Shown here piece by piece: positions 1-64,000 of a stretch of 64,000 nt of DNA. This DNA comes from Armatimonadota bacterium (GTDB taxonomy: Bacteria > Armatimonadota > Fimbriimonadia > Fimbriimonadales > Fimbriimonadaceae). The translations under genes were made by a program, and so were the position numbers. The DNA lies in NCBI GenBank assembly GCA_016125185.1, contig WGMG01000006.1, positions 1,240,001 through 1,304,000 of the forward strand. Direction: 5' to 3'. Numbering within the stretch: the first letter of the stretch is position 1; each line of letters begins with the position of its first letter. The notes below the pieces were generated by a model. That model saw only the letters and a program-made list of their open reading frames with translations. It was not told the DNA's origin and made no database searches.

Positions 1-833
1 ATGTCCTCGGGCCGCCGCCCCAGGTGAGCGACAATCACGCCTTCCATCACGTTCGTCGCGAAAGTCTCGCCGTTGATCACCGGCGTCGTGGTGATCGCCG
101 CCGCCACCTTCGCCTCCTGCAAAAACTTCAAATCCGCCTTGCGCAGGGTCTGCGTGATGATCGTCTTGCCTTCCAACTGGTCCGGCATAAACTTTCGGAT
201 GTAGTGCCAGTCGCCGCAGATGATGTCGGCTTCCAAAAAGTACTTCGGATACTTTGGTGTGCGCGTCTCTTGCTTCTCGCCCGTCGGATAGAACCACTTA
301 AACGGCAACTTTGTAATGATTGGCAGGAGCAATTTGCCGAGCGTCTTGACCCCACTGTACGTTCGAATTGGGATCGGCATCCCGATTCCGAACAAAAAGT
401 CGCCGTAAACCACCGAAGCGCCGCTCTCGTGCAGAGCCTGCGCCATGCCAAATCGGTCCACCGCACTCACGAGCAGAACTTTCGACTTCGAAAAGTCGAT
501 TTCCCCGCTCGCCTGAAGAGCCTTTATCGTCTCGCGCTCCAGCGTATGCTTCAAACCGCCACCATCTACCACCGGCGTCTTCTTCACGCCCTTCACCAGG
601 TTCAAAATCTCACGAAAGGCGTACTTGCGGTCCTCGACCACCAGGTAGATATCTGCCCCTCCGACACCCAACGCATCCACCTTGCCGTCCAATTCCAGGA
701 ACAACTCGCCAAAGCGCTTCATGTCGCCATCGGTTCCGCGGCGCTCCAACTGATACGTATCGCCGAGCAGTTCGACGGTCTCTTTCTTGTCCCGCTTGCT
801 CGTTCCCAAACTGACGGATACGACGGTTTTCAT
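1..833 (-). CDS. Quinate/shikimate 5-dehydrogenase-like protein, truncated by the window edge
   Basis: Reading leftwards from an ATG at 833, the frame stays open for 277 codons and runs off the left edge, so the C terminus is missing. The start MKTVVSVSLGTSKRD and the later stretches VDALGVGGADIYLV, TPVVDGGGLKHTLERE, LLVSAVDRFGMAQAL and FYPTGEKQ fit, from memory, proteins annotated as quinate 5-dehydrogenase in Deinococcus-Thermus and Firmicutes. That name is not, as far as I know, backed by enzymology. A Rossmann-like VLLVSAVDRFGM segment sits mid-protein. The ATG directly abuts the ridA stop codon, so the two genes are probably co-transcribed. The family call is moderately sure; the substrate is unknown. 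Confidence 0.6.
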   Translation of the reverse strand, partial: MKTVVSVSLGTSKRDKKETVELLGDTYQLERRGTDGDMKRFGELFLELDGKVDALGVGGADIYLVVEDRKYAFREILNLVKGVKKTPVVDGGGLKHTLERETIKALQASGEIDFSKSKVLLVSAVDRFGMAQALHESGASVVYGDFLFGIGMPIPIRTYSGVKTLGKLLLPIITKLPFKWFYPTGEKQETRTPKYPKYFLEADIICGDWHYIRKFMPDQLEGKTIITQTLRKADLKFLQEAKVAAAITTTPVINGETFATNVMEGVIVAHLGRRPED

Positions 834-1214
834 TTAGAAGACCGCGATCGCTTCAATTTCGACGTCGACGCCCCGAGGCAGACCCGCAACTGCAACTGTC
901 GATCGGGCCGGAGGCACCGATCCCATCGCCGAGCCGTAAATTTCGTTCACCGTCGCAAAATGGTCCATCGATGAAAGGAAAATCGTCGTCTTCACAATGT
1001 TGGAGAAGTCGAGTCCCGCCGCCTTCAGAACCGCACCCATATTTTCGATGACCTGCGTTGCTTGGGCTCGCACGTCGCCGTCCACCAAGGTTCCGTCGGC
1101 TCGAAGCGGAATCTGCCCGCTCATAAAGTACAAGCTTCCCGAGGCCTTCATCGCCTGGCTGTATGGGCCGATCGCGGCCGGGGCATCGGAAGTTGAAACG
1201 ACTTCTCTGGTCAT
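834..1214 (-). CDS. ridA: RidA family enamine/imine deaminase
   Basis: This 126-residue protein has the full YjgF/YER057c/UK114 fold length. It would hydrolyse reactive 2-aminoacrylate-type enamines released by PLP enzymes in the cytoplasm. Visible family motifs are IGPYSQA near the N terminus, the SGQIP turn, the substrate-binding arginine in PPARST (about residue 104) and the C-terminal VEIEAIA strand with its glutamate. I chose the ATG at 1214 over an in-frame TTG at 1220, because a TATCCT -10-like box lies seven bases before the ATG. It is probably the first gene of a two-gene unit with the dehydrogenase-like gene that follows with no gap. Confidence 0.9.
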   Translation of the reverse strand: MTREVVSTSDAPAAIGPYSQAMKASGSLYFMSGQIPLRADGTLVDGDVRAQATQVIENMGAVLKAAGLDFSNIVKTTIFLSSMDHFATVNEIYGSAMGSVPPARSTVAVAGLPRGVDVEIEAIAVF

Positions 1215-1221
1215 AGCCAAA

Positions 1222-1227
1222 AGGATA
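1222..1227 (-). promoter_or_regulatory. Candidate -10 box for ridA, leaderless arrangement
   Basis: On the minus strand TATCCT ends seven bases before the ATG at 1214 and there is no Shine-Dalgarno. It sits inside the 11-mer GTAGGTATCCT, which recurs just before the start of the FAH-like gene at 27979. Confidence 0.45.
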
Positions 1228-1250
1228 CCTACGTACTCCCCAATCGCCGC

Positions 1251-1280
1251 AAAAGAAAAAGGGACGCCGTTTGGCGTCCC
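1251..1280 (-). terminator. Rho-independent terminator after flgE
   Basis: A perfect 8-bp stem (GGGACGCC/GGCGTCCC, 4-base loop) at 1261-1280 is followed on the minus strand by a T-rich run at 1260-1251. It lies between flgE and ridA and separates the flagellar unit from the metabolic one. Confidence 0.9.
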
Positions 1281-1322
1281 GGTTATCTCCCTCGTTAGAC
1301 AAAGACCAAAGGGATAGCGTGA

Positions 1323-2624
1323 TTATCGTTTCATGTTGATGAGGTCTTGCAGCAGTTCGTCGACCGTGGTAACAACCTTGGTGTTCGCCTGGAAGCCTCG
1401 CTGAGTGACGATAAGATCGGTGAATTCGCTCGAAATGTCGACGTTGGACTGCTCCAAGAACCCGGCGCTGATCGTGCCGCGACCATCGGTTCGAGGCGTT
1501 CCAACCAGCGGACGGCCACTGTTGTCAGACTCCAGAAGCAGGTTGTTGCCGCTTCGCTCCAAACCTTCTGGGTTGCTGAACGATGCCAATGCAACCTGAG
1601 CGATCGGTCGAGTAAAGCCGTTCGTAAAGATGCCCGTCACGACGCCGTCTTGCGAGATCGAAAACGACTCCAAAGCGCCCGGTGCAAAGCCGTCCTGGTC
1701 TGTAGCCGTCACCTGCGACGTTCCGTTCAACTGAGAAATCTTGCTGAAGTTCATGTCGACGCTGAACTGGGCAAATGACTGGCTTGCCGTGGGAGTGAGC
1801 GTGATCTGATTAAACGTTCCCGAAGCAAGATTAGAAACTTGGGCACCGCTGCTATCGAAGAACATCGGTTCATTTGTCCCGGTGCTACTGCTGCCGACCA
1901 AGGTACCCGTGCCTGGAGTGCCTTCCCAAGCCTCCCAGTCCCAACTGGAAGTCGCACTGGCCGGGCCGCCTGCAGCTGGAGGAACACTGTGGTTCTTCAT
2001 AACCAGGTTGATATCATGATAGCCACCCTGCGAATCGTAGATTCGCACCGAGGAAGTTGCTGTGTCAGTAGCAACCGCGTTGGCGTTCAAGTTGCCTGCA
2101 AACGTGGCGTTGGTCGTCTGCTGAACCGAGTTCAGCGAGCTCGGGATCGATACGTAACTCGTCGGAGACATCGCTTCGGTGGTGTCGATGGCACCGGCCG
2201 AAGACCCCTGCCATCCCAAAACGCGCTCACCGGTAGCCGACGAAACGAGATAACCCTGGGTATCGACCTGGAATGAACCGTCCCGGGTAAAGGCCATGCG
2301 CTGAGAGTTCGACGTGATGAAGTAGCCGTTGCCCTGAATCGCAAGGTCCGTCGTCTTGTTTGTCTGGTTAAGAGCGCCCTGGGTGTCGTTAACGTCGGTC
2401 GAAGTGACCGACACGCCCAGACCGTACTGGATGGGGTTGACGCCACCTCGGCTGGCCGTAGCGCCCGAAGCGCTTCGAACCGTCTGCGACATCATCTCCG
2501 CGAAACTGACTCGCGAACTCTTAAACGCGGTGGTATTGACGTTGGCGAGGTTATCGCCGATGACGTTCATTCTCGATTGTTGCGCCTTGATCGATGCGAC
2601 GCCCGACAGCATTGCTTGTAGCAT
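1323..2624 (-). CDS. flgE: Flagellar hook protein FlgE
   Basis: A 433-residue rod/hook family protein that would polymerise outside the cell into the flagellar hook. The N-terminal part shows the basal-body rod signature (GVASIKAQQSRMNVIGDNLANVNT) and then the FlgE-type NGYFITS segment. The C terminus ends in the conserved heptad region (SNVDISSEFTDLIVTQRGF) that forms the coiled-coil core. The variable middle (residues about 150-320) is Ser/Thr/Gly-rich, as usual for exposed hook domains. There is an AAGGGA ribosome site about seven bases before the ATG. It is the last gene of the fliK-flgD cluster and is followed by a strong terminator. Confidence 0.93.
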   Translation of the reverse strand: MLQAMLSGVASIKAQQSRMNVIGDNLANVNTTAFKSSRVSFAEMMSQTVRSASGATASRGGVNPIQYGLGVSVTSTDVNDTQGALNQTNKTTDLAIQGNGYFITSNSQRMAFTRDGSFQVDTQGYLVSSATGERVLGWQGSSAGAIDTTEAMSPTSYVSIPSSLNSVQQTTNATFAGNLNANAVATDTATSSVRIYDSQGGYHDINLVMKNHSVPPAAGGPASATSSWDWEAWEGTPGTGTLVGSSSTGTNEPMFFDSSGAQVSNLASGTFNQITLTPTASQSFAQFSVDMNFSKISQLNGTSQVTATDQDGFAPGALESFSISQDGVVTGIFTNGFTRPIAQVALASFSNPEGLERSGNNLLLESDNSGRPLVGTPRTDGRGTISAGFLEQSNVDISSEFTDLIVTQRGFQANTKVVTTVDELLQDLINMKR

Positions 2625-2766
2625 GTTTAATTAATCCCTTGTTGCTTGGTCCGTGTGAATTTGAAAGGAATGATCGATTCTTTTCGTGGCTTCCCGAGAG
2701 ATTAATCTTGAGTCCAGCCTTGATCCACTAAATTGTTAGGTCGGTCAAATATCGATTTTCTATAGG
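2625..2766. other. Intergenic leader of flgE
   Basis: This AT-rich 142-bp gap separates flgE from the gene before it, whereas the other hook genes are only 3-9 bases apart. It could hold a separate flgE promoter, but I found no convincing sigma-28 or sigma-54 site. Only the flgE ribosome site is clear. Confidence 0.35.
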
Positions 2767-3129
2767 TCAAACGACCACAGCGCTATCAATATTTGTAAAA
2801 ACGTTATCTTTGAGGCTGTCCTTATCGACTGCCGTGATGACGGTACGGTTCTTAATGCTGACGACGAGTGCGGCATTATCGACCAAAACCAGCGATTCTT
2901 TCGCTCCTTTGGCCGCCGCTTTATCGACGCCCTGCATCACTCGGTCCCACGCCGATGCATCCAGCTCGATGTTCCGACTTTGAAGCCGGGTTTGAGCGTG
3001 GCTGCTCACCTTCAGACGATCCTGCAGAATGGACTTGAATTCGCTCAGATCGGAGACGTTTCCGCCAACCTGTGGCGTCGGCTGATTGTTCAGCAGATCC
3101 GATATTCGCGCATTCTGAATCTTGTCCAT
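2767..3129 (-). CDS. Flagellar operon protein (TIGR02530 type)
   Basis: A 120-residue protein that fits the small flagellar operon family commonly found between flgD and flgE in Firmicutes and relatives. Typical traits are the stretch FKSILQDRLKVSSHAQTRLQSRNIEL, the segment ESLVLVDNAALVVSIKNRTVITAVD, and the position itself. No signal peptide or membrane segment is visible, so it is probably cytoplasmic or an export partner. Its precise role is not established; a part in hook assembly is inferred from position. It starts nine bases after flgD. Confidence 0.82.
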   Translation of the reverse strand: MDKIQNARISDLLNNQPTPQVGGNVSDLSEFKSILQDRLKVSSHAQTRLQSRNIELDASAWDRVMQGVDKAAAKGAKESLVLVDNAALVVSIKNRTVITAVDKDSLKDNVFTNIDSAVVV

Positions 3130-3138
3130 GGTCCTCTC

Positions 3139-3753
3139 CTAGCTGATGGTTTGAATCCCGCCGACCGGTAGCTGAAGCTTCGTCCCGGAAGAAGTCGTGA
3201 TCTCTGCCATGATGGTACCATTCGACGTTGTAATCGAGGTCACATCGCCCTCCATCGGCGTCGTCCCGTTTGATCCTGCGATATGCTTGCCGATCAGGTA
3301 CGAGTAGTCCGCCGGGATGTAGCTCTGGCCCGCCGCATCCGATGAATACACCTGCTGAACCGAGTCCATCGATACCGATGTCTCCGTGCCATCCAGCTTC
3401 TTCACCGTCAGCTTATACGCGCCGTTGGAGAGCGTAACACCCGTTACCGTTCCCGCAATGATCTGATCGCCGGAAGCCGAGGACGTATCCACCGCCCCGA
3501 TCTGCTTTCCGATGAGGCTTTGCGCCTGCGTAAGGTCACCTTGCTTCTGCAAAGCCTGGAGTCCCTGCACTTGGCCAAGTTGCGAAATCTGCGCAAAATA
3601 CTCGCTATCGCTAGTTGGATCAAGTGGATTCTGGTTAGACATCTGAACGGTTAACAAATGGATAAAAGTATCCATGTTAAGCTCAGACCTAGGTGCTGAT
3701 TTAGTCGATACGTAATAAGCATTAGGATCGACACTTGAAACTAATGTTCCCAT
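3139..3753 (-). CDS. flgD: Flagellar hook capping/scaffold protein FlgD
   Basis: A 204-residue protein that would cap the growing hook and let FlgE subunits fold in. The N-terminal block LNMDTFIHLLTVQMSNQNPLDPTSDSEY is the diagnostic FlgD motif, followed by FAQISQLGQVQGLQAL. The C-terminal half is beta-rich (IIAGTVTGVTLSNGAYKL), consistent with the Tudor/FnIII-like FlgD domain. Length is normal. It lies three bases after the fliK stop and just before the TIGR02530-type gene, the usual hook-operon order. Confidence 0.92.
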   Translation of the reverse strand: MGTLVSSVDPNAYYVSTKSAPRSELNMDTFIHLLTVQMSNQNPLDPTSDSEYFAQISQLGQVQGLQALQKQGDLTQAQSLIGKQIGAVDTSSASGDQIIAGTVTGVTLSNGAYKLTVKKLDGTETSVSMDSVQQVYSSDAAGQSYIPADYSYLIGKHIAGSNGTTPMEGDVTSITTSNGTIMAEITTSSGTKLQLPVGGIQTIS

Positions 3754-3756
3754 AGT

Positions 3757-5259
3757 TTATATCTCCAGATCTAAAAGTGTAGTCGATGCACGTCTCGGCT
3801 CGGGTTTCGTCTCCGCCGACGACTCTTGCGTGCCATTTTGTGCCATTCGGTGGTTCACCGCGGCATATCGTGGCTGCTGCTGTTGCTGCTGAGAATTCTG
3901 AGATTGCGCCTGCGAGAACTGCTGACCCATGTTCATGGTGTCCGCGCTCGCACTCCGAACCTCGACCTTAACTTGGCCGACGCTTCGGTCAGCCAATGCA
4001 CCTGCCAAGTCGTTTCGCGACTCGTGCAGAGCCTGGCGAAGCGGCTCGTTCGACGCGCTCAAGGTTGCGGTCAAGCCCTCGACATCCTTTCGGATATTGA
4101 CGACCACGCTCCCCAGATCGGGCGGCTGCATCTCAACACGAACCTCGTTGCGAACGCTGTTCGCGCTCAGCTCTTCAATTCGCTTGGTCAACGTTTCCAC
4201 GACTCGCTGTCGCTCAGCCGTAGTCAACTGAGGTCCATTGCTGGGAGTCTGAACTGGCGTCGCATCTGCCGTCTTGGTCGGAGCCGGAGCATCCTTGGCC
4301 GCCATCACCTGAACATCCGATTGAGCATCCTTCTGAGCGTCTGACTTGGAATCGCTGTCGCCCTTGCCCTGGCCTAGTTGATTAGAAACCTCGGCCTCGG
4401 CCTTTGCGTCGCCCAAGGTCACTTCGGCTTTGCCAGCCTTGATGCCCTTCGACTCCAGCTTCTCGTCGATCTTAACTCCGTCGGCCTTCTTCACGTCGCC
4501 CTTATCAAGCGACGCTGCCTTGCCGATCGTCTGAGCGACCGGCGCAACGGAGACAACCGGAGCCGCCGTAGCTTCGGTCAAAGCCGCATTGGAAGTCGTC
4601 TGAATCGACGTGATGTTCAGCGGAGTCTCAACCTTCTCGGCCGGCATTGGGCCGGTCGGAGCCGTCTTTGCCGTCCCACGCGAGTCGACCGGCATCGGCG
4701 AAGAGCCGTTGATCACGGCGCTCTTCGGGTTAGCCGCCAGATTTCGCAGTTGGCCATTCGTCACCATCGAAGACACAAGTTGTGCCATGTCGAACGGAAC
4801 GTCCTTCGTACCAACCGGGTCGGTTGCGTCGGAGGAGACCGTCGTCGCGACGGGCAGAATCTGCTGAGCCGGAGCCGGATCAACCGGTGCCGTCTTGCCG
4901 ACGGTTGAAATTGGGTTAATCGAAGGCGAAGTCTTATCCGTCTTCGGCGCAGTTCCCGGGGCTGGCGCGATCGCCAGTTGGGGCGCGTTAAGAAGTTGAA
5001 CGGGAATGGTGACAGCCTGATCGATAAGAACGGCTACCGGAATTTCTTTGCCGGTTCCTTTCTTGTCGGAATCCTTGGAGTCCAGTTTCTGCAGTTGAGC
5101 ATTCGGCTCGGTGTCTGCGACTTCTCCAGGAGTCTCGTCCCCTCCTTTTGCCTGTTGAAGAGTCTTTTCAAACTCATCTGGCGGTGGGGGCGGCTCGGTT
5201 CCCTTCCCTGGCGGAGCTGGCGGCGCAGCCCCTCCATCTAACATTAGACGTAGGTCCAT
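3757..5259 (-). CDS. fliK: Flagellar hook-length control protein FliK
   Basis: A 500-residue exported ruler that would set hook length and switch export specificity. The N-terminal three quarters is Pro/Ala/Lys-rich, low complexity and probably disordered, as in other FliKs. The C-terminal domain near residues 365-440 has the conserved core VRVEMQPPDLGSVVV followed by SNEPLRQALHESRNDLAGAL. After it comes a Gln-rich tail (QQQQQQPRY) encoded by a short CTG/CAG-like tract near 3868-3890. It is the first gene of the visible hook operon. A GATACT box eight bases before the ATG is a possible leaderless promoter. Confidence 0.88.
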   Translation of the reverse strand: MDLRLMLDGGAAPPAPPGKGTEPPPPPDEFEKTLQQAKGGDETPGEVADTEPNAQLQKLDSKDSDKKGTGKEIPVAVLIDQAVTIPVQLLNAPQLAIAPAPGTAPKTDKTSPSINPISTVGKTAPVDPAPAQQILPVATTVSSDATDPVGTKDVPFDMAQLVSSMVTNGQLRNLAANPKSAVINGSSPMPVDSRGTAKTAPTGPMPAEKVETPLNITSIQTTSNAALTEATAAPVVSVAPVAQTIGKAASLDKGDVKKADGVKIDEKLESKGIKAGKAEVTLGDAKAEAEVSNQLGQGKGDSDSKSDAQKDAQSDVQVMAAKDAPAPTKTADATPVQTPSNGPQLTTAERQRVVETLTKRIEELSANSVRNEVRVEMQPPDLGSVVVNIRKDVEGLTATLSASNEPLRQALHESRNDLAGALADRSVGQVKVEVRSASADTMNMGQQFSQAQSQNSQQQQQQPRYAAVNHRMAQNGTQESSAETKPEPRRASTTLLDLEI

Positions 5260-5325
5260 CCTTGTTGAGTATCGGGCAGCGTTGGAATTTCATTAGGGAC
5301 CCGGCGCGGGATTCGCTAAATAAGC

Positions 5326-5331
5326 CATAAT
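5326..5331 (+). promoter_or_regulatory. -10 box CATAAT, leaderless start of HAD gene
   Basis: CATAAT ends six bases before the GTG at 5338, so a transcript starting about seven bases downstream of the box would begin at the start codon. No ribosome site is visible. Confidence 0.5.
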
Positions 5332-5337
5332 TGATAG

Positions 5338-6072
5338 GTGCGGGCATCAGATTCAACGGAACCTGTAAAAGCCATTCTCTTCGATGTAGACGGAACGTTA
5401 TTAAACGGGTTGTCTATGGTCGTCGCCGGTCTCGGCGATGCGTTCGAAAAGTACGGAACCCACCGCCCGAGCGATGAGGAGATTCTCGCCCTCATCGGCA
5501 TCCCGCTTTCCAAACAAATGACGCTCTTCGGCTGTTCCCCAAAGAACGACGCAGAGCTCGACGAAATGATTCGATACACCATCGAGCGATACGAGGCTCA
5601 CAATCACCTCGAAGTCGAATACGATGAAGCCGTCGAAGCCCTCACCCTCGCTTTCAAATCGGGTCTTGGCGTTGCCCTCGTAACGAGCCGCAACCACCTC
5701 GAAATCGACATCCTGAAAAGCCGCTTCTCCGCGTGGGATTCAATTCACCACGCCATCTGCGCCTCCGATGTCGAGAACCCGAAGCCGCACGCCGACAGCG
5801 CCCTGCTCGCAATGGAGAAGTTGGGCGTCCAGCCGCATGAAGCCGTGCTGGTCGGCGACTCGATTTTCGACCTCAAGTGCGCCAAATCCGCCGGAATCCG
5901 GTGTGGAGCCGCCCTCTACGGCGCCGGTAAGAAGGAAGACCTTCTCGCCGAAGCCCCCGATTACATTTTTACGACCCCCAAGGACCTGCTGGAGTGGGTC
6001 CAGAACCAAATTGAGCAAAGTCATGCCAAGGAAGAAGACAACCGACCAACCGATTTCCAACCTCGAAGTTAA
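5338..6072 (+). CDS. HAD-superfamily phosphatase, phosphoglycolate-phosphatase-like
   Basis: A 244-residue HAD subfamily IA hydrolase. Motif I is ILFDVDGTLLNG with the nucleophile and acid aspartates. Motif II lies in VALVTSRN. Motifs III and IV are the NPKPHADSALLAM lysine and the VLVGDSIFDLKCAKSAGI acidic pair. The helical cap between motifs I and II resembles Gph/PpaX, so a small phosphoester such as phosphoglycolate is likely, but the substrate cannot be fixed from sequence. The GTG start lacks a ribosome site and is preceded by a CATAAT box. The last 50 bases overlap the next gene. Confidence 0.8.
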   Translation: MRASDSTEPVKAILFDVDGTLLNGLSMVVAGLGDAFEKYGTHRPSDEEILALIGIPLSKQMTLFGCSPKNDAELDEMIRYTIERYEAHNHLEVEYDEAVEALTLAFKSGLGVALVTSRNHLEIDILKSRFSAWDSIHHAICASDVENPKPHADSALLAMEKLGVQPHEAVLVGDSIFDLKCAKSAGIRCGAALYGAGKKEDLLAEAPDYIFTTPKDLLEWVQNQIEQSHAKEEDNRPTDFQPRS

Positions 6073-9000
6073 GGCCAAGAAGCCAGCGACCTCCAAAAAC
6101 AAGACCGCCAAGCCTAAGGCCGATTCACTGAACGAAGAACTCGCTAGCGTCCTCGGAGAGGACGTCTCTCTCGTTTTCCGCGCCCCGTCTGCCAAAGCCA
6201 AAGCCCCCAAGGCCGAGGCGAAGGCCGTCGTCGCCGCTCCTACGCCTGCAGTCGAGCGTCCAAAGCCAGCCCGCGGCCAGAAGGCCAAAGCTGTCGAGCC
6301 GGACTCCGACGAATGGGACGCCGATCTGCCGATTCCGCAGTTCCGAACTCGCAACGAGAAGCCGCAAGCCGAGTCCCGCCCCGCCCGCCAGGCCGAAACG
6401 CAAGCCAAACAGCCCCAAGCCAGGCTTGGCAAGCGACGCGGTGAAGCATCGCAAAAGCCTGCCGAACCGGAAGTCGAAACGCCTCGCTTCGACGATGAAG
6501 GCGCTGCCCCAATGCGCGAATACGAACCGACCGAGTCGTTCGAATTTGAAGATGAAGGCCGCACCATCACCGTCAACATGCGCGAGCGTGTGGCCGTTGA
6601 GCCGAAGGAAACAACCAGCCGAACCAGGTTTTCCAATCAAAAGGTCAGTGAGCCGCCAGCCAAGCCCGAACCCGAAAAGGTCGTTATTCCTCCACGCGCG
6701 CTGATCGACATCCCCGAGGATGCCCCACAGATCGTGCTTCGTAACGGCGTTCCGACGCTCGTCCGCGAGTCGCGCGTTTATCCTAATTTCTGGTTCTACG
6801 CCGCTCCGCCCGACGAAGATCGCCTCAATACCGTCCTCGAAGAGATTCGACAGGCTTCCGAAGCCGGACTGCACGTCTTCGTCATCGGCGTCGAGGCCGT
6901 CTGCGACCAGCACCACTTCAATAGCCTGGTCGAAAAGTGCCGAGTGCTGTTGGCCCGCATTGTCAAGGTCGATAGCGAAGCCCAAGTCGTCTTCCACCTT
7001 GATCTTGTGGCTCCGAAGGGTTGGGAAATCGACTTCCCCGAAGGCGTTTACCGCGACACCAACGGTGACCTCGCCGAGCCGAGCCTTAGCGATGACAAGT
7101 TCTGGGCCAACCTTGACAATCTCATTCGAGACTTCTCAAAGAACCTGCTCGGCGTCGCAAACGCGGAACACATCCTCGGCCTGGACCTCGACAAGGACGG
7201 CTGGTCCATCCGCCCCGAGCACAGCTTTGACATCTCGGTTGCCAGCAAGCGCAAGTTCAAGGAGTGGGTGCGCGAGCGATACCAAGGTGATGTTGTCCTC
7301 TTAAGGGCGTCTTGGTTCGACGGATCCGCCGACTTCGAATCCATCCGAATCCCGGATATTTCGTCGAAGAAGCGCAAGGGGCGTCTCGTCGAAGGCGACC
7401 GTAAAGAGCGGCCCGTCGTCGACTACTTCCTCTTCCTCAGCGATCTCTCCGCCCGCCGCATTGCCGATCTCGCCTACGCCGTCAAGGAGTCGTCCGAAGG
7501 GCGGTTTATCGTCGGCACGCGATACGGAAAAACCTTCCAAAACTATCGCCCTGGATCGGGCCAGCTTTCGCTTGGCAAGATTCTTCGCACACCCGAAATC
7601 GACTTCATCTCAGCAAGCCCGAGCAACCGAAATCGGCAGGCAAGCGGAGTCTCGTCGTTCGAGTCGCCAGTGGACAGCTACGCCCTCAACGGCAAGCTCT
7701 TCATTTCGCTCGAAGACTTCAAGACTTCCCTCTCCAACCGGCCCGAGCCCGAGCTTGGCACTCCGACCATTCGCACCCCACAAGGTCTCGAAGCGGTCCA
7801 TCGCCGCGGCTTCGGCGCGTCCTGCTCGCACCAAACCGGCATTTGCTGGAGCGATCAGTGGGGCAACGGCTGGCTGACCGCCGCCTCCGTTTGGGAGCGA
7901 GCCAAGGCCCTCTTGGAGCTTTCCGTCCGCTCGATGTCGGTCAACTGCTCCGACCCCGACGTTGCCGTCTTCATTGATGAGCGAGCCCTGGGCTACTTGG
8001 TTGACACCGAATGCTTCGGATCGTTGATTGAGCAGTCGCTGGAGTCGATCGGTCGCGCCGGCGTCAGCTACGGCCTTTACCTCCTCAGCGACTTGACCCA
8101 CCGAGTCAAGTTCCCCGAATGTAAGGTCTACATGTTCCTCAATGCGTGGGATATCCGCCCGGACCTTCGTAGCGCCATCAAGCAACGCCTGCACAAGGAC
8201 GGCAAGCTCCTATTCTGGGTGTACAGCGCGGGCATGTTCGACAATGGCCGCGAGTCCCTGGAGCGAGCCCGCGAGGTCACCGGCATCGCCATTCGCCCGC
8301 AACCGATCTTCAGCCGTCCAGGCACTGGCATTCTCGACCGACGAAACGTCCTCGCCCAGGCTTTCCCGGGCAATGTGATCCAATCCGAGAAGGCGGTTGA
8401 GCCAACCTACTTCGCCGTCCCAGAAGATGGCGCCGTCATCGGCGAATACACGCAAACCGGCCTTCCTAGCTTCGTCCTCCGCGACATTTCGGTCGAAGAA
8501 TCCAAGCAGACTTGGTCCAGCGCATTCCTCGGCGAAACGACGATCAACTCCGCCCTCGTTCGTGCCTTGGCGCAGAAGGCAGGAGCGCATGTGTGGAGCT
8601 TCCACGAAGACGTCATCCACGTTCGACCGCCGTTCCTCACCGTTCACTGCACCGGCGACGGACAGCGAACCATCGCCCTTCCTGGCAAATGGAGCGCCTA
8701 CAACCTCCTGACCGCCGAATGGGTGGCCGTCGATTCGACGAACATCAAGTTCAGTTCGCCGGACGGCGTTACGCACATGTTCCTCATCGGCACCACCGAC
8801 GAGATTCGTCAAATCCTCGAAGCCAACCCGCGAAGCCTGCTTCGGATGGCCGAGCTTCCGGCTCGCGAATCGAATATCCGAATGGATATCAGTTCGTTCG
8901 ACGTTCCGATCATGCGACTCGGCGAATGGGCCTCGGAGAACGACGTCGAGGACTCTCTCGACGAATGGTTCCTCCGCCCGCAAGACGACGAACCGTACGA

Positions 9001-9184
9001 GGAGGACGCCTCGCTCGCGCCCGGAACCGTTCAGCGAACGACCGGCCGACGCCGGTCCAAGCGGGATCGACGCCAGCGCAAAGCGAGCTTTGCCGACCAG
9101 GTCGATTTCGATCCGACCGGCGAAGAGAAGCTGAAGGATAAGGGCGACGTGGAGCTGAATATCCTGTTTAGGAAGCGAGATTGA
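6023..9184 (+). CDS. Large cytoplasmic protein with a GH42/beta-galactosidase-like core and disordered tails
   Basis: I chose the ATG at 6023 (1053 residues), which overlaps the HAD gene by 50 bases. Residues 1 to about 235 are Lys/Ala/Pro/Glu-rich and probably disordered. Then comes a TIM-barrel-like region with the GH42-type pattern KFKEWVRERY (about 411) and DLSARRIADLAYAVKESSEGRFIVGTRYG broken over two segments. Near residue 729 is LLFWVYSAGMF followed by LERAREVTGI, as in the beta-galactosidase trimerisation domain. Near 871 a beta domain contains LTVHCTGDGQRTIALP. The C terminus is Arg/Lys-rich. No signal peptide is present. I could not find the usual catalytic Asn-Glu motif, so it may be a non-enzymatic glycosidase relative. 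It overlaps era by one base. Confidence 0.6.
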   Translation: MPRKKTTDQPISNLEVKAKKPATSKNKTAKPKADSLNEELASVLGEDVSLVFRAPSAKAKAPKAEAKAVVAAPTPAVERPKPARGQKAKAVEPDSDEWDADLPIPQFRTRNEKPQAESRPARQAETQAKQPQARLGKRRGEASQKPAEPEVETPRFDDEGAAPMREYEPTESFEFEDEGRTITVNMRERVAVEPKETTSRTRFSNQKVSEPPAKPEPEKVVIPPRALIDIPEDAPQIVLRNGVPTLVRESRVYPNFWFYAAPPDEDRLNTVLEEIRQASEAGLHVFVIGVEAVCDQHHFNSLVEKCRVLLARIVKVDSEAQVVFHLDLVAPKGWEIDFPEGVYRDTNGDLAEPSLSDDKFWANLDNLIRDFSKNLLGVANAEHILGLDLDKDGWSIRPEHSFDISVASKRKFKEWVRERYQGDVVLLRASWFDGSADFESIRIPDISSKKRKGRLVEGDRKERPVVDYFLFLSDLSARRIADLAYAVKESSEGRFIVGTRYGKTFQNYRPGSGQLSLGKILRTPEIDFISASPSNRNRQASGVSSFESPVDSYALNGKLFISLEDFKTSLSNRPEPELGTPTIRTPQGLEAVHRRGFGASCSHQTGICWSDQWGNGWLTAASVWERAKALLELSVRSMSVNCSDPDVAVFIDERALGYLVDTECFGSLIEQSLESIGRAGVSYGLYLLSDLTHRVKFPECKVYMFLNAWDIRPDLRSAIKQRLHKDGKLLFWVYSAGMFDNGRESLERAREVTGIAIRPQPIFSRPGTGILDRRNVLAQAFPGNVIQSEKAVEPTYFAVPEDGAVIGEYTQTGLPSFVLRDISVEESKQTWSSAFLGETTINSALVRALAQKAGAHVWSFHEDVIHVRPPFLTVHCTGDGQRTIALPGKWSAYNLLTAEWVAVDSTNIKFSSPDGVTHMFLIGTTDEIRQILEANPRSLLRMAELPARESNIRMDISSFDVPIMRLGEWASENDVEDSLDEWFLRPQDDEPYEEDASLAPGTVQRTTGRRRSKRDRRQRKASFADQVDFDPTGEEKLKDKGDVELNILFRKRD

Positions 9185-10074
9185 TGGCGCATCGATTCGG
9201 CCATGTCGCCGTTGTTGGTCAGCCGAACGTCGGCAAGAGCACGCTCATCAATTTCATCGTCGGCCACAAGGTCAGTATCGTCAGTAGCAAGCCCCAGACC
9301 ACGCGCAAGCGTGTGATGGGGATTGTGACCAGACCCGAATACCAAATCGCCTTCATCGACACGCCGGGTATCCATGAACCCCATAACCGCCTTCAGCGGT
9401 CGATGGTCGAGCAAGCCCGTGGCTCGCTAGACGGTATCGACGTTATCTTGGTTGTCGTGGATGGAGCCAAGGCACCCGACGAAATCGATGAATCGATCGC
9501 CAAGCTGGTCCGGACCAACAAGTCCGTGCCCGTCGTCCTGTGCCTTAACAAAATGGACCACCTCAAGGCGGAGCACGTCGTGCGCCACGTCGAAGCCTAC
9601 GGCGAGATGTTTGGGACCGACGAATACATGCTGACGACTGCCACTAAGGGGCAGAACGTCGGCAAGCTCCTGGATATCGTCTTGAGCCACCTGCCGGAGC
9701 GAGCACCGTTCTATCCCGAAGACGAATTCACCGACCAAACGGCACGGTTTATCGCCGCTGAATATGTTCGAGAGAAAATCCTGTTGAAGACTCGGCAGGA
9801 AGTTCCGCACGCGACCGCGGTAGTCGTCGAGAGTTGGGATGAGAGAGCCGATGGTATCGTCCATATTTCCGCCTCGATCATCGTGGACAAGGACAGTCAG
9901 CGTGCCATTCTCCTTGGCAAGCACGGTCAGTTCATCAAAACCGTTGGCACCGAAGCTCGGGCAGATTTGGAAGAAATGCTCGGTCACCAAGTCTTCTTGG
10001 AACTGCATGTGCGGGTCCAGGCCGGTTGGCGACAGAACCCGCGCATGCTCCACGAGCTTGACTACGACGGCTAG
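9184..10074 (+). CDS. era: GTPase Era
   Basis: A 296-residue Ras-like GTPase that binds 16S rRNA near its 3' end and assists 30S maturation. G1 is GQPNVGKST, G2 lies in SKPQTTRKRVMGI, G3 is DTPGIHEP and G4 is NKMD. The C-terminal KH domain shows HISASIIVDKDSQRAILLGKHG and the helix LEEMLG. Length and domain order are normal. The ATG at 9184 overlaps the preceding stop codon (TGATG), so translation is probably coupled to the large GH42-like gene. The stop abuts the convergent membrane-protein gene. Confidence 0.95.
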   Translation: MAHRFGHVAVVGQPNVGKSTLINFIVGHKVSIVSSKPQTTRKRVMGIVTRPEYQIAFIDTPGIHEPHNRLQRSMVEQARGSLDGIDVILVVVDGAKAPDEIDESIAKLVRTNKSVPVVLCLNKMDHLKAEHVVRHVEAYGEMFGTDEYMLTTATKGQNVGKLLDIVLSHLPERAPFYPEDEFTDQTARFIAAEYVREKILLKTRQEVPHATAVVVESWDERADGIVHISASIIVDKDSQRAILLGKHGQFIKTVGTEARADLEEMLGHQVFLELHVRVQAGWRQNPRMLHELDYDG

Positions 10075-11811
10075 CTAAAACGACGCAAACTGCTTGCGGA
10101 TATCGTTCGTTCGCTCCAATTCTCGCGCCATCATCGCCGAAGCTCCTCGGTTGTACTGAGCCATGAAGATCGATCCCACGATCAGCAAGGCAACGCCCGT
10201 CGTCAGGCCCGACCATCTCGGTTGATCGGGTTCGAGCGATCGCTGGGAGACCAAGAGCAACGTACCACCCCCCAGGATGAATCCCAGCGGCAAGAAGAGA
10301 TCGCCATGCCAAAAGGCGAGGTTCTCGACCGCATGGAAGGCGAATAGGACCAAGCCGACCGACGACGCCCAAGGCCCAAGCGGCATTTGCCCCTTCTGGG
10401 AAACATACAGGATCAAGAATAGGAAAGTCGCTGCCATCGTCTGGTTAGTCAACCATCCGCAGGCGAAAATACATCCAAGCAAGATCACTCCTACCAAACG
10501 GTCGCTTCCCTTCTCGCGACGAAGCGTCGCGATCGTCGCCCAAATCCAAGTCAGCGTAAACGGAAATTCGAGGTATCTCGATCCCAGCGAATAGTTCGCC
10601 ATATAGCCCCAGTCGTGCCAGCAAAGCATGGAGATCATGAGTCCACCCACGAGGATCGTCCAGGCTAGCCATCGGTTGCCAAGGTTCTTGCCCTTTGCCC
10701 GGGACCAGAACCATGCCGGGACCGCCACGAGCAACGAGAGAAGACCGGTACCAACCATGATCGGCCCGAACTGAGCCACGTACATTTCCCGTGGGTTGTC
10801 TTCTCCGGCATAGAAGTGAAGGGTGATGTCTTTTTTCGCTATTTCCAGCGAATGGTTCCAATCGGCGGCACTGCCGGATTTCAGAAAAGTGCCCTTCACC
10901 TTCGCGGCTTCCGACTCGTTGACCAGCTTCCTCCAATCACCATAGGGCTTGCTACTGTTCCACAACCCGTGCCGAAGCACCCGCACTCCCACCAGCGCGG
11001 CAATCGGAGTTGGGCAGGAATGGATCATCGCATCGCCCAGACTCATTTCGGCAACCCGAACCGAGAGTGGGTTCTTTGCTTCCGCCACATCTTTGCTGAT
11101 ACCGGAGGCGGCGGCATAATGGGGGTAAGTGACTCCGGCCCAAATGGGCAGAACGAGTCCGCTGGGGAAATCCATGTAGGAACTGCGGAACGTCGCCTCT
11201 CGACAGCGAACCTCGTCGTCGACATAGTCCTCGTACTTCGTCGGAAACGGTTGGGCGGTAAGAGCTTCTTCCGCTATGCCGTTATCACCCGCCAGAGTTA
11301 GGAAATGGAACTCTCTCTCTCGCCAGTACCAGTTATCCGGTTCCTTGGCTGCAACCTCGCCTGCTAGCTTAGCTAATTTTTGGGCCTGTTCCTTCAGTAG
11401 ATTCTTGTCGCGAACACCTTTGAGACTCGTCAGTGACAAACTGATGCGCATCAGATGAGCCTTTGCCTTGAGGTCATCGGGGTGGTCTTGAACATACTTC
11501 TCCAGCGCCGACGTGGGGATGCGCCCTGCTTCCGATTCTTGATTCCACTTGTTCATCGTTTGGACCAGAATTGCCCCCAATTGGCTATCCCGACCAGCGT
11601 CGGACGGACCGTCAGGGTCCGGCAGGGTCCACGCTCCAAGGTTGATCGGATTGGTGCGGTCGGTGGTACTGACAATGTCCATTCGCGCCAGCGAAGCCTG
11701 CCCCATCAGCAAGCGAACACCCATGAGCATCGCGCTTCGAAATGAGGCGACGACGACCGAGCAAACGACGACGACGGCGAGAATCGTGAGCGTCCGGCGG
11801 TCGCTCTTCAC
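10075..11811 (-). CDS. Multi-pass membrane protein of unknown function in an ECF sigma operon
   Basis: Not recognised. It has 578 residues: one N-terminal membrane helix (TILAVVVVCSVVVASF), a soluble helical region of about 300 residues with TPR-like spacing (WNQESEAGR... LKAKAHLMRISLSL), then about eight hydrophobic helices in the last 240 residues (for example WLAWTILVGGLMISMLCW and LVGVILLGCIFACGWL). Topology predicts a large extracytoplasmic domain facing the periplasm. Its start overlaps the preceding small gene by four bases, which itself overlaps the sigma factor, so all three are one operon. A role as a sensor or target of the sigma factor is inference. Confidence 0.55.
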   Translation of the reverse strand: MKSDRRTLTILAVVVVCSVVVASFRSAMLMGVRLLMGQASLARMDIVSTTDRTNPINLGAWTLPDPDGPSDAGRDSQLGAILVQTMNKWNQESEAGRIPTSALEKYVQDHPDDLKAKAHLMRISLSLTSLKGVRDKNLLKEQAQKLAKLAGEVAAKEPDNWYWREREFHFLTLAGDNGIAEEALTAQPFPTKYEDYVDDEVRCREATFRSSYMDFPSGLVLPIWAGVTYPHYAAASGISKDVAEAKNPLSVRVAEMSLGDAMIHSCPTPIAALVGVRVLRHGLWNSSKPYGDWRKLVNESEAAKVKGTFLKSGSAADWNHSLEIAKKDITLHFYAGEDNPREMYVAQFGPIMVGTGLLSLLVAVPAWFWSRAKGKNLGNRWLAWTILVGGLMISMLCWHDWGYMANYSLGSRYLEFPFTLTWIWATIATLRREKGSDRLVGVILLGCIFACGWLTNQTMAATFLFLILYVSQKGQMPLGPWASSVGLVLFAFHAVENLAFWHGDLFLPLGFILGGGTLLLVSQRSLEPDQPRWSGLTTGVALLIVGSIFMAQYNRGASAMMARELERTNDIRKQFASF

Positions 11812-12053
11812 TGGGCCACCTCCGTCGCAACCAAGTCATGCTCAATGTACTCCCGGGCCACCGGAGGTTGAATCGACGCCTTCGAGGAAAACTGGAGGCT
11901 TGACAAGCCGATCAAGGCTAAGGCGATGATAGCGGTCACCACCGAGTCGATAGCTGCCATTCGGCGTTCTGCTCGCGAATAGAGGTTCGGGGGAACTTGC
12001 GTGGCCTGTACCTTGTCACGCGAGTACTTCAGAAGCTGATCGAGCCGGTTCAT
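11808..12053 (-). CDS. Small single-span membrane protein, possible anti-sigma-type partner
   Basis: An 81-residue protein with a basic cytoplasmic N terminus (NRLDQLLKYSRDKVQ), one hydrophobic helix (IDSVVTAIIALALIGLSSLQF) and a short periplasmic tail. No zinc-binding anti-sigma motif (HxxxCxxC) is present, so it is not a ZAS-type anti-sigma factor. Its position directly after an ECF sigma gene, with a 4-base overlap on each side, and its topology make it a candidate membrane partner of the sigma factor. That role is inference. Confidence 0.5.
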   Translation of the reverse strand: MNRLDQLLKYSRDKVQATQVPPNLYSRAERRMAAIDSVVTAIIALALIGLSSLQFSSKASIQPPVAREYIEHDLVATEVAQ

Positions 12054-12559
12054 TCACCCATCCTCCTCTGCAGCTCTTTCTTGGCATGGCTGAACCGGCT
12101 GGCAACGGTACCCTCAGGAATCCCCAGCGCTTGCCCAGCTTCCGCATAGGAGAATCCATAGACAGCCACGAGCAGAATCACCTCACGAAAGTCGTCTTTC
12201 AGGCTGGCGATGATCGTTCGAAGCTCGATCAACTGCGGGTCCTGCTCCCCGGGGACGGCCGCGTTGGGCGGAATCGGAACCCACTTCGGACGCCTTCGCC
12301 AAAGAGACTTGGCTTTGTTCGCTACGACCTTGGCAATCCAAGCCTCGGGTTGGTCAAACGAGGCCAGCCGTTCCCGGTGCTGCCAAATCTTGATCAGTAC
12401 GTCTTGGGCCAAATCTTCGGCCAAAGAGTGATCGAGGGTCAGGGCGTAGGAAAGCTTGAAAACTAATTCTCGGATCGAGTCAAAGTCGCGCTGAAAGGCG
12501 CGGTCCCGATCCCGCGAGATCGCCAAGGCTTCGATGGCATTCCAGGTAAGTTCGGCCAT
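12050..12559 (-). CDS. ECF-family RNA polymerase sigma factor
   Basis: Region 2 is seen as LSYALTLDHSLAEDLAQDVLIKIWQHRERL, with the DLAQDV core. Region 4 is LKDDFREVILLVAVYGFSYAEAGQALGIPEGTVASRFSHAKKEL, a clear helix-turn-helix. An upstream in-frame TTG at 12595 would add 12 residues, but it falls in the T-run of the secDF terminator, so I prefer the ATG at 12559 (169 residues). It heads a three-gene operon with two membrane proteins, as expected for an envelope-responsive sigma system. The target promoter sequence is unknown. Confidence 0.88.
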   Translation of the reverse strand: MAELTWNAIEALAISRDRDRAFQRDFDSIRELVFKLSYALTLDHSLAEDLAQDVLIKIWQHRERLASFDQPEAWIAKVVANKAKSLWRRRPKWVPIPPNAAVPGEQDPQLIELRTIIASLKDDFREVILLVAVYGFSYAEAGQALGIPEGTVASRFSHAKKELQRRMGE

Positions 12560-12592
12560 AACTATGAAGACCCCGACCTCTGCCCAATCCTT

Positions 12593-12629
12593 CAATAAAA
12601 GAATGAGCAGCGTTTCTGCTGCTCATTCT
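12593..12629 (-). terminator. Rho-independent terminator after secDF
   Basis: A perfect 12-bp stem (AGAATGAGCAGC and its complement, 6-base loop) at 12600-12629 is followed on the minus strand by TTTATT. It lies 26 bases after the secDF stop and just before the sigma-factor gene. Confidence 0.88.
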
Positions 12630-12654
12630 AACCGAATCCGAGTCGCTTTCTCGG

Positions 12655-15174
12655 TTAGTCGATCTCTTTCCAGCTGTCCTTGACAGTGTCCTTGGCACGG
12701 CGTCGGACCTGGCCATACGACCGTCCCGTTTCGCTCGTATTGGCTTGCGTTCGCGGCACCGTCTGGTGAGTCGAGGAGCGAACCGAAGCCGACCGCTTGA
12801 TCTCTGCCTTGGCGAGGCCAACCAATCCAGCGCCCTCACCCTGCTTCTTGACGGTCGCCTTATCCCAGAGATAGAGAATCGGCGAGGCGTTGTAGATCGA
12901 AGAGTAAGTACCGGAAACAATACCGATCAGCATCGTAACCACGAAGAACTTCAGGTCCGGCGTCGGAGTTCCAAAGAGGACCAGAATGAGGAGCGTCACG
13001 ATAACCGTTCCCGACGTGTTCAACGATCGAGAGAACGACTGCGTGATCGATCGGTTCATCAGGTGCTCCAGGTCTTCACCCGCTTCCGGATGATGCAGGT
13101 TCTCACGAATTCGGTCGAAGATAACAATCGTATCGTGAACCGAGAAGCCGATGATCGTCAGCATCGCGGTCAAGAACAGAGAGCTGATGTCCCACTTGAA
13201 GACGAAGCCGAAGAACGCCGCCATGAAGATGACGACAAGGATGTCGTGGAATAGAGCGCCAATCGCCGAAAGACCGAACTTCAAGCCGCCCTTAAATCCG
13301 CCGACCGAGAAGCCGAACCGGAATGCGAGGTAGCCGATGATCAACAAGATCGATACGGCGACGCCGGTGATAGCGCTGATCTGGACTTCCTTCTGTAGCG
13401 TCGGACCAACCGTCTGGATGCCTTCAAAGTGCGCATCCGGGATGCCAGCCGCAGTCGCGATGGTTGTCGCGCGATCCTTGTCGGCAACGTTCTTCAGGGC
13501 TTCTTCCGGCACCGAAATAATGGCGACTCGGCCCTTATCCGTTTCGGAACCAAACTTGACGGTCGAACCTTTGTACCCAGCCTTGTCCAGACTGTCGCCG
13601 ATCATCTTTTCGGTAACGTTTGCGCCAACGGAGTACTGAGCCTCGGAACCACCCTGCAGTTCAACGTTCAGCTTAAAGCCACCCGCCGGGACAAACAGCA
13701 TGCCGAAGACGACGGTGATGGCCGAGATCAGGAACCACTTCTTGGACTTCTGCAGAACCGGCATGACGCCATCGGTCTTCTTCAGGAATGCGCCAAACCA
13801 ATCTCGGTCGATGGCGTACCACTTTTCGTGGTCGCCGATGCCGGAGTCCACAAAGAAGAACAGGAGCGATCGGGTGACCGTCACCGCGGTGAAGAGCGAA
13901 ATGACGACGCCGATAATCAGGGTCGTGGCAAAGCCTTTAACCGGTCCCGTGCCAATGTTTGAAAGCACCAAACAAGTGAGGATGGTACAGGCGTTCGAGT
14001 CGACAATGGCCGGCAAAGCGCGTTTGAAGCCTATCTCGATGGCCGCGTGAAGCGACCTGCCATTCTTCATCTCCTCCTTAAAGCGTTCAAAGACGAGAAT
14101 ATTCGCGTCGACCGCCATGCCTACCGATAAGATAAAGCCCGCAATGGCCGCAAGCGAGAAGGTGGCATTGATGAATTTCAGAGCCGCCAAGGTCAAGCCA
14201 GTGTAGAGAAGTAGGGCGAGGAAGGCGACGAAGCCAGCGAAAGCGTAGTAAACGATCAGGTAGACGCTGATGATCGAGAACGCGATGATTCCCGCAGTGA
14301 GAATCTTGTTGTACGCCGTAGCACCGATGGTGGCGCTGACGTTATAAGCGCCAAGCTCGTGCAGGTTCGCTGGTAGCGAACCACCGTTGATGAGATCGAC
14401 CAGAGCAAGAACGTATTGGTTGGTGAAGTTGCCTTCGGTTACGCAGTTCTGTTCGAGCCGCGTATCCTTCTTCATGTTCGCGATGCTAAGGACCTTGCCA
14501 TCGAGAACGACCGCCAACGGCTCCTCTTTGCCGAAGTAGCGGGTGCTCCAAGCGGACATCTTTCGCTGGCCGTCAACACTGAATTCCATCAGCGGCTGGT
14601 AACCGTCGCCGCCTGGTTTGGGTTCGGCTTTGGCATCCTTGACGTCGGTACCGGCGAGAATTAGGGTCCACCCCTGAATCATCTCCTTATATTCGTCAGA
14701 TTTCGGCTCAACTTTCTTGCCGTCACTGACTCTGACAAAGTGAACCAGCGGGTCGTTGGGATTCTCGCTCGCAGCCGGCATGTACGTTCGCTTCTGGTCT
14801 TGACCAGAAACGACGTTGCGGGCGTGGTAGAACTCCATGCGCGCACTGGTACCCATGACCTCACGGGCCTTTTGGATATCGGTTTCGCCGGGGAGTTCGA
14901 CAATCACCTGATCGTCGCCCTTGGCGGCAACCAATGGCTCAGCGGCACCCATGCCCATGGCTCGACGCTGGAGGACCTTGATGATCTGACCTCGGGCTTC
15001 TTCCATGGAAACCTTGCCTTCGAGGTCCTTTGTGATCTCGAGTCGGTAGGTCAGACGAGTTCCACCCGTGATGTCGAGACCAAAAATCGTTTTTAGTTTG
15101 AAATCGCCCAGGAGCGCCAGAGCTGCTAGCGCGAGGACAATTAAAAGGAAGTAGAAGCTTTTACGGCGTTGCAA
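12655..15174 (-). CDS. secDF: Fused protein translocase SecDF
   Basis: An 839-residue fusion of SecD and SecF, the RND-type membrane partner of SecYEG that uses the proton gradient to pull proteins out. The SecD half begins with a membrane helix and GLDITGGTRLTYRL. Its C-terminal membrane bundle includes GMAVDANILVFERFKEE. The SecF half starts near KKWFLISAITVVFG, has FKLNVELQGGSEAQYS, and ends with VHDTIVIFDRIRENL and its membrane helices. A basic tail of about 60 residues follows. The start is a TTG with AGGAG about 13 bases upstream and a TATACT box further up. It is divergent from the DsbD-N-like gene. Confidence 0.93.
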   Translation of the reverse strand: MQRRKSFYFLLIVLALAALALLGDFKLKTIFGLDITGGTRLTYRLEITKDLEGKVSMEEARGQIIKVLQRRAMGMGAAEPLVAAKGDDQVIVELPGETDIQKAREVMGTSARMEFYHARNVVSGQDQKRTYMPAASENPNDPLVHFVRVSDGKKVEPKSDEYKEMIQGWTLILAGTDVKDAKAEPKPGGDGYQPLMEFSVDGQRKMSAWSTRYFGKEEPLAVVLDGKVLSIANMKKDTRLEQNCVTEGNFTNQYVLALVDLINGGSLPANLHELGAYNVSATIGATAYNKILTAGIIAFSIISVYLIVYYAFAGFVAFLALLLYTGLTLAALKFINATFSLAAIAGFILSVGMAVDANILVFERFKEEMKNGRSLHAAIEIGFKRALPAIVDSNACTILTCLVLSNIGTGPVKGFATTLIIGVVISLFTAVTVTRSLLFFFVDSGIGDHEKWYAIDRDWFGAFLKKTDGVMPVLQKSKKWFLISAITVVFGMLFVPAGGFKLNVELQGGSEAQYSVGANVTEKMIGDSLDKAGYKGSTVKFGSETDKGRVAIISVPEEALKNVADKDRATTIATAAGIPDAHFEGIQTVGPTLQKEVQISAITGVAVSILLIIGYLAFRFGFSVGGFKGGLKFGLSAIGALFHDILVVIFMAAFFGFVFKWDISSLFLTAMLTIIGFSVHDTIVIFDRIRENLHHPEAGEDLEHLMNRSITQSFSRSLNTSGTVIVTLLILVLFGTPTPDLKFFVVTMLIGIVSGTYSSIYNASPILYLWDKATVKKQGEGAGLVGLAKAEIKRSASVRSSTHQTVPRTQANTSETGRSYGQVRRRAKDTVKDSWKEID

Positions 15175-15278
15175 TGCTAAATGGCCACTCCTGGCGTTTT
15201 GAACACGTTAGTATACCGACTTATGTCCTATCGCCGAAACGAGGGACCTGCCCTGCGCATCTAACTTATGAGTTCGCT

Positions 15279-15284
15279 CATAAT
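15279..15284 (+). promoter_or_regulatory. -10 box CATAAT, leaderless start
   Basis: CATAAT ends exactly six bases before the ATG at 15291, with GAAGTT between them and no Shine-Dalgarno. It is one of the clearest leaderless-type arrangements in the window. Confidence 0.55.
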
Positions 15285-15290
15285 GAAGTT

Positions 15291-15734
15291 ATGATCACCG
15301 CCGCCGCTTCCCTGTTTCTGGCCCTCGGCTTTCAAGAAGTCGCCCCGACCGTCGCCTTCAAAGTCGAGTCCTTTAAGAAGGACGTCGTCAAGGGCACGGT
15401 AACCGTCTCGATCCCGCAGGGATGGCACGCCTACCAGAACCCGCCGAAGGACGAATACGAAAATCCGCTGACTCTGACGGCGAAGACGAAAGGCTTTAAG
15501 CTCGCCAAGATCACCTATCCGAAGGGCGAACCGATGACCTCGTTCGGCACCGACACGCTGGTCTACCAGGGCGACGTCAAGATTCCGTTCGAAGGCAAGA
15601 TCGAGAAGGCTCTGCAACCGAAGAAGGGAGTTTACAGCGTCGATTTCGACATCAGCTATCAGATTTGCAACGAATCGACCTGCAAGCCGCCGTCCTCGGT
15701 GAAGGCAACCCTGAACATTAAGGTCGGTAAGTGA
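15291..15734 (+). CDS. Secreted DsbD N-terminal-domain-like protein
   Basis: A 147-residue protein with a short hydrophobic signal (ITAAASLFLALGF). The mature part has an immunoglobulin-like domain of the DsbD alpha type: VTVSIPQGWHAYQNPP near the N terminus and YQICNESTCKPP near residue 125, which carries two cysteines in the position of the DsbD-alpha redox pair. It lacks the membrane and thioredoxin domains of full DsbD, so it would act as a stand-alone periplasmic thiol-exchange or sensing module. I chose the ATG at 15291 over upstream frame because the signal peptide and -10 box fit. kdsA overlaps its end by four bases. Confidence 0.75.
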   Translation: MITAAASLFLALGFQEVAPTVAFKVESFKKDVVKGTVTVSIPQGWHAYQNPPKDEYENPLTLTAKTKGFKLAKITYPKGEPMTSFGTDTLVYQGDVKIPFEGKIEKALQPKKGVYSVDFDISYQICNESTCKPPSSVKATLNIKVGK

Positions 15735-16546
15735 CGCCCTTTTCGGTTGGAAATTTCACCGTCGGTGACGGTTCACTCACGATCATCGGCGGACCTTGTC
15801 TTGCCGAATCTCTCGCTTTGTGTGAAGAGGTGGCTGGTGTTACGGCCGAGGCATGTAAGAAACTGGGCCTCAACTATATTTTCAAAGCATCCTTTGATAA
15901 GGCCAATCGCACCTCGGGTGGTTCGGTTCGCGGGTTTGGAATCGGCGAGGGCCTCGGAATCATTCATTCGGTCGGGAAGCGGTTCGGCCTACCGACCACC
16001 ACGGACATCCACTTGCCCGACCAAGCTCAGGTCGCAGCCGAGGTGGTTGATGTTCTTCAGATCCCGGCTTTTCTCTGTCGTCAGTCCGATATTCTTGAGG
16101 CGGCCGCGAAGACTGGCAAGCCTGTCAACGTAAAGAAGGGCCAGTTCTTGGCTCCGCACGACACCAAGAATATCGTTGCCAAGCTCCAGTCGTTTGATTC
16201 GAAAGGAATCATGCTGACCGAGCGCGGGACGACCTTTGGCTACAACACGTTGATCGTCGATATGCCCGGCCTGGAAGTGATGCGCTCGCTCGGAGTTCCG
16301 GTTTGCTTCGACGCGACGCACTCGGCCCAGCGGCCCGGCGGAGCAGGAACGGCGACCGACGGAGTCCGCGAGAGCATTCCGGCGATGGTGCGCGCGGCGA
16401 TCGCCGTGGGCGTCGACGCCCTGTTCTTGGAAGTTCATCCCGATCCCGACAAAGCTTTGAGCGACTCGGCTACGCAATGGAAGCTGTCTCGGATCATGGA
16501 AATCCTCGAACCTGCGGTCGCAATCCACTCAGCGCTCAAGGGCTAA
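15731..16546 (+). CDS. kdsA: 3-deoxy-8-phosphooctulonate (KDO-8-P) synthase
   Basis: A 271-residue aldolase-type TIM-barrel enzyme that condenses phosphoenolpyruvate with arabinose 5-phosphate to make KDO-8-phosphate for lipid A core. Key stretches are IIGGPCLAES, FKASFDKANRTS, LPDQAQVAAEVVDVLQIPAFLCRQ, VNVKKGQF and FDATHSAQRPGG. The Cys in GGPCLAES is at the place of the metal ligand of class II enzymes. Length is normal. The GTG start overlaps the preceding stop (GTGA). Its presence argues for a diderm envelope with KDO-containing lipopolysaccharide. Confidence 0.95.
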   Translation: MTPFSVGNFTVGDGSLTIIGGPCLAESLALCEEVAGVTAEACKKLGLNYIFKASFDKANRTSGGSVRGFGIGEGLGIIHSVGKRFGLPTTTDIHLPDQAQVAAEVVDVLQIPAFLCRQSDILEAAAKTGKPVNVKKGQFLAPHDTKNIVAKLQSFDSKGIMLTERGTTFGYNTLIVDMPGLEVMRSLGVPVCFDATHSAQRPGGAGTATDGVRESIPAMVRAAIAVGVDALFLEVHPDPDKALSDSATQWKLSRIMEILEPAVAIHSALKG

Positions 16547-16550
16547 GAAG

Positions 16551-17444
16551 CTACATCGTCTGGTAGAACCAGCGCTTGTTATTGACAATCATGCTCGGGT
16601 GCCAGTCGTGACCCCAATCGATCGTCTCCAGGTGCTTCTTTCCCGGCAAAGCGTCGAACGCCATTTGTAAATTGGGTGGTCGGCAAGATGGGTCGCGCAA
16701 ACCAACGAGCACGTGGGTCGGCTTGTCGCAGTACTCGGCCTGATAGATCGTGTCGTAGTAGCTGAGCGTGTTTAGCACCCGCTCACGGCCAATCGGAATG
16801 CCGTTCATAAAGTCGGCAAGCTCCTTCATCGGATAGCGATAGGCGTACTTCAGGACCGAATCGCCCATGCCGCACATGAACGGCATGTCGGCGCAGACGG
16901 CTTTCACAAAAGGAACCCAAGCCCCGAGCCAAATGCTCATGCCTCCACCCTGGCTCATCCCCGAAACGCCGATCTGGTCTTCGTTCACCTGAACCTGAGC
17001 CTGAAAGATGCGCAGGGCGATCACGGCATCCTGGAACATCGAGCGAAAAACCCACGTTTCGGGATCGTCAGCCCCTTCGGAAAAGTAGCCGCGTTCCGGC
17101 TTATATGCTTCCTGATGAAAAGCATCTTCGCCATGAAAGTTGAACGACATGCTGACCATGCCCGTTCGAGTCCCGTATTCGTCCGGTAGTTTGGACTCCC
17201 GACCGTACGGCGGAACCCATAGAAAGCCGGGCAGGCGGCGTGCCCCTTCGGGATAGGCCAGCCAGCCGTGGCGGGCGCGGCCGGTAATCCCGGCAAAAGA
17301 GAATGTCTCGACCACGTGAGTGGGAGATTGATCTGGCACGACCCGAAAACTCGAAACCTTGAGCGGAAAATCCATCGCCTCCGCCACTGCGTCGGCCCAA
17401 AACTGCTGGAAATCCTCAGGCTTCTCGTACGGGAGTTCGATCAT
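16551..17444 (-). CDS. Acetyl-xylan-esterase/cephalosporin-C-deacetylase-like hydrolase
   Basis: A 297-residue alpha/beta hydrolase of the AXE1 type. The nucleophile elbow is GVSGMSQGGG, with serine in GMSQG. A tryptophan-rich entry segment (FHGEDAFHQEAY) and the C-terminal GHDWHP with the likely catalytic histidine are present, and GLRDPSCRPPNLQMAF carries the probable acid. No signal peptide is seen, so it would act in the cytoplasm, probably removing acetyl groups from imported oligosaccharides. I chose the ATG at 17444, which overlaps the stop of the NIL gene by four bases (ATGA). Confidence 0.8.
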   Translation of the reverse strand: MIELPYEKPEDFQQFWADAVAEAMDFPLKVSSFRVVPDQSPTHVVETFSFAGITGRARHGWLAYPEGARRLPGFLWVPPYGRESKLPDEYGTRTGMVSMSFNFHGEDAFHQEAYKPERGYFSEGADDPETWVFRSMFQDAVIALRIFQAQVQVNEDQIGVSGMSQGGGMSIWLGAWVPFVKAVCADMPFMCGMGDSVLKYAYRYPMKELADFMNGIPIGRERVLNTLSYYDTIYQAEYCDKPTHVLVGLRDPSCRPPNLQMAFDALPGKKHLETIDWGHDWHPSMIVNNKRWFYQTM

Positions 17445-17680
17445 GCACCGACAGCGCGTTGTTGAGATTCGACGTGGAGGCCTGTGGTCATGAGCCAAGC
17501 AATCGTTCGCTGGATGTCTTCGATTGCTCCAGAAAGCTCGATCTGCATGGAGCCGTAGTCGGTGTCCACGTTTGCCTTTACGATGTTGACCTTGACGTTA
17601 AAGTCTTTGCAGATTCGCCAAATCCAAGGCTCTTTGGCGGCATCGCTACCACCAGACACGTTTACCAGCACCGAAGTCAT
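17441..17680 (-). CDS. NIL-domain protein
   Basis: This 79-residue protein consists only of a NIL domain, an ACT-like ligand-binding fold known from the C terminus of methionine importer ATPases and from some ferredoxins. Visible features are EPWIWRICKDFNVKVNIVKANVD, the turn DYGSMQIELSG and the final AIEDIQRTIAWLMTTGLHVE. As a stand-alone domain it may bind an amino acid or sulfur compound and regulate a partner. It is followed by the esterase with a 4-base overlap, and faces the leuA-like gene across a 57-base divergent promoter region. Confidence 0.75.
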   Translation of the reverse strand: MTSVLVNVSGGSDAAKEPWIWRICKDFNVKVNIVKANVDTDYGSMQIELSGAIEDIQRTIAWLMTTGLHVESQQRAVGA

Positions 17681-17708
17681 TTCGGATCAAGTCTACCCCT
17701 CAAGGACG

Positions 17709-17714
17709 TATAAT
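17709..17714 (+). promoter_or_regulatory. Consensus -10 box for the leuA-like gene
   Basis: A perfect TATAAT lies 23 bases before the ATG at 17738. The predicted start would give a leader of about 17 bases with no Shine-Dalgarno, so there is no room for a leucine attenuator or T-box. Confidence 0.55.
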
Positions 17715-17737
17715 CCAATGTGAGAGTCTAAACGCAA

Positions 17738-18883
17738 ATGAGTACACGAGTTTATGTCTTCGACACAACGCTGAGAGATGGTGAGCAGAGCCCTGGGGTT
17801 CGACTCAGCCTTGACGAAAAGCTGGAGATCGGACATCAACTAGTGCGCCTAGGCGTGGACATCATCGAGGCCGGATTTCCCATTTCCTCGCCCGGCGACT
17901 TCGAGAGCGTGAACACCCTCGCTCGCGAATTGAAAGGCGTCACGATTTGCGGCCTGACGAGGGCTCGCCAGAAGGACATCGAAGTGGCGGCCGAGGCACT
18001 TCAACCCGCCGAGCGACGCCGCATCCATACCGGTTTGGGTGTGAGCGAAAACCACCTGGTTTACAAGCTCAAGATGAGTAAGGAAGAGGCGCTTGAGACC
18101 GGCGTGAAGGCCGTCAAGTGCGCCCGCCAGTTCACCGACGACATCGAGTACTTCATGGAAGACTCCGGCCGAGCCGATCTCGACTACGTTTATAAGGTGG
18201 TCGAAGAAGTCATCAAGGCCGGGGCCACGGTCATCAACGTGCCCGACACGACCGGCTTCACCTACCCGACCGAGTACTACAGCCTCATGAAGGGGATCGT
18301 CGACAACGTTCCCAACATCGATAAGGCGATTCTGAGTTGCCACTGCCACAACGACCTCGGCATGGCCACGGCCAATACCCTCAGCGGAGTTTTGGGCGGC
18401 GCAAGGCAAGTCGAGGTGACCGTCAATGGCATCGGCGAACGGGCCGGTAACACCGCGCTCGAAGAGGTCGTGATGGCGATGTACATTCGACGCGATAAGT
18501 TCGATATGGCGACGCGAATCGACACCACCCAGCTCATCCAGACTTCGCAGATGGTATCTCGGCTGACGGGCATGATGGTTCAGCGCAACAAGGCGGTGGT
18601 GGGCGCAAACGCCTACGCCCATAGCAGCGGCATCCACCAGGACGGTGTCCTGAAGGAACGTTCGACATACGAAATCATCGATCCGTCGCTGGTCGGCGCG
18701 CTGAAGAGCGAAATCGTGCTGACGGCGAGGTCAGGCCGACACGGCCTGAAGCACCGACTTCAGGAGCTTGGATACGAGTTCACGCCGGAGCGGTTCGAGC
18801 AGATTTACGCTCGATTCCTAGAGATCGCCGACACCGTAAAGGAAGTCAACGATGAGCACCTGCGCGAACTCGTTGCCAGTTAG
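17738..18883 (+). CDS. leuA: 2-isopropylmalate synthase-type enzyme without regulatory domain
   Basis: A 381-residue HMGL-like synthase. The N terminus has [17 protein letters not shown] with the metal-binding aspartate and catalytic arginine. It continues with ISCHCHND-type [31 protein letters not shown], and the linker [12 protein letters not shown]. These fit LeuA, making 2-isopropylmalate from 2-oxoisovalerate and acetyl-CoA. Normal LeuA has about 510 residues; the C-terminal leucine-binding domain is missing here and the gene ends cleanly. It could instead be a homocitrate or citramalate synthase. leuD is present in the window at 46464, which supports leucine synthesis. Confidence 0.78.
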
Positions 18884-19611
18884 TTGACCCGGAAGGATTC
18901 GGCGACCTGTTTGTCGATGGTCGTCACCACTTCGGGAGATTCTTCGGTGATGAACCGGATCGAGTAGAGGTCCTTGCCGTTCGGGATGACGTAGCTGACT
19001 TGAGTGAAGTTGGCTCCGTCAACCAGTTGCCAAGTGTCCTGCATGCGCAGAGCTTGGCCGATCGGCAAGGTTACCTTGGTCGCCGTCGGCTTGGTCTTAA
19101 ACTGACCGTCTTCCGACTTTTCCGCGTCCTCCCAGTTCCAGTTTCCACCCTGGGATTGCTTCAAAACGTAGAACTGAGTCGGCTTCTCGCCGGGGATCGG
19201 CTTACTGCTGTTGATGCAGTGGATGATGATTCCCTTCTCTTTGAGCTTAGCAAGGGCTTCCGCTTCGGCCTTCTTCGCGTCTGCATCCATCTTGGCCGAC
19301 ATCTTGTTGAGGGCGTCCATCGCCGCCGCCGCATCTCCGTTGCCCGAATCGCCGCCTGATGGCATCGGAGGCATTCCGCCGTCACCACCGGACGACCCCA
19401 TGCCCGACATGAGATCGGCTTGACTCATGCTCGAAGAGACGCCGACCCGCCATCCCGACGGTACGCCGAGCGAGACGGTCTTATCGTCGCTATCGGCCTG
19501 AGTTGCTCCCGGCGGGAGCGCGAAAGCCGTCTTGGTTGTGTTGATAGCGGGGCCGCTGCTGCATCCGATCAAGGCGACCAGCGAAACCCCAAAAACGTAT
19601 GCCCGTTTCAT
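18880..19611 (-). CDS. Lipoprotein of unknown function
   Basis: Not recognised. The 243-residue protein has a lipoprotein signal (RAYVFGVSLVALIGCSSG, lipobox LIGC), then a beta-rich part (KTVSLGVPSGWRVGVSSS), a Gly/Met/Ser/Asp-rich low-complexity linker near residues 70-100, an Ala/Lys helix (AEAEALAKLKEKG), and a C-terminal beta domain (FTQVSYVIPNGKDLYSIRF). The pattern resembles substrate-free outer lipoproteins of the PsbP/DUF1795 kind, only weakly. It shares four bases with the convergent leuA end. It follows the E2 gene on the same strand after 40 bases and has its own TACTAT box. Confidence 0.6.
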   Translation of the reverse strand: MKRAYVFGVSLVALIGCSSGPAINTTKTAFALPPGATQADSDDKTVSLGVPSGWRVGVSSSMSQADLMSGMGSSGGDGGMPPMPSGGDSGNGDAAAAMDALNKMSAKMDADAKKAEAEALAKLKEKGIIIHCINSSKPIPGEKPTQFYVLKQSQGGNWNWEDAEKSEDGQFKTKPTATKVTLPIGQALRMQDTWQLVDGANFTQVSYVIPNGKDLYSIRFITEESPEVVTTIDKQVAESFRVN

Positions 19612-19616
19612 TCAGA

Positions 19617-19634
19617 TAATAGTACTAACTATTA
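19617..19634 (-). promoter_or_regulatory. Palindrome overlapping the lipoprotein promoter
   Basis: TAATAGT and ACTATTA form a perfect 7-bp inverted repeat around ACTA. It contains a TACTAT -10-like box seven bases before the ATG at 19611. It could be a small operator or simply an AT-rich promoter. Confidence 0.3.
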
Positions 19635-19651
19635 TTTGGCGAAGATGCATT

Positions 19652-20914
19652 TTATTTGAAGAAATCGAAATTCTGGAGCTTGTCTCGCACGCTTGCCAAA
19701 AAGGCCCCTGCCGCCATTCCATCGATGATCCGGTGATCGTAGGTCAGAACCAGGTGCATCACCGACCGAATCGCGATCATATCGTTGATGATGACAGGCA
19801 TCTTCTTGATGGCGTACGTACCGAGGATTCCGGCTTGCGGAGCATTGATCATTGGCGTACCGAAGAGCGCGCCGTACGTGCCCGGGTTGGTGAGGGTAAA
19901 CGTTCCGCCCTGCACGTCTTCCGGCTTCAGCGAGTTGCTTCGAGCCTTCTTGGCGATGCCTTCGAGGTCTTTTGCAATGTCGATCAACGTCTTCTTGTGG
20001 CAGTCCTTGATGACGGGAACGATCAGGCCGCCCTCGCCCTTTGCGCCAAGCGCGACGGCGACGCCCATATGCACGGCGTTGTTCTTCAGGACGTTTCCGT
20101 CCGCCTGCAAGGCGGAGTTGACGCCAGGAAATTCCAGAAGCGCCTCGGTCAGCGCCTTGATGAAGAACGGCGTGTAGGTGAGCTTGACACCGTAGGTGGA
20201 TTGGAACGACTCTTTGTTCTTCTCGCGGAACTGCACCATGTTGGTCACGTCCACTTCGGTGACTGTGGAAACCGTGGGAACCTGCGAAGACCTCACCATG
20301 TGGTCGGCGATCATCTTGCGCATGCCAACCAGAGGAATGACCTCCTGATCGGGACCTGCAACAGTCGGCGCCACCGGCTTGGGTTGGGGTGCGGCTGTCG
20401 GAGCCGCTTTCGGCGTTCCGCCGGACTGCAGGTAGCTCTCGACATCCTTCTTGGTGACGCGTCCACCATCGCCCGAACCGACGATGCTCGCCAGGGTCGC
20501 TTCTGTAAGCTGATGTTCCTTGGCCATGGCGCGCACGACCGGGGTGTACCACTTCTTCTCGCCCGAACCGGCCGATACCGGCTCGATCACGGGCGCAGGA
20601 GATGCCGCCGCCGGAGCCGTTTCCTTAACTGGCTCGGGCTTGGCTTCCGCCTTTGGAGCGGACGCAACCGCACCGCCCTCGGTTTCGATGAAGCCCATGG
20701 CTTCGAACACTTTGACGGGGGAGCCTTCGGGGATGGCGATTTCGGCCAACACTCCCGAGGCAGGGGCTTGGAGTTCGGTATTCACCTTATCCGTCATGAT
20801 CTCAACGACCGGCTCGTCTTCCTTGACCGCATCGCCAACGTTCTTAAGCCAGCGGCTGACGGTTCCTTCGTGAACGGACTCGCCAAGCTCGGGCATCAAG
20901 ATCTCTACGCGCAT
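19652..20914 (-). CDS. 2-oxoacid dehydrogenase E2, dihydrolipoamide acyltransferase
   Basis: A 420-residue E2 with all three domains. The N-terminal lipoyl domain carries the lipoylated lysine in MTDKVNTE (about residue 43). An Ala/Pro linker leads to a peripheral subunit-binding domain (YTPVVRAMAKEHQL... GSGDGGRVTKKDV). The catalytic domain ends with HLVLTYDHRIIDGMAAGAFL, with the active-site His and Asp-Gly. It would transfer acyl groups to CoA in a pyruvate, branched-chain or oxoglutarate complex. DKVNTE is common in branched-chain or multi-substrate E2s. E1 and E3 are not in the window. It starts four bases after the phenylalanine hydroxylase stop. Confidence 0.9.
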   Translation of the reverse strand: MRVEILMPELGESVHEGTVSRWLKNVGDAVKEDEPVVEIMTDKVNTELQAPASGVLAEIAIPEGSPVKVFEAMGFIETEGGAVASAPKAEAKPEPVKETAPAAASPAPVIEPVSAGSGEKKWYTPVVRAMAKEHQLTEATLASIVGSGDGGRVTKKDVESYLQSGGTPKAAPTAAPQPKPVAPTVAGPDQEVIPLVGMRKMIADHMVRSSQVPTVSTVTEVDVTNMVQFREKNKESFQSTYGVKLTYTPFFIKALTEALLEFPGVNSALQADGNVLKNNAVHMGVAVALGAKGEGGLIVPVIKDCHKKTLIDIAKDLEGIAKKARSNSLKPEDVQGGTFTLTNPGTYGALFGTPMINAPQAGILGTYAIKKMPVIINDMIAIRSVMHLVLTYDHRIIDGMAAGAFLASVRDKLQNFDFFK

Positions 20915-20918
20915 TATT

Positions 20919-21872
20919 TTAGTTTACCGAGCCTGATGCGTTGGCTAATGCAATGTCGCCCGCATTCATGAAACTCTTGAGGTCTTCCTCATTGACCAGG
21001 GGCTCGCCAGGCGAGACGTTGTCGAGACGGCCATCCTTCATCCAATGCTCAAGTTCATCGACAAGCGAGAACAGGTGGTCGAAGGATTCGACCCAGAACA
21101 AGAGCGGCTGATAGTGATCGATTTCAAAGTATTGGTTGATCACCCACTCCAGTTGGATCGGGTAACGCTGGACGTGGGGCGACTCGATGCAGTGCTCGAT
21201 TTCTCCGTACGAACTTAGTAGCCCGCTTCCGTAGACCTTGAGGCCATCCTTCCCTTTCATTAGGCCGAATTCGATGGTGAACCAGAAGAACCGAGCCATC
21301 GCTTTGATGATGCTTTCCAGTCGGAGGAGTTTCTCGCTCTCGTCCTTGATTCCCGATCCGATCTCGGCGGCCAAGTGGGCAAGTTCGCCAAATCGAACCA
21401 GTGTATCGGCAAACGCCTTGTCGGTGTGCATCGGCACGTGCCCAGCGATGTCGTGAAAAATGTCCGGCTCAGGCAGGTAGTCGAGTTTGTCGGCCCGGCG
21501 AATCGTGATCGTTGTCGGAAAATCGCGGTTTCGCAAGCAGTCGAAGAAGAGAAAAGCCGGAACGTAGCCTGCGACGGCTTTCGCCTTGAATCCGGTCAAA
21601 GGATTCAAAAATCGGTTAACGTCTTCGAGCTTCGGAACCTGGTTCGGGTCGAGACATAGCGACGAAATTCCTTTCAGAAAATGCTCGTTGGCGTACTTCT
21701 GCCACCGGGGAAGCATGCGAGCATAGAGCTGACGCCAAGCCTCGTGGTTAGACTCGGTGTACAGTTCAAACGGCTGATGAATGTACAGTTGGCCGTGGGC
21801 TTTGGCATCCTCGATGAAAGGAGCCTCGGTGGTGGTTAAACCTCGAACGCCATTGTTCGTCGTCGTGCTCAT
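20919..21872 (-). CDS. phhA: Phenylalanine 4-hydroxylase
   Basis: A 317-residue biopterin-dependent aromatic amino acid hydroxylase, making tyrosine from phenylalanine in the cytoplasm. The iron ligands are in DIFHDIAGHVPMH (two histidines); the glutamate ligand is probably in WFTIEFGLMK. Further family stretches are TGFKAKAVAGYVPAFLFFDCLRNRDFPTTITIRR and LLSSYGEIEHC. The length suits a bacterial enzyme with a short N-terminal extension and no ACT domain. A TAAAAT box lies six bases before the ATG, indicating a leaderless start. The E2 gene follows closely, so both may act in aromatic or branched-chain amino acid breakdown. Confidence 0.9.
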   Translation of the reverse strand: MSTTTNNGVRGLTTTEAPFIEDAKAHGQLYIHQPFELYTESNHEAWRQLYARMLPRWQKYANEHFLKGISSLCLDPNQVPKLEDVNRFLNPLTGFKAKAVAGYVPAFLFFDCLRNRDFPTTITIRRADKLDYLPEPDIFHDIAGHVPMHTDKAFADTLVRFGELAHLAAEIGSGIKDESEKLLRLESIIKAMARFFWFTIEFGLMKGKDGLKVYGSGLLSSYGEIEHCIESPHVQRYPIQLEWVINQYFEIDHYQPLLFWVESFDHLFSLVDELEHWMKDGRLDNVSPGEPLVNEEDLKSFMNAGDIALANASGSVN

Positions 21873-21878
21873 TCCATT

Positions 21879-21884
21879 ATTTTA
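21879..21884 (-). promoter_or_regulatory. -10 box TAAAAT, leaderless start of phhA
   Basis: On the minus strand TAAAAT is separated from the ATG at 21872 by the six bases AATGGA, with no ribosome site. Confidence 0.5.
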
Positions 21885-21895
21885 GGACGCCGAGA

Positions 21896-22264
21896 TCAGT
21901 AAACTCGACGCTCTTCCTGCCGTTTCTTGCGAACTTTGTACAAAGCGACGCCAACGGTGCAAAGGATGGGAATAATCAGAGCCGCGTAGTGACTCCAAAG
22001 GGCCTTTCGGCTGAGAACGGTTTCGACATAGGCAAACGAGCGAAGGAAGGAGACCCGCTGAATGCCAAGAAGAATGGCGATGCCAAGCGGAGCAAAGCAC
22101 CACTTCCACCATTTTGCTTCTTTGTCGTAGTTCGCTTCGTAGCGATACGCGCCGATGAACATCATCACCCCGAAAAAGGAGAAGATGAGCGGAACGATCA
22201 ATATCTCCATCATGCCCTGAGGACTGCCGGTCGGGCTGGAGATGTCGGGATTGAAAAAGTCCAT
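21896..22264 (-). CDS. Small membrane protein of unknown function
   Basis: Not recognised. It has 122 residues and three likely membrane helices (ILIVPLIFSFFGVMMFIGAY, WCFAPLGIAILLGIQ and YAALIIPILCTVGVALY), separated by a charged loop with a Trp-Lys patch, and ends in a strongly basic tail (KVRKKRQEERR). The positive-inside rule puts the C terminus in the cytoplasm. It starts eight bases after a CATAAT box and lies 23 bases before phhA on the same strand, so co-transcription is possible. Confidence 0.55.
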   Translation of the reverse strand: MDFFNPDISSPTGSPQGMMEILIVPLIFSFFGVMMFIGAYRYEANYDKEAKWWKWCFAPLGIAILLGIQRVSFLRSFAYVETVLSRKALWSHYAALIIPILCTVGVALYKVRKKRQEERRVY

Positions 22265-22365
22265 CTATCCCTATTATGAGCAGGATGCGTGCCAATCAGG
22301 ATAAGGATGCAAAAGGAATCGTGACTTATCGATTCGAATTCGACAATGAGATTGGCAGTCAGGAC

Positions 22366-22389
22366 TAACGGTCTAGTCGGAGACCGTTA
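22366..22389 (-). terminator. Possible hairpin after lipoprotein gene
   Basis: A 9-bp perfect stem (TAACGGTCT/AGACCGTTA, 6-base loop) lies in the 179-base gap downstream of the lipoprotein gene ending at 22444. It lacks a T-run, so termination is uncertain. I see nothing else in this gap. Confidence 0.4.
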
Positions 22390-22443
22390 ACTAGGTAGAG
22401 CCCTCCCAAACCATTCGTCCGAAAGGGCTTCCAACGCTTTGTC

Positions 22444-22728
22444 CTAGCCGCCTGGAGCCTTGGTGGGGGCTCCTCCGGTGAGAACTTCCGGTGGAGGCGT
22501 CTTACCCGCCTTCTGGTACAGTTCCTCGATTCGCTTTTTCTTGGCGTCGGCCGGCATACTCGATCCGTTGATGAGCTTTACCTGCTCTTCAACCGGCATC
22601 TTATCGAAGGCGGCTTTGACTTCTTCGTTCGAACCGCCCGAGGGGGCCATGCCCATGCTGCATCCGACGACGCACGCCGCGATTGTGCAGAGAGCCAGGA
22701 CCTGAAGGTTGAGTTTGATGGTTGGCAT
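22444..22728 (-). CDS. Small lipoprotein of unknown function
   Basis: A 94-residue lipoprotein starting at the ATG at 22728, with signal LNLQVLALCTIAACVVGCSMG and lipobox VVGC. The mature part is short and polar: a Gly/Ser stretch, a helical segment (NEEVKAAFDKMPVEEQVKLI), and a Pro-rich tail. No known domain was recognised. A weaker in-frame start 14 codons upstream would disrupt the signal peptide. It follows the pilin-like gene after a terminator-like hairpin, so it is probably transcribed separately or at reduced level. Confidence 0.6.
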   Translation of the reverse strand: MPTIKLNLQVLALCTIAACVVGCSMGMAPSGGSNEEVKAAFDKMPVEEQVKLINGSSMPADAKKKRIEELYQKAGKTPPPEVLTGGAPTKAPGG

Positions 22729-22751
22729 TTCGTTTTGAATATCCTTTTCTC

Positions 22752-22785
22752 GACAGAAAGTCCGGCCCACTCATGCGGACCGGAC
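22752..22785 (-). terminator. Terminator-like hairpin after pilin-like gene
   Basis: GTCCGGTCC pairs with GGGCCGGAC around an 8-base loop (22760-22785, one G-T pair). On the minus strand it is followed by TTTCTG. It lies ten bases after the stop of the pilin-like gene. Confidence 0.6.
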
Positions 22786-22795
22786 ATCGATGTTC

Positions 22796-23734
22796 TTACT
22801 GGTTGTTGGCGTTAGCCAGACTGGTGCCCCAGAAGACCCAAAGGGTTCCTGCGTCGCTTGCCGGCGAGACGTACTGCTCGTTATTGCAGTTCGCGCACTT
22901 CCAAGCATCGTTCTGCTCGGTCAGGCCGTTCGGGTGAAGAGCGCCCCACTTCAGGTTCTTGACGTGGCTGTCGAAGAACATCGCGTTCGAGCTCTCAGGA
23001 TACATACCCTTGTAGTTCTGTCCCCAAACCGTCGGGCCAAGCGTGTCGCCGAACTCCCAGTTCTTGTGGGTCGGACCGTCGATCAGCATGATCGCCTTGG
23101 CAACGCTCGTGAACGTCGCGCTAGCCGGGCCGATGCCGTTAAGGCCGTCGCCACCACCAGGACCCGAGGTCATGTTTGCGCCGGGGTGCGAGTAGCCACC
23201 CGTACCGCCGCCGGTCGGACAGCCGCCGCCCTTATAGCCCCACATATCCGGGTTCAGCATGTAGTCGGTCTCTGGATAGATGTCCTTCCATCGCTGATAG
23301 GAGCTTTGGTAGGTCAAACCAGTTCCGTAGATGCTGTTACCGATAGCAACGCACGGATCGTTCGGCGCTTTGGCGTAGGATTGACCCCAAAGAACGATCT
23401 GCTCATCGAACAGAGCGTGCTGGATGGATCCTTCGGTGTACGGGCTGGACGGGTTCTTCCAAATCTGTCGGTTCTTGGTGTACGGCTGAAGCTTGGCGGC
23501 AAAAATGTAGGTTTCGGTTTCAGCGTTGTAGACGGGAACGTCCGGCAGTAGGTCGTCATTGTCACCCGTGTAAATGTAGGTGGCGGTACCAATCTGCTTC
23601 AGGTTGGAAATGTCGGATGCCTTCTTAGCGGCAACCTTCGCCTGGGCGAAGACCGGGAAGAGGATCGCGGCGAGAATCGCGATGATCGCGATAACGACGA
23701 GTAGTTCGATGAGCGTGAAAGCTCGATTTTTCAT
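22796..23734 (-). CDS. Pilin-like protein with class III signal peptide (DUF1559-like)
   Basis: A 312-residue protein with leader MKNRA and the helix [20 protein letters not shown], cut by prepilin peptidase before the Phe. The head begins with [23 protein letters not shown], the conserved pattern of the large pseudopilin family in Armatimonadota and Planctomycetes, and closes with a [15 protein letters not shown] motif typical of its C terminus. A Gly-rich loop lies near residues 175-205. The gene starts inside the last codons of the amylase gene (ATGA overlap) and has a good AGGAG ribosome site, so it is probably part of the lacI-amylase operon. Confidence 0.85.
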
Positions 23735-25866
23735 GATTTTGTTTGGCTCCTAGTATTAAGATTCGCTCGGCGTTGAACCGAATCCCGCTTGGCCGAAGGC
23801 CCATGCGAGAGCGATGTATTGCTAAATGAACGGCTGACCAAAATCGCGAAGGATTTCGGCTTCACCTTAATTTCGATTGGTCGGGCGGGTGCCTTGTAGG
23901 CTGTCCCCGTGAATGCGTCGAAAAGCCCCTTCTTCGCCAGTTTTTGCACTGACGGTGGGACGTTGATTGAAATCGTTTGCGCCTGATCGGAGCGGTTGAA
24001 GGCAACCACGGCCGCATCCTTCTCACCGACGCGGGCGAAAGCGCCGGTTTGGCCACTAGTTTCGATGAACTCGGCATCGCCGGTCGAAAAGGCATTGGTC
24101 GTCTTGCGAACCTGGATCAGCTTCTTATAGAAGCGGAGCATATCGTTGTCCTGGGTCGCGCTCTTCCAATCCATGCCGTACCGGTTGTCGGGGTCCTTGC
24201 CGCCTTCCATGCCAAGTTCGTCCCCGTAATAGATCGACGGCTCGCCGATCCACGTAAACTGGATCGCCGCGCCGAGCTTCGCCAGGTCCCGGTCGCCGCC
24301 GCACTCGGTGAGAAAGCGCGGCGTGTCGTGCGAGCCGAGTAGGTTCATCATGTTGCGGCTCACTTGAGGCGGATAGCTCTTGTGAACGCGCATCAGCGAT
24401 GCGGCGAACTGGGCGGCGTCCTCGGAGCCCTTCGCCACGAAGCGAATCGCCGCATCGCGGAACTGGTAGTTCATGACGGAATCAAATTGGTCGCCTTGAA
24501 GCCAAGGATTGCCGTCACCCCAAATCTCTCCCACGATCCATTCAGTCGGGTTGAGCGATTTCACGTATGGCCGCATCACCCGCCAGAAGTTCATGTCGAC
24601 TTCGTTGGCAACGTCTAGGCGCATGCCTCGGATGCCGACGTCCTGAATCCAGTACTTGCAGACGCTTAGCAGGTAGTCGCGAGTGGCGGGGTTAACGGTG
24701 TTCAGCTTCGGCATCGAGGGGAAGCCGTACCACGCCTCGTAATTGGGATTCTCGCCCACCTTGATCGGGAACGACTTAGGGAAATACCAATTCTTGTAGG
24801 GGCTGTTCGCGCCATTCTTGACGAGGTCCTGGAACATCTTGGTTCCCGGTGAAGTGTGGTTGAAGGCGAAGTCGAGAATCGTCGAAATGCCGTTTCGCTT
24901 CAGGTCGCTCGTGAGCTTCTTGAACTCGGCATTCGTTCCGAACTGAGGATCGACCACCATATAGTCGTCGGCCTCGTAGCGGTGGTTTGAAGGCGACTTG
25001 AAGATCGGGTTAAAGTAGATAGCGGTAATGCCAAGGTCCTTCAGGTATCCCATCCGCTTTTCGACGCCGGCAACATCACCACCGAAGCGGTTGTACCAAG
25101 TCGGCTTCGCATCCCAGGGCATCACATCCTTGGGGTCATTGGACCGGTCACCATTTTCAAATCGATCCGGAAAGATTTGATAGATGACCGACCCCTCAAC
25201 CCACACAGGCACTTCGAATGGTCTGTAAGTCTTTGCCACCACGCGGATGGGCTTTGAGGGAAAGACCTCGTTCGCCTTTCCGTCATTGCAGACGAAAGAA
25301 ATCGAGAGGTCTTTTTTACGATTCCACGGAAAGTCGGCTCGGTGGTACTCGTAAACGTCATCGGCGTGGTCGATTGTGGTGGCAATCCGCTTGTTGTTAA
25401 TCTCGGCGGTCACCGTCTTGATGTCGCCGAGTCTAGTGCGCAACAGGACCGAGGCGGTTTCGCCATCGACATTAAAGTAAGGAAGGCTGGCGCTGGTTGC
25501 GAGGGCGGAGCTCGCGATCATGCCATCGCCCCGCTTAGCCGGATTCGAGAAGTCGGGCGGCACGATCATGAGCAGCGAATTGATATTGCCGTTGCCGTCG
25601 TCTTCGTTCTTGGCCGCCTTAGGGTCGGTCAGCCATTCCTCGCCGTCCCGCACGAACTTATAGTAGTACCGACCGTACTTGAGGTCAAGGTCCACTGACC
25701 AGGTTCGGCCGTCTGCTTCCGCTTTCATCGGAGTCGCATCTTTGTTCCAGCTATTAAAAGTCCCCGCCAACGAGACTGACTTTGCAGGCTTATCCGAAAC
25801 CAAGACGAAGTGATGGCGCACCGTGCCTAGCGCTTGAGCCAGCAGAAGAACGCCGAGGGTCGTCAT
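23731..25866 (-). CDS. GH13 alpha-amylase/neopullulanase-like enzyme
   Basis: A 711-residue glycoside hydrolase. After a short hydrophobic N terminus comes a CBM48/E-set domain ([17 protein letters not shown]), a second beta domain, and the GH13 barrel. Conserved regions are LDFAFNHTS (I), [10 protein letters not shown] with nucleophile Asp418 (II), VGEIWGD with acid/base Glu447 (III), and LLGSHDTPR with Asp514 (IV). The domain order resembles cyclomaltodextrinase/neopullulanase, acting on alpha-1,4-glucans. A signal peptide is weak, so periplasmic location is only probable. It overlaps lacI by four bases upstream and the pilin-like gene downstream. Confidence 0.9.
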
Positions 25867-26909
25867 AGCATCACCTCACTCTTCTTGGAGCTATTGCGGA
25901 TGCTGAGACTACTGGGCACCAGGATTCGGCGCGGGCCGCTGGTCGCGCGGTTGTCGATGATGTCGAGAAGTTGGCTAACCGAGAGACGAACGATCTCGGG
26001 AATGTTCAAATTGACGCTGGTCAGTCCGCCGTTAACAACTTCGCAGAGGCTGGAATCGTTGAACGACGCGATTCCCAAGTCTCGGGGGACCGACAGCTTG
26101 AATTCGCGGGAAGCCGCCGATACCCCGAGCGCCATAAAGTCGTCGAGCACGACAATCGCATCGGGCCGATTCGCCATCGAAAGGATTTCCCGTGCCGTCT
26201 CTCGGGCCGCCTCGCTTCCGAAATCGGAATGGAAAATGAGGTGCTCGTCCTGAGCCCCCCGTAGCGCGCGCTGGTAACCCGCGATGCGGTCATCGCTCAC
26301 CGTGATTCCCGTTTTCGCGCCGAGAAAAGCGATGCGATGATAGCCCTGTTCGATCAAATGCCGAGTCAATTGCTCGGAGGCGTGCACATTGTCGTTATCG
26401 ACTGAATGAACCTCGGCGGCATGGAGCGGATTGCCGATAAGCACAAAAGGAAACTTGTCACGTTGCAGCTTGAGGATTCGGTCATCCGAAGCCTCCGATT
26501 CGACCAGAATCAGGCCGTCCACGCGGCGAGATCGAAGCATTTCGTCATAGAGCGAAAGGTGCTTTTCGTTATCGACGGCGCTATCGACGCACAGGTGAAA
26601 TTCGGTCTCGGCCAACTGCTCGACGATCGAGGCAATGAGGTTGGCGTAGAACGGGTCGTTCATGATGCCGCCCTGGGGCCGCTTGATGACCAAACCGATC
26701 ATGCCGGTGCGGCGATTGCGGAGCGACTGGGCGCGAACATCGGGCTGATAGTTCTGTTCGCGAATGACCTTGGAGACTCGGTCGCGGATGTCGGATTCGA
26801 CACGATCATCGCCGGAGAGCACACGCGACACCGTCGCCTGCGAAACATTTGCCAACCGCGCAATATCTCGTTGTGTAACCCTCATTGGCTCCAACTCTTC
26901 CCAGTTCAT
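25863..26909 (-). CDS. LacI-family transcriptional regulator
   Basis: A 348-residue repressor with an N-terminal helix-turn-helix (VTQRDIARLANVSQATVSRVLSGDDRV) and hinge, then a periplasmic-binding-protein-like effector domain (MIGLVIKRPQGGIMNDPFYANLI, VDGLILVESEA, IAFLGAKTGITVSDDRIAGY). The start may be the ATG at 26909 or one eight codons in. It is the first gene of an operon with the GH13 amylase, so the effector is probably maltose, a maltodextrin or glucose; this is inferred from position. Two matching palindromic operators lie just upstream, implying autoregulation. Confidence 0.9.
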   Translation of the reverse strand: MNWEELEPMRVTQRDIARLANVSQATVSRVLSGDDRVESDIRDRVSKVIREQNYQPDVRAQSLRNRRTGMIGLVIKRPQGGIMNDPFYANLIASIVEQLAETEFHLCVDSAVDNEKHLSLYDEMLRSRRVDGLILVESEASDDRILKLQRDKFPFVLIGNPLHAAEVHSVDNDNVHASEQLTRHLIEQGYHRIAFLGAKTGITVSDDRIAGYQRALRGAQDEHLIFHSDFGSEAARETAREILSMANRPDAIVVLDDFMALGVSAASREFKLSVPRDLGIASFNDSSLCEVVNGGLTSVNLNIPEIVRLSVSQLLDIIDNRATSGPRRILVPSSLSIRNSSKKSEVML

Positions 26910-26912
26910 CCT

Positions 26913-26928
26913 GAGAATTCGTATTCTT
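26913..26928 (-). promoter_or_regulatory. LacI-type operator, proximal
   Basis: GAGAATTCGTATTCTT is an imperfect palindrome with the central CG typical of LacI-family sites. It starts four bases upstream of the lacI start codon, where bound protein would block transcription. It differs from the distal site at one base. Confidence 0.7.
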
Positions 26929-26945
26929 GAAGGTCATATTAACAC

Positions 26946-26961
26946 AAGAATTCGTATTCTT
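26946..26961 (-). promoter_or_regulatory. LacI-type operator, distal
   Basis: AAGAATTCGTATTCTT has 6-bp perfect arms (AAGAAT/ATTCTT) around TCGT. Its centre is 33 bp, about three helical turns, from that of the proximal site. A weak -10-like TAATAT lies between the two sites. Confidence 0.7.
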
Positions 26962-26976
26962 AAGCGGAATTCTTCA

Positions 26977-27013
26977 AAAAACAAAAAAAAATCCCAAGCG
27001 ATTCGCTTGGGAT
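26977..27013 (-). terminator. Strong terminator after response-regulator gene
   Basis: A 10-bp perfect stem with a 3-base loop (26991-27013) is followed on the minus strand by a long T-rich run. It ends the gene at 27035 and insulates the lacI promoter from it. Confidence 0.93.
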
Positions 27014-27034
27014 TTCCTTGTTGGGTTTGCTGGC

Positions 27035-27445
27035 TTAGAGTTCGATTCGCTTGCTCTTGCCACCGTCGGTACCATCGTTGCCGTCGAGAATTCGCTTCAC
27101 GAACGAAACGAGCTCCATCGGGTTGAACGGCTTGGTGAGGTACATATCCGCACCATAGTGGTAGCCTTCGAAAACGTCTTTGTCCTGTGCCTTCGCGGTC
27201 AACATGATGACCGGGAGCGCTTCCGTCTCTGGCTCTCGGCGCAGAGACTTCAAAACTTCGAAACCATCCATGTAAGGCATCATAACGTCGAGAACGCACA
27301 TGTCAGGCTTCTCGGCCTTGACCTTCTCCAAGCCTTCTTTTCCATCGAACGCGGTGACGACTGTGTAGCCGTTTCGCTCAAGGTTGACTTGAATTAATCT
27401 GACAATATGGCGCTCATCGTCGCAGACCAGAATCTTCTTTGGCAT
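27035..27445 (-). CDS. Receiver-only response regulator
   Basis: A 136-residue protein that is just a REC domain. The acidic pocket is Asp9-Asp10, the phospho-acceptor Asp53 in VLDVMMPYMDG, the switch Thr83 in MLTAK, and Lys105 in LTKPF. No DNA-binding or enzymatic output domain follows, only a short polar tail, so it probably acts by binding a partner or in a phosphorelay. An AGGAG ribosome site sits seven bases before the ATG, in contrast to the many genes here without one. A second receiver-only gene lies just upstream on the same strand. Confidence 0.88.
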   Translation of the reverse strand: MPKKILVCDDERHIVRLIQVNLERNGYTVVTAFDGKEGLEKVKAEKPDMCVLDVMMPYMDGFEVLKSLRREPETEALPVIMLTAKAQDKDVFEGYHYGADMYLTKPFNPMELVSFVKRILDGNDGTDGGKSKRIEL

Positions 27446-27521
27446 GCAGTTCTCCTAGATATCTCCCTCTAGGTTTGCATCGTACCACAACTGACCTGCT
27501 GTGTACATGTCTAATGCCAAC

Positions 27522-27914
27522 TTAGAAAGAATACTGAGAAATTAACTCAGCACAAGTTTTAATATCGTCCGGGCCAAAGGGTTTCGTTAGGTACATATCG
27601 GCTCCGTAGCTGTAGGCTTTGTGTACGTCCTCGTCCTCAGTCTTAACCGAAAGCATGATGACGGGCATCCTCTCCTTGGTCTGATCGTTGCGGATCGTCC
27701 TCAGGACTTCCAGGCCGTCGACGTAGGGCATCATGACGTCGAGAATGCAGCCAAAGATCTTTTGCGTGGCGAGGATGCTGAGCGCTTCCCTACCGTCGTT
27801 GGCGGTGACAACTTCGAACCCAAGGTTCTGGAATTGGATGGCAGTCAGGCGCAGCAGAAACGGCTCGTCGTCGGCGACGAGAATCCGTTTTCTGGTTCGG
27901 CTTGCCTGCTCCAT
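27522..27914 (-). CDS. Receiver-only response regulator
   Basis: A 130-residue stand-alone REC domain with Asp15-Asp16, phospho-acceptor Asp59 in ILDVMMPYVDG, Ser89 at the switch position (MLSVK) and Lys111 in LTKPF. It is clearly related to the neighbouring receiver at 27035, mainly around VMMPY and GADMYLTKPF, suggesting a local duplication. It has no output domain. A histidine kinase lies about 2 kb away on the other strand and is a possible, unproven partner. The upstream region holds a tandem GTCTAAT repeat with the second copy abutting the ATG. Confidence 0.86.
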   Translation of the reverse strand: MEQASRTRKRILVADDEPFLLRLTAIQFQNLGFEVVTANDGREALSILATQKIFGCILDVMMPYVDGLEVLRTIRNDQTKERMPVIMLSVKTEDEDVHKAYSYGADMYLTKPFGPDDIKTCAELISQYSF

Positions 27915-27966
27915 ATTAGACGATTAGACGACGTTGACGCCAATAGGTTCGCATCTCGCGTGTAGG

Positions 27967-27972
27967 TATCCT
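27967..27972 (+). promoter_or_regulatory. -10 box TATCCT, leaderless start
   Basis: TATCCT ends six bases before the GTG at 27979. It lies in the 11-mer GTAGGTATCCT, also present upstream of ridA. Confidence 0.45.
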
Positions 27973-27978
27973 ATTAGG

Positions 27979-28752
27979 GTGAAACTTTGCCGTTTTGAAC
28001 TTAAATCTGATCCTGGGGTCGTGCGGTCGGGAATGGTTTATTCGGGAAAGATCTACGAAACCGATGGAGCCGAGGCGATCGGCGTCCATGAGGCGGCCGA
28101 TGTCCGGCCCCTCGCTCCGGTCCCAACGCCGCCCAGCATCCGCATTTTTCGGTCCGATCTCGGCGAGGACGAACTCGGCTTTTATTACGTTAATCCCGGT
28201 GCCGTCATTGGCCCCAGCCAGATCGTCAACCTGCCCGACATTGAGTCAGAATTTGTGGTCCGTTCCTACCTTGCTGCAACCATCGGGGGCGGCGGCTACC
28301 AAGTCAACGACGAGGAAGCCGAAGCCGTACTCCTTGGCCTTACGCTCGTGAATATCGTCACTGCGAAAACGATCGAGGATAGCGAACGTAGGAATGGATT
28401 CGGGATCGGACGATCCCACGATTTCGGCATCGCGGTTGGCCCGGTTCTGACCACGCCAGACGACCTCGACGATGTAATGGTGATGACGAAGAATGGCATT
28501 CTTTACAAGCTGGAATGTTCGATCAAGGTGAATCAGGTTGAGCGGGCCAGCGCCCACTTCGAGGAGTTCGCGATCTCTATGATCGATGCCGTCCAATTCG
28601 CCTCCCAGACCGGCACCCTTCGCCCCGGCGACATCTTCTGCGTCGGTCCCATTTTCGATGACGAAGACTGTAAGGTCTCGGCTAACGACGAATTTCAGTT
28701 CACGATGGAGCGCCTTGGCACGCTCGCCCTAAAAATCAATGAGCAATCTTAA
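27979..28752 (+). CDS. FAH-fold protein, divergent
   Basis: A 257-residue protein that resembles fumarylacetoacetate hydrolase family members (2-hydroxyhepta-2,4-diene-dioate isomerases and oxaloacetate decarboxylases). Family-like parts are DVRPLAPVPTPPSIR, then INLPDIESE with the metal-binding Glu-x-Glu, and GLTLVNIVTAKTIEDSE. In active members the latter reads VNDVSARD or similar; here the aspartate is replaced by Ile. The later Lys-Asp-x-Phe motif is also altered (RSHDFGIAVGP). It may be catalytically changed or inactive. I chose the GTG at 27979. It overlaps the M16 protease gene by 14 bases. Confidence 0.6.
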   Translation: MKLCRFELKSDPGVVRSGMVYSGKIYETDGAEAIGVHEAADVRPLAPVPTPPSIRIFRSDLGEDELGFYYVNPGAVIGPSQIVNLPDIESEFVVRSYLAATIGGGGYQVNDEEAEAVLLGLTLVNIVTAKTIEDSERRNGFGIGRSHDFGIAVGPVLTTPDDLDDVMVMTKNGILYKLECSIKVNQVERASAHFEEFAISMIDAVQFASQTGTLRPGDIFCVGPIFDDEDCKVSANDEFQFTMERLGTLALKINEQS

Positions 28753-29968
28753 GAAAATCACCCTTTCCAACGGGGTCCGGATTCTGGTAGAGCCGGTTCC
28801 CTACGTTCGCAGCGCGGCCATCGGGCTCTGGTGCAAAACGGGCAGTCGCCACGAACTTGATAGCGAGGCGGGAATCACCCACCTAATCGAGCACATGCTG
28901 TTCAAAGGCACCGATCGCCGGACGGCTAAGCAGATTGCGGAGTCGATCGAGGGCCGGGGCGGGGTTCTTAACGCATTTACGGATAAAGAATCGACCTGCT
29001 ACTACTGCCGCGTACTCTCGGACGATGTTGCAAACGGCATCGACGTCCTGACTGACATGATGCTCCACTCCAAGTTCGACCCCAAGGACCTGGAAACGGA
29101 GGAAGGCGTTGTCTGCGAAGAGATCAAGCGGAGCGAGGACGAGCCTTCCGACCACGTGCACGAACTGCACCTGAGCTACCGATGGGGCGACCACCAGCTT
29201 GGCAAGCCGATCATCGGCACCGAAGAGTCGGTCCAGTCGTTCCGGCGCGATCACATCCTCAGCTATATGGACCGCCAATACCGGGCCGAGAACGTGCTTC
29301 TCTCGGTGGCTGGCAATGTCGACGTTGATGAAATCAAGAAGGTAGCAGAACAGGTTTTGGGCAAACTGCCGTCGGGCTTTGCCGACCAACAGCCAGCAAG
29401 GCCGAGTGGAATAGCCAGTATGAACGAGGTCGCAAAGGACACTCAGCAAGTTCATTTCTGCATCGGCACGGACGGAATTTCGATTTACGATGAGCAGTTG
29501 ATCCCAGTCATGAGCATCCTCGATTCCGCCCTGGGCGGAAGCATGTCCAGCCGATTGTTCCAAGAAGTCCGCGAGAAGCGGGGCCTGGTCTACAGCATCG
29601 GCAGCTACACCCTGACCTACGGGTCGGGCGGCGCGTATACGGTGTACGGCGGTACGAGCGAGGATAATTGGGAGGAGGTCAAGCAGATCGTGAGGACCGA
29701 GTTCGATAAGGTTATGAGTGATGGCTTGGAGGCCGAGGAACTGGAGCGCGTCAAGCGAAGCCTCGCCGGAAACCTGGTGCTCGCGCTGGAAGGCATGAGC
29801 AGTCGAATGATGCGGATGAGCCGAAGCGAACTGAATTATCAGCGCGAGATCACAGTCGAAGAGTCGCTGGAGCGCCTGAACAAGGTGACCAACGATCAGG
29901 TGCGCGAACTCGCCAACCGGATTCTTTCGCCAGACCTCGTCAGCACCACGGCGATCGGACCTTTCTAG
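28739..29968 (+). CDS. M16-family zinc peptidase
   Basis: A 409-residue processing-peptidase-type protein. The inverted zinc motif HLIEH is near residues 47-51, followed by MLFKGTDRRTA, and the third ligand glutamate lies in EEGVVCEEI. The second half has the typical ALGGSMSSRLFQEVREKRGLVYSIGSYT segment with the Arg-Tyr substrate motif. It has no signal peptide and resembles the YmxG/PqqL-like and mitochondrial MPP-beta group, which trims peptides in the cytoplasm. It overlaps the FAH-fold gene and is followed after five bases by the histidine kinase gene, so these are likely co-expressed. Confidence 0.92.
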   Translation: MSNLKKITLSNGVRILVEPVPYVRSAAIGLWCKTGSRHELDSEAGITHLIEHMLFKGTDRRTAKQIAESIEGRGGVLNAFTDKESTCYYCRVLSDDVANGIDVLTDMMLHSKFDPKDLETEEGVVCEEIKRSEDEPSDHVHELHLSYRWGDHQLGKPIIGTEESVQSFRRDHILSYMDRQYRAENVLLSVAGNVDVDEIKKVAEQVLGKLPSGFADQQPARPSGIASMNEVAKDTQQVHFCIGTDGISIYDEQLIPVMSILDSALGGSMSSRLFQEVREKRGLVYSIGSYTLTYGSGGAYTVYGGTSEDNWEEVKQIVRTEFDKVMSDGLEAEELERVKRSLAGNLVLALEGMSSRMMRMSRSELNYQREITVEESLERLNKVTNDQVRELANRILSPDLVSTTAIGPF

Positions 29969-29973
29969 AGTTT

Positions 29974-31572
29974 ATGACGGACCTCGAGCACAGACAACTT
30001 TTGCAGATCGTGGCCGGGGCTCGCGGCGAGGACGACATGCTGGACGATCTGGCCGAGTTCGCCGCGCGGGTGGTTAAGGCCGACTCGTGCGACATTTTGT
30101 TCCGCGACGCACAAGACGGCTTGGTCCTCCGGGCGAGTTCGATTGTGCCCGAGTTGGTGAACCGTCTTAAGTTGGGCCGAGGCGTCGGACTTTCGGGCGA
30201 GGCGCTCGTCGCCAGCGAGGCCAAATACGTATCCAACAAAGCGTTTGCCCACTCCAGCTACGCCAAGTATCCGGGCCTATCGGAAAAGGAATCGTGCGCG
30301 GTGGCGGCGATCCCGATGCGGCATGTGGACGGCAGTACCTTCGGCGTCATGATCTTCCGTCGCCGGACGCCTTGGCGCTTTTCAGCTAAGGAAAAGGAAA
30401 AGCTCAACGATGTGGCCCAACTGATGGCGCTCGGCTACAAGTCGTACCGCGCCGGGTACCAGATCGGTACGCAATCGAACCGCCTTGGCGCACTGAGTGA
30501 GGTGTCGAAAACAATCTCGACGTCGCCGTATATCGATGAGGTTCTTCAGCTTTTGGTCAACCTGACCGCCCAGCAGTTCAACTACCGAGTCTGCACGGTC
30601 CGTCTCCTCGACGAGGAGCGGCAGGAGTTGGTTCTGCGCGCCACGCAGGCCACGGCTAAGGCCTACCAGCGTAAGCGGGGCATCAAGCTGGGCGAGTCGA
30701 TCGCCGGGCGGACGCTCGAAGAAAACCGGCCCGTCATCGTGCGGGACGTGCAGGTGGACTCTGATTATATTGGCCACGATCTCGCCGTCGAGCAAGGTCT
30801 GCGGAGCATGATCTGCATTCCGCTCACGATTCAGGACAAGCCGGTGGGCGTGCTTTCGTGTTACACGGGCGAGGTTCGCGACTTCACCTCCGACGAAATT
30901 TCAGCCCTGGAGACGCTGGCCCAGCAGGCCGCGCTCGCTATCGAGCACGCCAAGCTTCAGGTGCGCGACACTCTGATGCAGGAGGTCCACCACCGAGTGA
31001 AAAACAACCTCCAACAGGTGGCGGCGCTTTTGCGGCTTCAGCTCAAAACCGCCAGCTATAAGACGCTGGAAGAGGCGCTCAACGATGTTCTCACCCGGAT
31101 TCTGGCCATCTCGGCCGTGCACGACCTGCTCAGCCGAGACGACCTGGACCACGTCGGAATTCGGTCCATCGCCGAGTCGCTGGTTCACCACCAGCAAAGC
31201 TCGCTGATCTTGCCCAACAAGAACGTATCGTTCTTGGTTCGGGGCGACGATTTCCGCCTGAACATGAACCAGGCCACGCAGGTCGCCCTGCTGATGAACG
31301 AGTTGATTTCGAACGCGGTCGAGCATGGCTTCGATACGACCAACGACGGCGAAATCCATATCACGGTCGAGACTCAGGAGAACACCGTTTGCCTGTGGGT
31401 CTCCAACAACGGCGACCAACTGCCGCCGGACTTCGACCCGACTAAGACGAATAGCCTTGGCCTGCAGATTGTGGAGAACCTTGCGCGGGCGATGAACGGG
31501 ACGTTCAAGATCAGCGACGTGCTGGGCTGGACCGTCAGCGAAGTGAAGTTTCCGAAAGTCACCGGCGAGTAG
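29974..31572 (+). CDS. Cytoplasmic GAF-domain histidine kinase (HisKA_2 type)
   Basis: A 532-residue kinase with no membrane segments. Two GAF-like sensory domains occupy about residues 1-160 and 170-325 (for example VGVLSCYTGEVRDFTSDEISALETL broken at the strand). The phospho-accepting histidine is near residue 340 in LMQEVHHRVKNNLQQVAALLRLQ, the HisKA_2 signature. The C-terminal HATPase_c has NELISNAVEHGF (N box) and NSLGLQIVENLARAMNGTF (G box). It is similar in plan to PdtaS-type kinases. Cognate regulators could be the receiver-only proteins at 27035 and 27522. Confidence 0.9.
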   Translation: MTDLEHRQLLQIVAGARGEDDMLDDLAEFAARVVKADSCDILFRDAQDGLVLRASSIVPELVNRLKLGRGVGLSGEALVASEAKYVSNKAFAHSSYAKYPGLSEKESCAVAAIPMRHVDGSTFGVMIFRRRTPWRFSAKEKEKLNDVAQLMALGYKSYRAGYQIGTQSNRLGALSEVSKTISTSPYIDEVLQLLVNLTAQQFNYRVCTVRLLDEERQELVLRATQATAKAYQRKRGIKLGESIAGRTLEENRPVIVRDVQVDSDYIGHDLAVEQGLRSMICIPLTIQDKPVGVLSCYTGEVRDFTSDEISALETLAQQAALAIEHAKLQVRDTLMQEVHHRVKNNLQQVAALLRLQLKTASYKTLEEALNDVLTRILAISAVHDLLSRDDLDHVGIRSIAESLVHHQQSSLILPNKNVSFLVRGDDFRLNMNQATQVALLMNELISNAVEHGFDTTNDGEIHITVETQENTVCLWVSNNGDQLPPDFDPTKTNSLGLQIVENLARAMNGTFKISDVLGWTVSEVKFPKVTGE

Positions 31573-31582
31573 GAATCCGTCG

Positions 31583-31588
31583 TACAAT
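31583..31588 (+). promoter_or_regulatory. -10 box TACAAT, leaderless start
   Basis: TACAAT is followed by CTCGAG and then the ATG at 31595, a gap of six bases with no ribosome site. Confidence 0.55.
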
Positions 31589-31594
31589 CTCGAG

Positions 31595-32635
31595 ATGGGG
31601 CAACTTAACCATAGGCCCACACGACTGCTACCACTGTTGATATTTGTCGGGCTCGCTGGAATTACCCTTTGCTGGGGTGGCATGTGGATTTTGCCGATGA
31701 TCGGGTTTGGCGGCAAAAGCGCCGACCACAATGCAGTCACTTTCAACGTCGACCCGACCGGTAAAAGCATTATCTTTTCGTCTGCAGACGAACACCTCTA
31801 TCTGCTCGATCTTGGCACGAGCGTTGTCAGTGCCATCACTACTCCTTCCGGGTCTGCGGTAGACGCCTCGTTTTCGCCGGACGGCGACTCCATTGTTTAC
31901 GCGACACCCAACCAATCGAATGGCTTTGATTTGGAGACGTTAAATCTAAAATCTCGGGCAGTCAAGCACCTCACTACCGGAACTTCAACCTCCGATTCGC
32001 AACCCTGTTTCTCGCCCGACGGCAGATCCGTAGCTTTTGTAAGGGCACATCGGTACCGAGCCTATAGCATGGGCGGAATGGTTTGGGATGACTACGATAT
32101 CTACCTCCTCGATCTTGAGTCTGGAACTGCCAAGCGCCTGACTGATGAAAAGTACTATGCGGCTGGGTCGCCTTCTTTCTCTGATCACGGCAAAAGCATC
32201 ACCTACTCATGCAGTAGGCACGACTTGAATGTTGGCACAGGTATCAATAAAATCTCCATTTCGTCGGGATCACGTCCCATCACGGTCATGCCGGGCACAC
32301 AAGATGGCTACCGGGGGGGAGCTTTTGCCTCGGAGGCCCAAATCTCGCCAGATGATTCGAAAATGACGTTCATCTCCGATCGAGCTAAACCCTACGAATA
32401 CGACGTTTATATTGCTGACACTGACGGTAGTAACCCTCATCGATTGGAGTTGACCAAGGTTTCATCCTATAATCAGTCGCCTCGGTTCTCGGCGGATGGA
32501 CAAGCAGTCTACGTGCTAGCGGGAATGAATCAGGTCAGCCTCTATTGGATAGATTTTGACGGTCATACCAGAGAGGTTGCCGACAGCGAAATGTTTAGTT
32601 CTCCAGAAAAATGGAAGGGGCCATCCAGTCCCTAA
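31595..32635 (+). CDS. Membrane-anchored beta-propeller (PD40/TolB-like) protein
   Basis: A 346-residue protein with an N-terminal membrane anchor (LLPLLIFVGLAGITLCWGGMWILP). The rest is a beta propeller of WD40-like PD40 blades, shown by repeated SFSPDGDSIVYA, CFSPDGRSVAFVRA, SFSDHGKSITYS, QISPDDSKMTFISD and RFSADGQAVYVLAG. Such propellers act as periplasmic binding platforms, but the partner is unknown. It has its own promoter, with a TACAAT box six bases from the ATG, and is followed after 24 bases by the GDPD-like gene. Confidence 0.8.
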   Translation: MGQLNHRPTRLLPLLIFVGLAGITLCWGGMWILPMIGFGGKSADHNAVTFNVDPTGKSIIFSSADEHLYLLDLGTSVVSAITTPSGSAVDASFSPDGDSIVYATPNQSNGFDLETLNLKSRAVKHLTTGTSTSDSQPCFSPDGRSVAFVRAHRYRAYSMGGMVWDDYDIYLLDLESGTAKRLTDEKYYAAGSPSFSDHGKSITYSCSRHDLNVGTGINKISISSGSRPITVMPGTQDGYRGGAFASEAQISPDDSKMTFISDRAKPYEYDVYIADTDGSNPHRLELTKVSSYNQSPRFSADGQAVYVLAGMNQVSLYWIDFDGHTREVADSEMFSSPEKWKGPSSP

Positions 32636-32659
32636 CGTGGTTATGAACAAGTTTGGGTT

Positions 32660-33421
32660 ATGCTTCCAAATGTGACGACGCTTCTCGCCGCCTTCGTACT
32701 TGTCCAGGCTCCAACCGTTCTGACGCGGGTTCATTCGCACAACGACTATGCCCAGAAGCGCCCGCTGGATGAAGCCCTGGACAACGGATTTAGCAGTGTC
32801 GAGGTCGACGTCTTTCCGGTCAACGGCAAGTTGCTGGTCGGGCACAACGAGAAGGACATCCGCGACGACCGAACCATCGAATCGATGTACCTGGACAAGC
32901 TGTCGGCCCGAGCCAAAGCGAACTCGGGGGCGATCTATCCAGGCTCGAAAGCTACCTTTTGGGTTCTGGTCGATGTAAAGACCAAAGGGCTGGAGGCGTA
33001 CAACGACTTCAAAGCCACGCTGGACCGTTACCCCTCGCTGAAGCCCGCAACCTCCGCCATACGGTTTGTGATCAGTGGAGATCGCGCGATCGACGCCATC
33101 GCCGCCGATAAAGGCGCCTACGCAGGCATCGATGGCCGATTCGACGACATGGGGAAAGGCTATTCCTTCGCCCAAATGCCCTGGATCAGCGGCGACTGGC
33201 TAGATTCGTTCAAATGGTTTGGACGGGGAGACTTCCCTACCGATCAGAAGGCGAAACTCGATTCGCTCGTCTCATCGGTCCATCAAGAGCATCGCCTCAT
33301 CCGCTTTTGGGGCACACCCGACAACACGCTGGCTTGGGACGTTGAATGGAAGGCCAAGGTCGACTTTCTCAACACCGACCACTTGGCGCAGTTGGCGCGG
33401 TGGATATCGAAGCAACCTTAG
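32660..33421 (+). CDS. Secreted phosphatidylinositol-phospholipase/GDPD-like protein (AIM6-like)
   Basis: A 253-residue protein with a signal-like start (LLAAFVLVQAPTVL). The mature part opens with VHSHNDYAQKRPLDEALDNG and SSVEVDVFPVNGKLLVGHNE, matching the GDPD/PLC superfamily branch named after yeast AIM6. The two histidines and the Glu-x-Asp are the probable metal and catalytic residues. FWVLVDVKTKG and AIRFVISGD are later barrel strands. It would act outside the cytoplasm on a phosphodiester. Substrate is unknown. Confidence 0.75.
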   Translation: MLPNVTTLLAAFVLVQAPTVLTRVHSHNDYAQKRPLDEALDNGFSSVEVDVFPVNGKLLVGHNEKDIRDDRTIESMYLDKLSARAKANSGAIYPGSKATFWVLVDVKTKGLEAYNDFKATLDRYPSLKPATSAIRFVISGDRAIDAIAADKGAYAGIDGRFDDMGKGYSFAQMPWISGDWLDSFKWFGRGDFPTDQKAKLDSLVSSVHQEHRLIRFWGTPDNTLAWDVEWKAKVDFLNTDHLAQLARWISKQP

Positions 33422-33440
33422 TGAGGGGTAAAACGAACCG

Positions 33441-34034
33441 GTGGAGGAAATCACCCTCACTCAGTCCAAGCGGTACCACCTTTGGTCGTTAGTTGCCCTG
33501 GTGGGATTGTTCGTCCTTTTCATCGTCTTGCAGTACGGATTCCTGTCGAGTACGCGCCATGCCAATCAACTTTTCAGCTTGTTTCGCTGGCCAATTATCG
33601 GTGCCTGCCTATTCGGAGGGGTTGTGGCGCTTCGGTCTATCGTGTCTTCGGCCCCAGGATTAACTCTTGGTCGCGAGGGCATCACCGTTTGGCGCTGGCC
33701 CTATAAGCCGATGCGGGCGCAATGGAAGGACATCGATCGAATCCAGTACATGAGCGAAGTGGATTACCGATCGCCCCTTGGCATTCGTTCGCCAGTCATG
33801 AAAATCCTGATGCCTAACAGCGTGACGATCTACGTTCGGGATGCGGCAAAGTCGCAAAATTGGGCCATCAGCATGAACCGTGGAAATGGGTTGGGCGACC
33901 TCATCATCTCAGGCGGGATGCTGGGAATGCAGAAAGAGGAGATCGTGACTCTGATCGAGAAGTACTGGCACACGGCGGTTCCTCCGACGCAGGTCTCGAA
34001 CTACCCGCGCACACCGACTGACGGAAGATGGTGA
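33441..34034 (+). CDS. Two-helix membrane protein with bPH/STM3941-like domain
   Basis: A 197-residue protein with a GTG start. Two membrane helices (LWSLVALVGLFVLFIVLQYGF and IIGACLFGGVVALRSIV) are followed by a cytoplasmic domain of bacterial PH type: LTLGREGITVWRWPYKPMRAQWKDIDRIQY is the hallmark, then VTIYVRDAAKS. The overall plan matches the STM3941 family, whose function is unknown. A second copy of the same plan follows at 34112, so this is a tandem pair of diverged paralogues. Confidence 0.65.
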   Translation: MEEITLTQSKRYHLWSLVALVGLFVLFIVLQYGFLSSTRHANQLFSLFRWPIIGACLFGGVVALRSIVSSAPGLTLGREGITVWRWPYKPMRAQWKDIDRIQYMSEVDYRSPLGIRSPVMKILMPNSVTIYVRDAAKSQNWAISMNRGNGLGDLIISGGMLGMQKEEIVTLIEKYWHTAVPPTQVSNYPRTPTDGRW

Positions 34035-34111
34035 CCTTGCGAAACGAGCTCGCTAGGTAAATTCTAAAAGCTATCGAAGGTCGAATAGTTCTTGAAAAGC
34101 GTAAGTCACGA

Positions 34112-34690
34112 GTGGTCCTCATGGCCATCGTCATGTTGGGCTACTCCGTCGTTGCCTTTGGGTCATTCGATTTTGAGGCCAGTCGGTTCGATCGCCTGAC
34201 GGCTCGGCCCGGCGTGGCAAAAGGGGCAGATATTTTCGCGACTGCCACGACGTTCTCCATCCTCTTCTGTTCTTTGGTCGGACTGGTTCTAGCCATCCTC
34301 GCCCTCCGTTACCTCTTCGACCCACGCCCGGGGATGATCATTGATAACGAAGGCTTTACGTTCTGGAAATTCAACCTCATCTATACTCGCATCCCTTGGT
34401 CGAATATTCAGTCGATCGAATATGGTCAGGACGTCATCACGAGGACCATCTTGCGTCCGTTTTCCGTGGATATGTTCAAGACGGTCTCCATCTGCTACAA
34501 AGTGGAACCCCAGAAGTTCAGTTTGTTCAGACGACTAAATCGATTGGCTGGGATCGGTGACCAGATCATTGATTATCGATTCTTACAAACGACGTCGCTG
34601 GAATTGGCCAATAGGATGAAAGAGCGCCTCGAAGCGGCGACTGCCTGTGAGTCCGGTCCATTTCGCCCCTATCCTCGTGATTTCCTATGA
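34112..34690 (+). CDS. Two-helix membrane protein with bPH/STM3941-like domain, second copy
   Basis: A 192-residue paralogue of the preceding gene. Membrane helices are VLMAIVMLGYSVVAFGS and FSILFCSLVGLVLAILAL, then MIIDNEGFTFWKFNLIYTRIPWSNIQSIEYG as the PH-like core. The in-frame sequence upstream of the GTG (codons from 34061, reading RIVLEKRKSR near the end) looks like the N-terminal part of the family but has no standard start codon, so the true start is uncertain: the GTG at 34112, the ATG at 34121 or a rare upstream codon. The protein ends in a Pro-rich tail. Confidence 0.55.
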   Translation: MVLMAIVMLGYSVVAFGSFDFEASRFDRLTARPGVAKGADIFATATTFSILFCSLVGLVLAILALRYLFDPRPGMIIDNEGFTFWKFNLIYTRIPWSNIQSIEYGQDVITRTILRPFSVDMFKTVSICYKVEPQKFSLFRRLNRLAGIGDQIIDYRFLQTTSLELANRMKERLEAATACESGPFRPYPRDFL

Positions 34691-34738
34691 TCTCTGTTGG
34701 GCTGGGCTGAGCAGAAGTCCGTAGTTGGTCAGGATTCC

Positions 34739-34814
34739 CCTCATCCGGTTCGCAAAACTCACCGACTTCTCCATCCGGAGAAGTCGGTAAGGACGAAGTC
34801 CGAACCGGATGAGG
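34739..34814. repeat. Nested palindromic repeat, copy A
   Basis: Outer arms of 14 bp (34739-34752 and 34801-34814) are exact complements (CCTCATCCGGTTCG and its reverse). Inside them is a perfect 12-bp hairpin (ACCGACTTCTCC, loop ATCC, at 34761-34788). The 76-bp unit lies between convergent genes. A degenerate relative lies at 35503-35664. Confidence 0.8.
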
Positions 34815-34822
34815 CGTATCGG

Positions 34823-35428
34823 CTAAACAAGAAAGTGATAGGCGAACATGCCAGCAGACCGGGCACCTTCTACATTTTGGTGCCGATCATCGATAAAGAG
34901 TGTTGCGCTGGTTATGGTTCCCAGTTCGCCGCAGGCCACAATGTAAACCGCCGGATCAGGCTTACGGAACCCGAACTGAGCCGAGCAGAAGATGTTGTCG
35001 CCGAAGATATCGCGCAGTTCGGGAAACAGGAAGTCGATCTCCTCCACGAGCAATAAGCCGTTGTTGGTGAGGATTCCGATTTTGTGCGTGTCTTTCAATC
35101 CAGCGGCAAACGCCAGCATCTCGGGGATCGGGGTCATCCCCGACTTTCGGTATTCGCACCATTGCCGTCGCGAGATCGGATAGCCGATCCTTTGGCCAAA
35201 TTCGACCAAATACTCCTCGGCCGTGAACTCCCCGGCGTCGGTTCGATCCTCGAACCCAGAGCCCCAGATCGCGTAGGCGATATCATCGTGGGGCATCCCA
35301 CTTAGGCCGTGCAGGTATTGGATTCGCTTGGTGTCGTCGAGGTGACAGAGCACGTCGTCCATGTCGAAGAGGACGGCTTCGCACGCCGAGCAAATATCTT
35401 TCAGTTGGATGAGGTGCGGATCAATCAA
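34823..35428 (-). CDS. HAD-superfamily hydrolase, YihX-like
   Basis: A 201-residue HAD subfamily IA protein. Asp22 and Asp24 of motif I are in VLFDMDDVLCHLD. Motif II is ILTNNG, motif III the lysine in GFRKPDPAVY, and motif IV FIDDRHQNVEGARSAG. It resembles YihX-type alpha-glucose-1-phosphate phosphatases and related small-molecule phosphatases; the substrate is not certain. The gene is bracketed by palindromic repeats at both ends and stands alone between genes with unrelated functions. Confidence 0.8.
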   Translation of the reverse strand: MIDPHLIQLKDICSACEAVLFDMDDVLCHLDDTKRIQYLHGLSGMPHDDIAYAIWGSGFEDRTDAGEFTAEEYLVEFGQRIGYPISRRQWCEYRKSGMTPIPEMLAFAAGLKDTHKIGILTNNGLLLVEEIDFLFPELRDIFGDNIFCSAQFGFRKPDPAVYIVACGELGTITSATLFIDDRHQNVEGARSAGMFAYHFLV

Positions 35429-35502
35429 TGTTTGGTCCCTTTGTTATCAGCTATCCCCGAGTTCGTTCCTCTCTTCGCCAGGGTGAGTGTCTACATCTTC
35501 CC

Positions 35503-35664
35503 CCTCATCCGGAGAAGCGTCTCGTCTTTTCGAATTCAATCGATTCCTTACTCAAACTGCCAAAGTCACCTCTTGACACCGTCGTCGAACAACCTCGTTC
35601 ATAACCGCAAACCCAAAGATGCTTCTCCGAATGGAGAAGCCGGTGAGGTACGAATCGGATGAGG
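35503..35664. repeat. Degenerate palindromic repeat, copy B
   Basis: The left arm CCTCATCC runs directly into GGAGAAGC (35503-35518). The right part has an 8-bp hairpin GCTTCTCC/GGAGAAGC (35621-35640) and ends in CGAATCGGATGAGG (35651-35664), one mismatch from the right arm of copy A. About 100 bases of unrelated sequence separate the halves. It fills most of the 240-base gap before the HAD gene; I found no clear HAD promoter there. Confidence 0.65.
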
Positions 35665-35668
35665 CGAA

Positions 35669-36526
35669 TCAGTCAACCACTTCGACTTCGACCGGCGGCA
35701 CCAGACCAATCCGTGCACCTTCGCTCAACAGCAACTTGATCGCTTGCACGCCTTCGTCGCCCATGTCTCGCGTGCGCTCATTCACGTACATACCGACAAA
35801 GGTGTCGCTCGTCTCGGTATCCATTCCGCGGGCAAACTGCAACGCGTAGTCCAACGCGTAACCACGATCGCCCAGACCGGCATCGATGGACTCGCGCATA
35901 CATCGGCTGACCTCGACGACCGCATCCGGCCCAAGGTCCTTGCGGACCACATTCACGCCCAGCGGAAGCGGCAAACCGGTCTTCTTCTTCCACCAAACGC
36001 CCATATCGGCGATCAGATAGAGGCCATCTCGCGAGTAGGTGAGCTGGCCTTCGTGGATGATGAGGCCGACTTTGTACTTCCCTTCCTGAATCGCGGGAAT
36101 GATCTCGTCAAAGGGTACGACCTCGAACTTGAGGTTTGCGTTGGAACCAAACTTGTCTTCGAAAAAGAGGTTGAGTTGGAGGAAAGCGGACGTGAGCTTG
36201 CCCGGCACGGCAATGACGATCTCTTCGAGGCTTTCGACCGAAGTTGGCTCGGACGCCACCAGCATCGGCCCGTAGCTGTCGCCAAACGAACCGCCATGGC
36301 GGAGGAGTGCGTACTTGTCGGCGACGTAAGCAAAGGCATGAACTGAGATGGCGGTGCTCTCCAGGCGTCCTTCCATCGCCCATTCGTTCAGGGTCTGAAT
36401 GTCCCGCAGGATGTGTTCGAATTTGTACTTGCTCTTGACCGCGCCCGAGGCGAGCCCCCAAAACATAAAAGCGTCGTCGGAATCGGGAGAATGCCCGATG
36501 CGGATCGTGTCGGTTGCCGTACTCAC
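35669..36526 (-). CDS. MqnA/MqnD-family protein, MqnD-like
   Basis: A 285-residue protein of the menaquinone-biosynthesis family of periplasmic-binding-protein folds. The N terminus has IRIGHSPDSDDAFMFWGL, like the MqnD signature, followed by DIQTLNEWAMEGRLESTAISVHAFAYV. The central VVPFDEIIPAIQEGKYKVGLIIHEGQL is also shared. The best reading is the futalosine-pathway enzyme that makes 1,4-dihydroxy-6-naphthoate, but similar proteins of unknown function exist and no other mqn gene is in the window. It lacks a signal peptide. A TAAAAT box lies five bases before the GTG start. Confidence 0.68.
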   Translation of the reverse strand: MSTATDTIRIGHSPDSDDAFMFWGLASGAVKSKYKFEHILRDIQTLNEWAMEGRLESTAISVHAFAYVADKYALLRHGGSFGDSYGPMLVASEPTSVESLEEIVIAVPGKLTSAFLQLNLFFEDKFGSNANLKFEVVPFDEIIPAIQEGKYKVGLIIHEGQLTYSRDGLYLIADMGVWWKKKTGLPLPLGVNVVRKDLGPDAVVEVSRCMRESIDAGLGDRGYALDYALQFARGMDTETSDTFVGMYVNERTRDMGDEGVQAIKLLLSEGARIGLVPPVEVEVVD

Positions 36527-36531
36527 ACCTT

Positions 36532-36537
36532 ATTTTA
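36532..36537 (-). promoter_or_regulatory. -10 box TAAAAT, leaderless start
   Basis: On the minus strand TAAAAT is followed by AAGGT and then the GTG at 36526. The AAGG could also act as a very short ribosome site, so the case is less clean than others. Confidence 0.4.
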
Positions 36538-36612
36538 CGCTTTCGGCGGCCCCAGAATCGGCCTTCAACGAATAAAGTTTCAGCTTTCCTTGAAATCTAT
36601 GAAACGCCGAAC

Positions 36613-37131
36613 CTAGTGACCTGCCTCAAGAAAGACGACCGTATCATCGATGGCTTTCTTGTTGGTTCCGTCCTTCATGTCGGCCCCGGCCGATTTGAGG
36701 GCAGGTGCCAAGGATTTGAGGCGGCCATTTCGCGCAATCTGACAATAGTCCTGGATGAGGTTGCTCCGCTCAACCGAGATCGATTGCTTGAGGACCTCCT
36801 CCAACTTTGGACGTTCGGTTGCGTCGATATCCTTGTCCCACTTAGCGCCAACCAGGTAAGTCAGAATGAGATTCTTCTTGTGGATATCGCCTTTTGCGTC
36901 GGTGAGCCAGGGCTTGATCCACTCCTCCCGGCGGCTGGGATACTTGGTCCACAAATTGAGCGTCACCACTTCGAGCGTGCCAAAGTCCGGGTCTTTTCCC
37001 GCGTCCAGACCCCTAAACTGACTATTCAGTTCCTCGAACGAGGCAACCGGCGGAGTCGAGGAAGCAGGTGGATTCGATCCACACCCCCCGATCATCAAAG
37101 CCGACAACAGAACGGCCAAATAGACTCGCAT
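36613..37131 (-). CDS. Lipoprotein of unknown function
   Basis: Not recognised. From the ATG at 37131 it has 172 residues, with signal MRVYLAVLLSALMIGGCGSN and lipobox MIGGC. The mature part is helical and charged, rather like a small alpha-solenoid (VVTLNLWTKYPSRREEWIKPWLTDAKG and KLEEVLKQSISVERSNLIQDY, each shorter than a full repeat). A GGAG ribosome site and a TATACT box precede the ATG. A longer frame upstream would remove the signal peptide. It faces the nuclease gene across 74 bases. Confidence 0.6.
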   Translation of the reverse strand: MRVYLAVLLSALMIGGCGSNPPASSTPPVASFEELNSQFRGLDAGKDPDFGTLEVVTLNLWTKYPSRREEWIKPWLTDAKGDIHKKNLILTYLVGAKWDKDIDATERPKLEEVLKQSISVERSNLIQDYCQIARNGRLKSLAPALKSAGADMKDGTNKKAIDDTVVFLEAGH

Positions 37132-37194
37132 CGCTCCGGCTCCAGTATAGCCACGCTTTGGCGCGAAAGTGCCAAAGCAACCGGCTCGGCCCTG

Positions 37195-37200
37195 TAAAAT
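37195..37200 (+). promoter_or_regulatory. -10 box TAAAAT, leaderless start of nuclease gene
   Basis: TAAAAT is separated by ACACC from the GTG at 37206, with no ribosome site. Confidence 0.5.
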
Positions 37201-37205
37201 ACACC

Positions 37206-37967
37206 GTGCCTCGAAGAAAGCCGACGCTGAGCCCAAGCCGCATCACCACGTACCTTGCGTGCCCGATGAAATACCTTTGGACGTACGTCGATTCGCGGGG
37301 CAAGTGGTACCTCAAGGCAAAGAGCTACTACTCGTTCGGGAGCACCCTCCACAAAGTCCTTGAGCGATTCCACGATTCGGGAGACACCGGCGTCACCACC
37401 GTCGGCGACGCCCTCAAAGTGTACGAAGAATCGTGGATCGACGCCGGATACGCCAGCCCCGAGGAGATGCAGGAGGCTTATGGCGAGGGTCGCGAGATCG
37501 TCGCGAACGTCATCGAAGAGGAACTGAAGCGCGACCCAGGAGTGAAGACAGTAGCGGTCGAAAAGTTTCTTCGGGCGGATTTGGGACCGTTCGTCCTGAT
37601 CGGCCGCGTCGATCGCATTGACCAGCATCCCGACGGCACGCTTGAGATCGTCGACTACAAATCGGGGCGTTGGACAGTGACCAATGAAGACGTCGAAAGC
37701 GACCTGGCAATGGCCTGCTACCAGTACCTCGTCCGCAAGAACTTTCCGGGCGTGCCGGTCAAGGCGACCATCCATGCTCTGCGGTCAAGAACCACCGGCT
37801 CCGCTTCCCTTTCGTCGGCCGACCTCGCCATTTTCGAAAACGACATTCGTGTCCTCGGCGAGCAGATTTTGGCCACGACCATCGACGATGTTGCGCCGAG
37901 CGTTAAGCCTCTATGCGACGGTTGCGACTTCCTTCCGCTTTGCTCAAAGGACCCACGCTACGCTTAA
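37206..37967 (+). CDS. RecB/Cas4-like PD-(D/E)XK nuclease
   Basis: A 253-residue stand-alone nuclease. It begins LSPSRITTYLACPMKYLWTYVD, the usual first helix with a cysteine. FGSTLHKVLERFHD carries the His of the RecB motif. GRVDRIDQHPDG and EIVDYKSGRW give the Asp, Asp and Lys of the catalytic core. Near the C terminus CDGCDFLPLC supplies further cysteines; with the first Cys they could hold a 4Fe-4S cluster, as in AddB and Cas4. There is no adjacent helicase or Cas gene, so the role is probably DNA repair. I chose the GTG at 37206; upstream frame lacks family sequence. Confidence 0.82.
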   Translation: MPRRKPTLSPSRITTYLACPMKYLWTYVDSRGKWYLKAKSYYSFGSTLHKVLERFHDSGDTGVTTVGDALKVYEESWIDAGYASPEEMQEAYGEGREIVANVIEEELKRDPGVKTVAVEKFLRADLGPFVLIGRVDRIDQHPDGTLEIVDYKSGRWTVTNEDVESDLAMACYQYLVRKNFPGVPVKATIHALRSRTTGSASLSSADLAIFENDIRVLGEQILATTIDDVAPSVKPLCDGCDFLPLCSKDPRYA

Positions 37968-39127
37968 AAAACGTGCACGTCTGACTGGTCCACGAGTTGG
38001 AGAAGTAGCTTCTTTAGGTCCTCCAGCTTCGCCGTCTGCATTTGGCCGTAAAGCGAATCCGCGCTCCACACAAACCCAAACTTGCTAAGCCAATAGTGCC
38101 GTAGATAAAGCTGATCGTTGGGGTCGTTTGTCACCGCGCTTCCGATGCCCAGAATGAGCGGCATGGTCGGAATGCTGTTCTTGAGATACCCTTTGCCGAG
38201 CCCGATTGCGTGGTCCAAGTCTGCCTGCGTAAGTGCGGCGCAACTGGCACGAATCTTCTCTCTCAGCTTGGCGATCGTTTCCGGTTTTACGCCCTGGTCG
38301 TCGGTCGCAAACGCCATACGGAATCGCCATCCCTCGTCGGTGGGCAGCAAAAAGGATTCCTGGCGGTAGCTAAGGCCCATCTCCTCTCTTGCGATTTGCC
38401 AAAGAATCGACTCCTTGCCGACGCCCAGTGCGTTGGCGGCCAGGAAGTAGAGCGGCATATTGTCGCGAGTCAGCTTGATGGGCTTGCTATCAAAAATGAG
38501 GAGCGGAACTGGGTTGCCGAGGTCGATTTGCTTGGGCGGATACTTCAACGGAAGGGCGGTCTCGAGCGGCGGATTCCAGCCTCGCCAAGTCGTCGTCCAT
38601 TTCTCAGTCGGATCATTGGCGGTGAAGTTTCCCCCCACCGCCACCGAAATGTTCTTCGGGCGCATGATGCCTTGCCAAATTTGGAGAATGTCCGGCTGGT
38701 TCAGGCCGACCTCCATGGTCGAAAAGCCATTGTACGCCGGTTGCCAGGGGTCCTTTACGCTGGACTTTTTCGCCTTGATTGTGTCTTCCAAGAACGAAGG
38801 TTTGGTCATCACACTTCGAAGCAGGCTAAGGCCCGTCCCTAAATCCTTGGGTTCGACGGTGAGGCCGATCCTTAGGTGGTCGGCGGCCTGATAGAGCCGG
38901 AACCGGGTACCGGTCTTCAGCACACGCAGGACGTCGCGACTTCCATATTCCTGAGTGCGCTGGACCGCCAGCGTCAGCGCCTGGCCCATCAGGTACCGCT
39001 GAGCCGGATTCAGCGCCGGCAGTGTCACGATCGCCTCGATGGATACCGAATCCTGCGTGGACGCAGGATATTCGTGAATCTCAGGCATTGAGCTGACCTG
39101 GAGCGCAAATATGAGAGCCGGGATCAC
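37964..39127 (-). CDS. M16-like peptidase subunit lacking the zinc motif
   Basis: A 387-residue protein with a short hydrophobic start (IPALIFALQVSS). The overall plan is two M16-type halves: SIEAIVTLPALNPAQRYLMGQALTLAV, NISVAVGGNF and the later YFLAANALGVGKESILWQIAREEMGLSYRQ, but there is no HxxEH. It lies directly after an M16 gene that has the motif, sharing a GTGA overlap, so the two probably form an active/inactive heterodimer like mitochondrial MPP and other bacterial M16B pairs. The GTG at 39127 was chosen because of the overlap. Location is probably periplasmic. Confidence 0.72.
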   Translation of the reverse strand: MIPALIFALQVSSMPEIHEYPASTQDSVSIEAIVTLPALNPAQRYLMGQALTLAVQRTQEYGSRDVLRVLKTGTRFRLYQAADHLRIGLTVEPKDLGTGLSLLRSVMTKPSFLEDTIKAKKSSVKDPWQPAYNGFSTMEVGLNQPDILQIWQGIMRPKNISVAVGGNFTANDPTEKWTTTWRGWNPPLETALPLKYPPKQIDLGNPVPLLIFDSKPIKLTRDNMPLYFLAANALGVGKESILWQIAREEMGLSYRQESFLLPTDEGWRFRMAFATDDQGVKPETIAKLREKIRASCAALTQADLDHAIGLGKGYLKNSIPTMPLILGIGSAVTNDPNDQLYLRHYWLSKFGFVWSADSLYGQMQTAKLEDLKKLLLQLVDQSDVHVF

Positions 39128-40239
39128 TTTGCCACCCCCTTGATGAGGTTCCAATTCTGCTTGAAGTCATCGAACGAGGCATAGACGATGTTCTCCGCGA
39201 TCTTCGACGGCCTCAAGGAGGGCGAAATGGAGAGCAAGGTGCCATTCAGTTCGGCCGTACCTTCGGGAGTCGAAAGCTTCGAGTCCAGCCAGGCAAGGGC
39301 GTTCAGGCGTCCGAGGATGAAGATGATGGCGGGGTCCTCGCCGTCGGCAACTGTCTTGATCGACTCGTACGGGTCGTAGCTCCCAACGATGGCCAAGCCG
39401 TACCGATCGCTCGGTGTGTAGGTTAGATAGGGCCGATTGAGCCGACCGGCGAGACCGAATGCGGCTACCAATGCGTTCGCACTAGACTTCGTCGTGATCG
39501 GTGGGATCGGAACAGCGACGACGTTACCATCGCCGTAGCTGCCGTCGATCGGCCGACTGGGCAACGGAGACTGCGTCGAGGAATAGAGTCCGCTGAGCAC
39601 CTCCTTCGCTGAGGCGGTAAAAGTGTCCTTATCCAGCGGACCGCAGGCCGAGATCACGACGTTACTCGCCCGGGTCATCTTGTGCCAGATGGCCTGCAGG
39701 TCTTCTGGCTTGGCGGTCAGAACAGAATCCTTACTCCCCAGAGGGTCGATCCCTCCGGCGCCATATACATCCTTCCAAGCAGTAATCGATTCCTTTTCGG
39801 AGGAGGTCAAGAGGTCGAGTTCATGGGAGATGGCCACGGTTTCTCGCTTGATCGCGGCTTCGGTCGCACCGCAGTCATTGAGGATTCCTTCCATGCCTTT
39901 GAAGGCAAGGTTCAGCTTTTCGGGCGGCACCCGCCACTCGAAACGCATCCAGTCCCGGCTCGTGCTGGCCAGGATATATCCACCTGCTGTCTCGACTTCA
40001 AAGTCCTGGCCCTTCACGGCTCGCGCGGCGATATGCTCGATCAAGTGGCGATAGCCGTAGGTGCTGGGCTGGTCCAACGTGTCGCGATTGTTGAGGATCA
40101 GTTGAACCGAAACATAGGGGGCGTCGCGCTTCTCACAATAGACCACCGAGCCGTTCGCGAGGAGCGTTTTGAGCTGGTCGGCCTCGCGGTAGTGCGGTTG
40201 CTGGAGGGCGGCGGCCAGCGAGATGAAAACGGAAAGCAT
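39124..40239 (-). CDS. M16-family zinc peptidase, active subunit
   Basis: A 371-residue protein starting at the ATG at 40239 with a signal-like segment (LSVFISLAAALQQP). HLIEH at residues 65-69 is the inverted zinc motif, and the downstream KRETVAISHELDLL region holds candidate third-ligand glutamates. The second half (NVVISACGPLDKDTFTASAKEVL) is the usual non-catalytic domain. With the next gene it forms a probable secreted or periplasmic heterodimeric protease. It is not close to the M16 protein at 28739, which has no signal sequence. Confidence 0.78.
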   Translation of the reverse strand: MLSVFISLAAALQQPHYREADQLKTLLANGSVVYCEKRDAPYVSVQLILNNRDTLDQPSTYGYRHLIEHIAARAVKGQDFEVETAGGYILASTSRDWMRFEWRVPPEKLNLAFKGMEGILNDCGATEAAIKRETVAISHELDLLTSSEKESITAWKDVYGAGGIDPLGSKDSVLTAKPEDLQAIWHKMTRASNVVISACGPLDKDTFTASAKEVLSGLYSSTQSPLPSRPIDGSYGDGNVVAVPIPPITTKSSANALVAAFGLAGRLNRPYLTYTPSDRYGLAIVGSYDPYESIKTVADGEDPAIIFILGRLNALAWLDSKLSTPEGTAELNGTLLSISPSLRPSKIAENIVYASFDDFKQNWNLIKGVAK

Positions 40240-40315
40240 TGCTGAAGGGGGCCGCGGAAGACCGGCCACCCTAGATTGTAACGCGTATCAGCGGCGAAAT
40301 TGAATTTGCTGAGCG

Positions 40316-40351
40316 CGGATATCCAAGAAATCGCGACGATTCGGATATCCT
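40316..40351 (+). promoter_or_regulatory. Paired GGATATCC palindromes in promoter
   Basis: The 9-mer CGGATATCC occurs at 40316-40324 and 40342-40350, 26 bp apart; its last eight bases are a perfect palindrome. The second copy overlaps a TATCCT -10-like box (40346-40351) before the ATG at 40362. This looks like a two-site operator. Confidence 0.4.
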
Positions 40352-40361
40352 AATTTGGTTC

Positions 40362-41021
40362 ATGCAGAAATTCCGCATGGTCTTCGCGGCCTTCCTCGCT
40401 CTGGTGCTTGCCGGCCTCTCGGGCGCTCAAGTCACTCCCACCAAGAAGGGCTATCTGATCCTCATTCGTTACAAAAAGGGCCAGGTCCTCAAATACAACA
40501 TCGACATGAAACTGCTTGGCACCACGAATTCGTCGAGCGTGCAGATTGTCACCAAATGCTTGGATGTGGACAAGAAAGGTATTTCCACCCTGGAAGTTTC
40601 GACGCCCTACGGAAATAAGACGAATTCGCGAAAACTGAAAGTTGACCGGCATGGAAAGCCGGTCGGCCAGGTGATCGACGGGTTCAGCGGCAACTTCATG
40701 TGGCCGGAAACGCCGATCAAGATCGGCCAAACATGGAACGGCGACTTTAACCTCGGTGCCGACAACCCAGGGGCAGGAATGCTCAAGGCGACCTATAAGC
40801 TCGCAGCGATCAAAGTCGTGGGCGGAACCAAAGTGGCTGTCGTCACGACGGTCATCGACTACAAAGGTGAATATCAGGTTTCCGGTACGGGGACGATTAA
40901 CGTTCGGGTCTCCGATGGACAACTGAACGACGCCACCTTTAATGTGAGGATGGACCAGTACACGGACAGCAGCAAGACGGGCGTCATGAAACTCCTGATG
41001 ACGATAAGGACGAAATCGTGA
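40362..41021 (+). CDS. Secreted protein, DUF6263-like
   Basis: A 219-residue protein with a clear signal peptide (RMVFAAFLALVLAGLSGAQ). The mature part is an all-beta domain: LIRYKKGQVLKYNIDMKL, then FMWPETPIKIGQTWNGDFNLG, which resembles the (V/I)KVGDTW motif of DUF6263-type secreted proteins, and a final TFNVRMDQYTDSSKTG. No catalytic motif is seen. The next gene overlaps its stop by four bases. The promoter contains paired GGATATCC palindromes. Confidence 0.65.
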   Translation: MQKFRMVFAAFLALVLAGLSGAQVTPTKKGYLILIRYKKGQVLKYNIDMKLLGTTNSSSVQIVTKCLDVDKKGISTLEVSTPYGNKTNSRKLKVDRHGKPVGQVIDGFSGNFMWPETPIKIGQTWNGDFNLGADNPGAGMLKATYKLAAIKVVGGTKVAVVTTVIDYKGEYQVSGTGTINVRVSDGQLNDATFNVRMDQYTDSSKTGVMKLLMTIRTKS

Positions 41022-41722
41022 TCAAGGCTGGATCCGCGAACCCGATCCTGCGGGACCTGCTGGCCAAACATCCCGACGTAGCCGAAGTCATCGACACGAA
41101 TTGCCCGGGAATCGAGTTTGTTACAAACCGGCATCGGTTTGTTCAGCCAAGTGGCGCCAAGGTCGAGCTTGGTGGCGTTGTCGAATTGATGGACAATAAT
41201 CCACTAGTCTGTGCCGACTCGGCTTGGGTTCCGAGCCCGGGTGGCGCTTTGACCACATTAGGGCTTGGGCCGATTCTCGAAGCCGGGTTGGTCGTCGAGC
41301 CTCCCGCCGTTCTCCTATCGTTCGAAGACGATGAAGCCAACATTGTTCGCGCCCTGACCACCACTGGTTATTCGGGCGGCATAACGTTCAACTGTGAAAA
41401 CCACGACCTAGGCACAGTTCGCGGCGCGTACCTTATCGCCAAGATCATTAATCCGGCTTCGTTCGACGAGATCGACGACATCTTCGACGAGCGGTATGGA
41501 CGGTCTTTTTTCATGCGGCGCGAAGAGGAGAAGCCGTGGGAGCGTCCGTTGGTCGAAGGCAAGCCGTGGGCTTGTTATCGGCTGGAGTTAACGCCTGGCG
41601 AAGACACTAGCCTGCTGGCTATCCACGTGATGGCAGACATTCATGGAAAGGCGGGCGAAGGTCAGTTCATCCATACGATGAACGTGATGTGTGGGTTCGA
41701 AGAATCACTCGGTCTTGTCTAG
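41018..41722 (+). CDS. Conserved-looking protein of unknown function
   Basis: Not recognised with confidence. The 234-residue soluble protein has acidic segments (LLSFEDDEANIVRALTTTGY) and ends with HVMADIHGKAGEGQFIHTMN broken before VMCGFEESLGL. That ending loosely recalls the C terminus of N-acetyl-gamma-glutamyl-phosphate reductases (a Lys-Gly-x-Gly-Gln turn then a Met-Asn-x-Met-x-Gly helix), but the N-terminal Rossmann motif and catalytic cysteine motif of that family are not evident. It is translationally coupled to the secreted protein before it. It overlaps the convergent zinc-ribbon gene by 18 bases. Confidence 0.5.
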   Translation: MIKAGSANPILRDLLAKHPDVAEVIDTNCPGIEFVTNRHRFVQPSGAKVELGGVVELMDNNPLVCADSAWVPSPGGALTTLGLGPILEAGLVVEPPAVLLSFEDDEANIVRALTTTGYSGGITFNCENHDLGTVRGAYLIAKIINPASFDEIDDIFDERYGRSFFMRREEEKPWERPLVEGKPWACYRLELTPGEDTSLLAIHVMADIHGKAGEGQFIHTMNVMCGFEESLGLV

Positions 41723-42052
41723 ATCGAGCTTCTTCGCGGGCTTTTGCTTTTCGGCCTCAATCGCGGCCATGTCTTCCTTCGATCCCACTAGGTAGTCGGC
41801 CCCCTCCCCTCCGACCTTCTCCCAAACGCCCTTCTCGGATCGCTTGTAGGTGGTGAAGCCTTTAGAACCCGCGTCTTCGGCTCCATGATGCTTTCGGAGG
41901 TTAAACGACGCGCGGCTGACGACCTTCTTAATCTCCATTCCGCAGAACGGACAAAGGTCCAGCGCATCCTCGCTGATCCCCTGCATCATTTGAAGCCGGT
42001 TCTCGCAAATGAAGCAGTCTCGGTCGCAAGGCTCGTACTCGTAGATCGGCAT
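41705..42052 (-). CDS. FmdB-type zinc-ribbon protein
   Basis: A 115-residue protein with the N-terminal MPIYEYEPCDRDCFICENRL and a later CPFCGMEIKKVVS, two Cys pairs that would bind zinc as in the FmdB regulatory-protein family. The first knuckle has extra cysteines. The C-terminal half is charged and probably disordered (EAEKQKPAKKLDLDKTE). Family members are small cytoplasmic proteins of largely unknown role. It is divergent from the uracil-DNA glycosylase gene with 25 bases between. Confidence 0.75.
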   Translation of the reverse strand: MPIYEYEPCDRDCFICENRLQMMQGISEDALDLCPFCGMEIKKVVSRASFNLRKHHGAEDAGSKGFTTYKRSEKGVWEKVGGEGADYLVGSKEDMAAIEAEKQKPAKKLDLDKTE

Positions 42053-42063
42053 CGTCGTTCAGC

Positions 42064-42069
42064 TATAGT
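42064..42069 (+). promoter_or_regulatory. -10 box TATAGT, near-leaderless start of UDG
   Basis: TATAGT ends eight bases before the GTG at 42078, predicting a leader of about two bases. No strong ribosome site is present. Confidence 0.45.
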
Positions 42070-42077
42070 GTATCGGA

Positions 42078-42728
42078 GTGTCCTCGCAAATCCTCACGAT
42101 CCAACACGATATTCCTACGTGCGAACGGTGTCCGCGCTTGCGCCAGTGGTGCCGTTCGGTGGCGGCGGACCCGCCAAAACGGTATCGAGGCGAGACGTAT
42201 TGGGGCAAGCCGGTACCACCATTCGGTGATCCCGACGCAGAGTTTCTGATCGTCGGCCTTGCACCGGCGGCGAATGGCGCGAACCGTACCGGAAGAATGT
42301 TTACCGGAGACCGTTCGGGCGACTGGCTCTACCGCGCTCTCCACAAGGCGGGCGTTGCGAACCAAGCGACATCGACTTCGGCGGATGACGGTCTGACGCT
42401 CTCGAATGTGGTCATCGTGGCGGTTTGCCACTGCGCCCCGCCCGACAACAAGCCGACCAACGAGGAAATTCAAAACTGCCGCCCTTGGCTGGAAGGGGTG
42501 GTGCAAAGCCGGACCTGGACCGGGGTTCTCTGCCTTGGGAGCATCGCCTGGCTGCAGGCTCATCGGGCGATGAGCGCCAAAGCGCCAAAGTTCGGTCATG
42601 GCGCTGTTTCGATGGTTGGGTCGACGCGAGTGGTGGGAAGCTACCATCCGAGCCAACAGAACACCTTCACCGGCCGCCTGACGGAGCCAATGCTAGATGT
42701 TGCGGTTGAGAAGTGGCTTAGGGGTTAG
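42078..42728 (+). CDS. Family 5 uracil-DNA glycosylase (UDGb)
   Basis: A 216-residue repair enzyme that removes uracil, and probably hypoxanthine, from DNA. Motif A is GLAPAANGANRTGRMFTGDRS broken by one residue from the preceding IV strand; it has Ala where family 4 has Glu, as in family 5. The C-terminal motif is SYHPSQQNTFTGRLT. Iron-sulfur cysteines are at CERC near residue 15, CHCAPP, and NCRPWL. The GTG at 42078 gives a normal length. The end overlaps the convergent secreted-protein gene by 11 bases. Confidence 0.9.
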   Translation: MSSQILTIQHDIPTCERCPRLRQWCRSVAADPPKRYRGETYWGKPVPPFGDPDAEFLIVGLAPAANGANRTGRMFTGDRSGDWLYRALHKAGVANQATSTSADDGLTLSNVVIVAVCHCAPPDNKPTNEEIQNCRPWLEGVVQSRTWTGVLCLGSIAWLQAHRAMSAKAPKFGHGAVSMVGSTRVVGSYHPSQQNTFTGRLTEPMLDVAVEKWLRG

Positions 42729-43962
42729 GAATCCACTTCGTGTTGCCGTCTAAATACACGACTGCGCGGCCACCAGGTCCCATGATGAAACCTAGCTCCG
42801 TCTTGGCCGGGTCTTCAACATTGATCGAACCGCCTTTGAAGGTGTAGTTGAAGCGATTAGCCAAATCAATGTCCTTGATGTAGGGCAGAACCTTATCCTT
42901 CCATTCTTTCGCGCCGGGCAACACATCATCGTTATCGGCGGCTAGTATAAGGGAAGCCAAGCCCATCTGCTTTGCGTCATTCATCAAAGCTTTTTGAAGG
43001 TTCGTTTGCGTGACCCTCAGTGCCAAATCCAGCGAAATCGGATGGATGTCGCGCAAAAGCAGTGATCCAGCCTGCTGGTAAACAATGGACATTTCGTCAA
43101 ACGACCTATCGTAGTGCGGCCCGGGTCCAATCCTTGCCGAGACAGGTACAGCAGTCTTCTTTGGCGTCTTCTCGTCGCTCGCAACTGACACCGAAAGCCA
43201 ACCTTGGTCCGAGTCGACCTCAAATTTTTCGTCGGCACCAAACATTGCAGACGAAAGAATCTTCTGGACCTCGTCTTCATTCAGACTCTTTGACATAGTG
43301 GTGCCCTTCTTGCGATCGACTGACAGCCGAACATAGTCGCGTGGAGTCCTGTCCAGCAAGGAGTCACTCTGACGCCCGACCGTGGTGAGAAAGACCATCG
43401 ACTCGCGGTCTTCTGAAACTGGGCCAAGCAATTCGAGCTTGGAGTCTAAGTCAAAATCCAGCGTGGTTCCATCAGAAAAAACCAGCCGAACTCGGTTGCC
43501 GCGAGAGTACGTCAGAAAATCGAATTGCGAGCCATCGTTTATCGGTCGGACCTCGGGCTCTGCAACTAACGTAGTCAGCTGCTTTTCAATGTTGTAAAAA
43601 GTCCGCTTCTTGGCTTCACTGTCCAGGTACGTCACCACCTGATCTCCCGCCATCACGACCGGATCTAACGCCTTATTGGGAATTTTGAGTCGTTGACTCG
43701 TCTGCGTCAAACGGTTGTAGGCATACCACTCGTACTCATCTGGCGACTTCTCGTACAAATAGTCCTCTGGTTTCTTGATTTCAAGCCTTTTGTACAAAAT
43801 GACCTTACCGCTTCGAGAAAAGGAACCAATTTTGGTGGGGCCACTCGAGATTACGACTGCGGGCGACAATACAAACGCCTCGTGATCACTGCCAAAGACT
43901 TCTTGCGCATATCCAATGGAAGCTACCGAAAGGACAGCAAAGACCAGCAGAATGCGCTTCAC
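42718..43962 (-). CDS. Secreted protein with C-terminal pilin-head-like domain, paralogue 1
   Basis: A 414-residue protein with a normal Sec signal (RILLVFAVLSVASIGYAQ), not a pilin leader. The first 300 residues are beta-rich with propeller-like spacing (DGTTLDFDLDSKLELLGPVSEDRESMVF broken between strands) but no known motif. The last 85 residues look like a pilin head: AKQMGLASLILAADNDDVLPG, a W--KVLPYIKD segment, and a closing GPGGRAVVYLDGNTKWIP. The same pattern is in the true pilin-like protein at 22796. It is coupled by a 4-base overlap to a paralogue. Function unknown. Confidence 0.65.
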   Translation of the reverse strand: MKRILLVFAVLSVASIGYAQEVFGSDHEAFVLSPAVVISSGPTKIGSFSRSGKVILYKRLEIKKPEDYLYEKSPDEYEWYAYNRLTQTSQRLKIPNKALDPVVMAGDQVVTYLDSEAKKRTFYNIEKQLTTLVAEPEVRPINDGSQFDFLTYSRGNRVRLVFSDGTTLDFDLDSKLELLGPVSEDRESMVFLTTVGRQSDSLLDRTPRDYVRLSVDRKKGTTMSKSLNEDEVQKILSSAMFGADEKFEVDSDQGWLSVSVASDEKTPKKTAVPVSARIGPGPHYDRSFDEMSIVYQQAGSLLLRDIHPISLDLALRVTQTNLQKALMNDAKQMGLASLILAADNDDVLPGAKEWKDKVLPYIKDIDLANRFNYTFKGGSINVEDPAKTELGFIMGPGGRAVVYLDGNTKWIPNP

Positions 43963-45182
43963 GGGTTAGGTATCCACTTCACGTGACCGTCGGTATAGGC
44001 CACGGCGCGTCCGCCGGGTGCCAAAACAAAACCGAGTTCCGTCCCTGCTGGGTCTTCGAGCGAATTCATGTCGCCACCGTGGAAGGTGTAATTGAAGTCC
44101 TTCATCATGTCCTGATCTTTCAGGTACGGATCAACTTTGGCTTCCCAACCCTGTAGCCCAGGCAACACGTCGTCATTGTCCGCCGCGCACATGATCAGCC
44201 CTAGCGCGACCTGCTTGGCTTTGGAGATCGCCGCGAGCTTGAGGGCATCGTTGTAGAGTTTCTTCGCCGTATCCGTGTCGATCGGCTGGATGTCGCGCAC
44301 TAAAAGCGCACCGGCGTCCTGGTACACCACGAACTTGTTGTCGTAACTGAAGCGGGGCGAACAGTCGACCATTCCGAGCTTGGCCCGAAGCGGAAGGTCC
44401 GACTTCGCATCCTTCGGCAAGTTCATCATCTTCACGTAGGCAAGATCGCCTAACAGTTCGAACCAAAATCGGTTGGTATCCTGGAAATCTGGGTTCATGG
44501 CGATCCATTCTTCCCGCGTGCATGCCTTGTACGAAACCTCGCCGCTCGAAAGCTGGACGACAGCCTTGCCGTATTCAAGGGGACTGGTGCGCCGAAAGGC
44601 GGTAAAAGAGATGGAGTTCCCGTCGCCCCCAGTCGGCGTGCCAAGTCTGACCTTCGGCGGAAGAACGATGTTGGCGGTAGCGCCGTCGGTACGAATGATT
44701 TGGGCCTTTCCTTCATCAGTCGCCACGACGTAAGGTGCCGACGGCAATTCGCCTAGGTAATCCAGGTGTTGGATGTCGATGCTGGTCTTCCGCACTGCCC
44801 CGCTATCCAAATTCACAAAGCCCTGCGAACTACGATCTGGACCACCAAAGAAGAATGCGGTGACGCCGTCGCCGAGGATCGCGACGTCGATGGCAGTCTT
44901 GGGCACCGGAAGGGGCTTGCTCTTCTTTGTTGTCCGATCGTAGTAGTACCACGGTCCCGGCTCGGTGGATTTGCTGACAATGAGCTTGTCGGGGCTCGGT
45001 ACATCGTTTCGCCGGAAGAGCACATACCGGCTAGTCAAACTCACCGAAACATTGCTTACGATTCCGCTCGAAATCACTTCGGCCGGCATCAGTAGGTAGG
45101 TCTGTTTCCCGTCGCCGAATAAGTCTTGCGCATTCGCAAGCACGGTGGCCATGAGGCCGACAACCAACAATATCCCCTTCAT
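43959..45182 (-). CDS. Secreted protein with C-terminal pilin-head-like domain, paralogue 2
   Basis: A 407-residue paralogue of the next gene with the same plan: signal peptide (GILLVVGLMATVLANAQ), a beta-rich body, then AKQVALGLIMCAADNDDVLPG and a closing LAPGGRAVAYTDGHVKWIPNP. The TDGHVKWIP ending matches the His-Val-Lys close of DUF1559-like pilins even better than in paralogue 1. Both have the motif VISSG near residue 36, confirming duplication. It comes first in the pair. Confidence 0.65.
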   Translation of the reverse strand: MKGILLVVGLMATVLANAQDLFGDGKQTYLLMPAEVISSGIVSNVSVSLTSRYVLFRRNDVPSPDKLIVSKSTEPGPWYYYDRTTKKSKPLPVPKTAIDVAILGDGVTAFFFGGPDRSSQGFVNLDSGAVRKTSIDIQHLDYLGELPSAPYVVATDEGKAQIIRTDGATANIVLPPKVRLGTPTGGDGNSISFTAFRRTSPLEYGKAVVQLSSGEVSYKACTREEWIAMNPDFQDTNRFWFELLGDLAYVKMMNLPKDAKSDLPLRAKLGMVDCSPRFSYDNKFVVYQDAGALLVRDIQPIDTDTAKKLYNDALKLAAISKAKQVALGLIMCAADNDDVLPGLQGWEAKVDPYLKDQDMMKDFNYTFHGGDMNSLEDPAGTELGFVLAPGGRAVAYTDGHVKWIPNP

Positions 45183-45215
45183 CAGAATACTAGACGCTAT
45201 GAGGAGAGAACACCA

Positions 45216-45863
45216 TCACGGTTTTCCGACTAAATTCGACGGAATATCCACGGTCGCACCGGGGTTCAAACCGAACTTGCCCGACATGCCTTGCTTGACC
45301 TCTATCACGTAGAGATAATCGCCTTCCGTTTTGACCTGATCGTCGCTAAACGGAACGCCTTTCCCGACGTTGATCAGCTTCTTATCCTTCGAAATGTAGT
45401 CGATATCGAGGGGCAATATTGTGTTGTGCATCCAGAAGCCGTAGTTTCCGTTCTTCTTTTGCGCTTCCGGGAAAACAAAGATCATCCCTTCGTTGTCTTT
45501 CACCTCTCGATCGACGAGGAACATCATGCCCTCCTGTCGCTTGGACTCTGTGTCCATCACCCAGAGGTTGAGGTCGCCACCGGGTGTCTTGATCTTGATC
45601 TTGGGCAAATCCTTTAGCTGGTAGAGACGGCTGGCGTTGTTATTGGGATCCGAAGGCTTCGTGCTCGGCTTTGACGGCTCATTGTTGCTCGCCGTATTGG
45701 AATCAGAATTGGACGCCGAATTCGTCGATGGTTCGTTGTTGGTTGCCGTCGTCGGTTGGTTATTCGAAACCGGATACTCGTCACCGTTCGCCGAGCCAGC
45801 GCTTCCATTACACCCGCTCAGCGCTAGGCCGAACGTCAGAGCTGCAATCCAGCTCTTAGACAT
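45216..45863 (-). CDS. DUF192-family lipoprotein
   Basis: A 215-residue protein from the ATG at 45863. The signal is SKSWIAALTFGLALSGCNGS with lipobox LSGC. A long Ser/Asn/Thr/Pro linker (residues about 22-85) is followed by the DUF192 domain: LWVMDTESKRQEGMMFLVDR, GMIFVFPEAQK, YGFWMHNTILPLDIDYI, and VIEVKQGMSGKFGL. The pattern with Met-x-Phe and Trp-Met-x-Asn-Thr is diagnostic. Function of the family is unknown. The start overlaps the end of leuD by eight bases. Confidence 0.85.
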   Translation of the reverse strand: MSKSWIAALTFGLALSGCNGSAGSANGDEYPVSNNQPTTATNNEPSTNSASNSDSNTASNNEPSKPSTKPSDPNNNASRLYQLKDLPKIKIKTPGGDLNLWVMDTESKRQEGMMFLVDREVKDNEGMIFVFPEAQKKNGNYGFWMHNTILPLDIDYISKDKKLINVGKGVPFSDDQVKTEGDYLYVIEVKQGMSGKFGLNPGATVDIPSNLVGKP

Positions 45864-46464
45864 GGCTCGTCTCCAACGGCTTCGGTACATAGGTCTTGGA
45901 CTGAGCCTCGAAGGCATCGATATCGGCTTGGTAGCGAAGCGTCGTACCGATCAGGTCCAGGCCCTCGACTAGAGCCATCTTCGTGGCTTCATTGATGTCG
46001 AATTTCAGCACTTTTCCGTCCACCGTCACGGTCTGGTCGGGAAGATCGACAGTAGCCTCCGATCCGGTCGGCTGGGAGGCGATGACCTGGTGGTCTTCCG
46101 GCGAAAGCTCGATCAAAAGGAGTCCGCAGTTGGCGGCGTTGCCGCGAAAAATGTCGGAGAATCCTGGTGACGCCGGGTCTTTTCGGGCGATCACGCACTG
46201 AAAGCCGCCTTGCTGGATGGCCCAAACCGCATGCTCGCGAGACGACCCGCAACCGAAGTTAGTCCCAACCACCAGGATCGATGCTCCCTTTGCTTCCGGC
46301 GTGTCAAGTATGAACCCATCTTTGCGCACATCGTTGAAGAGGAGCTCGCCGTAGCCACTCTTTTCAACCTTCGATAGGAATCGAGCGGGGATTATTCGGT
46401 CGGTATCGACCTGATCCTCGTTCAGGACGGCGATTTTGCCCGTATGCGTGGTGAAGCCAGACAC
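45856..46464 (-). CDS. leuD: 3-isopropylmalate dehydratase small subunit
   Basis: A 202-residue swivel-domain subunit of the isopropylmalate isomerase in leucine synthesis. The key stretches are DQVDTDRIIPARFL, ILVVGTNFGCGSSREHAVWAI with the substrate-binding Ser-Arg, and FRGNAANCGLLLIEL. The large subunit leuC is not in the window. Start is a GTG at 46464. It is divergent from trpE; the two start codons are 51 bases apart, with overlapping promoters likely. It may act with the leuA-type enzyme at 17738. Confidence 0.93.
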   Translation of the reverse strand: MSGFTTHTGKIAVLNEDQVDTDRIIPARFLSKVEKSGYGELLFNDVRKDGFILDTPEAKGASILVVGTNFGCGSSREHAVWAIQQGGFQCVIARKDPASPGFSDIFRGNAANCGLLLIELSPEDHQVIASQPTGSEATVDLPDQTVTVDGKVLKFDINEATKMALVEGLDLIGTTLRYQADIDAFEAQSKTYVPKPLETSHV

Positions 46465-46500
46465 AAGTTCAGTTTGTCACATCTTGCGCGAATTTCAGTT

Positions 46501-46506
46501 CATAAT
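46501..46506 (+). promoter_or_regulatory. -10 box CATAAT upstream of trpE
   Basis: CATAAT ends nine bases before the ATG at 46516, predicting a leader of about three bases. This leaves no space for a trp attenuator. Confidence 0.45.
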
Positions 46507-46515
46507 TCAGTCGGA

Positions 46516-47978
<1,463 letters not shown>

Positions 47979-47982
<4 letters not shown>

Positions 47983-48830
47983 AACTTCAGTTCATCGAGG
48001 AAACGGTCGAGCATGTCGTCGTCGTAGCGATCCATCTGGCTCGACCGGCTGACCTCCAATTCGGCTTCCTCATCCTGCCCGTTGGCGCGCAGTAACTCTT
48101 CCAAAATCCCGTGGTAAAGGTGCTTCTCCGGGTTCAAATCGCTCGCTAAGCGAACCGCCTTGATCGCCTCGGTGCGCATCCCTGAATTCCAAAACGGCAC
48201 TACGCAGCGCAGATAGTAAAAGTCGTCGCCGGGCGATAGCTCAACGGCCGCGCGCAATGACTGCAGAGCCTCCTCGTAATTGCCCAGAACGGTGTGGAGG
48301 TCGCCAATCCAATAGTGGAAGAACGGATCGTCCGGCTTGATGACCACTGCGTTGACGGCATACTCCAAAGCTCGCCTCGGTGCTCCCGCATCGCGCAGGG
48401 TCTCAGCCATCTTGAAGTTCAAAAATGCGCTGTTCGGGTCCTTCTCCAGACCTTGACGCAGGTACTCTAGAGACTCACGGAACTTGCCATGCCGCTTCAG
48501 CAGGTCGGCCAGACCCGCGTGGGGTTCGACCTCGTCGCCCTTCAGGTTTAGCGCCTTCATGTACTGGCGATAAGCCTGTGGGAACTGGTCCGAGGACTCC
48601 AGAGCGCCGGCCAAATCGATTCGCGAGGACACGTCGTTCGGGTCGCGCTGTTCCACCGCGCGCTTAAAATGCTCGATCGCCTCCTGGTACTTCCCGGCTT
48701 CGAGGCTCAGCTTGCCTAACTGGTCGCTTTCGTCGGCGCTTCGTCCTTGCTTGATGGGTCCCGCAGGCTGGGATTCGTCGGCCAAATTCGTGCCGAACAG
48801 GTCGGCGATGGCTCGGTAGCTGTCACTCAT
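47979..48830 (-). CDS. TPR-repeat protein
   Basis: A 283-residue cytoplasmic protein built from about five to six tetratricopeptide repeats: QLGKLSLEAGKYQEAIEHFKRA, SRIDLAGALESSDQFPQAYRQ, AGLADLLKRHGKFRESLEYL, FKMAETLRDAGAPRRALEYA and WIGDLHTVLGNYEEALQSLRA. Such repeats mediate protein contacts. No catalytic domain is seen. Its start touches the stop of the secreted protein gene that precedes it on the same strand, so these two are probably co-expressed, and its end overlaps trpE by four bases. Confidence 0.82.
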
Positions 48831-50380
48831 TAATCTCTCTTCGTCAAATCAATGATATCCGAGGCAGACCCGGCACCAAAGATTCGAACGAAAAGTGTAG
48901 CAGGATAACTGGACCCGGAAAGCGGCATCGTCAGGATTTTGATCTTGCGTGTCTCGCCTGGATAGAGGCGGTAGCGAGCAATCCTCGCCTCGCCTTTCGT
49001 GGCGATTTTTGGCGTGATCACGTACTTGTCGTCGATGAAAAAGATTCCGCCCGAGTAGCCCGCGCTTGGCTCGAAGACGAGTTCGATATTGGTGGATTCC
49101 TCCTGCGGATTCGACAGCGTCGCGTCGATCGTGTAGATCACGCCGAAGTTTCCGTCCAGCACGCCCGCGTTATCGCTCCGCTCTATGGACTCTTGGCCAA
49201 GGCGAATAACCGCGAAACGACCACCAACCGAGAACTCGGCCGACTTGGCCTTGAACGGTTCGGGGTAGACGTGCTCCGAGATGTTATAGGGCGTGTTGTC
49301 CCACGAGCGAACGGTCATCGGTCCGACCTCTCGCCAAGGCGTTGAGCTTGCCAGCGTCGGCGCCCAACGCGGCTCCAGGTCTTCCACCGGAAACGCATCG
49401 GCACGAACCAACAGCTTCTTCTCGCCGTCCACATAGCGGATCGCACAAAGGCCGCTGATGACTTCCTTCGGCTTCAATCGTCGGCAGGAAATCGGCAAAC
49501 AGGTCCGTGGCGGAAGGTTGACCACTTCCCCGCTATCGTTCACCCATGCGCGAAGGAAAAGGTCTCCAGCCCGAAGGCCGGCCGCGACTGGGTCGGTCGT
49601 CGGAGAAGAGTCCCCTGGCGTTAAACAGATCGTCGCCGGAAAATCCGAATCGTTCACCACCATGGTTCGAATCACCATGTCTCGCGATGAGTCGTTGATG
49701 TGGTGGTACAGCATCCGCGCCGACTTCTTGGGCTTTAGCTCGGCGGCAAAAAGGTTTTCTTTCTTGGTAACTCGCTCCGGGTCGTTGCAATACCAAAGCG
49801 CGTCCTCATCTTTCTGCTTCAGACCGATGTTCGAAACACGGACCGTCAGTGTGCCGGTCTTCGTCAACGTCCCTGGGGCCGTCACCGTCAGCTTGATCGG
49901 CACGTCCACGATCTTGCCCGGCGAAATCGACGGGACATGTTCGCACTTGATCGCCACTTTCGCAAGCGGAGCGAAAGTCAGTTGTTGCTTGACGCTTCCC
50001 TCGATGGCACCTTGAACCGTGCCAGGAATGGCGGGTTCACCGCTGACCTCAGCCGTAATCTGGCCGGGAATCTTGGCCGCATACGGCTTAACCGCGAAGT
50101 CGATTCGGCGGTCCTTGCCTTTCTGCGTAACCGTGACAAAGCCTTGCCCAGGTCGAAGACCTTTGGCGGTAAAGCCGCTCTTAGCCTTCGTCACCTCCAG
50201 GATGAGCGGATCGGATGACGCCACTTTGACGTTGCTCTGGTCACCCGGAAGCCAAACGTTACTCGTGTCACCAACGCCAAGTCGAATGCCTTTGCTGACG
50301 CCTGCCAAGCAGGAGGCGGCCAAGCAAAGACACGCAACAAAACCAAGGACTCCACGTCGAGATATCACGCCCACCCCCAC
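48830..50380 (-). CDS. Secreted protein with an N-terminal secretin/pilus-type domain
   Basis: A 516-residue protein with an N-terminal signal (GVLGFVACLCLAASCLAG). Residues about 30-95 (RLGVGDTSNVWLPGDQSNVKV, then LRPGQGFVTVTQKG) look like the small beta domain at the N terminus of CpaC-like secretins, which binds at the cell surface. The rest is beta-rich, with two or three Ig-like modules, and has no secretin channel. Several GTG codons (50380, 50374, 50368) could be the start. A TAAGTT box fits 50374. Function unknown; adhesion or pilus assembly is conjecture. Confidence 0.6.
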   Translation of the reverse strand: MGVGVISRRGVLGFVACLCLAASCLAGVSKGIRLGVGDTSNVWLPGDQSNVKVASSDPLILEVTKAKSGFTAKGLRPGQGFVTVTQKGKDRRIDFAVKPYAAKIPGQITAEVSGEPAIPGTVQGAIEGSVKQQLTFAPLAKVAIKCEHVPSISPGKIVDVPIKLTVTAPGTLTKTGTLTVRVSNIGLKQKDEDALWYCNDPERVTKKENLFAAELKPKKSARMLYHHINDSSRDMVIRTMVVNDSDFPATICLTPGDSSPTTDPVAAGLRAGDLFLRAWVNDSGEVVNLPPRTCLPISCRRLKPKEVISGLCAIRYVDGEKKLLVRADAFPVEDLEPRWAPTLASSTPWREVGPMTVRSWDNTPYNISEHVYPEPFKAKSAEFSVGGRFAVIRLGQESIERSDNAGVLDGNFGVIYTIDATLSNPQEESTNIELVFEPSAGYSGGIFFIDDKYVITPKIATKGEARIARYRLYPGETRKIKILTMPLSGSSYPATLFVRIFGAGSASDIIDLTKRD

Positions 50381-50401
50381 TAACTTACCAGCATTGGCCG
50401 T

Positions 50402-52969
50402 TTATTGCCACCGCACAAAGTTGAGTTCTGCTGGAATCGAGAGGTCTTCGTGCTTTGGCACAATCCGAAGCGCATAGCCCTGGTGGCCCGGATGAGTGCA
50501 CAGAATATCACCCTTGAAGATCGCAATCGAATCCTCATAAGCTTCAAATTCCAACTCGACCGGTTGAGTGTCCGTCAGTTCGCGGTTCATGCCGACCTTA
50601 CCAGTCACGGCCTGGACCCGAACGTCGTCCTTCGACAACACGCCAAGATGCACCTTCGCGGTGATCGTCAGCGGACTGCCCAGCAGGTTCGATGACTTCG
50701 CGTTATCCGTCACGTCGAGGATTTTCACCTGTGCCCAGTTCGCCTGAACTCGGGTTCGCCATTCAAGCCCAGCCTTGGCTCGTGCCGAGCCGTTAGCGCT
50801 CATGTCTACGTACTTGTCCGAAGCCGGGATATAGAACTTACGAGCGTAGTCCTGGACCATTCGGTCAGTCGAGAAAAACGGTCCGAGATGCTTCAGGCTT
50901 TCGCGTATCATGTTGATCCACCCAAGCGGCACGCCCTGTTCCACACGGTGGTAGAAGATCGGCGTGACCTGGTTCTCCAAGACTTCGTAGAGCGAGTGCG
51001 AGTCCAGCCAGTCCTGGTGTCCGGCGTCCGGGCTCATCGAGCGGTCGCCGATGACGAAGCCAAGTGACGGGTCATAACCCTCATCCCACCAACCGTCGAG
51101 AATCGAACAGTTGAGACCGCCGTTCGGTACGACCTTCATGCCGCTCGTGCCCGACGCCTCGTTGGGTCGGCGCGGGTTGTTCAGCCACACGTCGACGCCC
51201 TGAACGAGCATGCGAGCCACACCCATGTCGTAGTCCTCCAAGAAGACCATCCGGGTTCGCGCCCCATCGTCGTTAATGTAGCGGAAAAGGTCCTGGATCA
51301 GCTTCTTTCCCGCATCATCTCGTGGGTGGGACTTACCGGCGATCACGATCTGAACGGGTCGCTCCTTGTGATACAGAATCGACTTGATGCGCTCGGGATC
51401 GGAAATCATCAGCGAGCCTCGCTTATACGACGCAAACCGACGGGCAAAACCAATCGTCAAGACACGAGGATCGAGAACTTCGTTGATCACCGCGCTGTCC
51501 ACACGGCTCCGCATGTGGCGGCGGGCCAAATCCCGCTCAAGCCGGCGCCGTACGTAGCGGATCAGCGCCCCTCGCTGGTCCTCACGGACCTGCCAAAGCT
51601 CGTTATCGGGAATCTTATCGACGCCTTTCCAGTTATTCGGATCGCTCGGGTTTCTTCGCCATCCGTCTCCGCAGAATTCATCGAGGAGTCGAGCCATTTT
51701 TCGACCGACCCAGGTCATCGTATGGATGCCGTTCGTCACGTGGTCGATGGGAACTTCATTCTCAGGATATTCCTCCCATCGCCGGGCAAACATGCTTCGC
51801 GAGACCTCGCCGTGGAGCTTGGCTACGCCGTTCACGTGGTTGGCCGTCTCCATCGCGAAAATCGCCATGTTGAACGCTTCGCCCGTGTTCTCCGGCTCAA
51901 ACCGGCCGAGTTTGATGAAGTCGTCGAACTTCAATTTCACCTTCTCCGCCATATTCGAAAGGTACTTCTCCAGCAGTTGAGGCGGGAAGAGGTCGAATCC
52001 GGCGGGAACTGGCGTGTGGGTTGTAAAGACGTTTCCGTGGACCGTCGCGGCGCGCGCCACGCGGAAGTCGCAGTTCTCGCGCTCGATGTACTGGCGGATT
52101 CGCTCGATGGCAAGGAACGATGCATGCCCCTCGTTCATATGGCACACCGTCGGGCTAATTCCGAGGGCGGCCAGAGCCTTCATGCCGCCGATGCCCAGAA
52201 TGATCTCCTGGCGGATGCGCATCTCCTCGTCGCCCGAATAAAGCGAGTCGGTGATGCTTTGGTCGTTCGGCGCGTTCTCGAGGACGTTACTGTCCAAAAG
52301 GTAAAGGGGGATTCGCCCCACGTCGGCTCGCCAAATCTGGAGCGTGACCACGCGGTCGGGAAATTCGATCGGAACCCGAATCGGGTCTCCGTTCGTGTCG
52401 CGCATCAACTGCAGCGGCATCTGATAGAAATCGTATTGCGGATAAATCTCCTGCTGCCAACCGTCGTGCGTTAATTGCTGGCGGAAGTATCCGCGGTTGT
52501 ACAGCAATCCGAGGCCCACCAGCGGCAGACCGAGATCCGACGCCGTCTTCAGGTGGTCGCCAGCGAGAACGCCCAAACCGCCGCTGTAGATCGGCAGTCC
52601 TTCGGTGATACCGAACTCGAAGCAGAAATACGCGATCTGCGCCTTCCCTTCTTGATCGGGAAACTCCCTCTGGAACCAGGTTTCTTGGTCGAGATAGTTG
52701 TCGAGGATCTGTTCGCAAGCCTTCAGGCGATTCATGAACAGTCCGTCTTTGGTCAACTGCGCCCAACGTGCCTTCGGCACGCGATTGAGAAAGAGGATCG
52801 TGTTATGTTCGCTTCCGTCCCAAACGTCTTTGTCGATGCTGCGGAACAAATCCCGAATTTCGTGGTTCCAAGACCAGAGGAAATTTCTGGCCAGTTTTTT
52901 CAGAGGCTTCAGCGGCTCTGGAAGCTCGGAAACAACTTCGAACGCTCGCGAGAACTTAGGATTCTTCAT
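50402..52969 (-). CDS. glgP: Glycogen/alpha-glucan phosphorylase
   Basis: An 855-residue GT35 enzyme that releases glucose 1-phosphate from alpha-1,4-glucans using pyridoxal phosphate. The N-terminal domain (DUF3417 type) has LKKLARNFLWSWNHEIRDLF. YFCFEFGITEGLPIYSGGLGVLAGD, HMNEGHASF and THTPVPAGFD follow. The C-terminal catalytic part shows FARRFASYKRG, VQIVIAGKSHP, WLNNPRRPNEASGTSGMKV, and LDGWWDEGY. This is the bacterial/archaeal short-N type, fused to a beta tail. Together with the GH13 amylase it indicates glucan storage and use. Confidence 0.93.
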   Translation of the reverse strand: MKNPKFSRAFEVVSELPEPLKPLKKLARNFLWSWNHEIRDLFRSIDKDVWDGSEHNTILFLNRVPKARWAQLTKDGLFMNRLKACEQILDNYLDQETWFQREFPDQEGKAQIAYFCFEFGITEGLPIYSGGLGVLAGDHLKTASDLGLPLVGLGLLYNRGYFRQQLTHDGWQQEIYPQYDFYQMPLQLMRDTNGDPIRVPIEFPDRVVTLQIWRADVGRIPLYLLDSNVLENAPNDQSITDSLYSGDEEMRIRQEIILGIGGMKALAALGISPTVCHMNEGHASFLAIERIRQYIERENCDFRVARAATVHGNVFTTHTPVPAGFDLFPPQLLEKYLSNMAEKVKLKFDDFIKLGRFEPENTGEAFNMAIFAMETANHVNGVAKLHGEVSRSMFARRWEEYPENEVPIDHVTNGIHTMTWVGRKMARLLDEFCGDGWRRNPSDPNNWKGVDKIPDNELWQVREDQRGALIRYVRRRLERDLARRHMRSRVDSAVINEVLDPRVLTIGFARRFASYKRGSLMISDPERIKSILYHKERPVQIVIAGKSHPRDDAGKKLIQDLFRYINDDGARTRMVFLEDYDMGVARMLVQGVDVWLNNPRRPNEASGTSGMKVVPNGGLNCSILDGWWDEGYDPSLGFVIGDRSMSPDAGHQDWLDSHSLYEVLENQVTPIFYHRVEQGVPLGWINMIRESLKHLGPFFSTDRMVQDYARKFYIPASDKYVDMSANGSARAKAGLEWRTRVQANWAQVKILDVTDNAKSSNLLGSPLTITAKVHLGVLSKDDVRVQAVTGKVGMNRELTDTQPVELEFEAYEDSIAIFKGDILCTHPGHQGYALRIVPKHEDLSIPAELNFVRWQ

Positions 52970-53009
52970 TACCTGGTATTTATTCTAGGGTATTTGGTGA
53001 GTACAATTC

Positions 53010-53029
53010 AGGCCTGATCGGGCCTTTTT
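53010..53029 (+). terminator. Short hairpin with T-run in livF leader
   Basis: AGGCC and GGCCT pair around a 6-base loop, overlapping and followed by a T-run (53025-53029). It lies between a TACAAT box (53002-53007) and the ATG at 53054, so it could attenuate the ATPase gene. The 5-bp stem is weak. Confidence 0.35.
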
Positions 53030-53053
53030 GAGGTAGAACCGATTGGTTTTTAG

Positions 53054-53758
53054 ATGTTAGAGATCAAAGGTATCAACGTTTTCTATGGCGCGATCCAGGC
53101 CCTGCAAGATGTAACCCTCCACGTCAACCCTGGCGAAATCGTTGCGATCATCGGCTCTAACGGGGCTGGAAAGTCCACTTTGCTTAGGACGATCAGCGGC
53201 CTTCTCCGCGCCCGATCGGGCAGTATCAGCTATAACGGCGTGGAAATTACGAACGCCCAACCGCACGAAATCGTCAAGATGGGGCTTGGCCAAGCGCCGG
53301 AGGGTCGCCGCATCTTTACCAACATGTCGGTGCAGGAAAATCTTCAGCTGGGCGCTTACCTCCGCAAGGACACCGTCAAGATCGCCCAGGACATGGAAGC
53401 CGTCCTCAACCGATTCCCTCGCCTGCGAGAGCGATTCAAGCAAAGCGCCGGAACCCTCAGTGGCGGCGAACAGCAGATGCTCGCCATTTCCCGCGCGCTG
53501 ATGTCGAACCCCGAGATTCTCTTGCTGGACGAGCCGTCCCTCGGTCTCGCACCGTTCCTCATTACCGAAATCTTCAATATCGTCAAAGACCTCAACAAGG
53601 ATGGGCGAACCGTGCTCATCGTCGAGCAAAACGCCAACCGCGCCCTGGAAATCGCCGATCGCGCCTACGTTTTGGAAACTGGGGTCATGGTTCTGGAAGG
53701 CACTGGCAAGGAACTTCTCGTCGACCCGAAGGTCAAGGAAGCATATCTGGGGGGCTAA
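53054..53758 (+). CDS. LivF-type ABC transporter ATPase
   Basis: A 234-residue ATPase most like LivF, one of the two ATPases of branched-chain amino acid importers. Walker A is GSNGAGKST, the Q loop and LSGGEQQMLAISRALM signature follow, and Walker B is ILLLDEPSLGLAP. LGQAPEGRRIFTNMSVQENLQLGAY is typical of LivF. The partner genes livG, livH, livM and livK are not nearby. Its stop overlaps the rimI start (TAATG). It could supply an importer encoded elsewhere. Confidence 0.85.
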   Translation: MLEIKGINVFYGAIQALQDVTLHVNPGEIVAIIGSNGAGKSTLLRTISGLLRARSGSISYNGVEITNAQPHEIVKMGLGQAPEGRRIFTNMSVQENLQLGAYLRKDTVKIAQDMEAVLNRFPRLRERFKQSAGTLSGGEQQMLAISRALMSNPEILLLDEPSLGLAPFLITEIFNIVKDLNKDGRTVLIVEQNANRALEIADRAYVLETGVMVLEGTGKELLVDPKVKEAYLGG

Positions 53759-54228
53759 TGCTCGCGACGCTTCGCTTCGTACCGCTGGACAAATCCCACA
53801 TTCCGAGAATCCTTGAGATCGAGCACGTTACCCACAGCGCGCCGTGGTCCCAAAAGAGTTTCGAAAACGAACTTGAACACAAGTACGGCGTCTTCCTGGT
53901 CGGTTTGGTGGACGGCGACGTCGGCGCTTACGGCGGCGTCTGGATTCTGGTCGACGAAGCCCACGTGACCAACGTCGTCGTGTGCGAGCACCTTCGCAAC
54001 CAAGGCATCGGACGAAAGCTCATGATCGAACTGCTCACCCGCGCTCGCGAGAAAGGCGCTGTCTGCGCGACCCTCGAAGTCCGAGCTTCGAACGTCGGCG
54101 CAATCCACCTCTACGAAACGCTCGGCTTCGTCCAATCGACCGTCCGCAACAAGTACTACCCCGACAACCAGGAGGATGCCGTCGTCATGATGCTCAACGA
54201 CCTTCTCTCGTGGAAGCCGGGAGCCTGA
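53758..54228 (+). CDS. rimI: Ribosomal-protein alanine N-acetyltransferase RimI-like
   Basis: A 156-residue GNAT enzyme. Typical stretches are LEIEHVTHSAPWSQKSFENEL, VTNVVVCEHLRNQGIGRKLMIELL with the acetyl-CoA loop, and ATLEVRASNVGAIHLYETLGFV. The sequence fits RimI, which acetylates ribosomal protein S18, and related N-terminal acetyltransferases. Its stop overlaps the start of tsaD (TGATG), a gene pair that is widely conserved because rimI often lies in the t6A cluster. Confidence 0.88.
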   Translation: MLATLRFVPLDKSHIPRILEIEHVTHSAPWSQKSFENELEHKYGVFLVGLVDGDVGAYGGVWILVDEAHVTNVVVCEHLRNQGIGRKLMIELLTRAREKGAVCATLEVRASNVGAIHLYETLGFVQSTVRNKYYPDNQEDAVVMMLNDLLSWKPGA

Positions 54229-55235
54229 TGACCCTTTTCGAAGGCCCGATCCTCGCCATCGAGACCAGTTGCGACGAAACCTCCGCCGCAGTGCTTCGGG
54301 GTAGTTCGGTCCTCAGCAACGTCGTCAGTTCCCAAATCGCCATGCACGAGCAATGGGGCGGAATCGTCCCCGAGGCAGCGGCTAGAGCCCATATCGAATC
54401 GATCCTTCCGGTGATTGAATCTGCTTTGGATGAGGCTCAGATTGCTATGGATGCGATTCGGGCCATTGCCGTCACGAATCGACCCGGTTTGGTCGGCGCT
54501 CTTTCGGTGGGAGTGACGGCCGCAAAATCCCTCGCCTATGCGCTCCGCATCCCCATTCTTGGCGTGGACCATTTGGAAGGGCATCTGCTGGCGTGCCTGG
54601 CCAATGACGAGCCGCTCGCTTTTCCGATGGCCTCGCTTCTGGTCTCAGGAGGGCACTCGGAATTGGTGCTGATTCGAGGGTTAGGCGACTACCAACTCAT
54701 CGGCCACACAAGAGACGATGCGGCGGGCGAGGCGTTCGATAAAGGGGCTCGCCTGCTTGGACTTGGATACCCGGGTGGACGGAGGGTCTCCGAACTGGCG
54801 ATCCAAGGGAACCCCAAACGTTATTCCTTGCCCCGAGGCCTCGCCAAGGAGCGCTACGATCTCAGCTTTAGCGGCCTCAAGACCGCCATGCTTCGCCTGG
54901 TCGAAGCCGAAGGAGAGGCAATTTCCGTTCCCGACGCCTGCGCGTCCCTGCAAGCCGCCATCTGCGACTCCCTCATCGCCAAGCTCTCGAACGCGGTCGA
55001 AGACTTTTCGCCCAAGTCCATCGGACTTTGCGGCGGCGTCGCCGCCAATGGCGAGCTGCGAAGCCAGGTGCTTGATCTTGGCAATCGCTACGGCCTCCCG
55101 GTCCTCATCCCGGCTGGCGATCTCTGCACCGATAACGCCGCGATGATTGGCCTGGTCGCCGCCTTTCGGCTCGAAAGAGGCGAGCAAAGCTCGATGGACC
55201 TCGACGTTCAGCCGAACTCCGAACTCTTCCGCTAG
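54228..55235 (+). CDS. tsaD: tRNA N6-adenosine threonylcarbamoyltransferase TsaD
   Basis: A 335-residue ASKHA-fold protein that transfers the threonylcarbamoyl group to A37 of ANN-decoding tRNAs with TsaB and TsaE. The N terminus has ILAIETSCDETSAAV. VDHLEGHLLA gives the metal-binding histidines. SLLVSGGHSELVLI, GEAFDKGARLLGLGYPGG, SFSGLKTA, LCGGVAANGELR and TDNAAMIGL are further signatures. The ATG at 54228 was chosen because it overlaps the rimI stop. It ends convergent with the lipid kinase gene. Confidence 0.95.
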   Translation: MTLFEGPILAIETSCDETSAAVLRGSSVLSNVVSSQIAMHEQWGGIVPEAAARAHIESILPVIESALDEAQIAMDAIRAIAVTNRPGLVGALSVGVTAAKSLAYALRIPILGVDHLEGHLLACLANDEPLAFPMASLLVSGGHSELVLIRGLGDYQLIGHTRDDAAGEAFDKGARLLGLGYPGGRRVSELAIQGNPKRYSLPRGLAKERYDLSFSGLKTAMLRLVEAEGEAISVPDACASLQAAICDSLIAKLSNAVEDFSPKSIGLCGGVAANGELRSQVLDLGNRYGLPVLIPAGDLCTDNAAMIGLVAAFRLERGEQSSMDLDVQPNSELFR

Positions 55236-56104
55236 CGCGCCGTAACCGCTAGGGCCACGTTTCGAACCCCGATTGTCACCGTTCTGGCTTTGAAGGCGTC
55301 GCCGTCGACGACAAAACGTCTGGTCCGCTGCAGGGTCACCTTAGCCTGCTCGGTTTCCACATTCCAAACCTCGGGAAGCCGCGTCTGCTGGCCAAGCAAA
55401 AGGGCCGCGCCGTAGCGCATCAGATTCTTCTGGGTAGTCGCTTCGACCACATAGATTGAGAGGCGGCCGTCATCGATTTCCGCGTCTCGCGAAACCGGAA
55501 ACGGTCCCGCATGAAGACGAGTCGAGGCCGCAACAAACTGCATCGCCTTGCCATCGAACGTTCCCTCGTTCGTTTCCACCCGAATCTGAAACGGACGTGT
55601 GGCGCTGTACGCCCGGGCCACCGCCGGGAGATAGACCAAACGTCCGAACGTGCCTTTGTCCGACGCTTGCACCTGCTCCATGATTCGCGAGGTCAGCCCC
55701 AGCGTCGCTACATTAACGAAGACCTCATCGTTAAACGTCCCGACGTCGATGTAGCGAATGCGGGCCTCGTACAAATGGAAATGGATCGCCGCCTCGATTT
55801 CCATCGGTATCTCTAGCTCGTGGGCCAAGGCGTTGCCTGTCCCGAGCGGCAGGATGGAAAGAACCACCGACGTCCCGGCAAGGGCTGATGCCGCGGCTCG
55901 AACCGAGCCGTCCCCGCCGCCGATCCACACATTCTCGATGCCCTCACGCTTCGCCCGCTCAATCGCTTCATGCTGGTCCTGAGGACGTCGGGAGAGGACA
56001 ATGAATTCGGCCTCATCACCGACTAGCTCGGATACGCGGTCAAAGAGCTTCTGACCACTTCGGGCCTTGGCGTTCAAAATAACCGCAATCCGACGATTAG
56101 TCAT
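55232..56104 (-). CDS. Diacylglycerol/lipid kinase (DagK_cat, YegS-like)
   Basis: A 290-residue soluble kinase. The N-terminal domain has VILNAKARSGQKLFDRV, WIGGGDGSVRAAASALAGT with the nucleotide-binding Gly-Gly-Asp-Gly motif, and ILPLGTGNALAHELEIP. The C-terminal beta-sandwich contains IRYIDVGTFNDEVFVNVATLG, and QRTRRFVVDGDAFK. It fits YegS/DgkB/BmrU-type enzymes that phosphorylate diacylglycerol or a sphingosine-like lipid. It begins six bases after the M1-like peptidase gene, so they are likely one unit. Confidence 0.88.
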   Translation of the reverse strand: MTNRRIAVILNAKARSGQKLFDRVSELVGDEAEFIVLSRRPQDQHEAIERAKREGIENVWIGGGDGSVRAAASALAGTSVVLSILPLGTGNALAHELEIPMEIEAAIHFHLYEARIRYIDVGTFNDEVFVNVATLGLTSRIMEQVQASDKGTFGRLVYLPAVARAYSATRPFQIRVETNEGTFDGKAMQFVAASTRLHAGPFPVSRDAEIDDGRLSIYVVEATTQKNLMRYGAALLLGQQTRLPEVWNVETEQAKVTLQRTRRFVVDGDAFKARTVTIGVRNVALAVTAR

Positions 56105-56110
56105 GAACAG

Positions 56111-58264
56111 CTACAGGGCAAGCCAGTTATCTGGCCGCAAAGGAAAATGCACTTGGCCCCGCAAAGCGCGGCCAAGATTGTCCACCAAACCGACATAGCC
56201 GTGGCCAATATTTGGCGGCATCTGCGAGACGCCCAAACCAATCAGGCATCGCTTGCCACCGCCAAGCTCCACAACTGCCACCGCCGCGTTCGACTTTAGA
56301 TCGATGATCGTGCCGTCAAACGTCAGTTGATCGCCATCGACCTGGAATCCGGCTCTATCACAGAGGCTCTTCAGTTCGGGCATAGTTGCCGGATTGCCGA
56401 TCAGGAACTTGCCATCGAGGGTACTCAAATCAGCCGTCGTCTGCCCGGTGAACGACTGCAAGTACTCCGGATGCTTGGCATCCCGCACGATTTGGACATG
56501 TCCTTCGAAGTCGCCAAATGACGCAAAGATCGGATCGGGTCCAACCCGAAGCGCTCGGTGGTACGGATCGAAGTACACCTTCTTTGCCCCAACGCCGATT
56601 CCCTCGATCTTGAAGTTCCCTTGGGGATCAACGTTCTTGGTGTCCAGCATCTTCACTTCCCGTCGGCCCGAGGCATCTTCAAACCAAAGGTCCACCGGCA
56701 TTCGAAAAGTCGGGCCGGACCATGCAAGTTTTCCGCTGAAGACGCCCTTGGCAAAGGAGCCGGAGGCCAGCTTCACATTGGCGTATCCCGGACGTCGAAA
56801 CCAGTCGTTGAAGAAGTCCTTCAATTCGAACTGGGGCAGCTTCTTCAGCACCACGGCCTCAAATCCCTCCCATTCGGCTGGTTCGCCCTTGGGATGGTTA
56901 GCGATCCAATCGTGCATGCATCCGACGAGGTTCTGCGTTCCCACCAACTGTTCCAACATTGCCAAGACAAGCGCCCCTTTTCCGTAGCCGAGCGAGCCAG
57001 CCGCCGCGCCTATCGACGCGCCGGAGGCCATCAGGGGAGCTTCGTTATAGTCCTCCTGCGGCATCGATACGGTTTGGAAAAGCATCTTTCGATCGTCCGT
57101 ATTGCCAATAGCGACTCCACGTCGGAAACATCCTTCCGACCAGTCGGCGAAGCTCTCATTCCAAAACGACTTCAGGTACGTGTTCGGCATGATTCCGCCC
57201 CACCAGGTGTGCGATGGCTCGTGAGCGTCTTCTTCGGGTAGGCCGCCGCCATATGTGGCGTACGAGTACGCTTCTAGCGCGCCTCCGCCATACGACGGGC
57301 TGTCCAGGGCCCCGTAGGAATCGAACGGAAACGGGGCAAAGTTGCGGCTGTAGAAGTCGATAATCGGTGCGTACAGCTTCGGCTGAAGCTTCATTCGGTC
57401 CACACTGACACGCGGGCTCCACATCTGCAGGGTTCGACCGTCGATCTTTTCCGCCACATGCTTAGTCTTCAGCACTGTCAGGCTCCAATAGATCGCCGGA
57501 AGTTCCATGTCGAACTTCTCTGCTTTGCCATCCTTGCCTACGTAGTTGCCTTGCGCCACGACCGTGTACTCATTCGAAGGCGGCACTACCGAAATCTCGT
57601 AGGTGGCGGGCATCCGGTTCGCCATCGGATACCAGTAGTCGTTGGTCAGCGTGATGACTTCCGGCGTGATCGACCCCGCATAGTCGGGGAGATTGACTAT
57701 GCCCGTATAAGTCACATTGAGCTTCACATTGCCCGGCTTCAGTTTTGGAATCATCACGATTCCGCCGGTCTGCTTGAACGGGACTGCCTTGCCTCCGTCC
57801 GTGATCGAACTTACCGTGTAGCACGGCGAGAATCGGAGCAGGTGAAACTTCTTCTGGTTCGGCGAGATCTCCGCAGAGATCTCGTCGGTTAGGAACGCCT
57901 CCTTCTTCGCAACATTGAACGATACATGAACCTTGTGATGTCGAAGCCGAATGCCGTCCTTGTCCTGCTCGTCGATGTACTTCAGCTTGGTGCCCGCACG
58001 CTCGAAGAGTAGTTCGCCGATATCCTCGGAAGTGAGCGGCGTGGTGAAGACTACAAAGTCGCCGATACCGTCAATCTTTAGCGATTTGGCGGTCCAACCG
58101 AACTTGCCGACGTCGTATGCTCCGCCCCGCAAAACCTTGAATTCGTGCCCGTCCCCGGTCGAGTACTTGGCGAGTCCGGCGATGTCCTTTTGCTTGGCGA
58201 GAGAGGTCAAAGTGTCGAGCGACGGCGACTGTTGCCCAAGCAACAAAAGAACGAGTGGAACCAT
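56111..58264 (-). CDS. M1-family-like metallopeptidase, secreted
   Basis: A 717-residue protein with a short signal (VPLVLLLLGQQ). The zinc motif is HEPSH near residue 348, with the third ligand in WNESFADWSEGCF about 20 residues on. Upstream GGGALEAYSY occupies the place of the M1 GxMEN exopeptidase loop but lacks the usual Met-Glu-Asn, so aminopeptidase activity is uncertain. The N-terminal domain is a beta-saddle with VTYTGIVNLPDYAG. The C-terminal part (EGHVQIVRDAKHPEYLQSF) includes an extra domain of unknown role. It starts near the tRNA, with a GATACT box nine bases before the ATG. Confidence 0.8.
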   Translation of the reverse strand: MVPLVLLLLGQQSPSLDTLTSLAKQKDIAGLAKYSTGDGHEFKVLRGGAYDVGKFGWTAKSLKIDGIGDFVVFTTPLTSEDIGELLFERAGTKLKYIDEQDKDGIRLRHHKVHVSFNVAKKEAFLTDEISAEISPNQKKFHLLRFSPCYTVSSITDGGKAVPFKQTGGIVMIPKLKPGNVKLNVTYTGIVNLPDYAGSITPEVITLTNDYWYPMANRMPATYEISVVPPSNEYTVVAQGNYVGKDGKAEKFDMELPAIYWSLTVLKTKHVAEKIDGRTLQMWSPRVSVDRMKLQPKLYAPIIDFYSRNFAPFPFDSYGALDSPSYGGGALEAYSYATYGGGLPEEDAHEPSHTWWGGIMPNTYLKSFWNESFADWSEGCFRRGVAIGNTDDRKMLFQTVSMPQEDYNEAPLMASGASIGAAAGSLGYGKGALVLAMLEQLVGTQNLVGCMHDWIANHPKGEPAEWEGFEAVVLKKLPQFELKDFFNDWFRRPGYANVKLASGSFAKGVFSGKLAWSGPTFRMPVDLWFEDASGRREVKMLDTKNVDPQGNFKIEGIGVGAKKVYFDPYHRALRVGPDPIFASFGDFEGHVQIVRDAKHPEYLQSFTGQTTADLSTLDGKFLIGNPATMPELKSLCDRAGFQVDGDQLTFDGTIIDLKSNAAVAVVELGGGKRCLIGLGVSQMPPNIGHGYVGLVDNLGRALRGQVHFPLRPDNWLAL

Positions 58265-58286
58265 TCAGTGTTTAGTATCGCCCAAG

Positions 58287-58316
58287 TTGCACCGAAGATT
58301 CCAAAACAGGTATCTT
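58287..58316 (+). promoter_or_regulatory. Promoter of tRNA-Met
   Basis: TTGCAC (58287-58292) and TATCTT (58311-58316) are 18 bp apart. They would start transcription about six bases before the tRNA. Confidence 0.45.
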
Positions 58317-58328
58317 TTTCGAGCGCGT

Positions 58329-58405
58329 GGCGACGTAGCTCAGTTGGTTAGAGCGAACGGTTCATACCCGTTAGGTCAACAGTTCAAGTCTGTTCGTCGC
58401 TACCA
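58329..58405 (+). tRNA. tRNA-Met(CAT), elongator type
   Basis: The 77-base sequence folds into a full cloverleaf: acceptor GGCGACG/CGTCGCT with a G-T end pair, D-arm GCTC...GAGC, anticodon stem AACGG/CCGTT around TTCATAC, and T-arm AACAG/CTGTT around TTCAAGT. The discriminator A and an encoded CCA follow. The anticodon stem lacks the three G-C pairs of initiator tRNA and position 1 is paired, so it is an elongator tRNA-Met. A tRNA-Ile decoding AUA after lysidine modification is less likely. Confidence 0.95.
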
Positions 58406-58437
58406 TCCTTTCCCCCTCACTAACGAAAGGATTTCTT
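58405..58437 (+). terminator. Terminator-like hairpin after tRNA-Met
   Basis: ATCCTTT and AAAGGAT form a 7-bp stem around a 14-base loop, followed by TTCTT. It begins at the last base of the tRNA. Confidence 0.5.
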
Positions 58438-58450
58438 GGCGCGAATCACC

Positions 58451-59623
58451 CTATGCCGAGTCCGATGGGATCGTGCTAACCTTGTCGTCCCTTACGAACC
58501 ATTTCAATATTGGAGCCGCTACCACCGAGGTCAGAAGCGACATCCCGACCAAGAGCGAGTAAATATCCTTGCCGATCACTTTGAACTGGAATCCGAGTCC
58601 GGCGACGATGATCCCAACCTCGCCACGGGGCACCATCCCCATCCCCACCACTTTACGGTTCTCCTTAGCGCCCAACCAAGCTCCCACGTACTTACCTGCA
58701 ATCGCCAGCACGGACACCAGCAAAAGATTGCCGATCGCCCCAAAGTTGTTGAAGGCCATGATGTCTACGTTCAGTCCGGCGGAAATGAAGAAGAATGGCA
58801 CGATGAACTCGTTGAGGTCGATGACCTTTTCGTGAATCCACTCCTTGTAATCCGTCTCGGCCAACACCGTTCCCACCAAGAACGCGCCGATGATGGCGGC
58901 CAAGCCGAGCTTGTTTGCCAGCACAGCCACGCCGATGCACAAAGCGATCGATAGCGACCAAATCGAGAGCGGGCTCATGGGCTTATCGAGCATTCGGCTG
59001 TTCTTCCGCGCGAATCGTCGTCCTAAGGTCGCCATCAGAACGATGAATCCGAGCGACTGGACAATCACGATCGCGATCGACAGAATATTCACCCCCTGAC
59101 CAGTTGAAAGGGCGGACACGATGGTCAAAACCAACATCGCCAGGACGTCGTCGATGACCGCCGCACCGAGAATGACCTGGCTGTAGGTTCGGTCAATCAC
59201 CCCTAACTCCTGCAAGACCTTCGCTGTGATGCCCGCGCTGGTGGCGATGAAAGCCGCCGCGACAAACGCCGCCTGGTTGTTGGGAAAGCCCGAAAAGTGC
59301 GCCCAGGCAAAGCCAATGACGAACGGGAAAATGACGCCGAGGATGGCAACCACCATCGCCTCCTTCCCTACCTTGCCGATCTTCTCGAAAGGCGTCTCAA
59401 GGCCGACCGAGAACAGCAGGAACGCCGCACCAAGCTCGCCCAAGTCATAAACGATGGAGTTCGGTTCTCCGCCGACCCACCCGAGCATCGACTTGCCGAC
59501 GACGATTCCGCCAAATATCTGGCCAACCACGGAAGGCATTTTCAGCCGCATCGCAATCTCGCCGCCAATGATCGCCGCCATGTAGGCGACGAAGATGGTG
59601 AGCAAAGTGGCGCCGTGATCCAT
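58451..59623 (-). CDS. CPA2-type cation/proton antiporter (Kef-like)
   Basis: A 390-residue membrane protein with about 12 hydrophobic helices. It begins with LLTIFVAYMAAIIGGEIAMRLKMPSVVGQI, typical of the Na+/H+ exchanger domain. FIATSAGITAKVL and GAAVIDDVLAMLVL contain the ion-binding Asp-Asp of CPA2 members. No TrkA nucleotide-binding domain follows, so it resembles the short GerN/NapA group that exchanges Na+ or K+ for protons. The start has a TACAAT box 17 bases upstream. Confidence 0.88.
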   Translation of the reverse strand: MDHGATLLTIFVAYMAAIIGGEIAMRLKMPSVVGQIFGGIVVGKSMLGWVGGEPNSIVYDLGELGAAFLLFSVGLETPFEKIGKVGKEAMVVAILGVIFPFVIGFAWAHFSGFPNNQAAFVAAAFIATSAGITAKVLQELGVIDRTYSQVILGAAVIDDVLAMLVLTIVSALSTGQGVNILSIAIVIVQSLGFIVLMATLGRRFARKNSRMLDKPMSPLSIWSLSIALCIGVAVLANKLGLAAIIGAFLVGTVLAETDYKEWIHEKVIDLNEFIVPFFFISAGLNVDIMAFNNFGAIGNLLLVSVLAIAGKYVGAWLGAKENRKVVGMGMVPRGEVGIIVAGLGFQFKVIGKDIYSLLVGMSLLTSVVAAPILKWFVRDDKVSTIPSDSA

Positions 59624-59713
59624 TAGTGTTCTTACTCAAGATTGTACGCTTTCGTTGCCGTTCCTCACCGAACTAGACCACCCAGCAAAAGCCCCCGCAA
59701 GCCTGCCAGGTTT

Positions 59714-59779
59714 GTTAACGTAAGGTTAGCGGCTTGTTAAAGTCCCATTAACCTAAAGTTAAGCCCGCGTTAACCCCAG
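59714..59779 (+). promoter_or_regulatory. Six 11-bp direct repeats, Pho-box-like
   Basis: Units beginning (G/A)TTA(A/G) start at 59714, 59725, 59736, 59747, 59758 and 59769: GTTAAC, GTTAGC, GTTAAA, ATTAAC, GTTAAG, GTTAAC. Every step is exactly 11 bp. This is the layout bound by PhoB/PhoP/SphR-type response regulators, whose sites contain TTAA-rich half-sites on an 11-bp period. The array ends 13 bases before a CACTAT -10-like box (59793-59798), where an activator would replace the -35. It lies upstream of the pilin-like gene at 59841. The rest of the 217-base gap (59624-59840) shows nothing else clear. Confidence 0.7.
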
Positions 59780-59840
59780 ATTCCTGAAATCACACTATTT
59801 GAGTTGTAGGGAGCCCGAAAAGCTCTCACATGGTGTTCAA

Positions 59841-60779
59841 ATGAGAAAGGCCTTCACGCTCATCGAGCTTCTCGTGGTTATCGCAATCATCGCGATTCTT
59901 GCCGCTATTCTATTCCCGGTCTTCGCGCAGGCCAAAGCTGCTGCCAAGAAGTCCGCTGACCTCAGCAATCTTAAGCAGATCGGCACCGGTACCATGCTGT
60001 ACCTCGCCGACTACGACGACATGCTCTATCCGCACCGCTTTAACTGTAAGGTTAACGGCGCGCTTCAGACTTGTTCGCAGTACCTCGATGGCAACGGCAA
60101 CCTCACCGCCGAAGCTTCGAAGTTCAGCGGCGGTTCCGAGCAGCGATACTACTGGATGTTCATGCTCCAGCCGTACATGAAGAACAAGCAGATTTTCCGC
60201 AGCCCGATCCAGAGCGACGCTTTCGCCGCGAACGAGGGCCCGGTTCTCAACTGCACCGGCGCTGGCTGCATCGGTACCAACTACGGCGGCCAGAACAGCT
60301 ATGGTCACAACGATGGATGGCTCAGCCCGGCTGATCCGTTCGACGCTTCCGGTCAGGGTCTCGCTGCTGCGGTTAGCCACACTTCGATCAACAGCCCGGC
60401 AGGCATCATCATGATCGCCGATGCACGCTACTATGGCGCGGTTCCGGACATCATGAACGAATCCGGCAAGCTGGACCTCACGAAGTTTACGGGCACCGAG
60501 CTCACCGACATGCAGAACTTCATCAACAACCAGGGCGGCCAGTACAAGTACTACTGGAAGAACCTCGGTGGCGCCAACTGGAGCTACACCGGTGGCGAGT
60601 CGGGTCCTCTGGCGGCTGGCGCGGGTACGGCTAAAGCCTATGCCCTCGGTAAGGCTTTCGCGGGCGGCACGCTCAACGCTCAGTTCGCCGACGGCCACGC
60701 GAAGAACATCCCCTACGACCGAATCATTGGCGACATCTGCCTGTGGGCCGCGAAGGGCATCTCCGCTTGCGGCGGCTAG
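59841..60779 (+). CDS. Pilin-like protein with class III signal peptide (DUF1559-like)
   Basis: A 312-residue protein from the ATG at 59841 with leader MRKA and [20 protein letters not shown]. The head has [23 protein letters not shown], the usual LKQIG-x-YDD pattern, several cysteines ([18 protein letters not shown]), and the closing [18 protein letters not shown]. Codon use is notably regular and GC-rich, suggesting high expression. Frame continues to a TTG at 59799, but the leader argues for 59841. It is preceded by the 11-bp repeat array and followed by a strong terminator, so it is a single-gene unit. Confidence 0.88.
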
Positions 60780-60804
60780 TCCTCACGACGCAAAATTGAT
60801 CTCA

Positions 60805-60837
60805 AAGCCACCCCAAATTGGGGTGGCTTTTCTTTTG
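60805..60837 (+). terminator. Strong terminator after pilin-like gene
   Basis: An 11-bp perfect stem (AAAGCCACCCC and complement, loop AAATT) overlaps a T-rich tail ending at 60837. It closes the single-gene pilin unit. Confidence 0.95.
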
Positions 60838-60864
60838 ACTTCCATCGTCTGCCGACCAAGGCTG

Positions 60865-60870
60865 TATGAT
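60865..60870 (+). promoter_or_regulatory. -10 box TATGAT, near-leaderless start
   Basis: TATGAT ends nine bases before the ATG at 60880, predicting a leader of about three bases without a ribosome site. Confidence 0.45.
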
Positions 60871-60879
60871 GAAAATACA

Positions 60880-61953
60880 ATGTTCTCCCTGTTGGCGATT
60901 CTTGCCGGATCAGGTGTTCCTAAACCCCTTCGCCAAATCGTTTTCGACGCCAAACCCATATCGGTCTCCAAAAAAGGCATCGTGAAACCCAATGGAGACG
61001 GTGGCCTCTATGTCTACACCATCGATTCAGGCAAAACCAAACTCCTGTTTCGCTCCCAGCAGATTCTCTCGAACCCGCGATTCGTGGACTTCAAGACCGT
61101 CCTGTATGTTCAGCACGATTCCAAATCCAACGCCAACGAGCTCTACACCTACGACCTAGAGTTGCGCGCCCGCAGAAAAAGAGGCTCGCTTCCAGAAGGT
61201 AGCGTGGAACGACTCGAAATCTATTCGGGAGGCTACGTTTTTGTGTCCTACTTAGTGCCCGATGGAAAATACACGGACTGCGATCCTCGGCAGATCGTCG
61301 TCCTTAAGGACTACCGACCATACTACGCCCCCAAGCAACTTGTCTCGGACGCCACTCTCGATCCCGACGGCAAAAGCATCCTCATGGTCAAAGCTGACCA
61401 TTCCGGCTTGACCCATTGGTCGCCCGGACAACCAAATGCGACGGAAGTTCCGACACCGACGGACAAGAGGATCTACTACACCGGCGGCAATGGCAAAGAC
61501 ACTTTTGCCCTCGCCATCCAAGAAGACGGCTTCGACTTTATCCATTCGGGAACGGTGAAAAGTGCTCCAATGCCCGAATCGAAGGACGAAGACTATGGAC
61601 CGGCCTTCTTCTACGATCCAGGATTCGACCATTGCTATCCCGGCTGGACTAAGTTCAAAAAGGACCAAAACCAGTTTTTGCTATTCGCGCACCACGGAAT
61701 GTCAGACGGCTGGCATGCCCTCACCTTCTCCTTCGATCCCGACCATTCGAAAGTGGAATCTCTGTGCATGGGTCAATATATCGGTCCTGGACCGAACGCC
61801 AAGATGATCACGATATACAATCCTTGGATCGGACCTTATAAACGCGGTGGAGCGAGGGTTGGTCGCCTTTTCCTTACCAAGCGAGACGACCTGCAAGACG
61901 CAAAGCCCCTGACGCCGCAAACACTCGATGTCGGAGACGCCGACGGAATCTAA
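60880..61953 (+). CDS. Secreted propeller-like protein of unknown function
   Basis: A 357-residue protein with a short signal-like start (FSLLAILAGSGVP). The body consists of beta-strand repeats with PD40-like turns (ATLDPDGKSILMVKAD, RFVDFKTVLYVQHD, FSFDPDHSKVESL) and resembles the body of the secreted paralogues at 42718 and 43959. It lacks the C-terminal pilin-head-like domain. Its C-terminal third is unusual in its density of Tyr, Gly and Pro. No catalytic motif recognised. It has its own promoter after the pilin terminator. Confidence 0.6.
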   Translation: MFSLLAILAGSGVPKPLRQIVFDAKPISVSKKGIVKPNGDGGLYVYTIDSGKTKLLFRSQQILSNPRFVDFKTVLYVQHDSKSNANELYTYDLELRARRKRGSLPEGSVERLEIYSGGYVFVSYLVPDGKYTDCDPRQIVVLKDYRPYYAPKQLVSDATLDPDGKSILMVKADHSGLTHWSPGQPNATEVPTPTDKRIYYTGGNGKDTFALAIQEDGFDFIHSGTVKSAPMPESKDEDYGPAFFYDPGFDHCYPGWTKFKKDQNQFLLFAHHGMSDGWHALTFSFDPDHSKVESLCMGQYIGPGPNAKMITIYNPWIGPYKRGGARVGRLFLTKRDDLQDAKPLTPQTLDVGDADGI

Positions 61954-62876
61954 AGTGACGACTCGAAGTACAAATCGCCATCGAGATACTTAAGGCCAGA
62001 ATCGCAGATCACGGTGACCACGCGGTGGCCGTGGCCCAATTCTTTCGCTTTCTGAAGCGCGGCCCAGACGTTGGCCCCCGATGACGTTCCACCGAACAAT
62101 CCTTCCTTCTTCGCTAATTGCCGTGTGGTCTCCATCGCGTCTTCGTCGCTGACCGGAACCGTGCCATCGCACAAATCATCGCGGAAGATGCCAGGCACAA
62201 AGCCGGCTCCCATGCCTTCTAGGCGGTGGCCGCCCTTCGGCTCCTCACCCGCAATCACCTGAGACGCCATCGGTTCGACTGCGTAACATTGAACCAGTGG
62301 CAGATGCTCCTTAAGGTACTCCGCGTTCCCCGAAAAACATCCGCCGGTGCCGACTCCCGCCACAAAGGCGTCCAGCCGTCCCTGCAGTCCACCCAAAATC
62401 TCTTTGCCCATAATGCGGTAGGCCCGCCGATTATCGTTGTTGTTGAACTGGTCGGTAAAGAAGTAACCCGGTTCGTCGGTCAGTTCCTGCACGCGGTCAA
62501 TGCACTTGGCGATCAATTCCGCCGTGATCTTGCCACCTTCACAAGGGATGATCTCGACCGTGGCACCGAACGCCCGCATCGTCCTCAGCTTGCTCTCGGC
62601 GAAGGCATCGGACGAGACGAAATGCGCTTTGTAGCCCCGCGCCGCGCAAACCATCGCGAGCGAACTGCCGGTGCTGCCGCCCGTGTAGTCGACCACGGTC
62701 CCGCCCGGCTCCAGCAGTCCGATCGACTCCGCGCCCATCACCATCGCGAGCGCCATGCGATCCTTCATGCTTCCCGTCGGGTTGGCGCCTTCCCACTTCA
62801 CCCAAACCTCGGCGTCGTCCGGCCCAGGCAAGTGCTTGAGCTGAATCAGAGGCGTATTGCCGATGGCGTGGATCAT
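61950..62876 (-). CDS. Cysteine-synthase-type PLP enzyme
   Basis: A 308-residue fold-type II PLP enzyme. Lys38 in GANPTGSMKDR is the Schiff-base lysine. DYTGGSTGSSLAMVCAARG binds the phosphate group or substrate carboxylate. GVGTGGCFSGNAEYLKE and GTSSGANVWAALQ are later binding loops. It fits the CysK/CysM family, making cysteine from O-acetylserine or O-phosphoserine and sulfide; a role as cystathionine beta-synthase is possible. There is no CBS domain. Its stop overlaps the stop of the secreted propeller gene. A cysE gene is not seen here. Confidence 0.87.
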   Translation of the reverse strand: MIHAIGNTPLIQLKHLPGPDDAEVWVKWEGANPTGSMKDRMALAMVMGAESIGLLEPGGTVVDYTGGSTGSSLAMVCAARGYKAHFVSSDAFAESKLRTMRAFGATVEIIPCEGGKITAELIAKCIDRVQELTDEPGYFFTDQFNNNDNRRAYRIMGKEILGGLQGRLDAFVAGVGTGGCFSGNAEYLKEHLPLVQCYAVEPMASQVIAGEEPKGGHRLEGMGAGFVPGIFRDDLCDGTVPVSDEDAMETTRQLAKKEGLFGGTSSGANVWAALQKAKELGHGHRVVTVICDSGLKYLDGDLYFESSL

Positions 62877-62902
62877 GGGGCCATGTTACCCACGGATCAG
62901 GT

Positions 62903-62908
62903 TAAAAT
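62903..62908 (+). promoter_or_regulatory. -10 box TAAAAT, leaderless start
   Basis: TAAAAT is followed by GAGCC and the ATG at 62914, a gap of five bases. Confidence 0.5.
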
Positions 62909-62913
62909 GAGCC

Positions 62914-64000
62914 ATGCTTGTCGCCGTTGTCTTGCTCGCCTTAGCTCCCCAAAAACTATATCTTGGCGAACGAGGGAACGACGCCAATGACGGCCTTTCG
63001 GCAAAGAAAAGCCTACGGAGCTTCGAGCGGCTGACGGAGGTCATCCATAGTCTTCGTTCGAAGGATTCTAGCGTGCCGATCGAAGTCCACCTTTCGGGCA
63101 TGCTAAGAACGACAACGCCTATCGACCTCGGACCCGACTACTCAGACGTTGACATCCTAGGCGAGGAAGGAGCCAACATCTCGGGAAGCGTCGTCCTGAC
63201 TCATGCCAAGGCGGACCAATTTAATGGACAGGAATGTTGGAGCGCTGAGGTGCCCGATGGCGTTAACCCCAAACAGCTTTTTTGGCACGGCAAGCGCCTC
63301 CCTCGTCCTCGGCTGCCCGAGACCGGGTTCTATCAGTTCGCTGGCTATCCTGAAGGTCAGGAAAACGTCGCATGGAATAGCGGTCAAACCTCAATGCGGT
63401 TCCGAGCCGGAGATATCAAAAACTGGAAGAATCTCGATCAAGTGGAGATCGTCGCCCACCACTATTGGGTCACCTCGACTCTGCCCATCAAGTCCGTTGA
63501 CGAGAAAACGAATTCTGTCGAGTTCGCAAAGAAAAGCGTTTTCAAACTCGCCGACGATTACACCGGAGCATGCGCCCCTTACGTGGTTGAAAATGTCGCC
63601 GAAGCATTCGATAAGCCGGGAGAGTGGTACTTCGACAAGCCAAGCCGCAAGGTCTATTACCTTCCCATGCCAAAGGAACGGCTGCAGGATTGGCGACCCG
63701 AAGTACCTGTCACGCCAATCCTGCTCAAAGTCCACGACAACCAAAACTTTGGACTCGACGGCGTGCACTTAACCGGAACCCAGTGGGACTACCCCGCCAG
63801 TCAATCCGGCGATGGCCAAGCGGCAGTTGGCGTGCCTGGCGCGATCCAACTCTCCAACGCCAAACAGACAACGATCAGCAACGTAAAGCTGACCAATCTT
63901 GGCACCTATGGCATTGAACTTCTAGGTGGGTGCGAAGGCGCTAACGTTATCGGTTGTCAACTGATGGACCTAGGTGGTGGCGGAATCAAGATTGGGCACA
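62914..64000 (+). CDS. Secreted right-handed beta-helix protein, truncated by the window edge
   Basis: The frame is open from the ATG at 62914 to the right edge, 362 codons. A short signal (LVAVVLLALAPQ) leads to YLGERGNDANDGLSAKKSLRSF, the usual start of parallel beta-helix proteins that act on or bind polysaccharides. Later stretches ILLKVHDNQNFGLDGVHLTG, IQLSNAKQTTISNVKLTNLG, YGIELLGGCEGANVIGCQLMD and GGGGIKIGH show the repeating beta-helix pattern. It is likely a polysaccharide lyase or glycoside hydrolase of the secreted kind, but no catalytic residues are identifiable in the part seen. Confidence 0.75.
   Translation, partial: MLVAVVLLALAPQKLYLGERGNDANDGLSAKKSLRSFERLTEVIHSLRSKDSSVPIEVHLSGMLRTTTPIDLGPDYSDVDILGEEGANISGSVVLTHAKADQFNGQECWSAEVPDGVNPKQLFWHGKRLPRPRLPETGFYQFAGYPEGQENVAWNSGQTSMRFRAGDIKNWKNLDQVEIVAHHYWVTSTLPIKSVDEKTNSVEFAKKSVFKLADDYTGACAPYVVENVAEAFDKPGEWYFDKPSRKVYYLPMPKERLQDWRPEVPVTPILLKVHDNQNFGLDGVHLTGTQWDYPASQSGDGQAAVGVPGAIQLSNAKQTTISNVKLTNLGTYGIELLGGCEGANVIGCQLMDLGGGGIKIGH

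What the first reader, a model, noticed from the sequence alone, without database searches (positions are those of the whole stretch)
59714..59779. Six perfectly phased 11-bp TTA repeats upstream of a pilin-like gene: a Pho-box-like array
Seen: (G/A)TTA(A/G) motifs start at 59714, 59725, 59736, 59747, 59758 and 59769, each exactly 11 bp apart, ending 13 bp before a -10-like box. Known: PhoB/PhoP/SphR-family regulators bind direct repeats on an 11-bp period, often with TTAA-rich half-sites, and such sites can replace the -35. Inference: a DNA-binding response regulator, possibly phosphate-responsive, drives a major pilin-like surface protein. Six tandem units is long for such a site. I know of no description of this for Armatimonadota pilins.
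Basis: partly seen in the sequence, partly recalled or inferred. Interest (0 to 1): 0.8.

Follow-up and report, generated by a model that had tools for sequence, protein, structure and literature searches.

The report
Pho-box array before a pilin-like gene
Six evenly spaced DNA repeats in front of a pilus-like surface protein gene match the phosphate-starvation switch found in front of the phosphate-uptake gene (pstS) in this whole bacterial group, so these bacteria probably make this surface protein when phosphate runs short.

Summary
The same 11-bp motif (gene direction YCTTAACA) lies upstream of pstS in 36 of 49 relatives (1-9 of 49 at other spacings), with a TANNNT -10 at a fixed +16; in this genome the exact doublet occurs twice, before pstS and before another pilin-like gene. 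A matrix trained only on pstS scores the window array +29.9 (rest of window at most -34.9). Of 59 arrays in 121 genomes, 31 precede prepilin genes; others precede pstS, phosphate-selective porins and a glycerophosphodiesterase. A homologue of this pilin directly follows porin-pstSCAB in one genome; another pilin diverges from phoBR in a second. The candidate regulator is PhoB-like; its orthologue sits in a pstSCAB-regulator-kinase-phoU operon. Twist: in this clade the pilin's array is inverted relative to pstS, with the -10 exactly in 11-bp phase. Not shown: binding, phosphate-dependent expression, and what the pilin does. A known kind of operator with a new, phylum-wide pilin target.

The parts
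59714..59779 (+). Six 11-bp units (GTTAACGTAAG GTTAGCGGCTT GTTAAAGTCCC ATTAACCTAAA GTTAAGCCCGC GTTAACCCCAG): predicted PhoB-family (Pho box) operator array, inverted relative to the pstS boxes of this group
   Evidence: pstS-trained matrix score 29.9 inverted / 22.0 canonical against a maximum of -34.9 in the rest of the window
59769..59773 (+). Last unit (GTTAA), starting 22 bp upstream of the -10 start, i.e. about where a -35 hexamer would lie
59791..59796 (+). Predicted -10 hexamer CACACT; in 8 of 8 homologous promoters a NANNNT-type hexamer lies at an exact multiple of 11 bp from the phased array units
59841..60779 (+). Target gene: prepilin-like protein ([32 protein letters not shown]..., 312 aa), PF07963 N_methyl / TIGR02532
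60804..60830 (+). Strong intrinsic terminator (12-pair stem) after the pilin gene, so the gene is probably transcribed alone
58451..59623 (-). Divergent cation/proton-antiporter-like gene on the other side of the array; a neighbour, probably not the target (no -10 at the pstS-type distance on that side)
   Evidence: name from reading the sequence, not from a family search

Best explanation
The array is a long Pho box: six half-sites bound head to tail by a PhoB-like response regulator (best candidate G000:C2:133764-134480), probably as cooperative dimers, when phosphate is scarce. The bound regulator takes the place of a -35 element and recruits RNA polymerase to the -10 at 59791-59796, switching on a single-gene transcript for a secreted, possibly filament-forming prepilin-like protein. 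The pilin belongs to a phosphate-acquisition set that in relatives also holds pstSCAB, phosphate-selective porins and a glycerophosphodiesterase. Shown here by sequence: the array, its statistics, motif and spacing identity with the pstS promoters, conservation upstream of homologues, gene-neighbourhood links to pst/phoBR, and the fixed -10 phase. Inferred: binding, activation rather than repression, the phosphate signal, the identity of the regulator, and a role of the pilin in phosphate scavenging or in secretion of scavenging enzymes.
For: Array and chance. pstS upstream regions: CTTAACN5CTTAAC (>=10/12) in 36 of 49 at spacing 11, 1-9 of 49 at other spacings; T at +16, A at +17, T at +21 (TANNNT) in 72-78% of those 36 promoters. 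Exact doublet only twice in this genome: upstream of pstS and of the pilin at C6:1235152. The composite doublet + GGTA, searched in 85 family genomes, has 7 exact hits, all upstream of pstS. Matrix trained on pstS only: window array +29.9, rest of window at most -34.9. 31 of 59 distinct four-unit arrays in 121 genomes lie within 250 bp upstream of a prepilin N-terminus (genomes searched). Other neighbours are PstS x3, Porin_O_P x3 and GDPD. Synteny: porin-pstS-C-A-B-[array]-P0001 homologue in G025; phoU-pstBACS-[array]-phoR-phoB-[array]-divergent pilin with its own array in G109. Regulator: orthologue in 54 of 61 genomes; operon pstS-C-A-B-regulator-kinase-PhoU in G088; best TIGR02154 PhoB score among the seven own regulators scanned. 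Homologues in other Armatimonadota (L100, L101) carry canonical units followed by GGCGGTA, the pstS -10 context. In 8 of 8 close homologues the -10 lies at an exact multiple of 11 bp from the units.
Against: No binding or expression data. The own-genome regulator scores below the TIGR02154 equivalog cut-off (248.9 against 296.2 bits) and has no adjacent histidine kinase, so its link to phosphate rests on orthologues. Not all homologues carry the array (for example G029). With one mismatch allowed, the doublet is not enriched in the own genome (19 against 30 in the control), so only strong sites are informative. Only about 5-7 of 68 pilin genes of this genome have such arrays. The window array scores nearly as well in the other orientation. 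Two of the eight -10 hexamers fit only loosely and were picked after seeing the others.
Confidence: 0.86

Rival explanations
1. The array is bound by another OmpR/PhoB-family regulator with a similar 11-bp TTAA half-site (this genome has about ten) that answers a different envelope or nutrient signal; pstS is one target among several and the response is not specifically to phosphate.
For: Ten OmpR-type regulators in the genome. The best PhoB candidate is below the PhoB equivalog cut-off and has no kinase beside it. Some array neighbours are PEP-CTERM proteins with no known phosphate role.
Against: Array targets recur as PstS, phosphate-selective porin and GDPD. The candidate's orthologue sits in a pst-regulator-kinase-phoU operon. 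Exact composite Pho promoters point only to pstS.
Confidence: 0.09
2. The array serves the divergent cation/proton antiporter (58451-59623), not the pilin; in that direction its units have the pstS orientation.
For: The array lies between the two genes and reads NTTAAC toward the antiporter. The closest homologue, in G009, keeps the same neighbour.
Against: Toward the antiporter there is no -10-like hexamer at the +16 position. In G025 the homologous array stands between pstB and the pilin with no divergent gene. Homologues keep the pilin-side -10 phase. Arrays in two more distant Armatimonadota point at the pilin.
Confidence: 0.04
3. Chance, or a structural A+T-rich helically phased element (DNA bending, nucleoid protein), without a specific regulator.
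For: 11 bp is close to one helical turn.
Against: Shuffles and other periods give nothing. The motif is directional with a conserved C/G on one side and is conserved in unit and phase while the spacers diverge.
Confidence: 0.01

Closest known systems
SphR Pho box of cyanobacteria (CTTAACCT, at least three tandem 8-bp repeats; PMC1906773)
   Same: Same core TTAAC, tandem direct repeats upstream of pst genes; 8 bp plus a 3-bp linker gives the same 11-bp period
   Different: Here a doublet is usual at pstS, six units stand before a pilin, the array is inverted in this clade, and the phylum differs
PhoB Pho box of Escherichia coli (two 11-nt direct repeat units; PMC4415409, PMC1906773)
   Same: 11-nt units bound head to tail; -10 a fixed short distance downstream of the last unit; replaces the -35
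   Different: Half-site CTTAACA instead of CTGTCAT; six units; target is a pilin-like gene
Reverse-oriented PhoP boxes of the Salmonella PhoP regulon (PMC3335776)
   Same: An OmpR/PhoB-family activator used in both orientations, the reverse one shifted by about half a helical turn relative to the -10 (here core to -10 is 15 bp canonical and 21 bp inverted)
   Different: Its reverse boxes lie farther from the -10, none closer than 24 nt in natural promoters; that PhoP controls magnesium homeostasis, not phosphate
Phosphate-linked Hxc type II secretion in pseudomonads (PMC2225411)
   Same: Links a phosphate-starvation protein to a pseudopilin-based secretion machine
   Different: In that study hxcR itself was not induced by low phosphate; here the operator is directly before a single large pilin-like gene

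Membership tests
Pho box (PhoB/PhoP/SphR operator) | Tandem direct repeats with an 11-bp period, at least two units | tested here: met
   Six units
Pho box (PhoB/PhoP/SphR operator) | Same motif upstream of pstS/pst genes of the same and related genomes | tested here: met
   Own pstS CTTAACATTCTCTTAAC; 36 of 49 pstS
Pho box (PhoB/PhoP/SphR operator) | Fixed distance to the -10, replacing the -35 | tested here: met
   +16 at pstS; +22, in 11-bp phase, at the pilin and 7 homologues; sequence only, two of the hexamers loose
Pho box (PhoB/PhoP/SphR operator) | A PhoB-family regulator encoded in the genome and linked to pst | tested here: met
   Candidate at G000:C2:133764; linked to pst only through orthologues
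Pho box (PhoB/PhoP/SphR operator) | Binding by the phosphorylated regulator and induction by low phosphate | not testable with these tools
   Needs footprinting and expression measurement
PhoB equivalog TIGR02154 (for the own-genome regulator) | Score above the curated cut-off of 296.2 bits | tested here: not met
   248.9 bits; the best family hit of this protein and the best of the seven own regulators scanned; so PhoB-like, not a certified equivalog
DUF1559 / PF07596 pilin-like protein (for the target) | Hit to PF07596 or to the H-X9-DG C-terminal domain TIGR04294 | tested here: not met
   Only PF07963 N_methyl in Pfam; in NCBIfam TIGR02532 is met and TIGR04294 is not listed
Type IV prepilin-like protein | Prepilin N-terminal cleavage/methylation motif | tested here: met
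   PF07963 30.3 bits (cut-off 21.2), TIGR02532 31.2 bits (cut-off 16.3)

The most novel reading that the evidence does not exclude
A dedicated phosphate-starvation pilus or pseudopilus exists across Armatimonadota: a prepilin-like protein that is a core Pho regulon member, next to pstSCAB or phoBR in some genomes. In Fimbriimonadaceae it is driven by an inverted, multi-unit Pho array that works about half a helical turn away from the standard Pho promoter, an architecture not reported for phosphate regulators in the papers searched.
Probability: 0.4. Interest if true: 0.75.

Novelty: new member of a known kind. Interest (0 to 1): 0.58.

Why it matters
Members of this phylum carry dozens of pilin-like genes each (68 here; 79 pseudopilin genes reported in Fimbriimonas ginsengisoli, PMC4072686), and their purpose is unknown. 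A phosphate switch in front of particular members gives a testable condition for making one of these proteins. It also supplies the Pho box consensus and promoter geometry for a phylum where the searches found none described, so Pho regulons can be predicted there. The inverted, exactly phased array is a natural test of how PhoB-type activators work in either orientation.

Tried and rejected
Tandem Repeats Finder does not see the array. PhoU was used as a marker, but both PhoU genes of this genome stand apart from pst. AlphaFold2 on the pilin with four homologues gave an unusable model (mean pLDDT 33.6), so no fold search was run; a profile search of solved structures matched only the N-terminal pilin helix. 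The generic sigma-70 scan finds no promoter at the pilin, as expected if the array replaces the -35. Chance, a DNA-bending element and the divergent antiporter as target were considered and rejected. The TTATCCACA repeats in L040 and L172 also match the GTTA pattern; they look like DnaA boxes and were left out of the counts. Paper searches for Armatimonadota with Pho regulon, DUF1559, pilin with Pho box, pseudopilin with phosphate, and type IV pili with phosphate starvation found no description of this link in the titles and abstracts listed.

Full report
OBSERVATION. No other period from 5 to 40 gives more than three RTTAR in phase in the window, and none of 20,000 dinucleotide shuffles of the 217-bp intergenic region reaches three units at period 11. 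In the 4.5-Mb genome, exact four-unit arrays occur only here; the reversed control pattern gives none. The spacers are unrelated to each other, so this is a repeated protein site, not a duplicated sequence.

THE TARGET GENE. ORF 59841-60779 encodes 312 aa with a prepilin N-terminus (PF07963, TIGR02532). It gets no hit to DUF1559/PF07596 or TIGR04294, so 'DUF1559-like' is a resemblance, not a tested membership. An intrinsic terminator at 60804-60830 suggests a single-gene transcript. The genome has 68 genes with the prepilin motif. Only a handful have period-11 arrays: five at >=12/15, against none or one at other periods.

THE MOTIF IS THE PHO BOX OF THIS GROUP. I took pstS (PF12849) from 61 genomes and scanned the region upstream of 49 of them. 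A doublet CTTAAC-N5-CTTAAC with at least 10 of 12 matches, reading toward the gene, is present in 36 of 49 at spacing 11, in 1-9 of 49 at any other spacing from 7 to 16, and in 2 of 49 in the reverse direction. The unit consensus is TYYCTTAACA. In these 36 promoters a TANNNT hexamer starts 16 bp after the start of the last CTTAAC, usually preceded by GG (T+16 78%, A+17 72%, T+21 78%). This is close to the geometry of the E. coli Pho promoter and nearly the sequence of the cyanobacterial SphR box CTTAACCT (PMC1906773; 11-nt units: PMC4415409). Searched in 85 family genomes, the composite CTTAACN5CTTAACN8GGTA has seven exact hits, all upstream of pstS. In the window's own genome the exact doublet occurs twice: upstream of pstS (C4:168674) and upstream of another prepilin gene (C6:1235093) (compare). 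A position matrix made only from the pstS units gives the window array 29.9 (reverse direction) or 22.0 (forward) over six units; the best score elsewhere in the window is -34.9.

THE PILIN LINK IS NOT LOCAL. In 121 genomes of the phylum, four-unit GTTA arrays give roughly 65 matches, against 12 for the reversed control. After removal of DnaA-box-like repeats, 59 distinct arrays remain, of which 31 lie within 250 bp upstream of a prepilin N-terminus. Such stretches make up well under 1% of a genome (68 prepilin genes in 4.5 Mb here). The rest include PstS (three), phosphate-selective porin Porin_O_P (three), GDPD glycerophosphodiesterase (one) and PEP-CTERM secreted proteins (four). Of 20 homologues counting the window's own pilin (39-84% identity for the others), 19 have usable upstream sequence and 11 carry the array at >=12/15, against 0-3 at other periods. 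In G025 the homologue directly follows a porin-like gene, pstS, pstC, pstA and pstB, with its own array. In G109, of another family in the phylum, the order is phoU-pstB-pstA-pstC-pstS-[array]-phoR-phoB-[array]-divergent pilin with an array. Two further homologues (54-56% identity; a Chthonomonas-labelled MAG and an unnamed bacterium) have canonical units followed by GGCGGTA, the pstS -10 context.

THE REGULATOR. The genome has ten OmpR-type response regulators. The one at C2:133764-134480 has the highest PhoB (TIGR02154) score of the seven scanned, below the equivalog cut-off (248.9 against 296.2), is closest to the regulator of the G109 pst locus (44% identity), and matches RegX3 best among solved structures. 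Its orthologue is found in 54 of 61 relatives, and in G088 it stands in the operon pstS-pstC-pstA-pstB-regulator-kinase-phoU. In Fimbriimonadaceae it has no kinase beside it, so the sensor is unknown.

ORIENTATION AND MECHANISM. pstS, porins, GDPD and most pilins have CTTAAC pointing at the gene: 24 of the 31 pilin arrays are of this kind. The window pilin and most of its close homologues have the reverse, GTTAAGG pointing at the gene (matrix scores). In eight of eight such promoters a -10-like hexamer (CACACT in the window at 59791-59796; TACACT, CACAAT, CAGAAT and the like elsewhere) lies an exact multiple of 11 bp from the phased units, 22 bp from the last one, although the spacers have diverged. 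Two of the eight hexamers (AAAACT, AAGAAT) fit loosely and were chosen after the others were seen. The TTAA core lies 15 bp from the -10 in the canonical form and 21 bp in the inverted form, a shift of about half a helical turn. That resembles the rule reported for reverse PhoP boxes in Salmonella, where however none lies nearer than 24 nt to the -10 (PMC3335776). I read this as activation by regulator dimers lined up on the array, with the last unit at the -35 position. Shown: sequence, phase and conservation. Inferred: binding, activation, signal.

ALTERNATIVES. Another OmpR-type regulator with the same half-site is possible but does not explain the recurrent PstS, porin and GDPD targets. 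The divergent antiporter-like gene (58451-59623) shares the intergenic region, but there is no -10 at the proper distance on that side, and the G025 homologue without that neighbour keeps the array. Chance is excluded.

VERDICT. It is a Pho box, a known kind of operator, in a phylum for which the searches found no description, placed in front of a phylum-wide pilin-like target whose role is unknown. The unusual parts are the pilin target, the six units and the inverted phasing.

Noticed in passing
Own genome, e.g. C1:426156, C1:225961, C6:1624403, C6:1553911: At least 7 of 68 prepilin-like genes directly follow a gene ending like a LacI-family sugar-responsive regulator, as if different pilin-like proteins were wired to different nutrient signals.
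   Followed up: partly
G000:C1:591825-591862 (L311 6825): A three-unit array lies directly upstream of a PEP-CTERM-like secreted protein gene; four PEP-CTERM genes in relatives also have arrays. Secreted PEP-CTERM proteins may belong to the same regulon.
   Followed up: partly
G000:C6:1235082-1235125: Upstream of two neighbouring prepilin genes there are units in both directions, GTTAAG N5 GTTAAG followed by GTTAAC N5 CTTAAC, a possible two-way Pho operator.
   Followed up: partly
G000:C2:133764-134480 and orthologues (L279-L308): The PhoB-like regulator has no adjacent histidine kinase in Fimbriimonadaceae but has one in the pst operon of G088; the phosphate sensor in this family is unidentified.
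   Followed up: no
window 60041-60060: A second TTAAC...GTTAAC pair (TTTAACTGTAAGGTTAACGG) lies inside the pilin coding sequence about 200 bp after its start; significance unknown.
   Followed up: no
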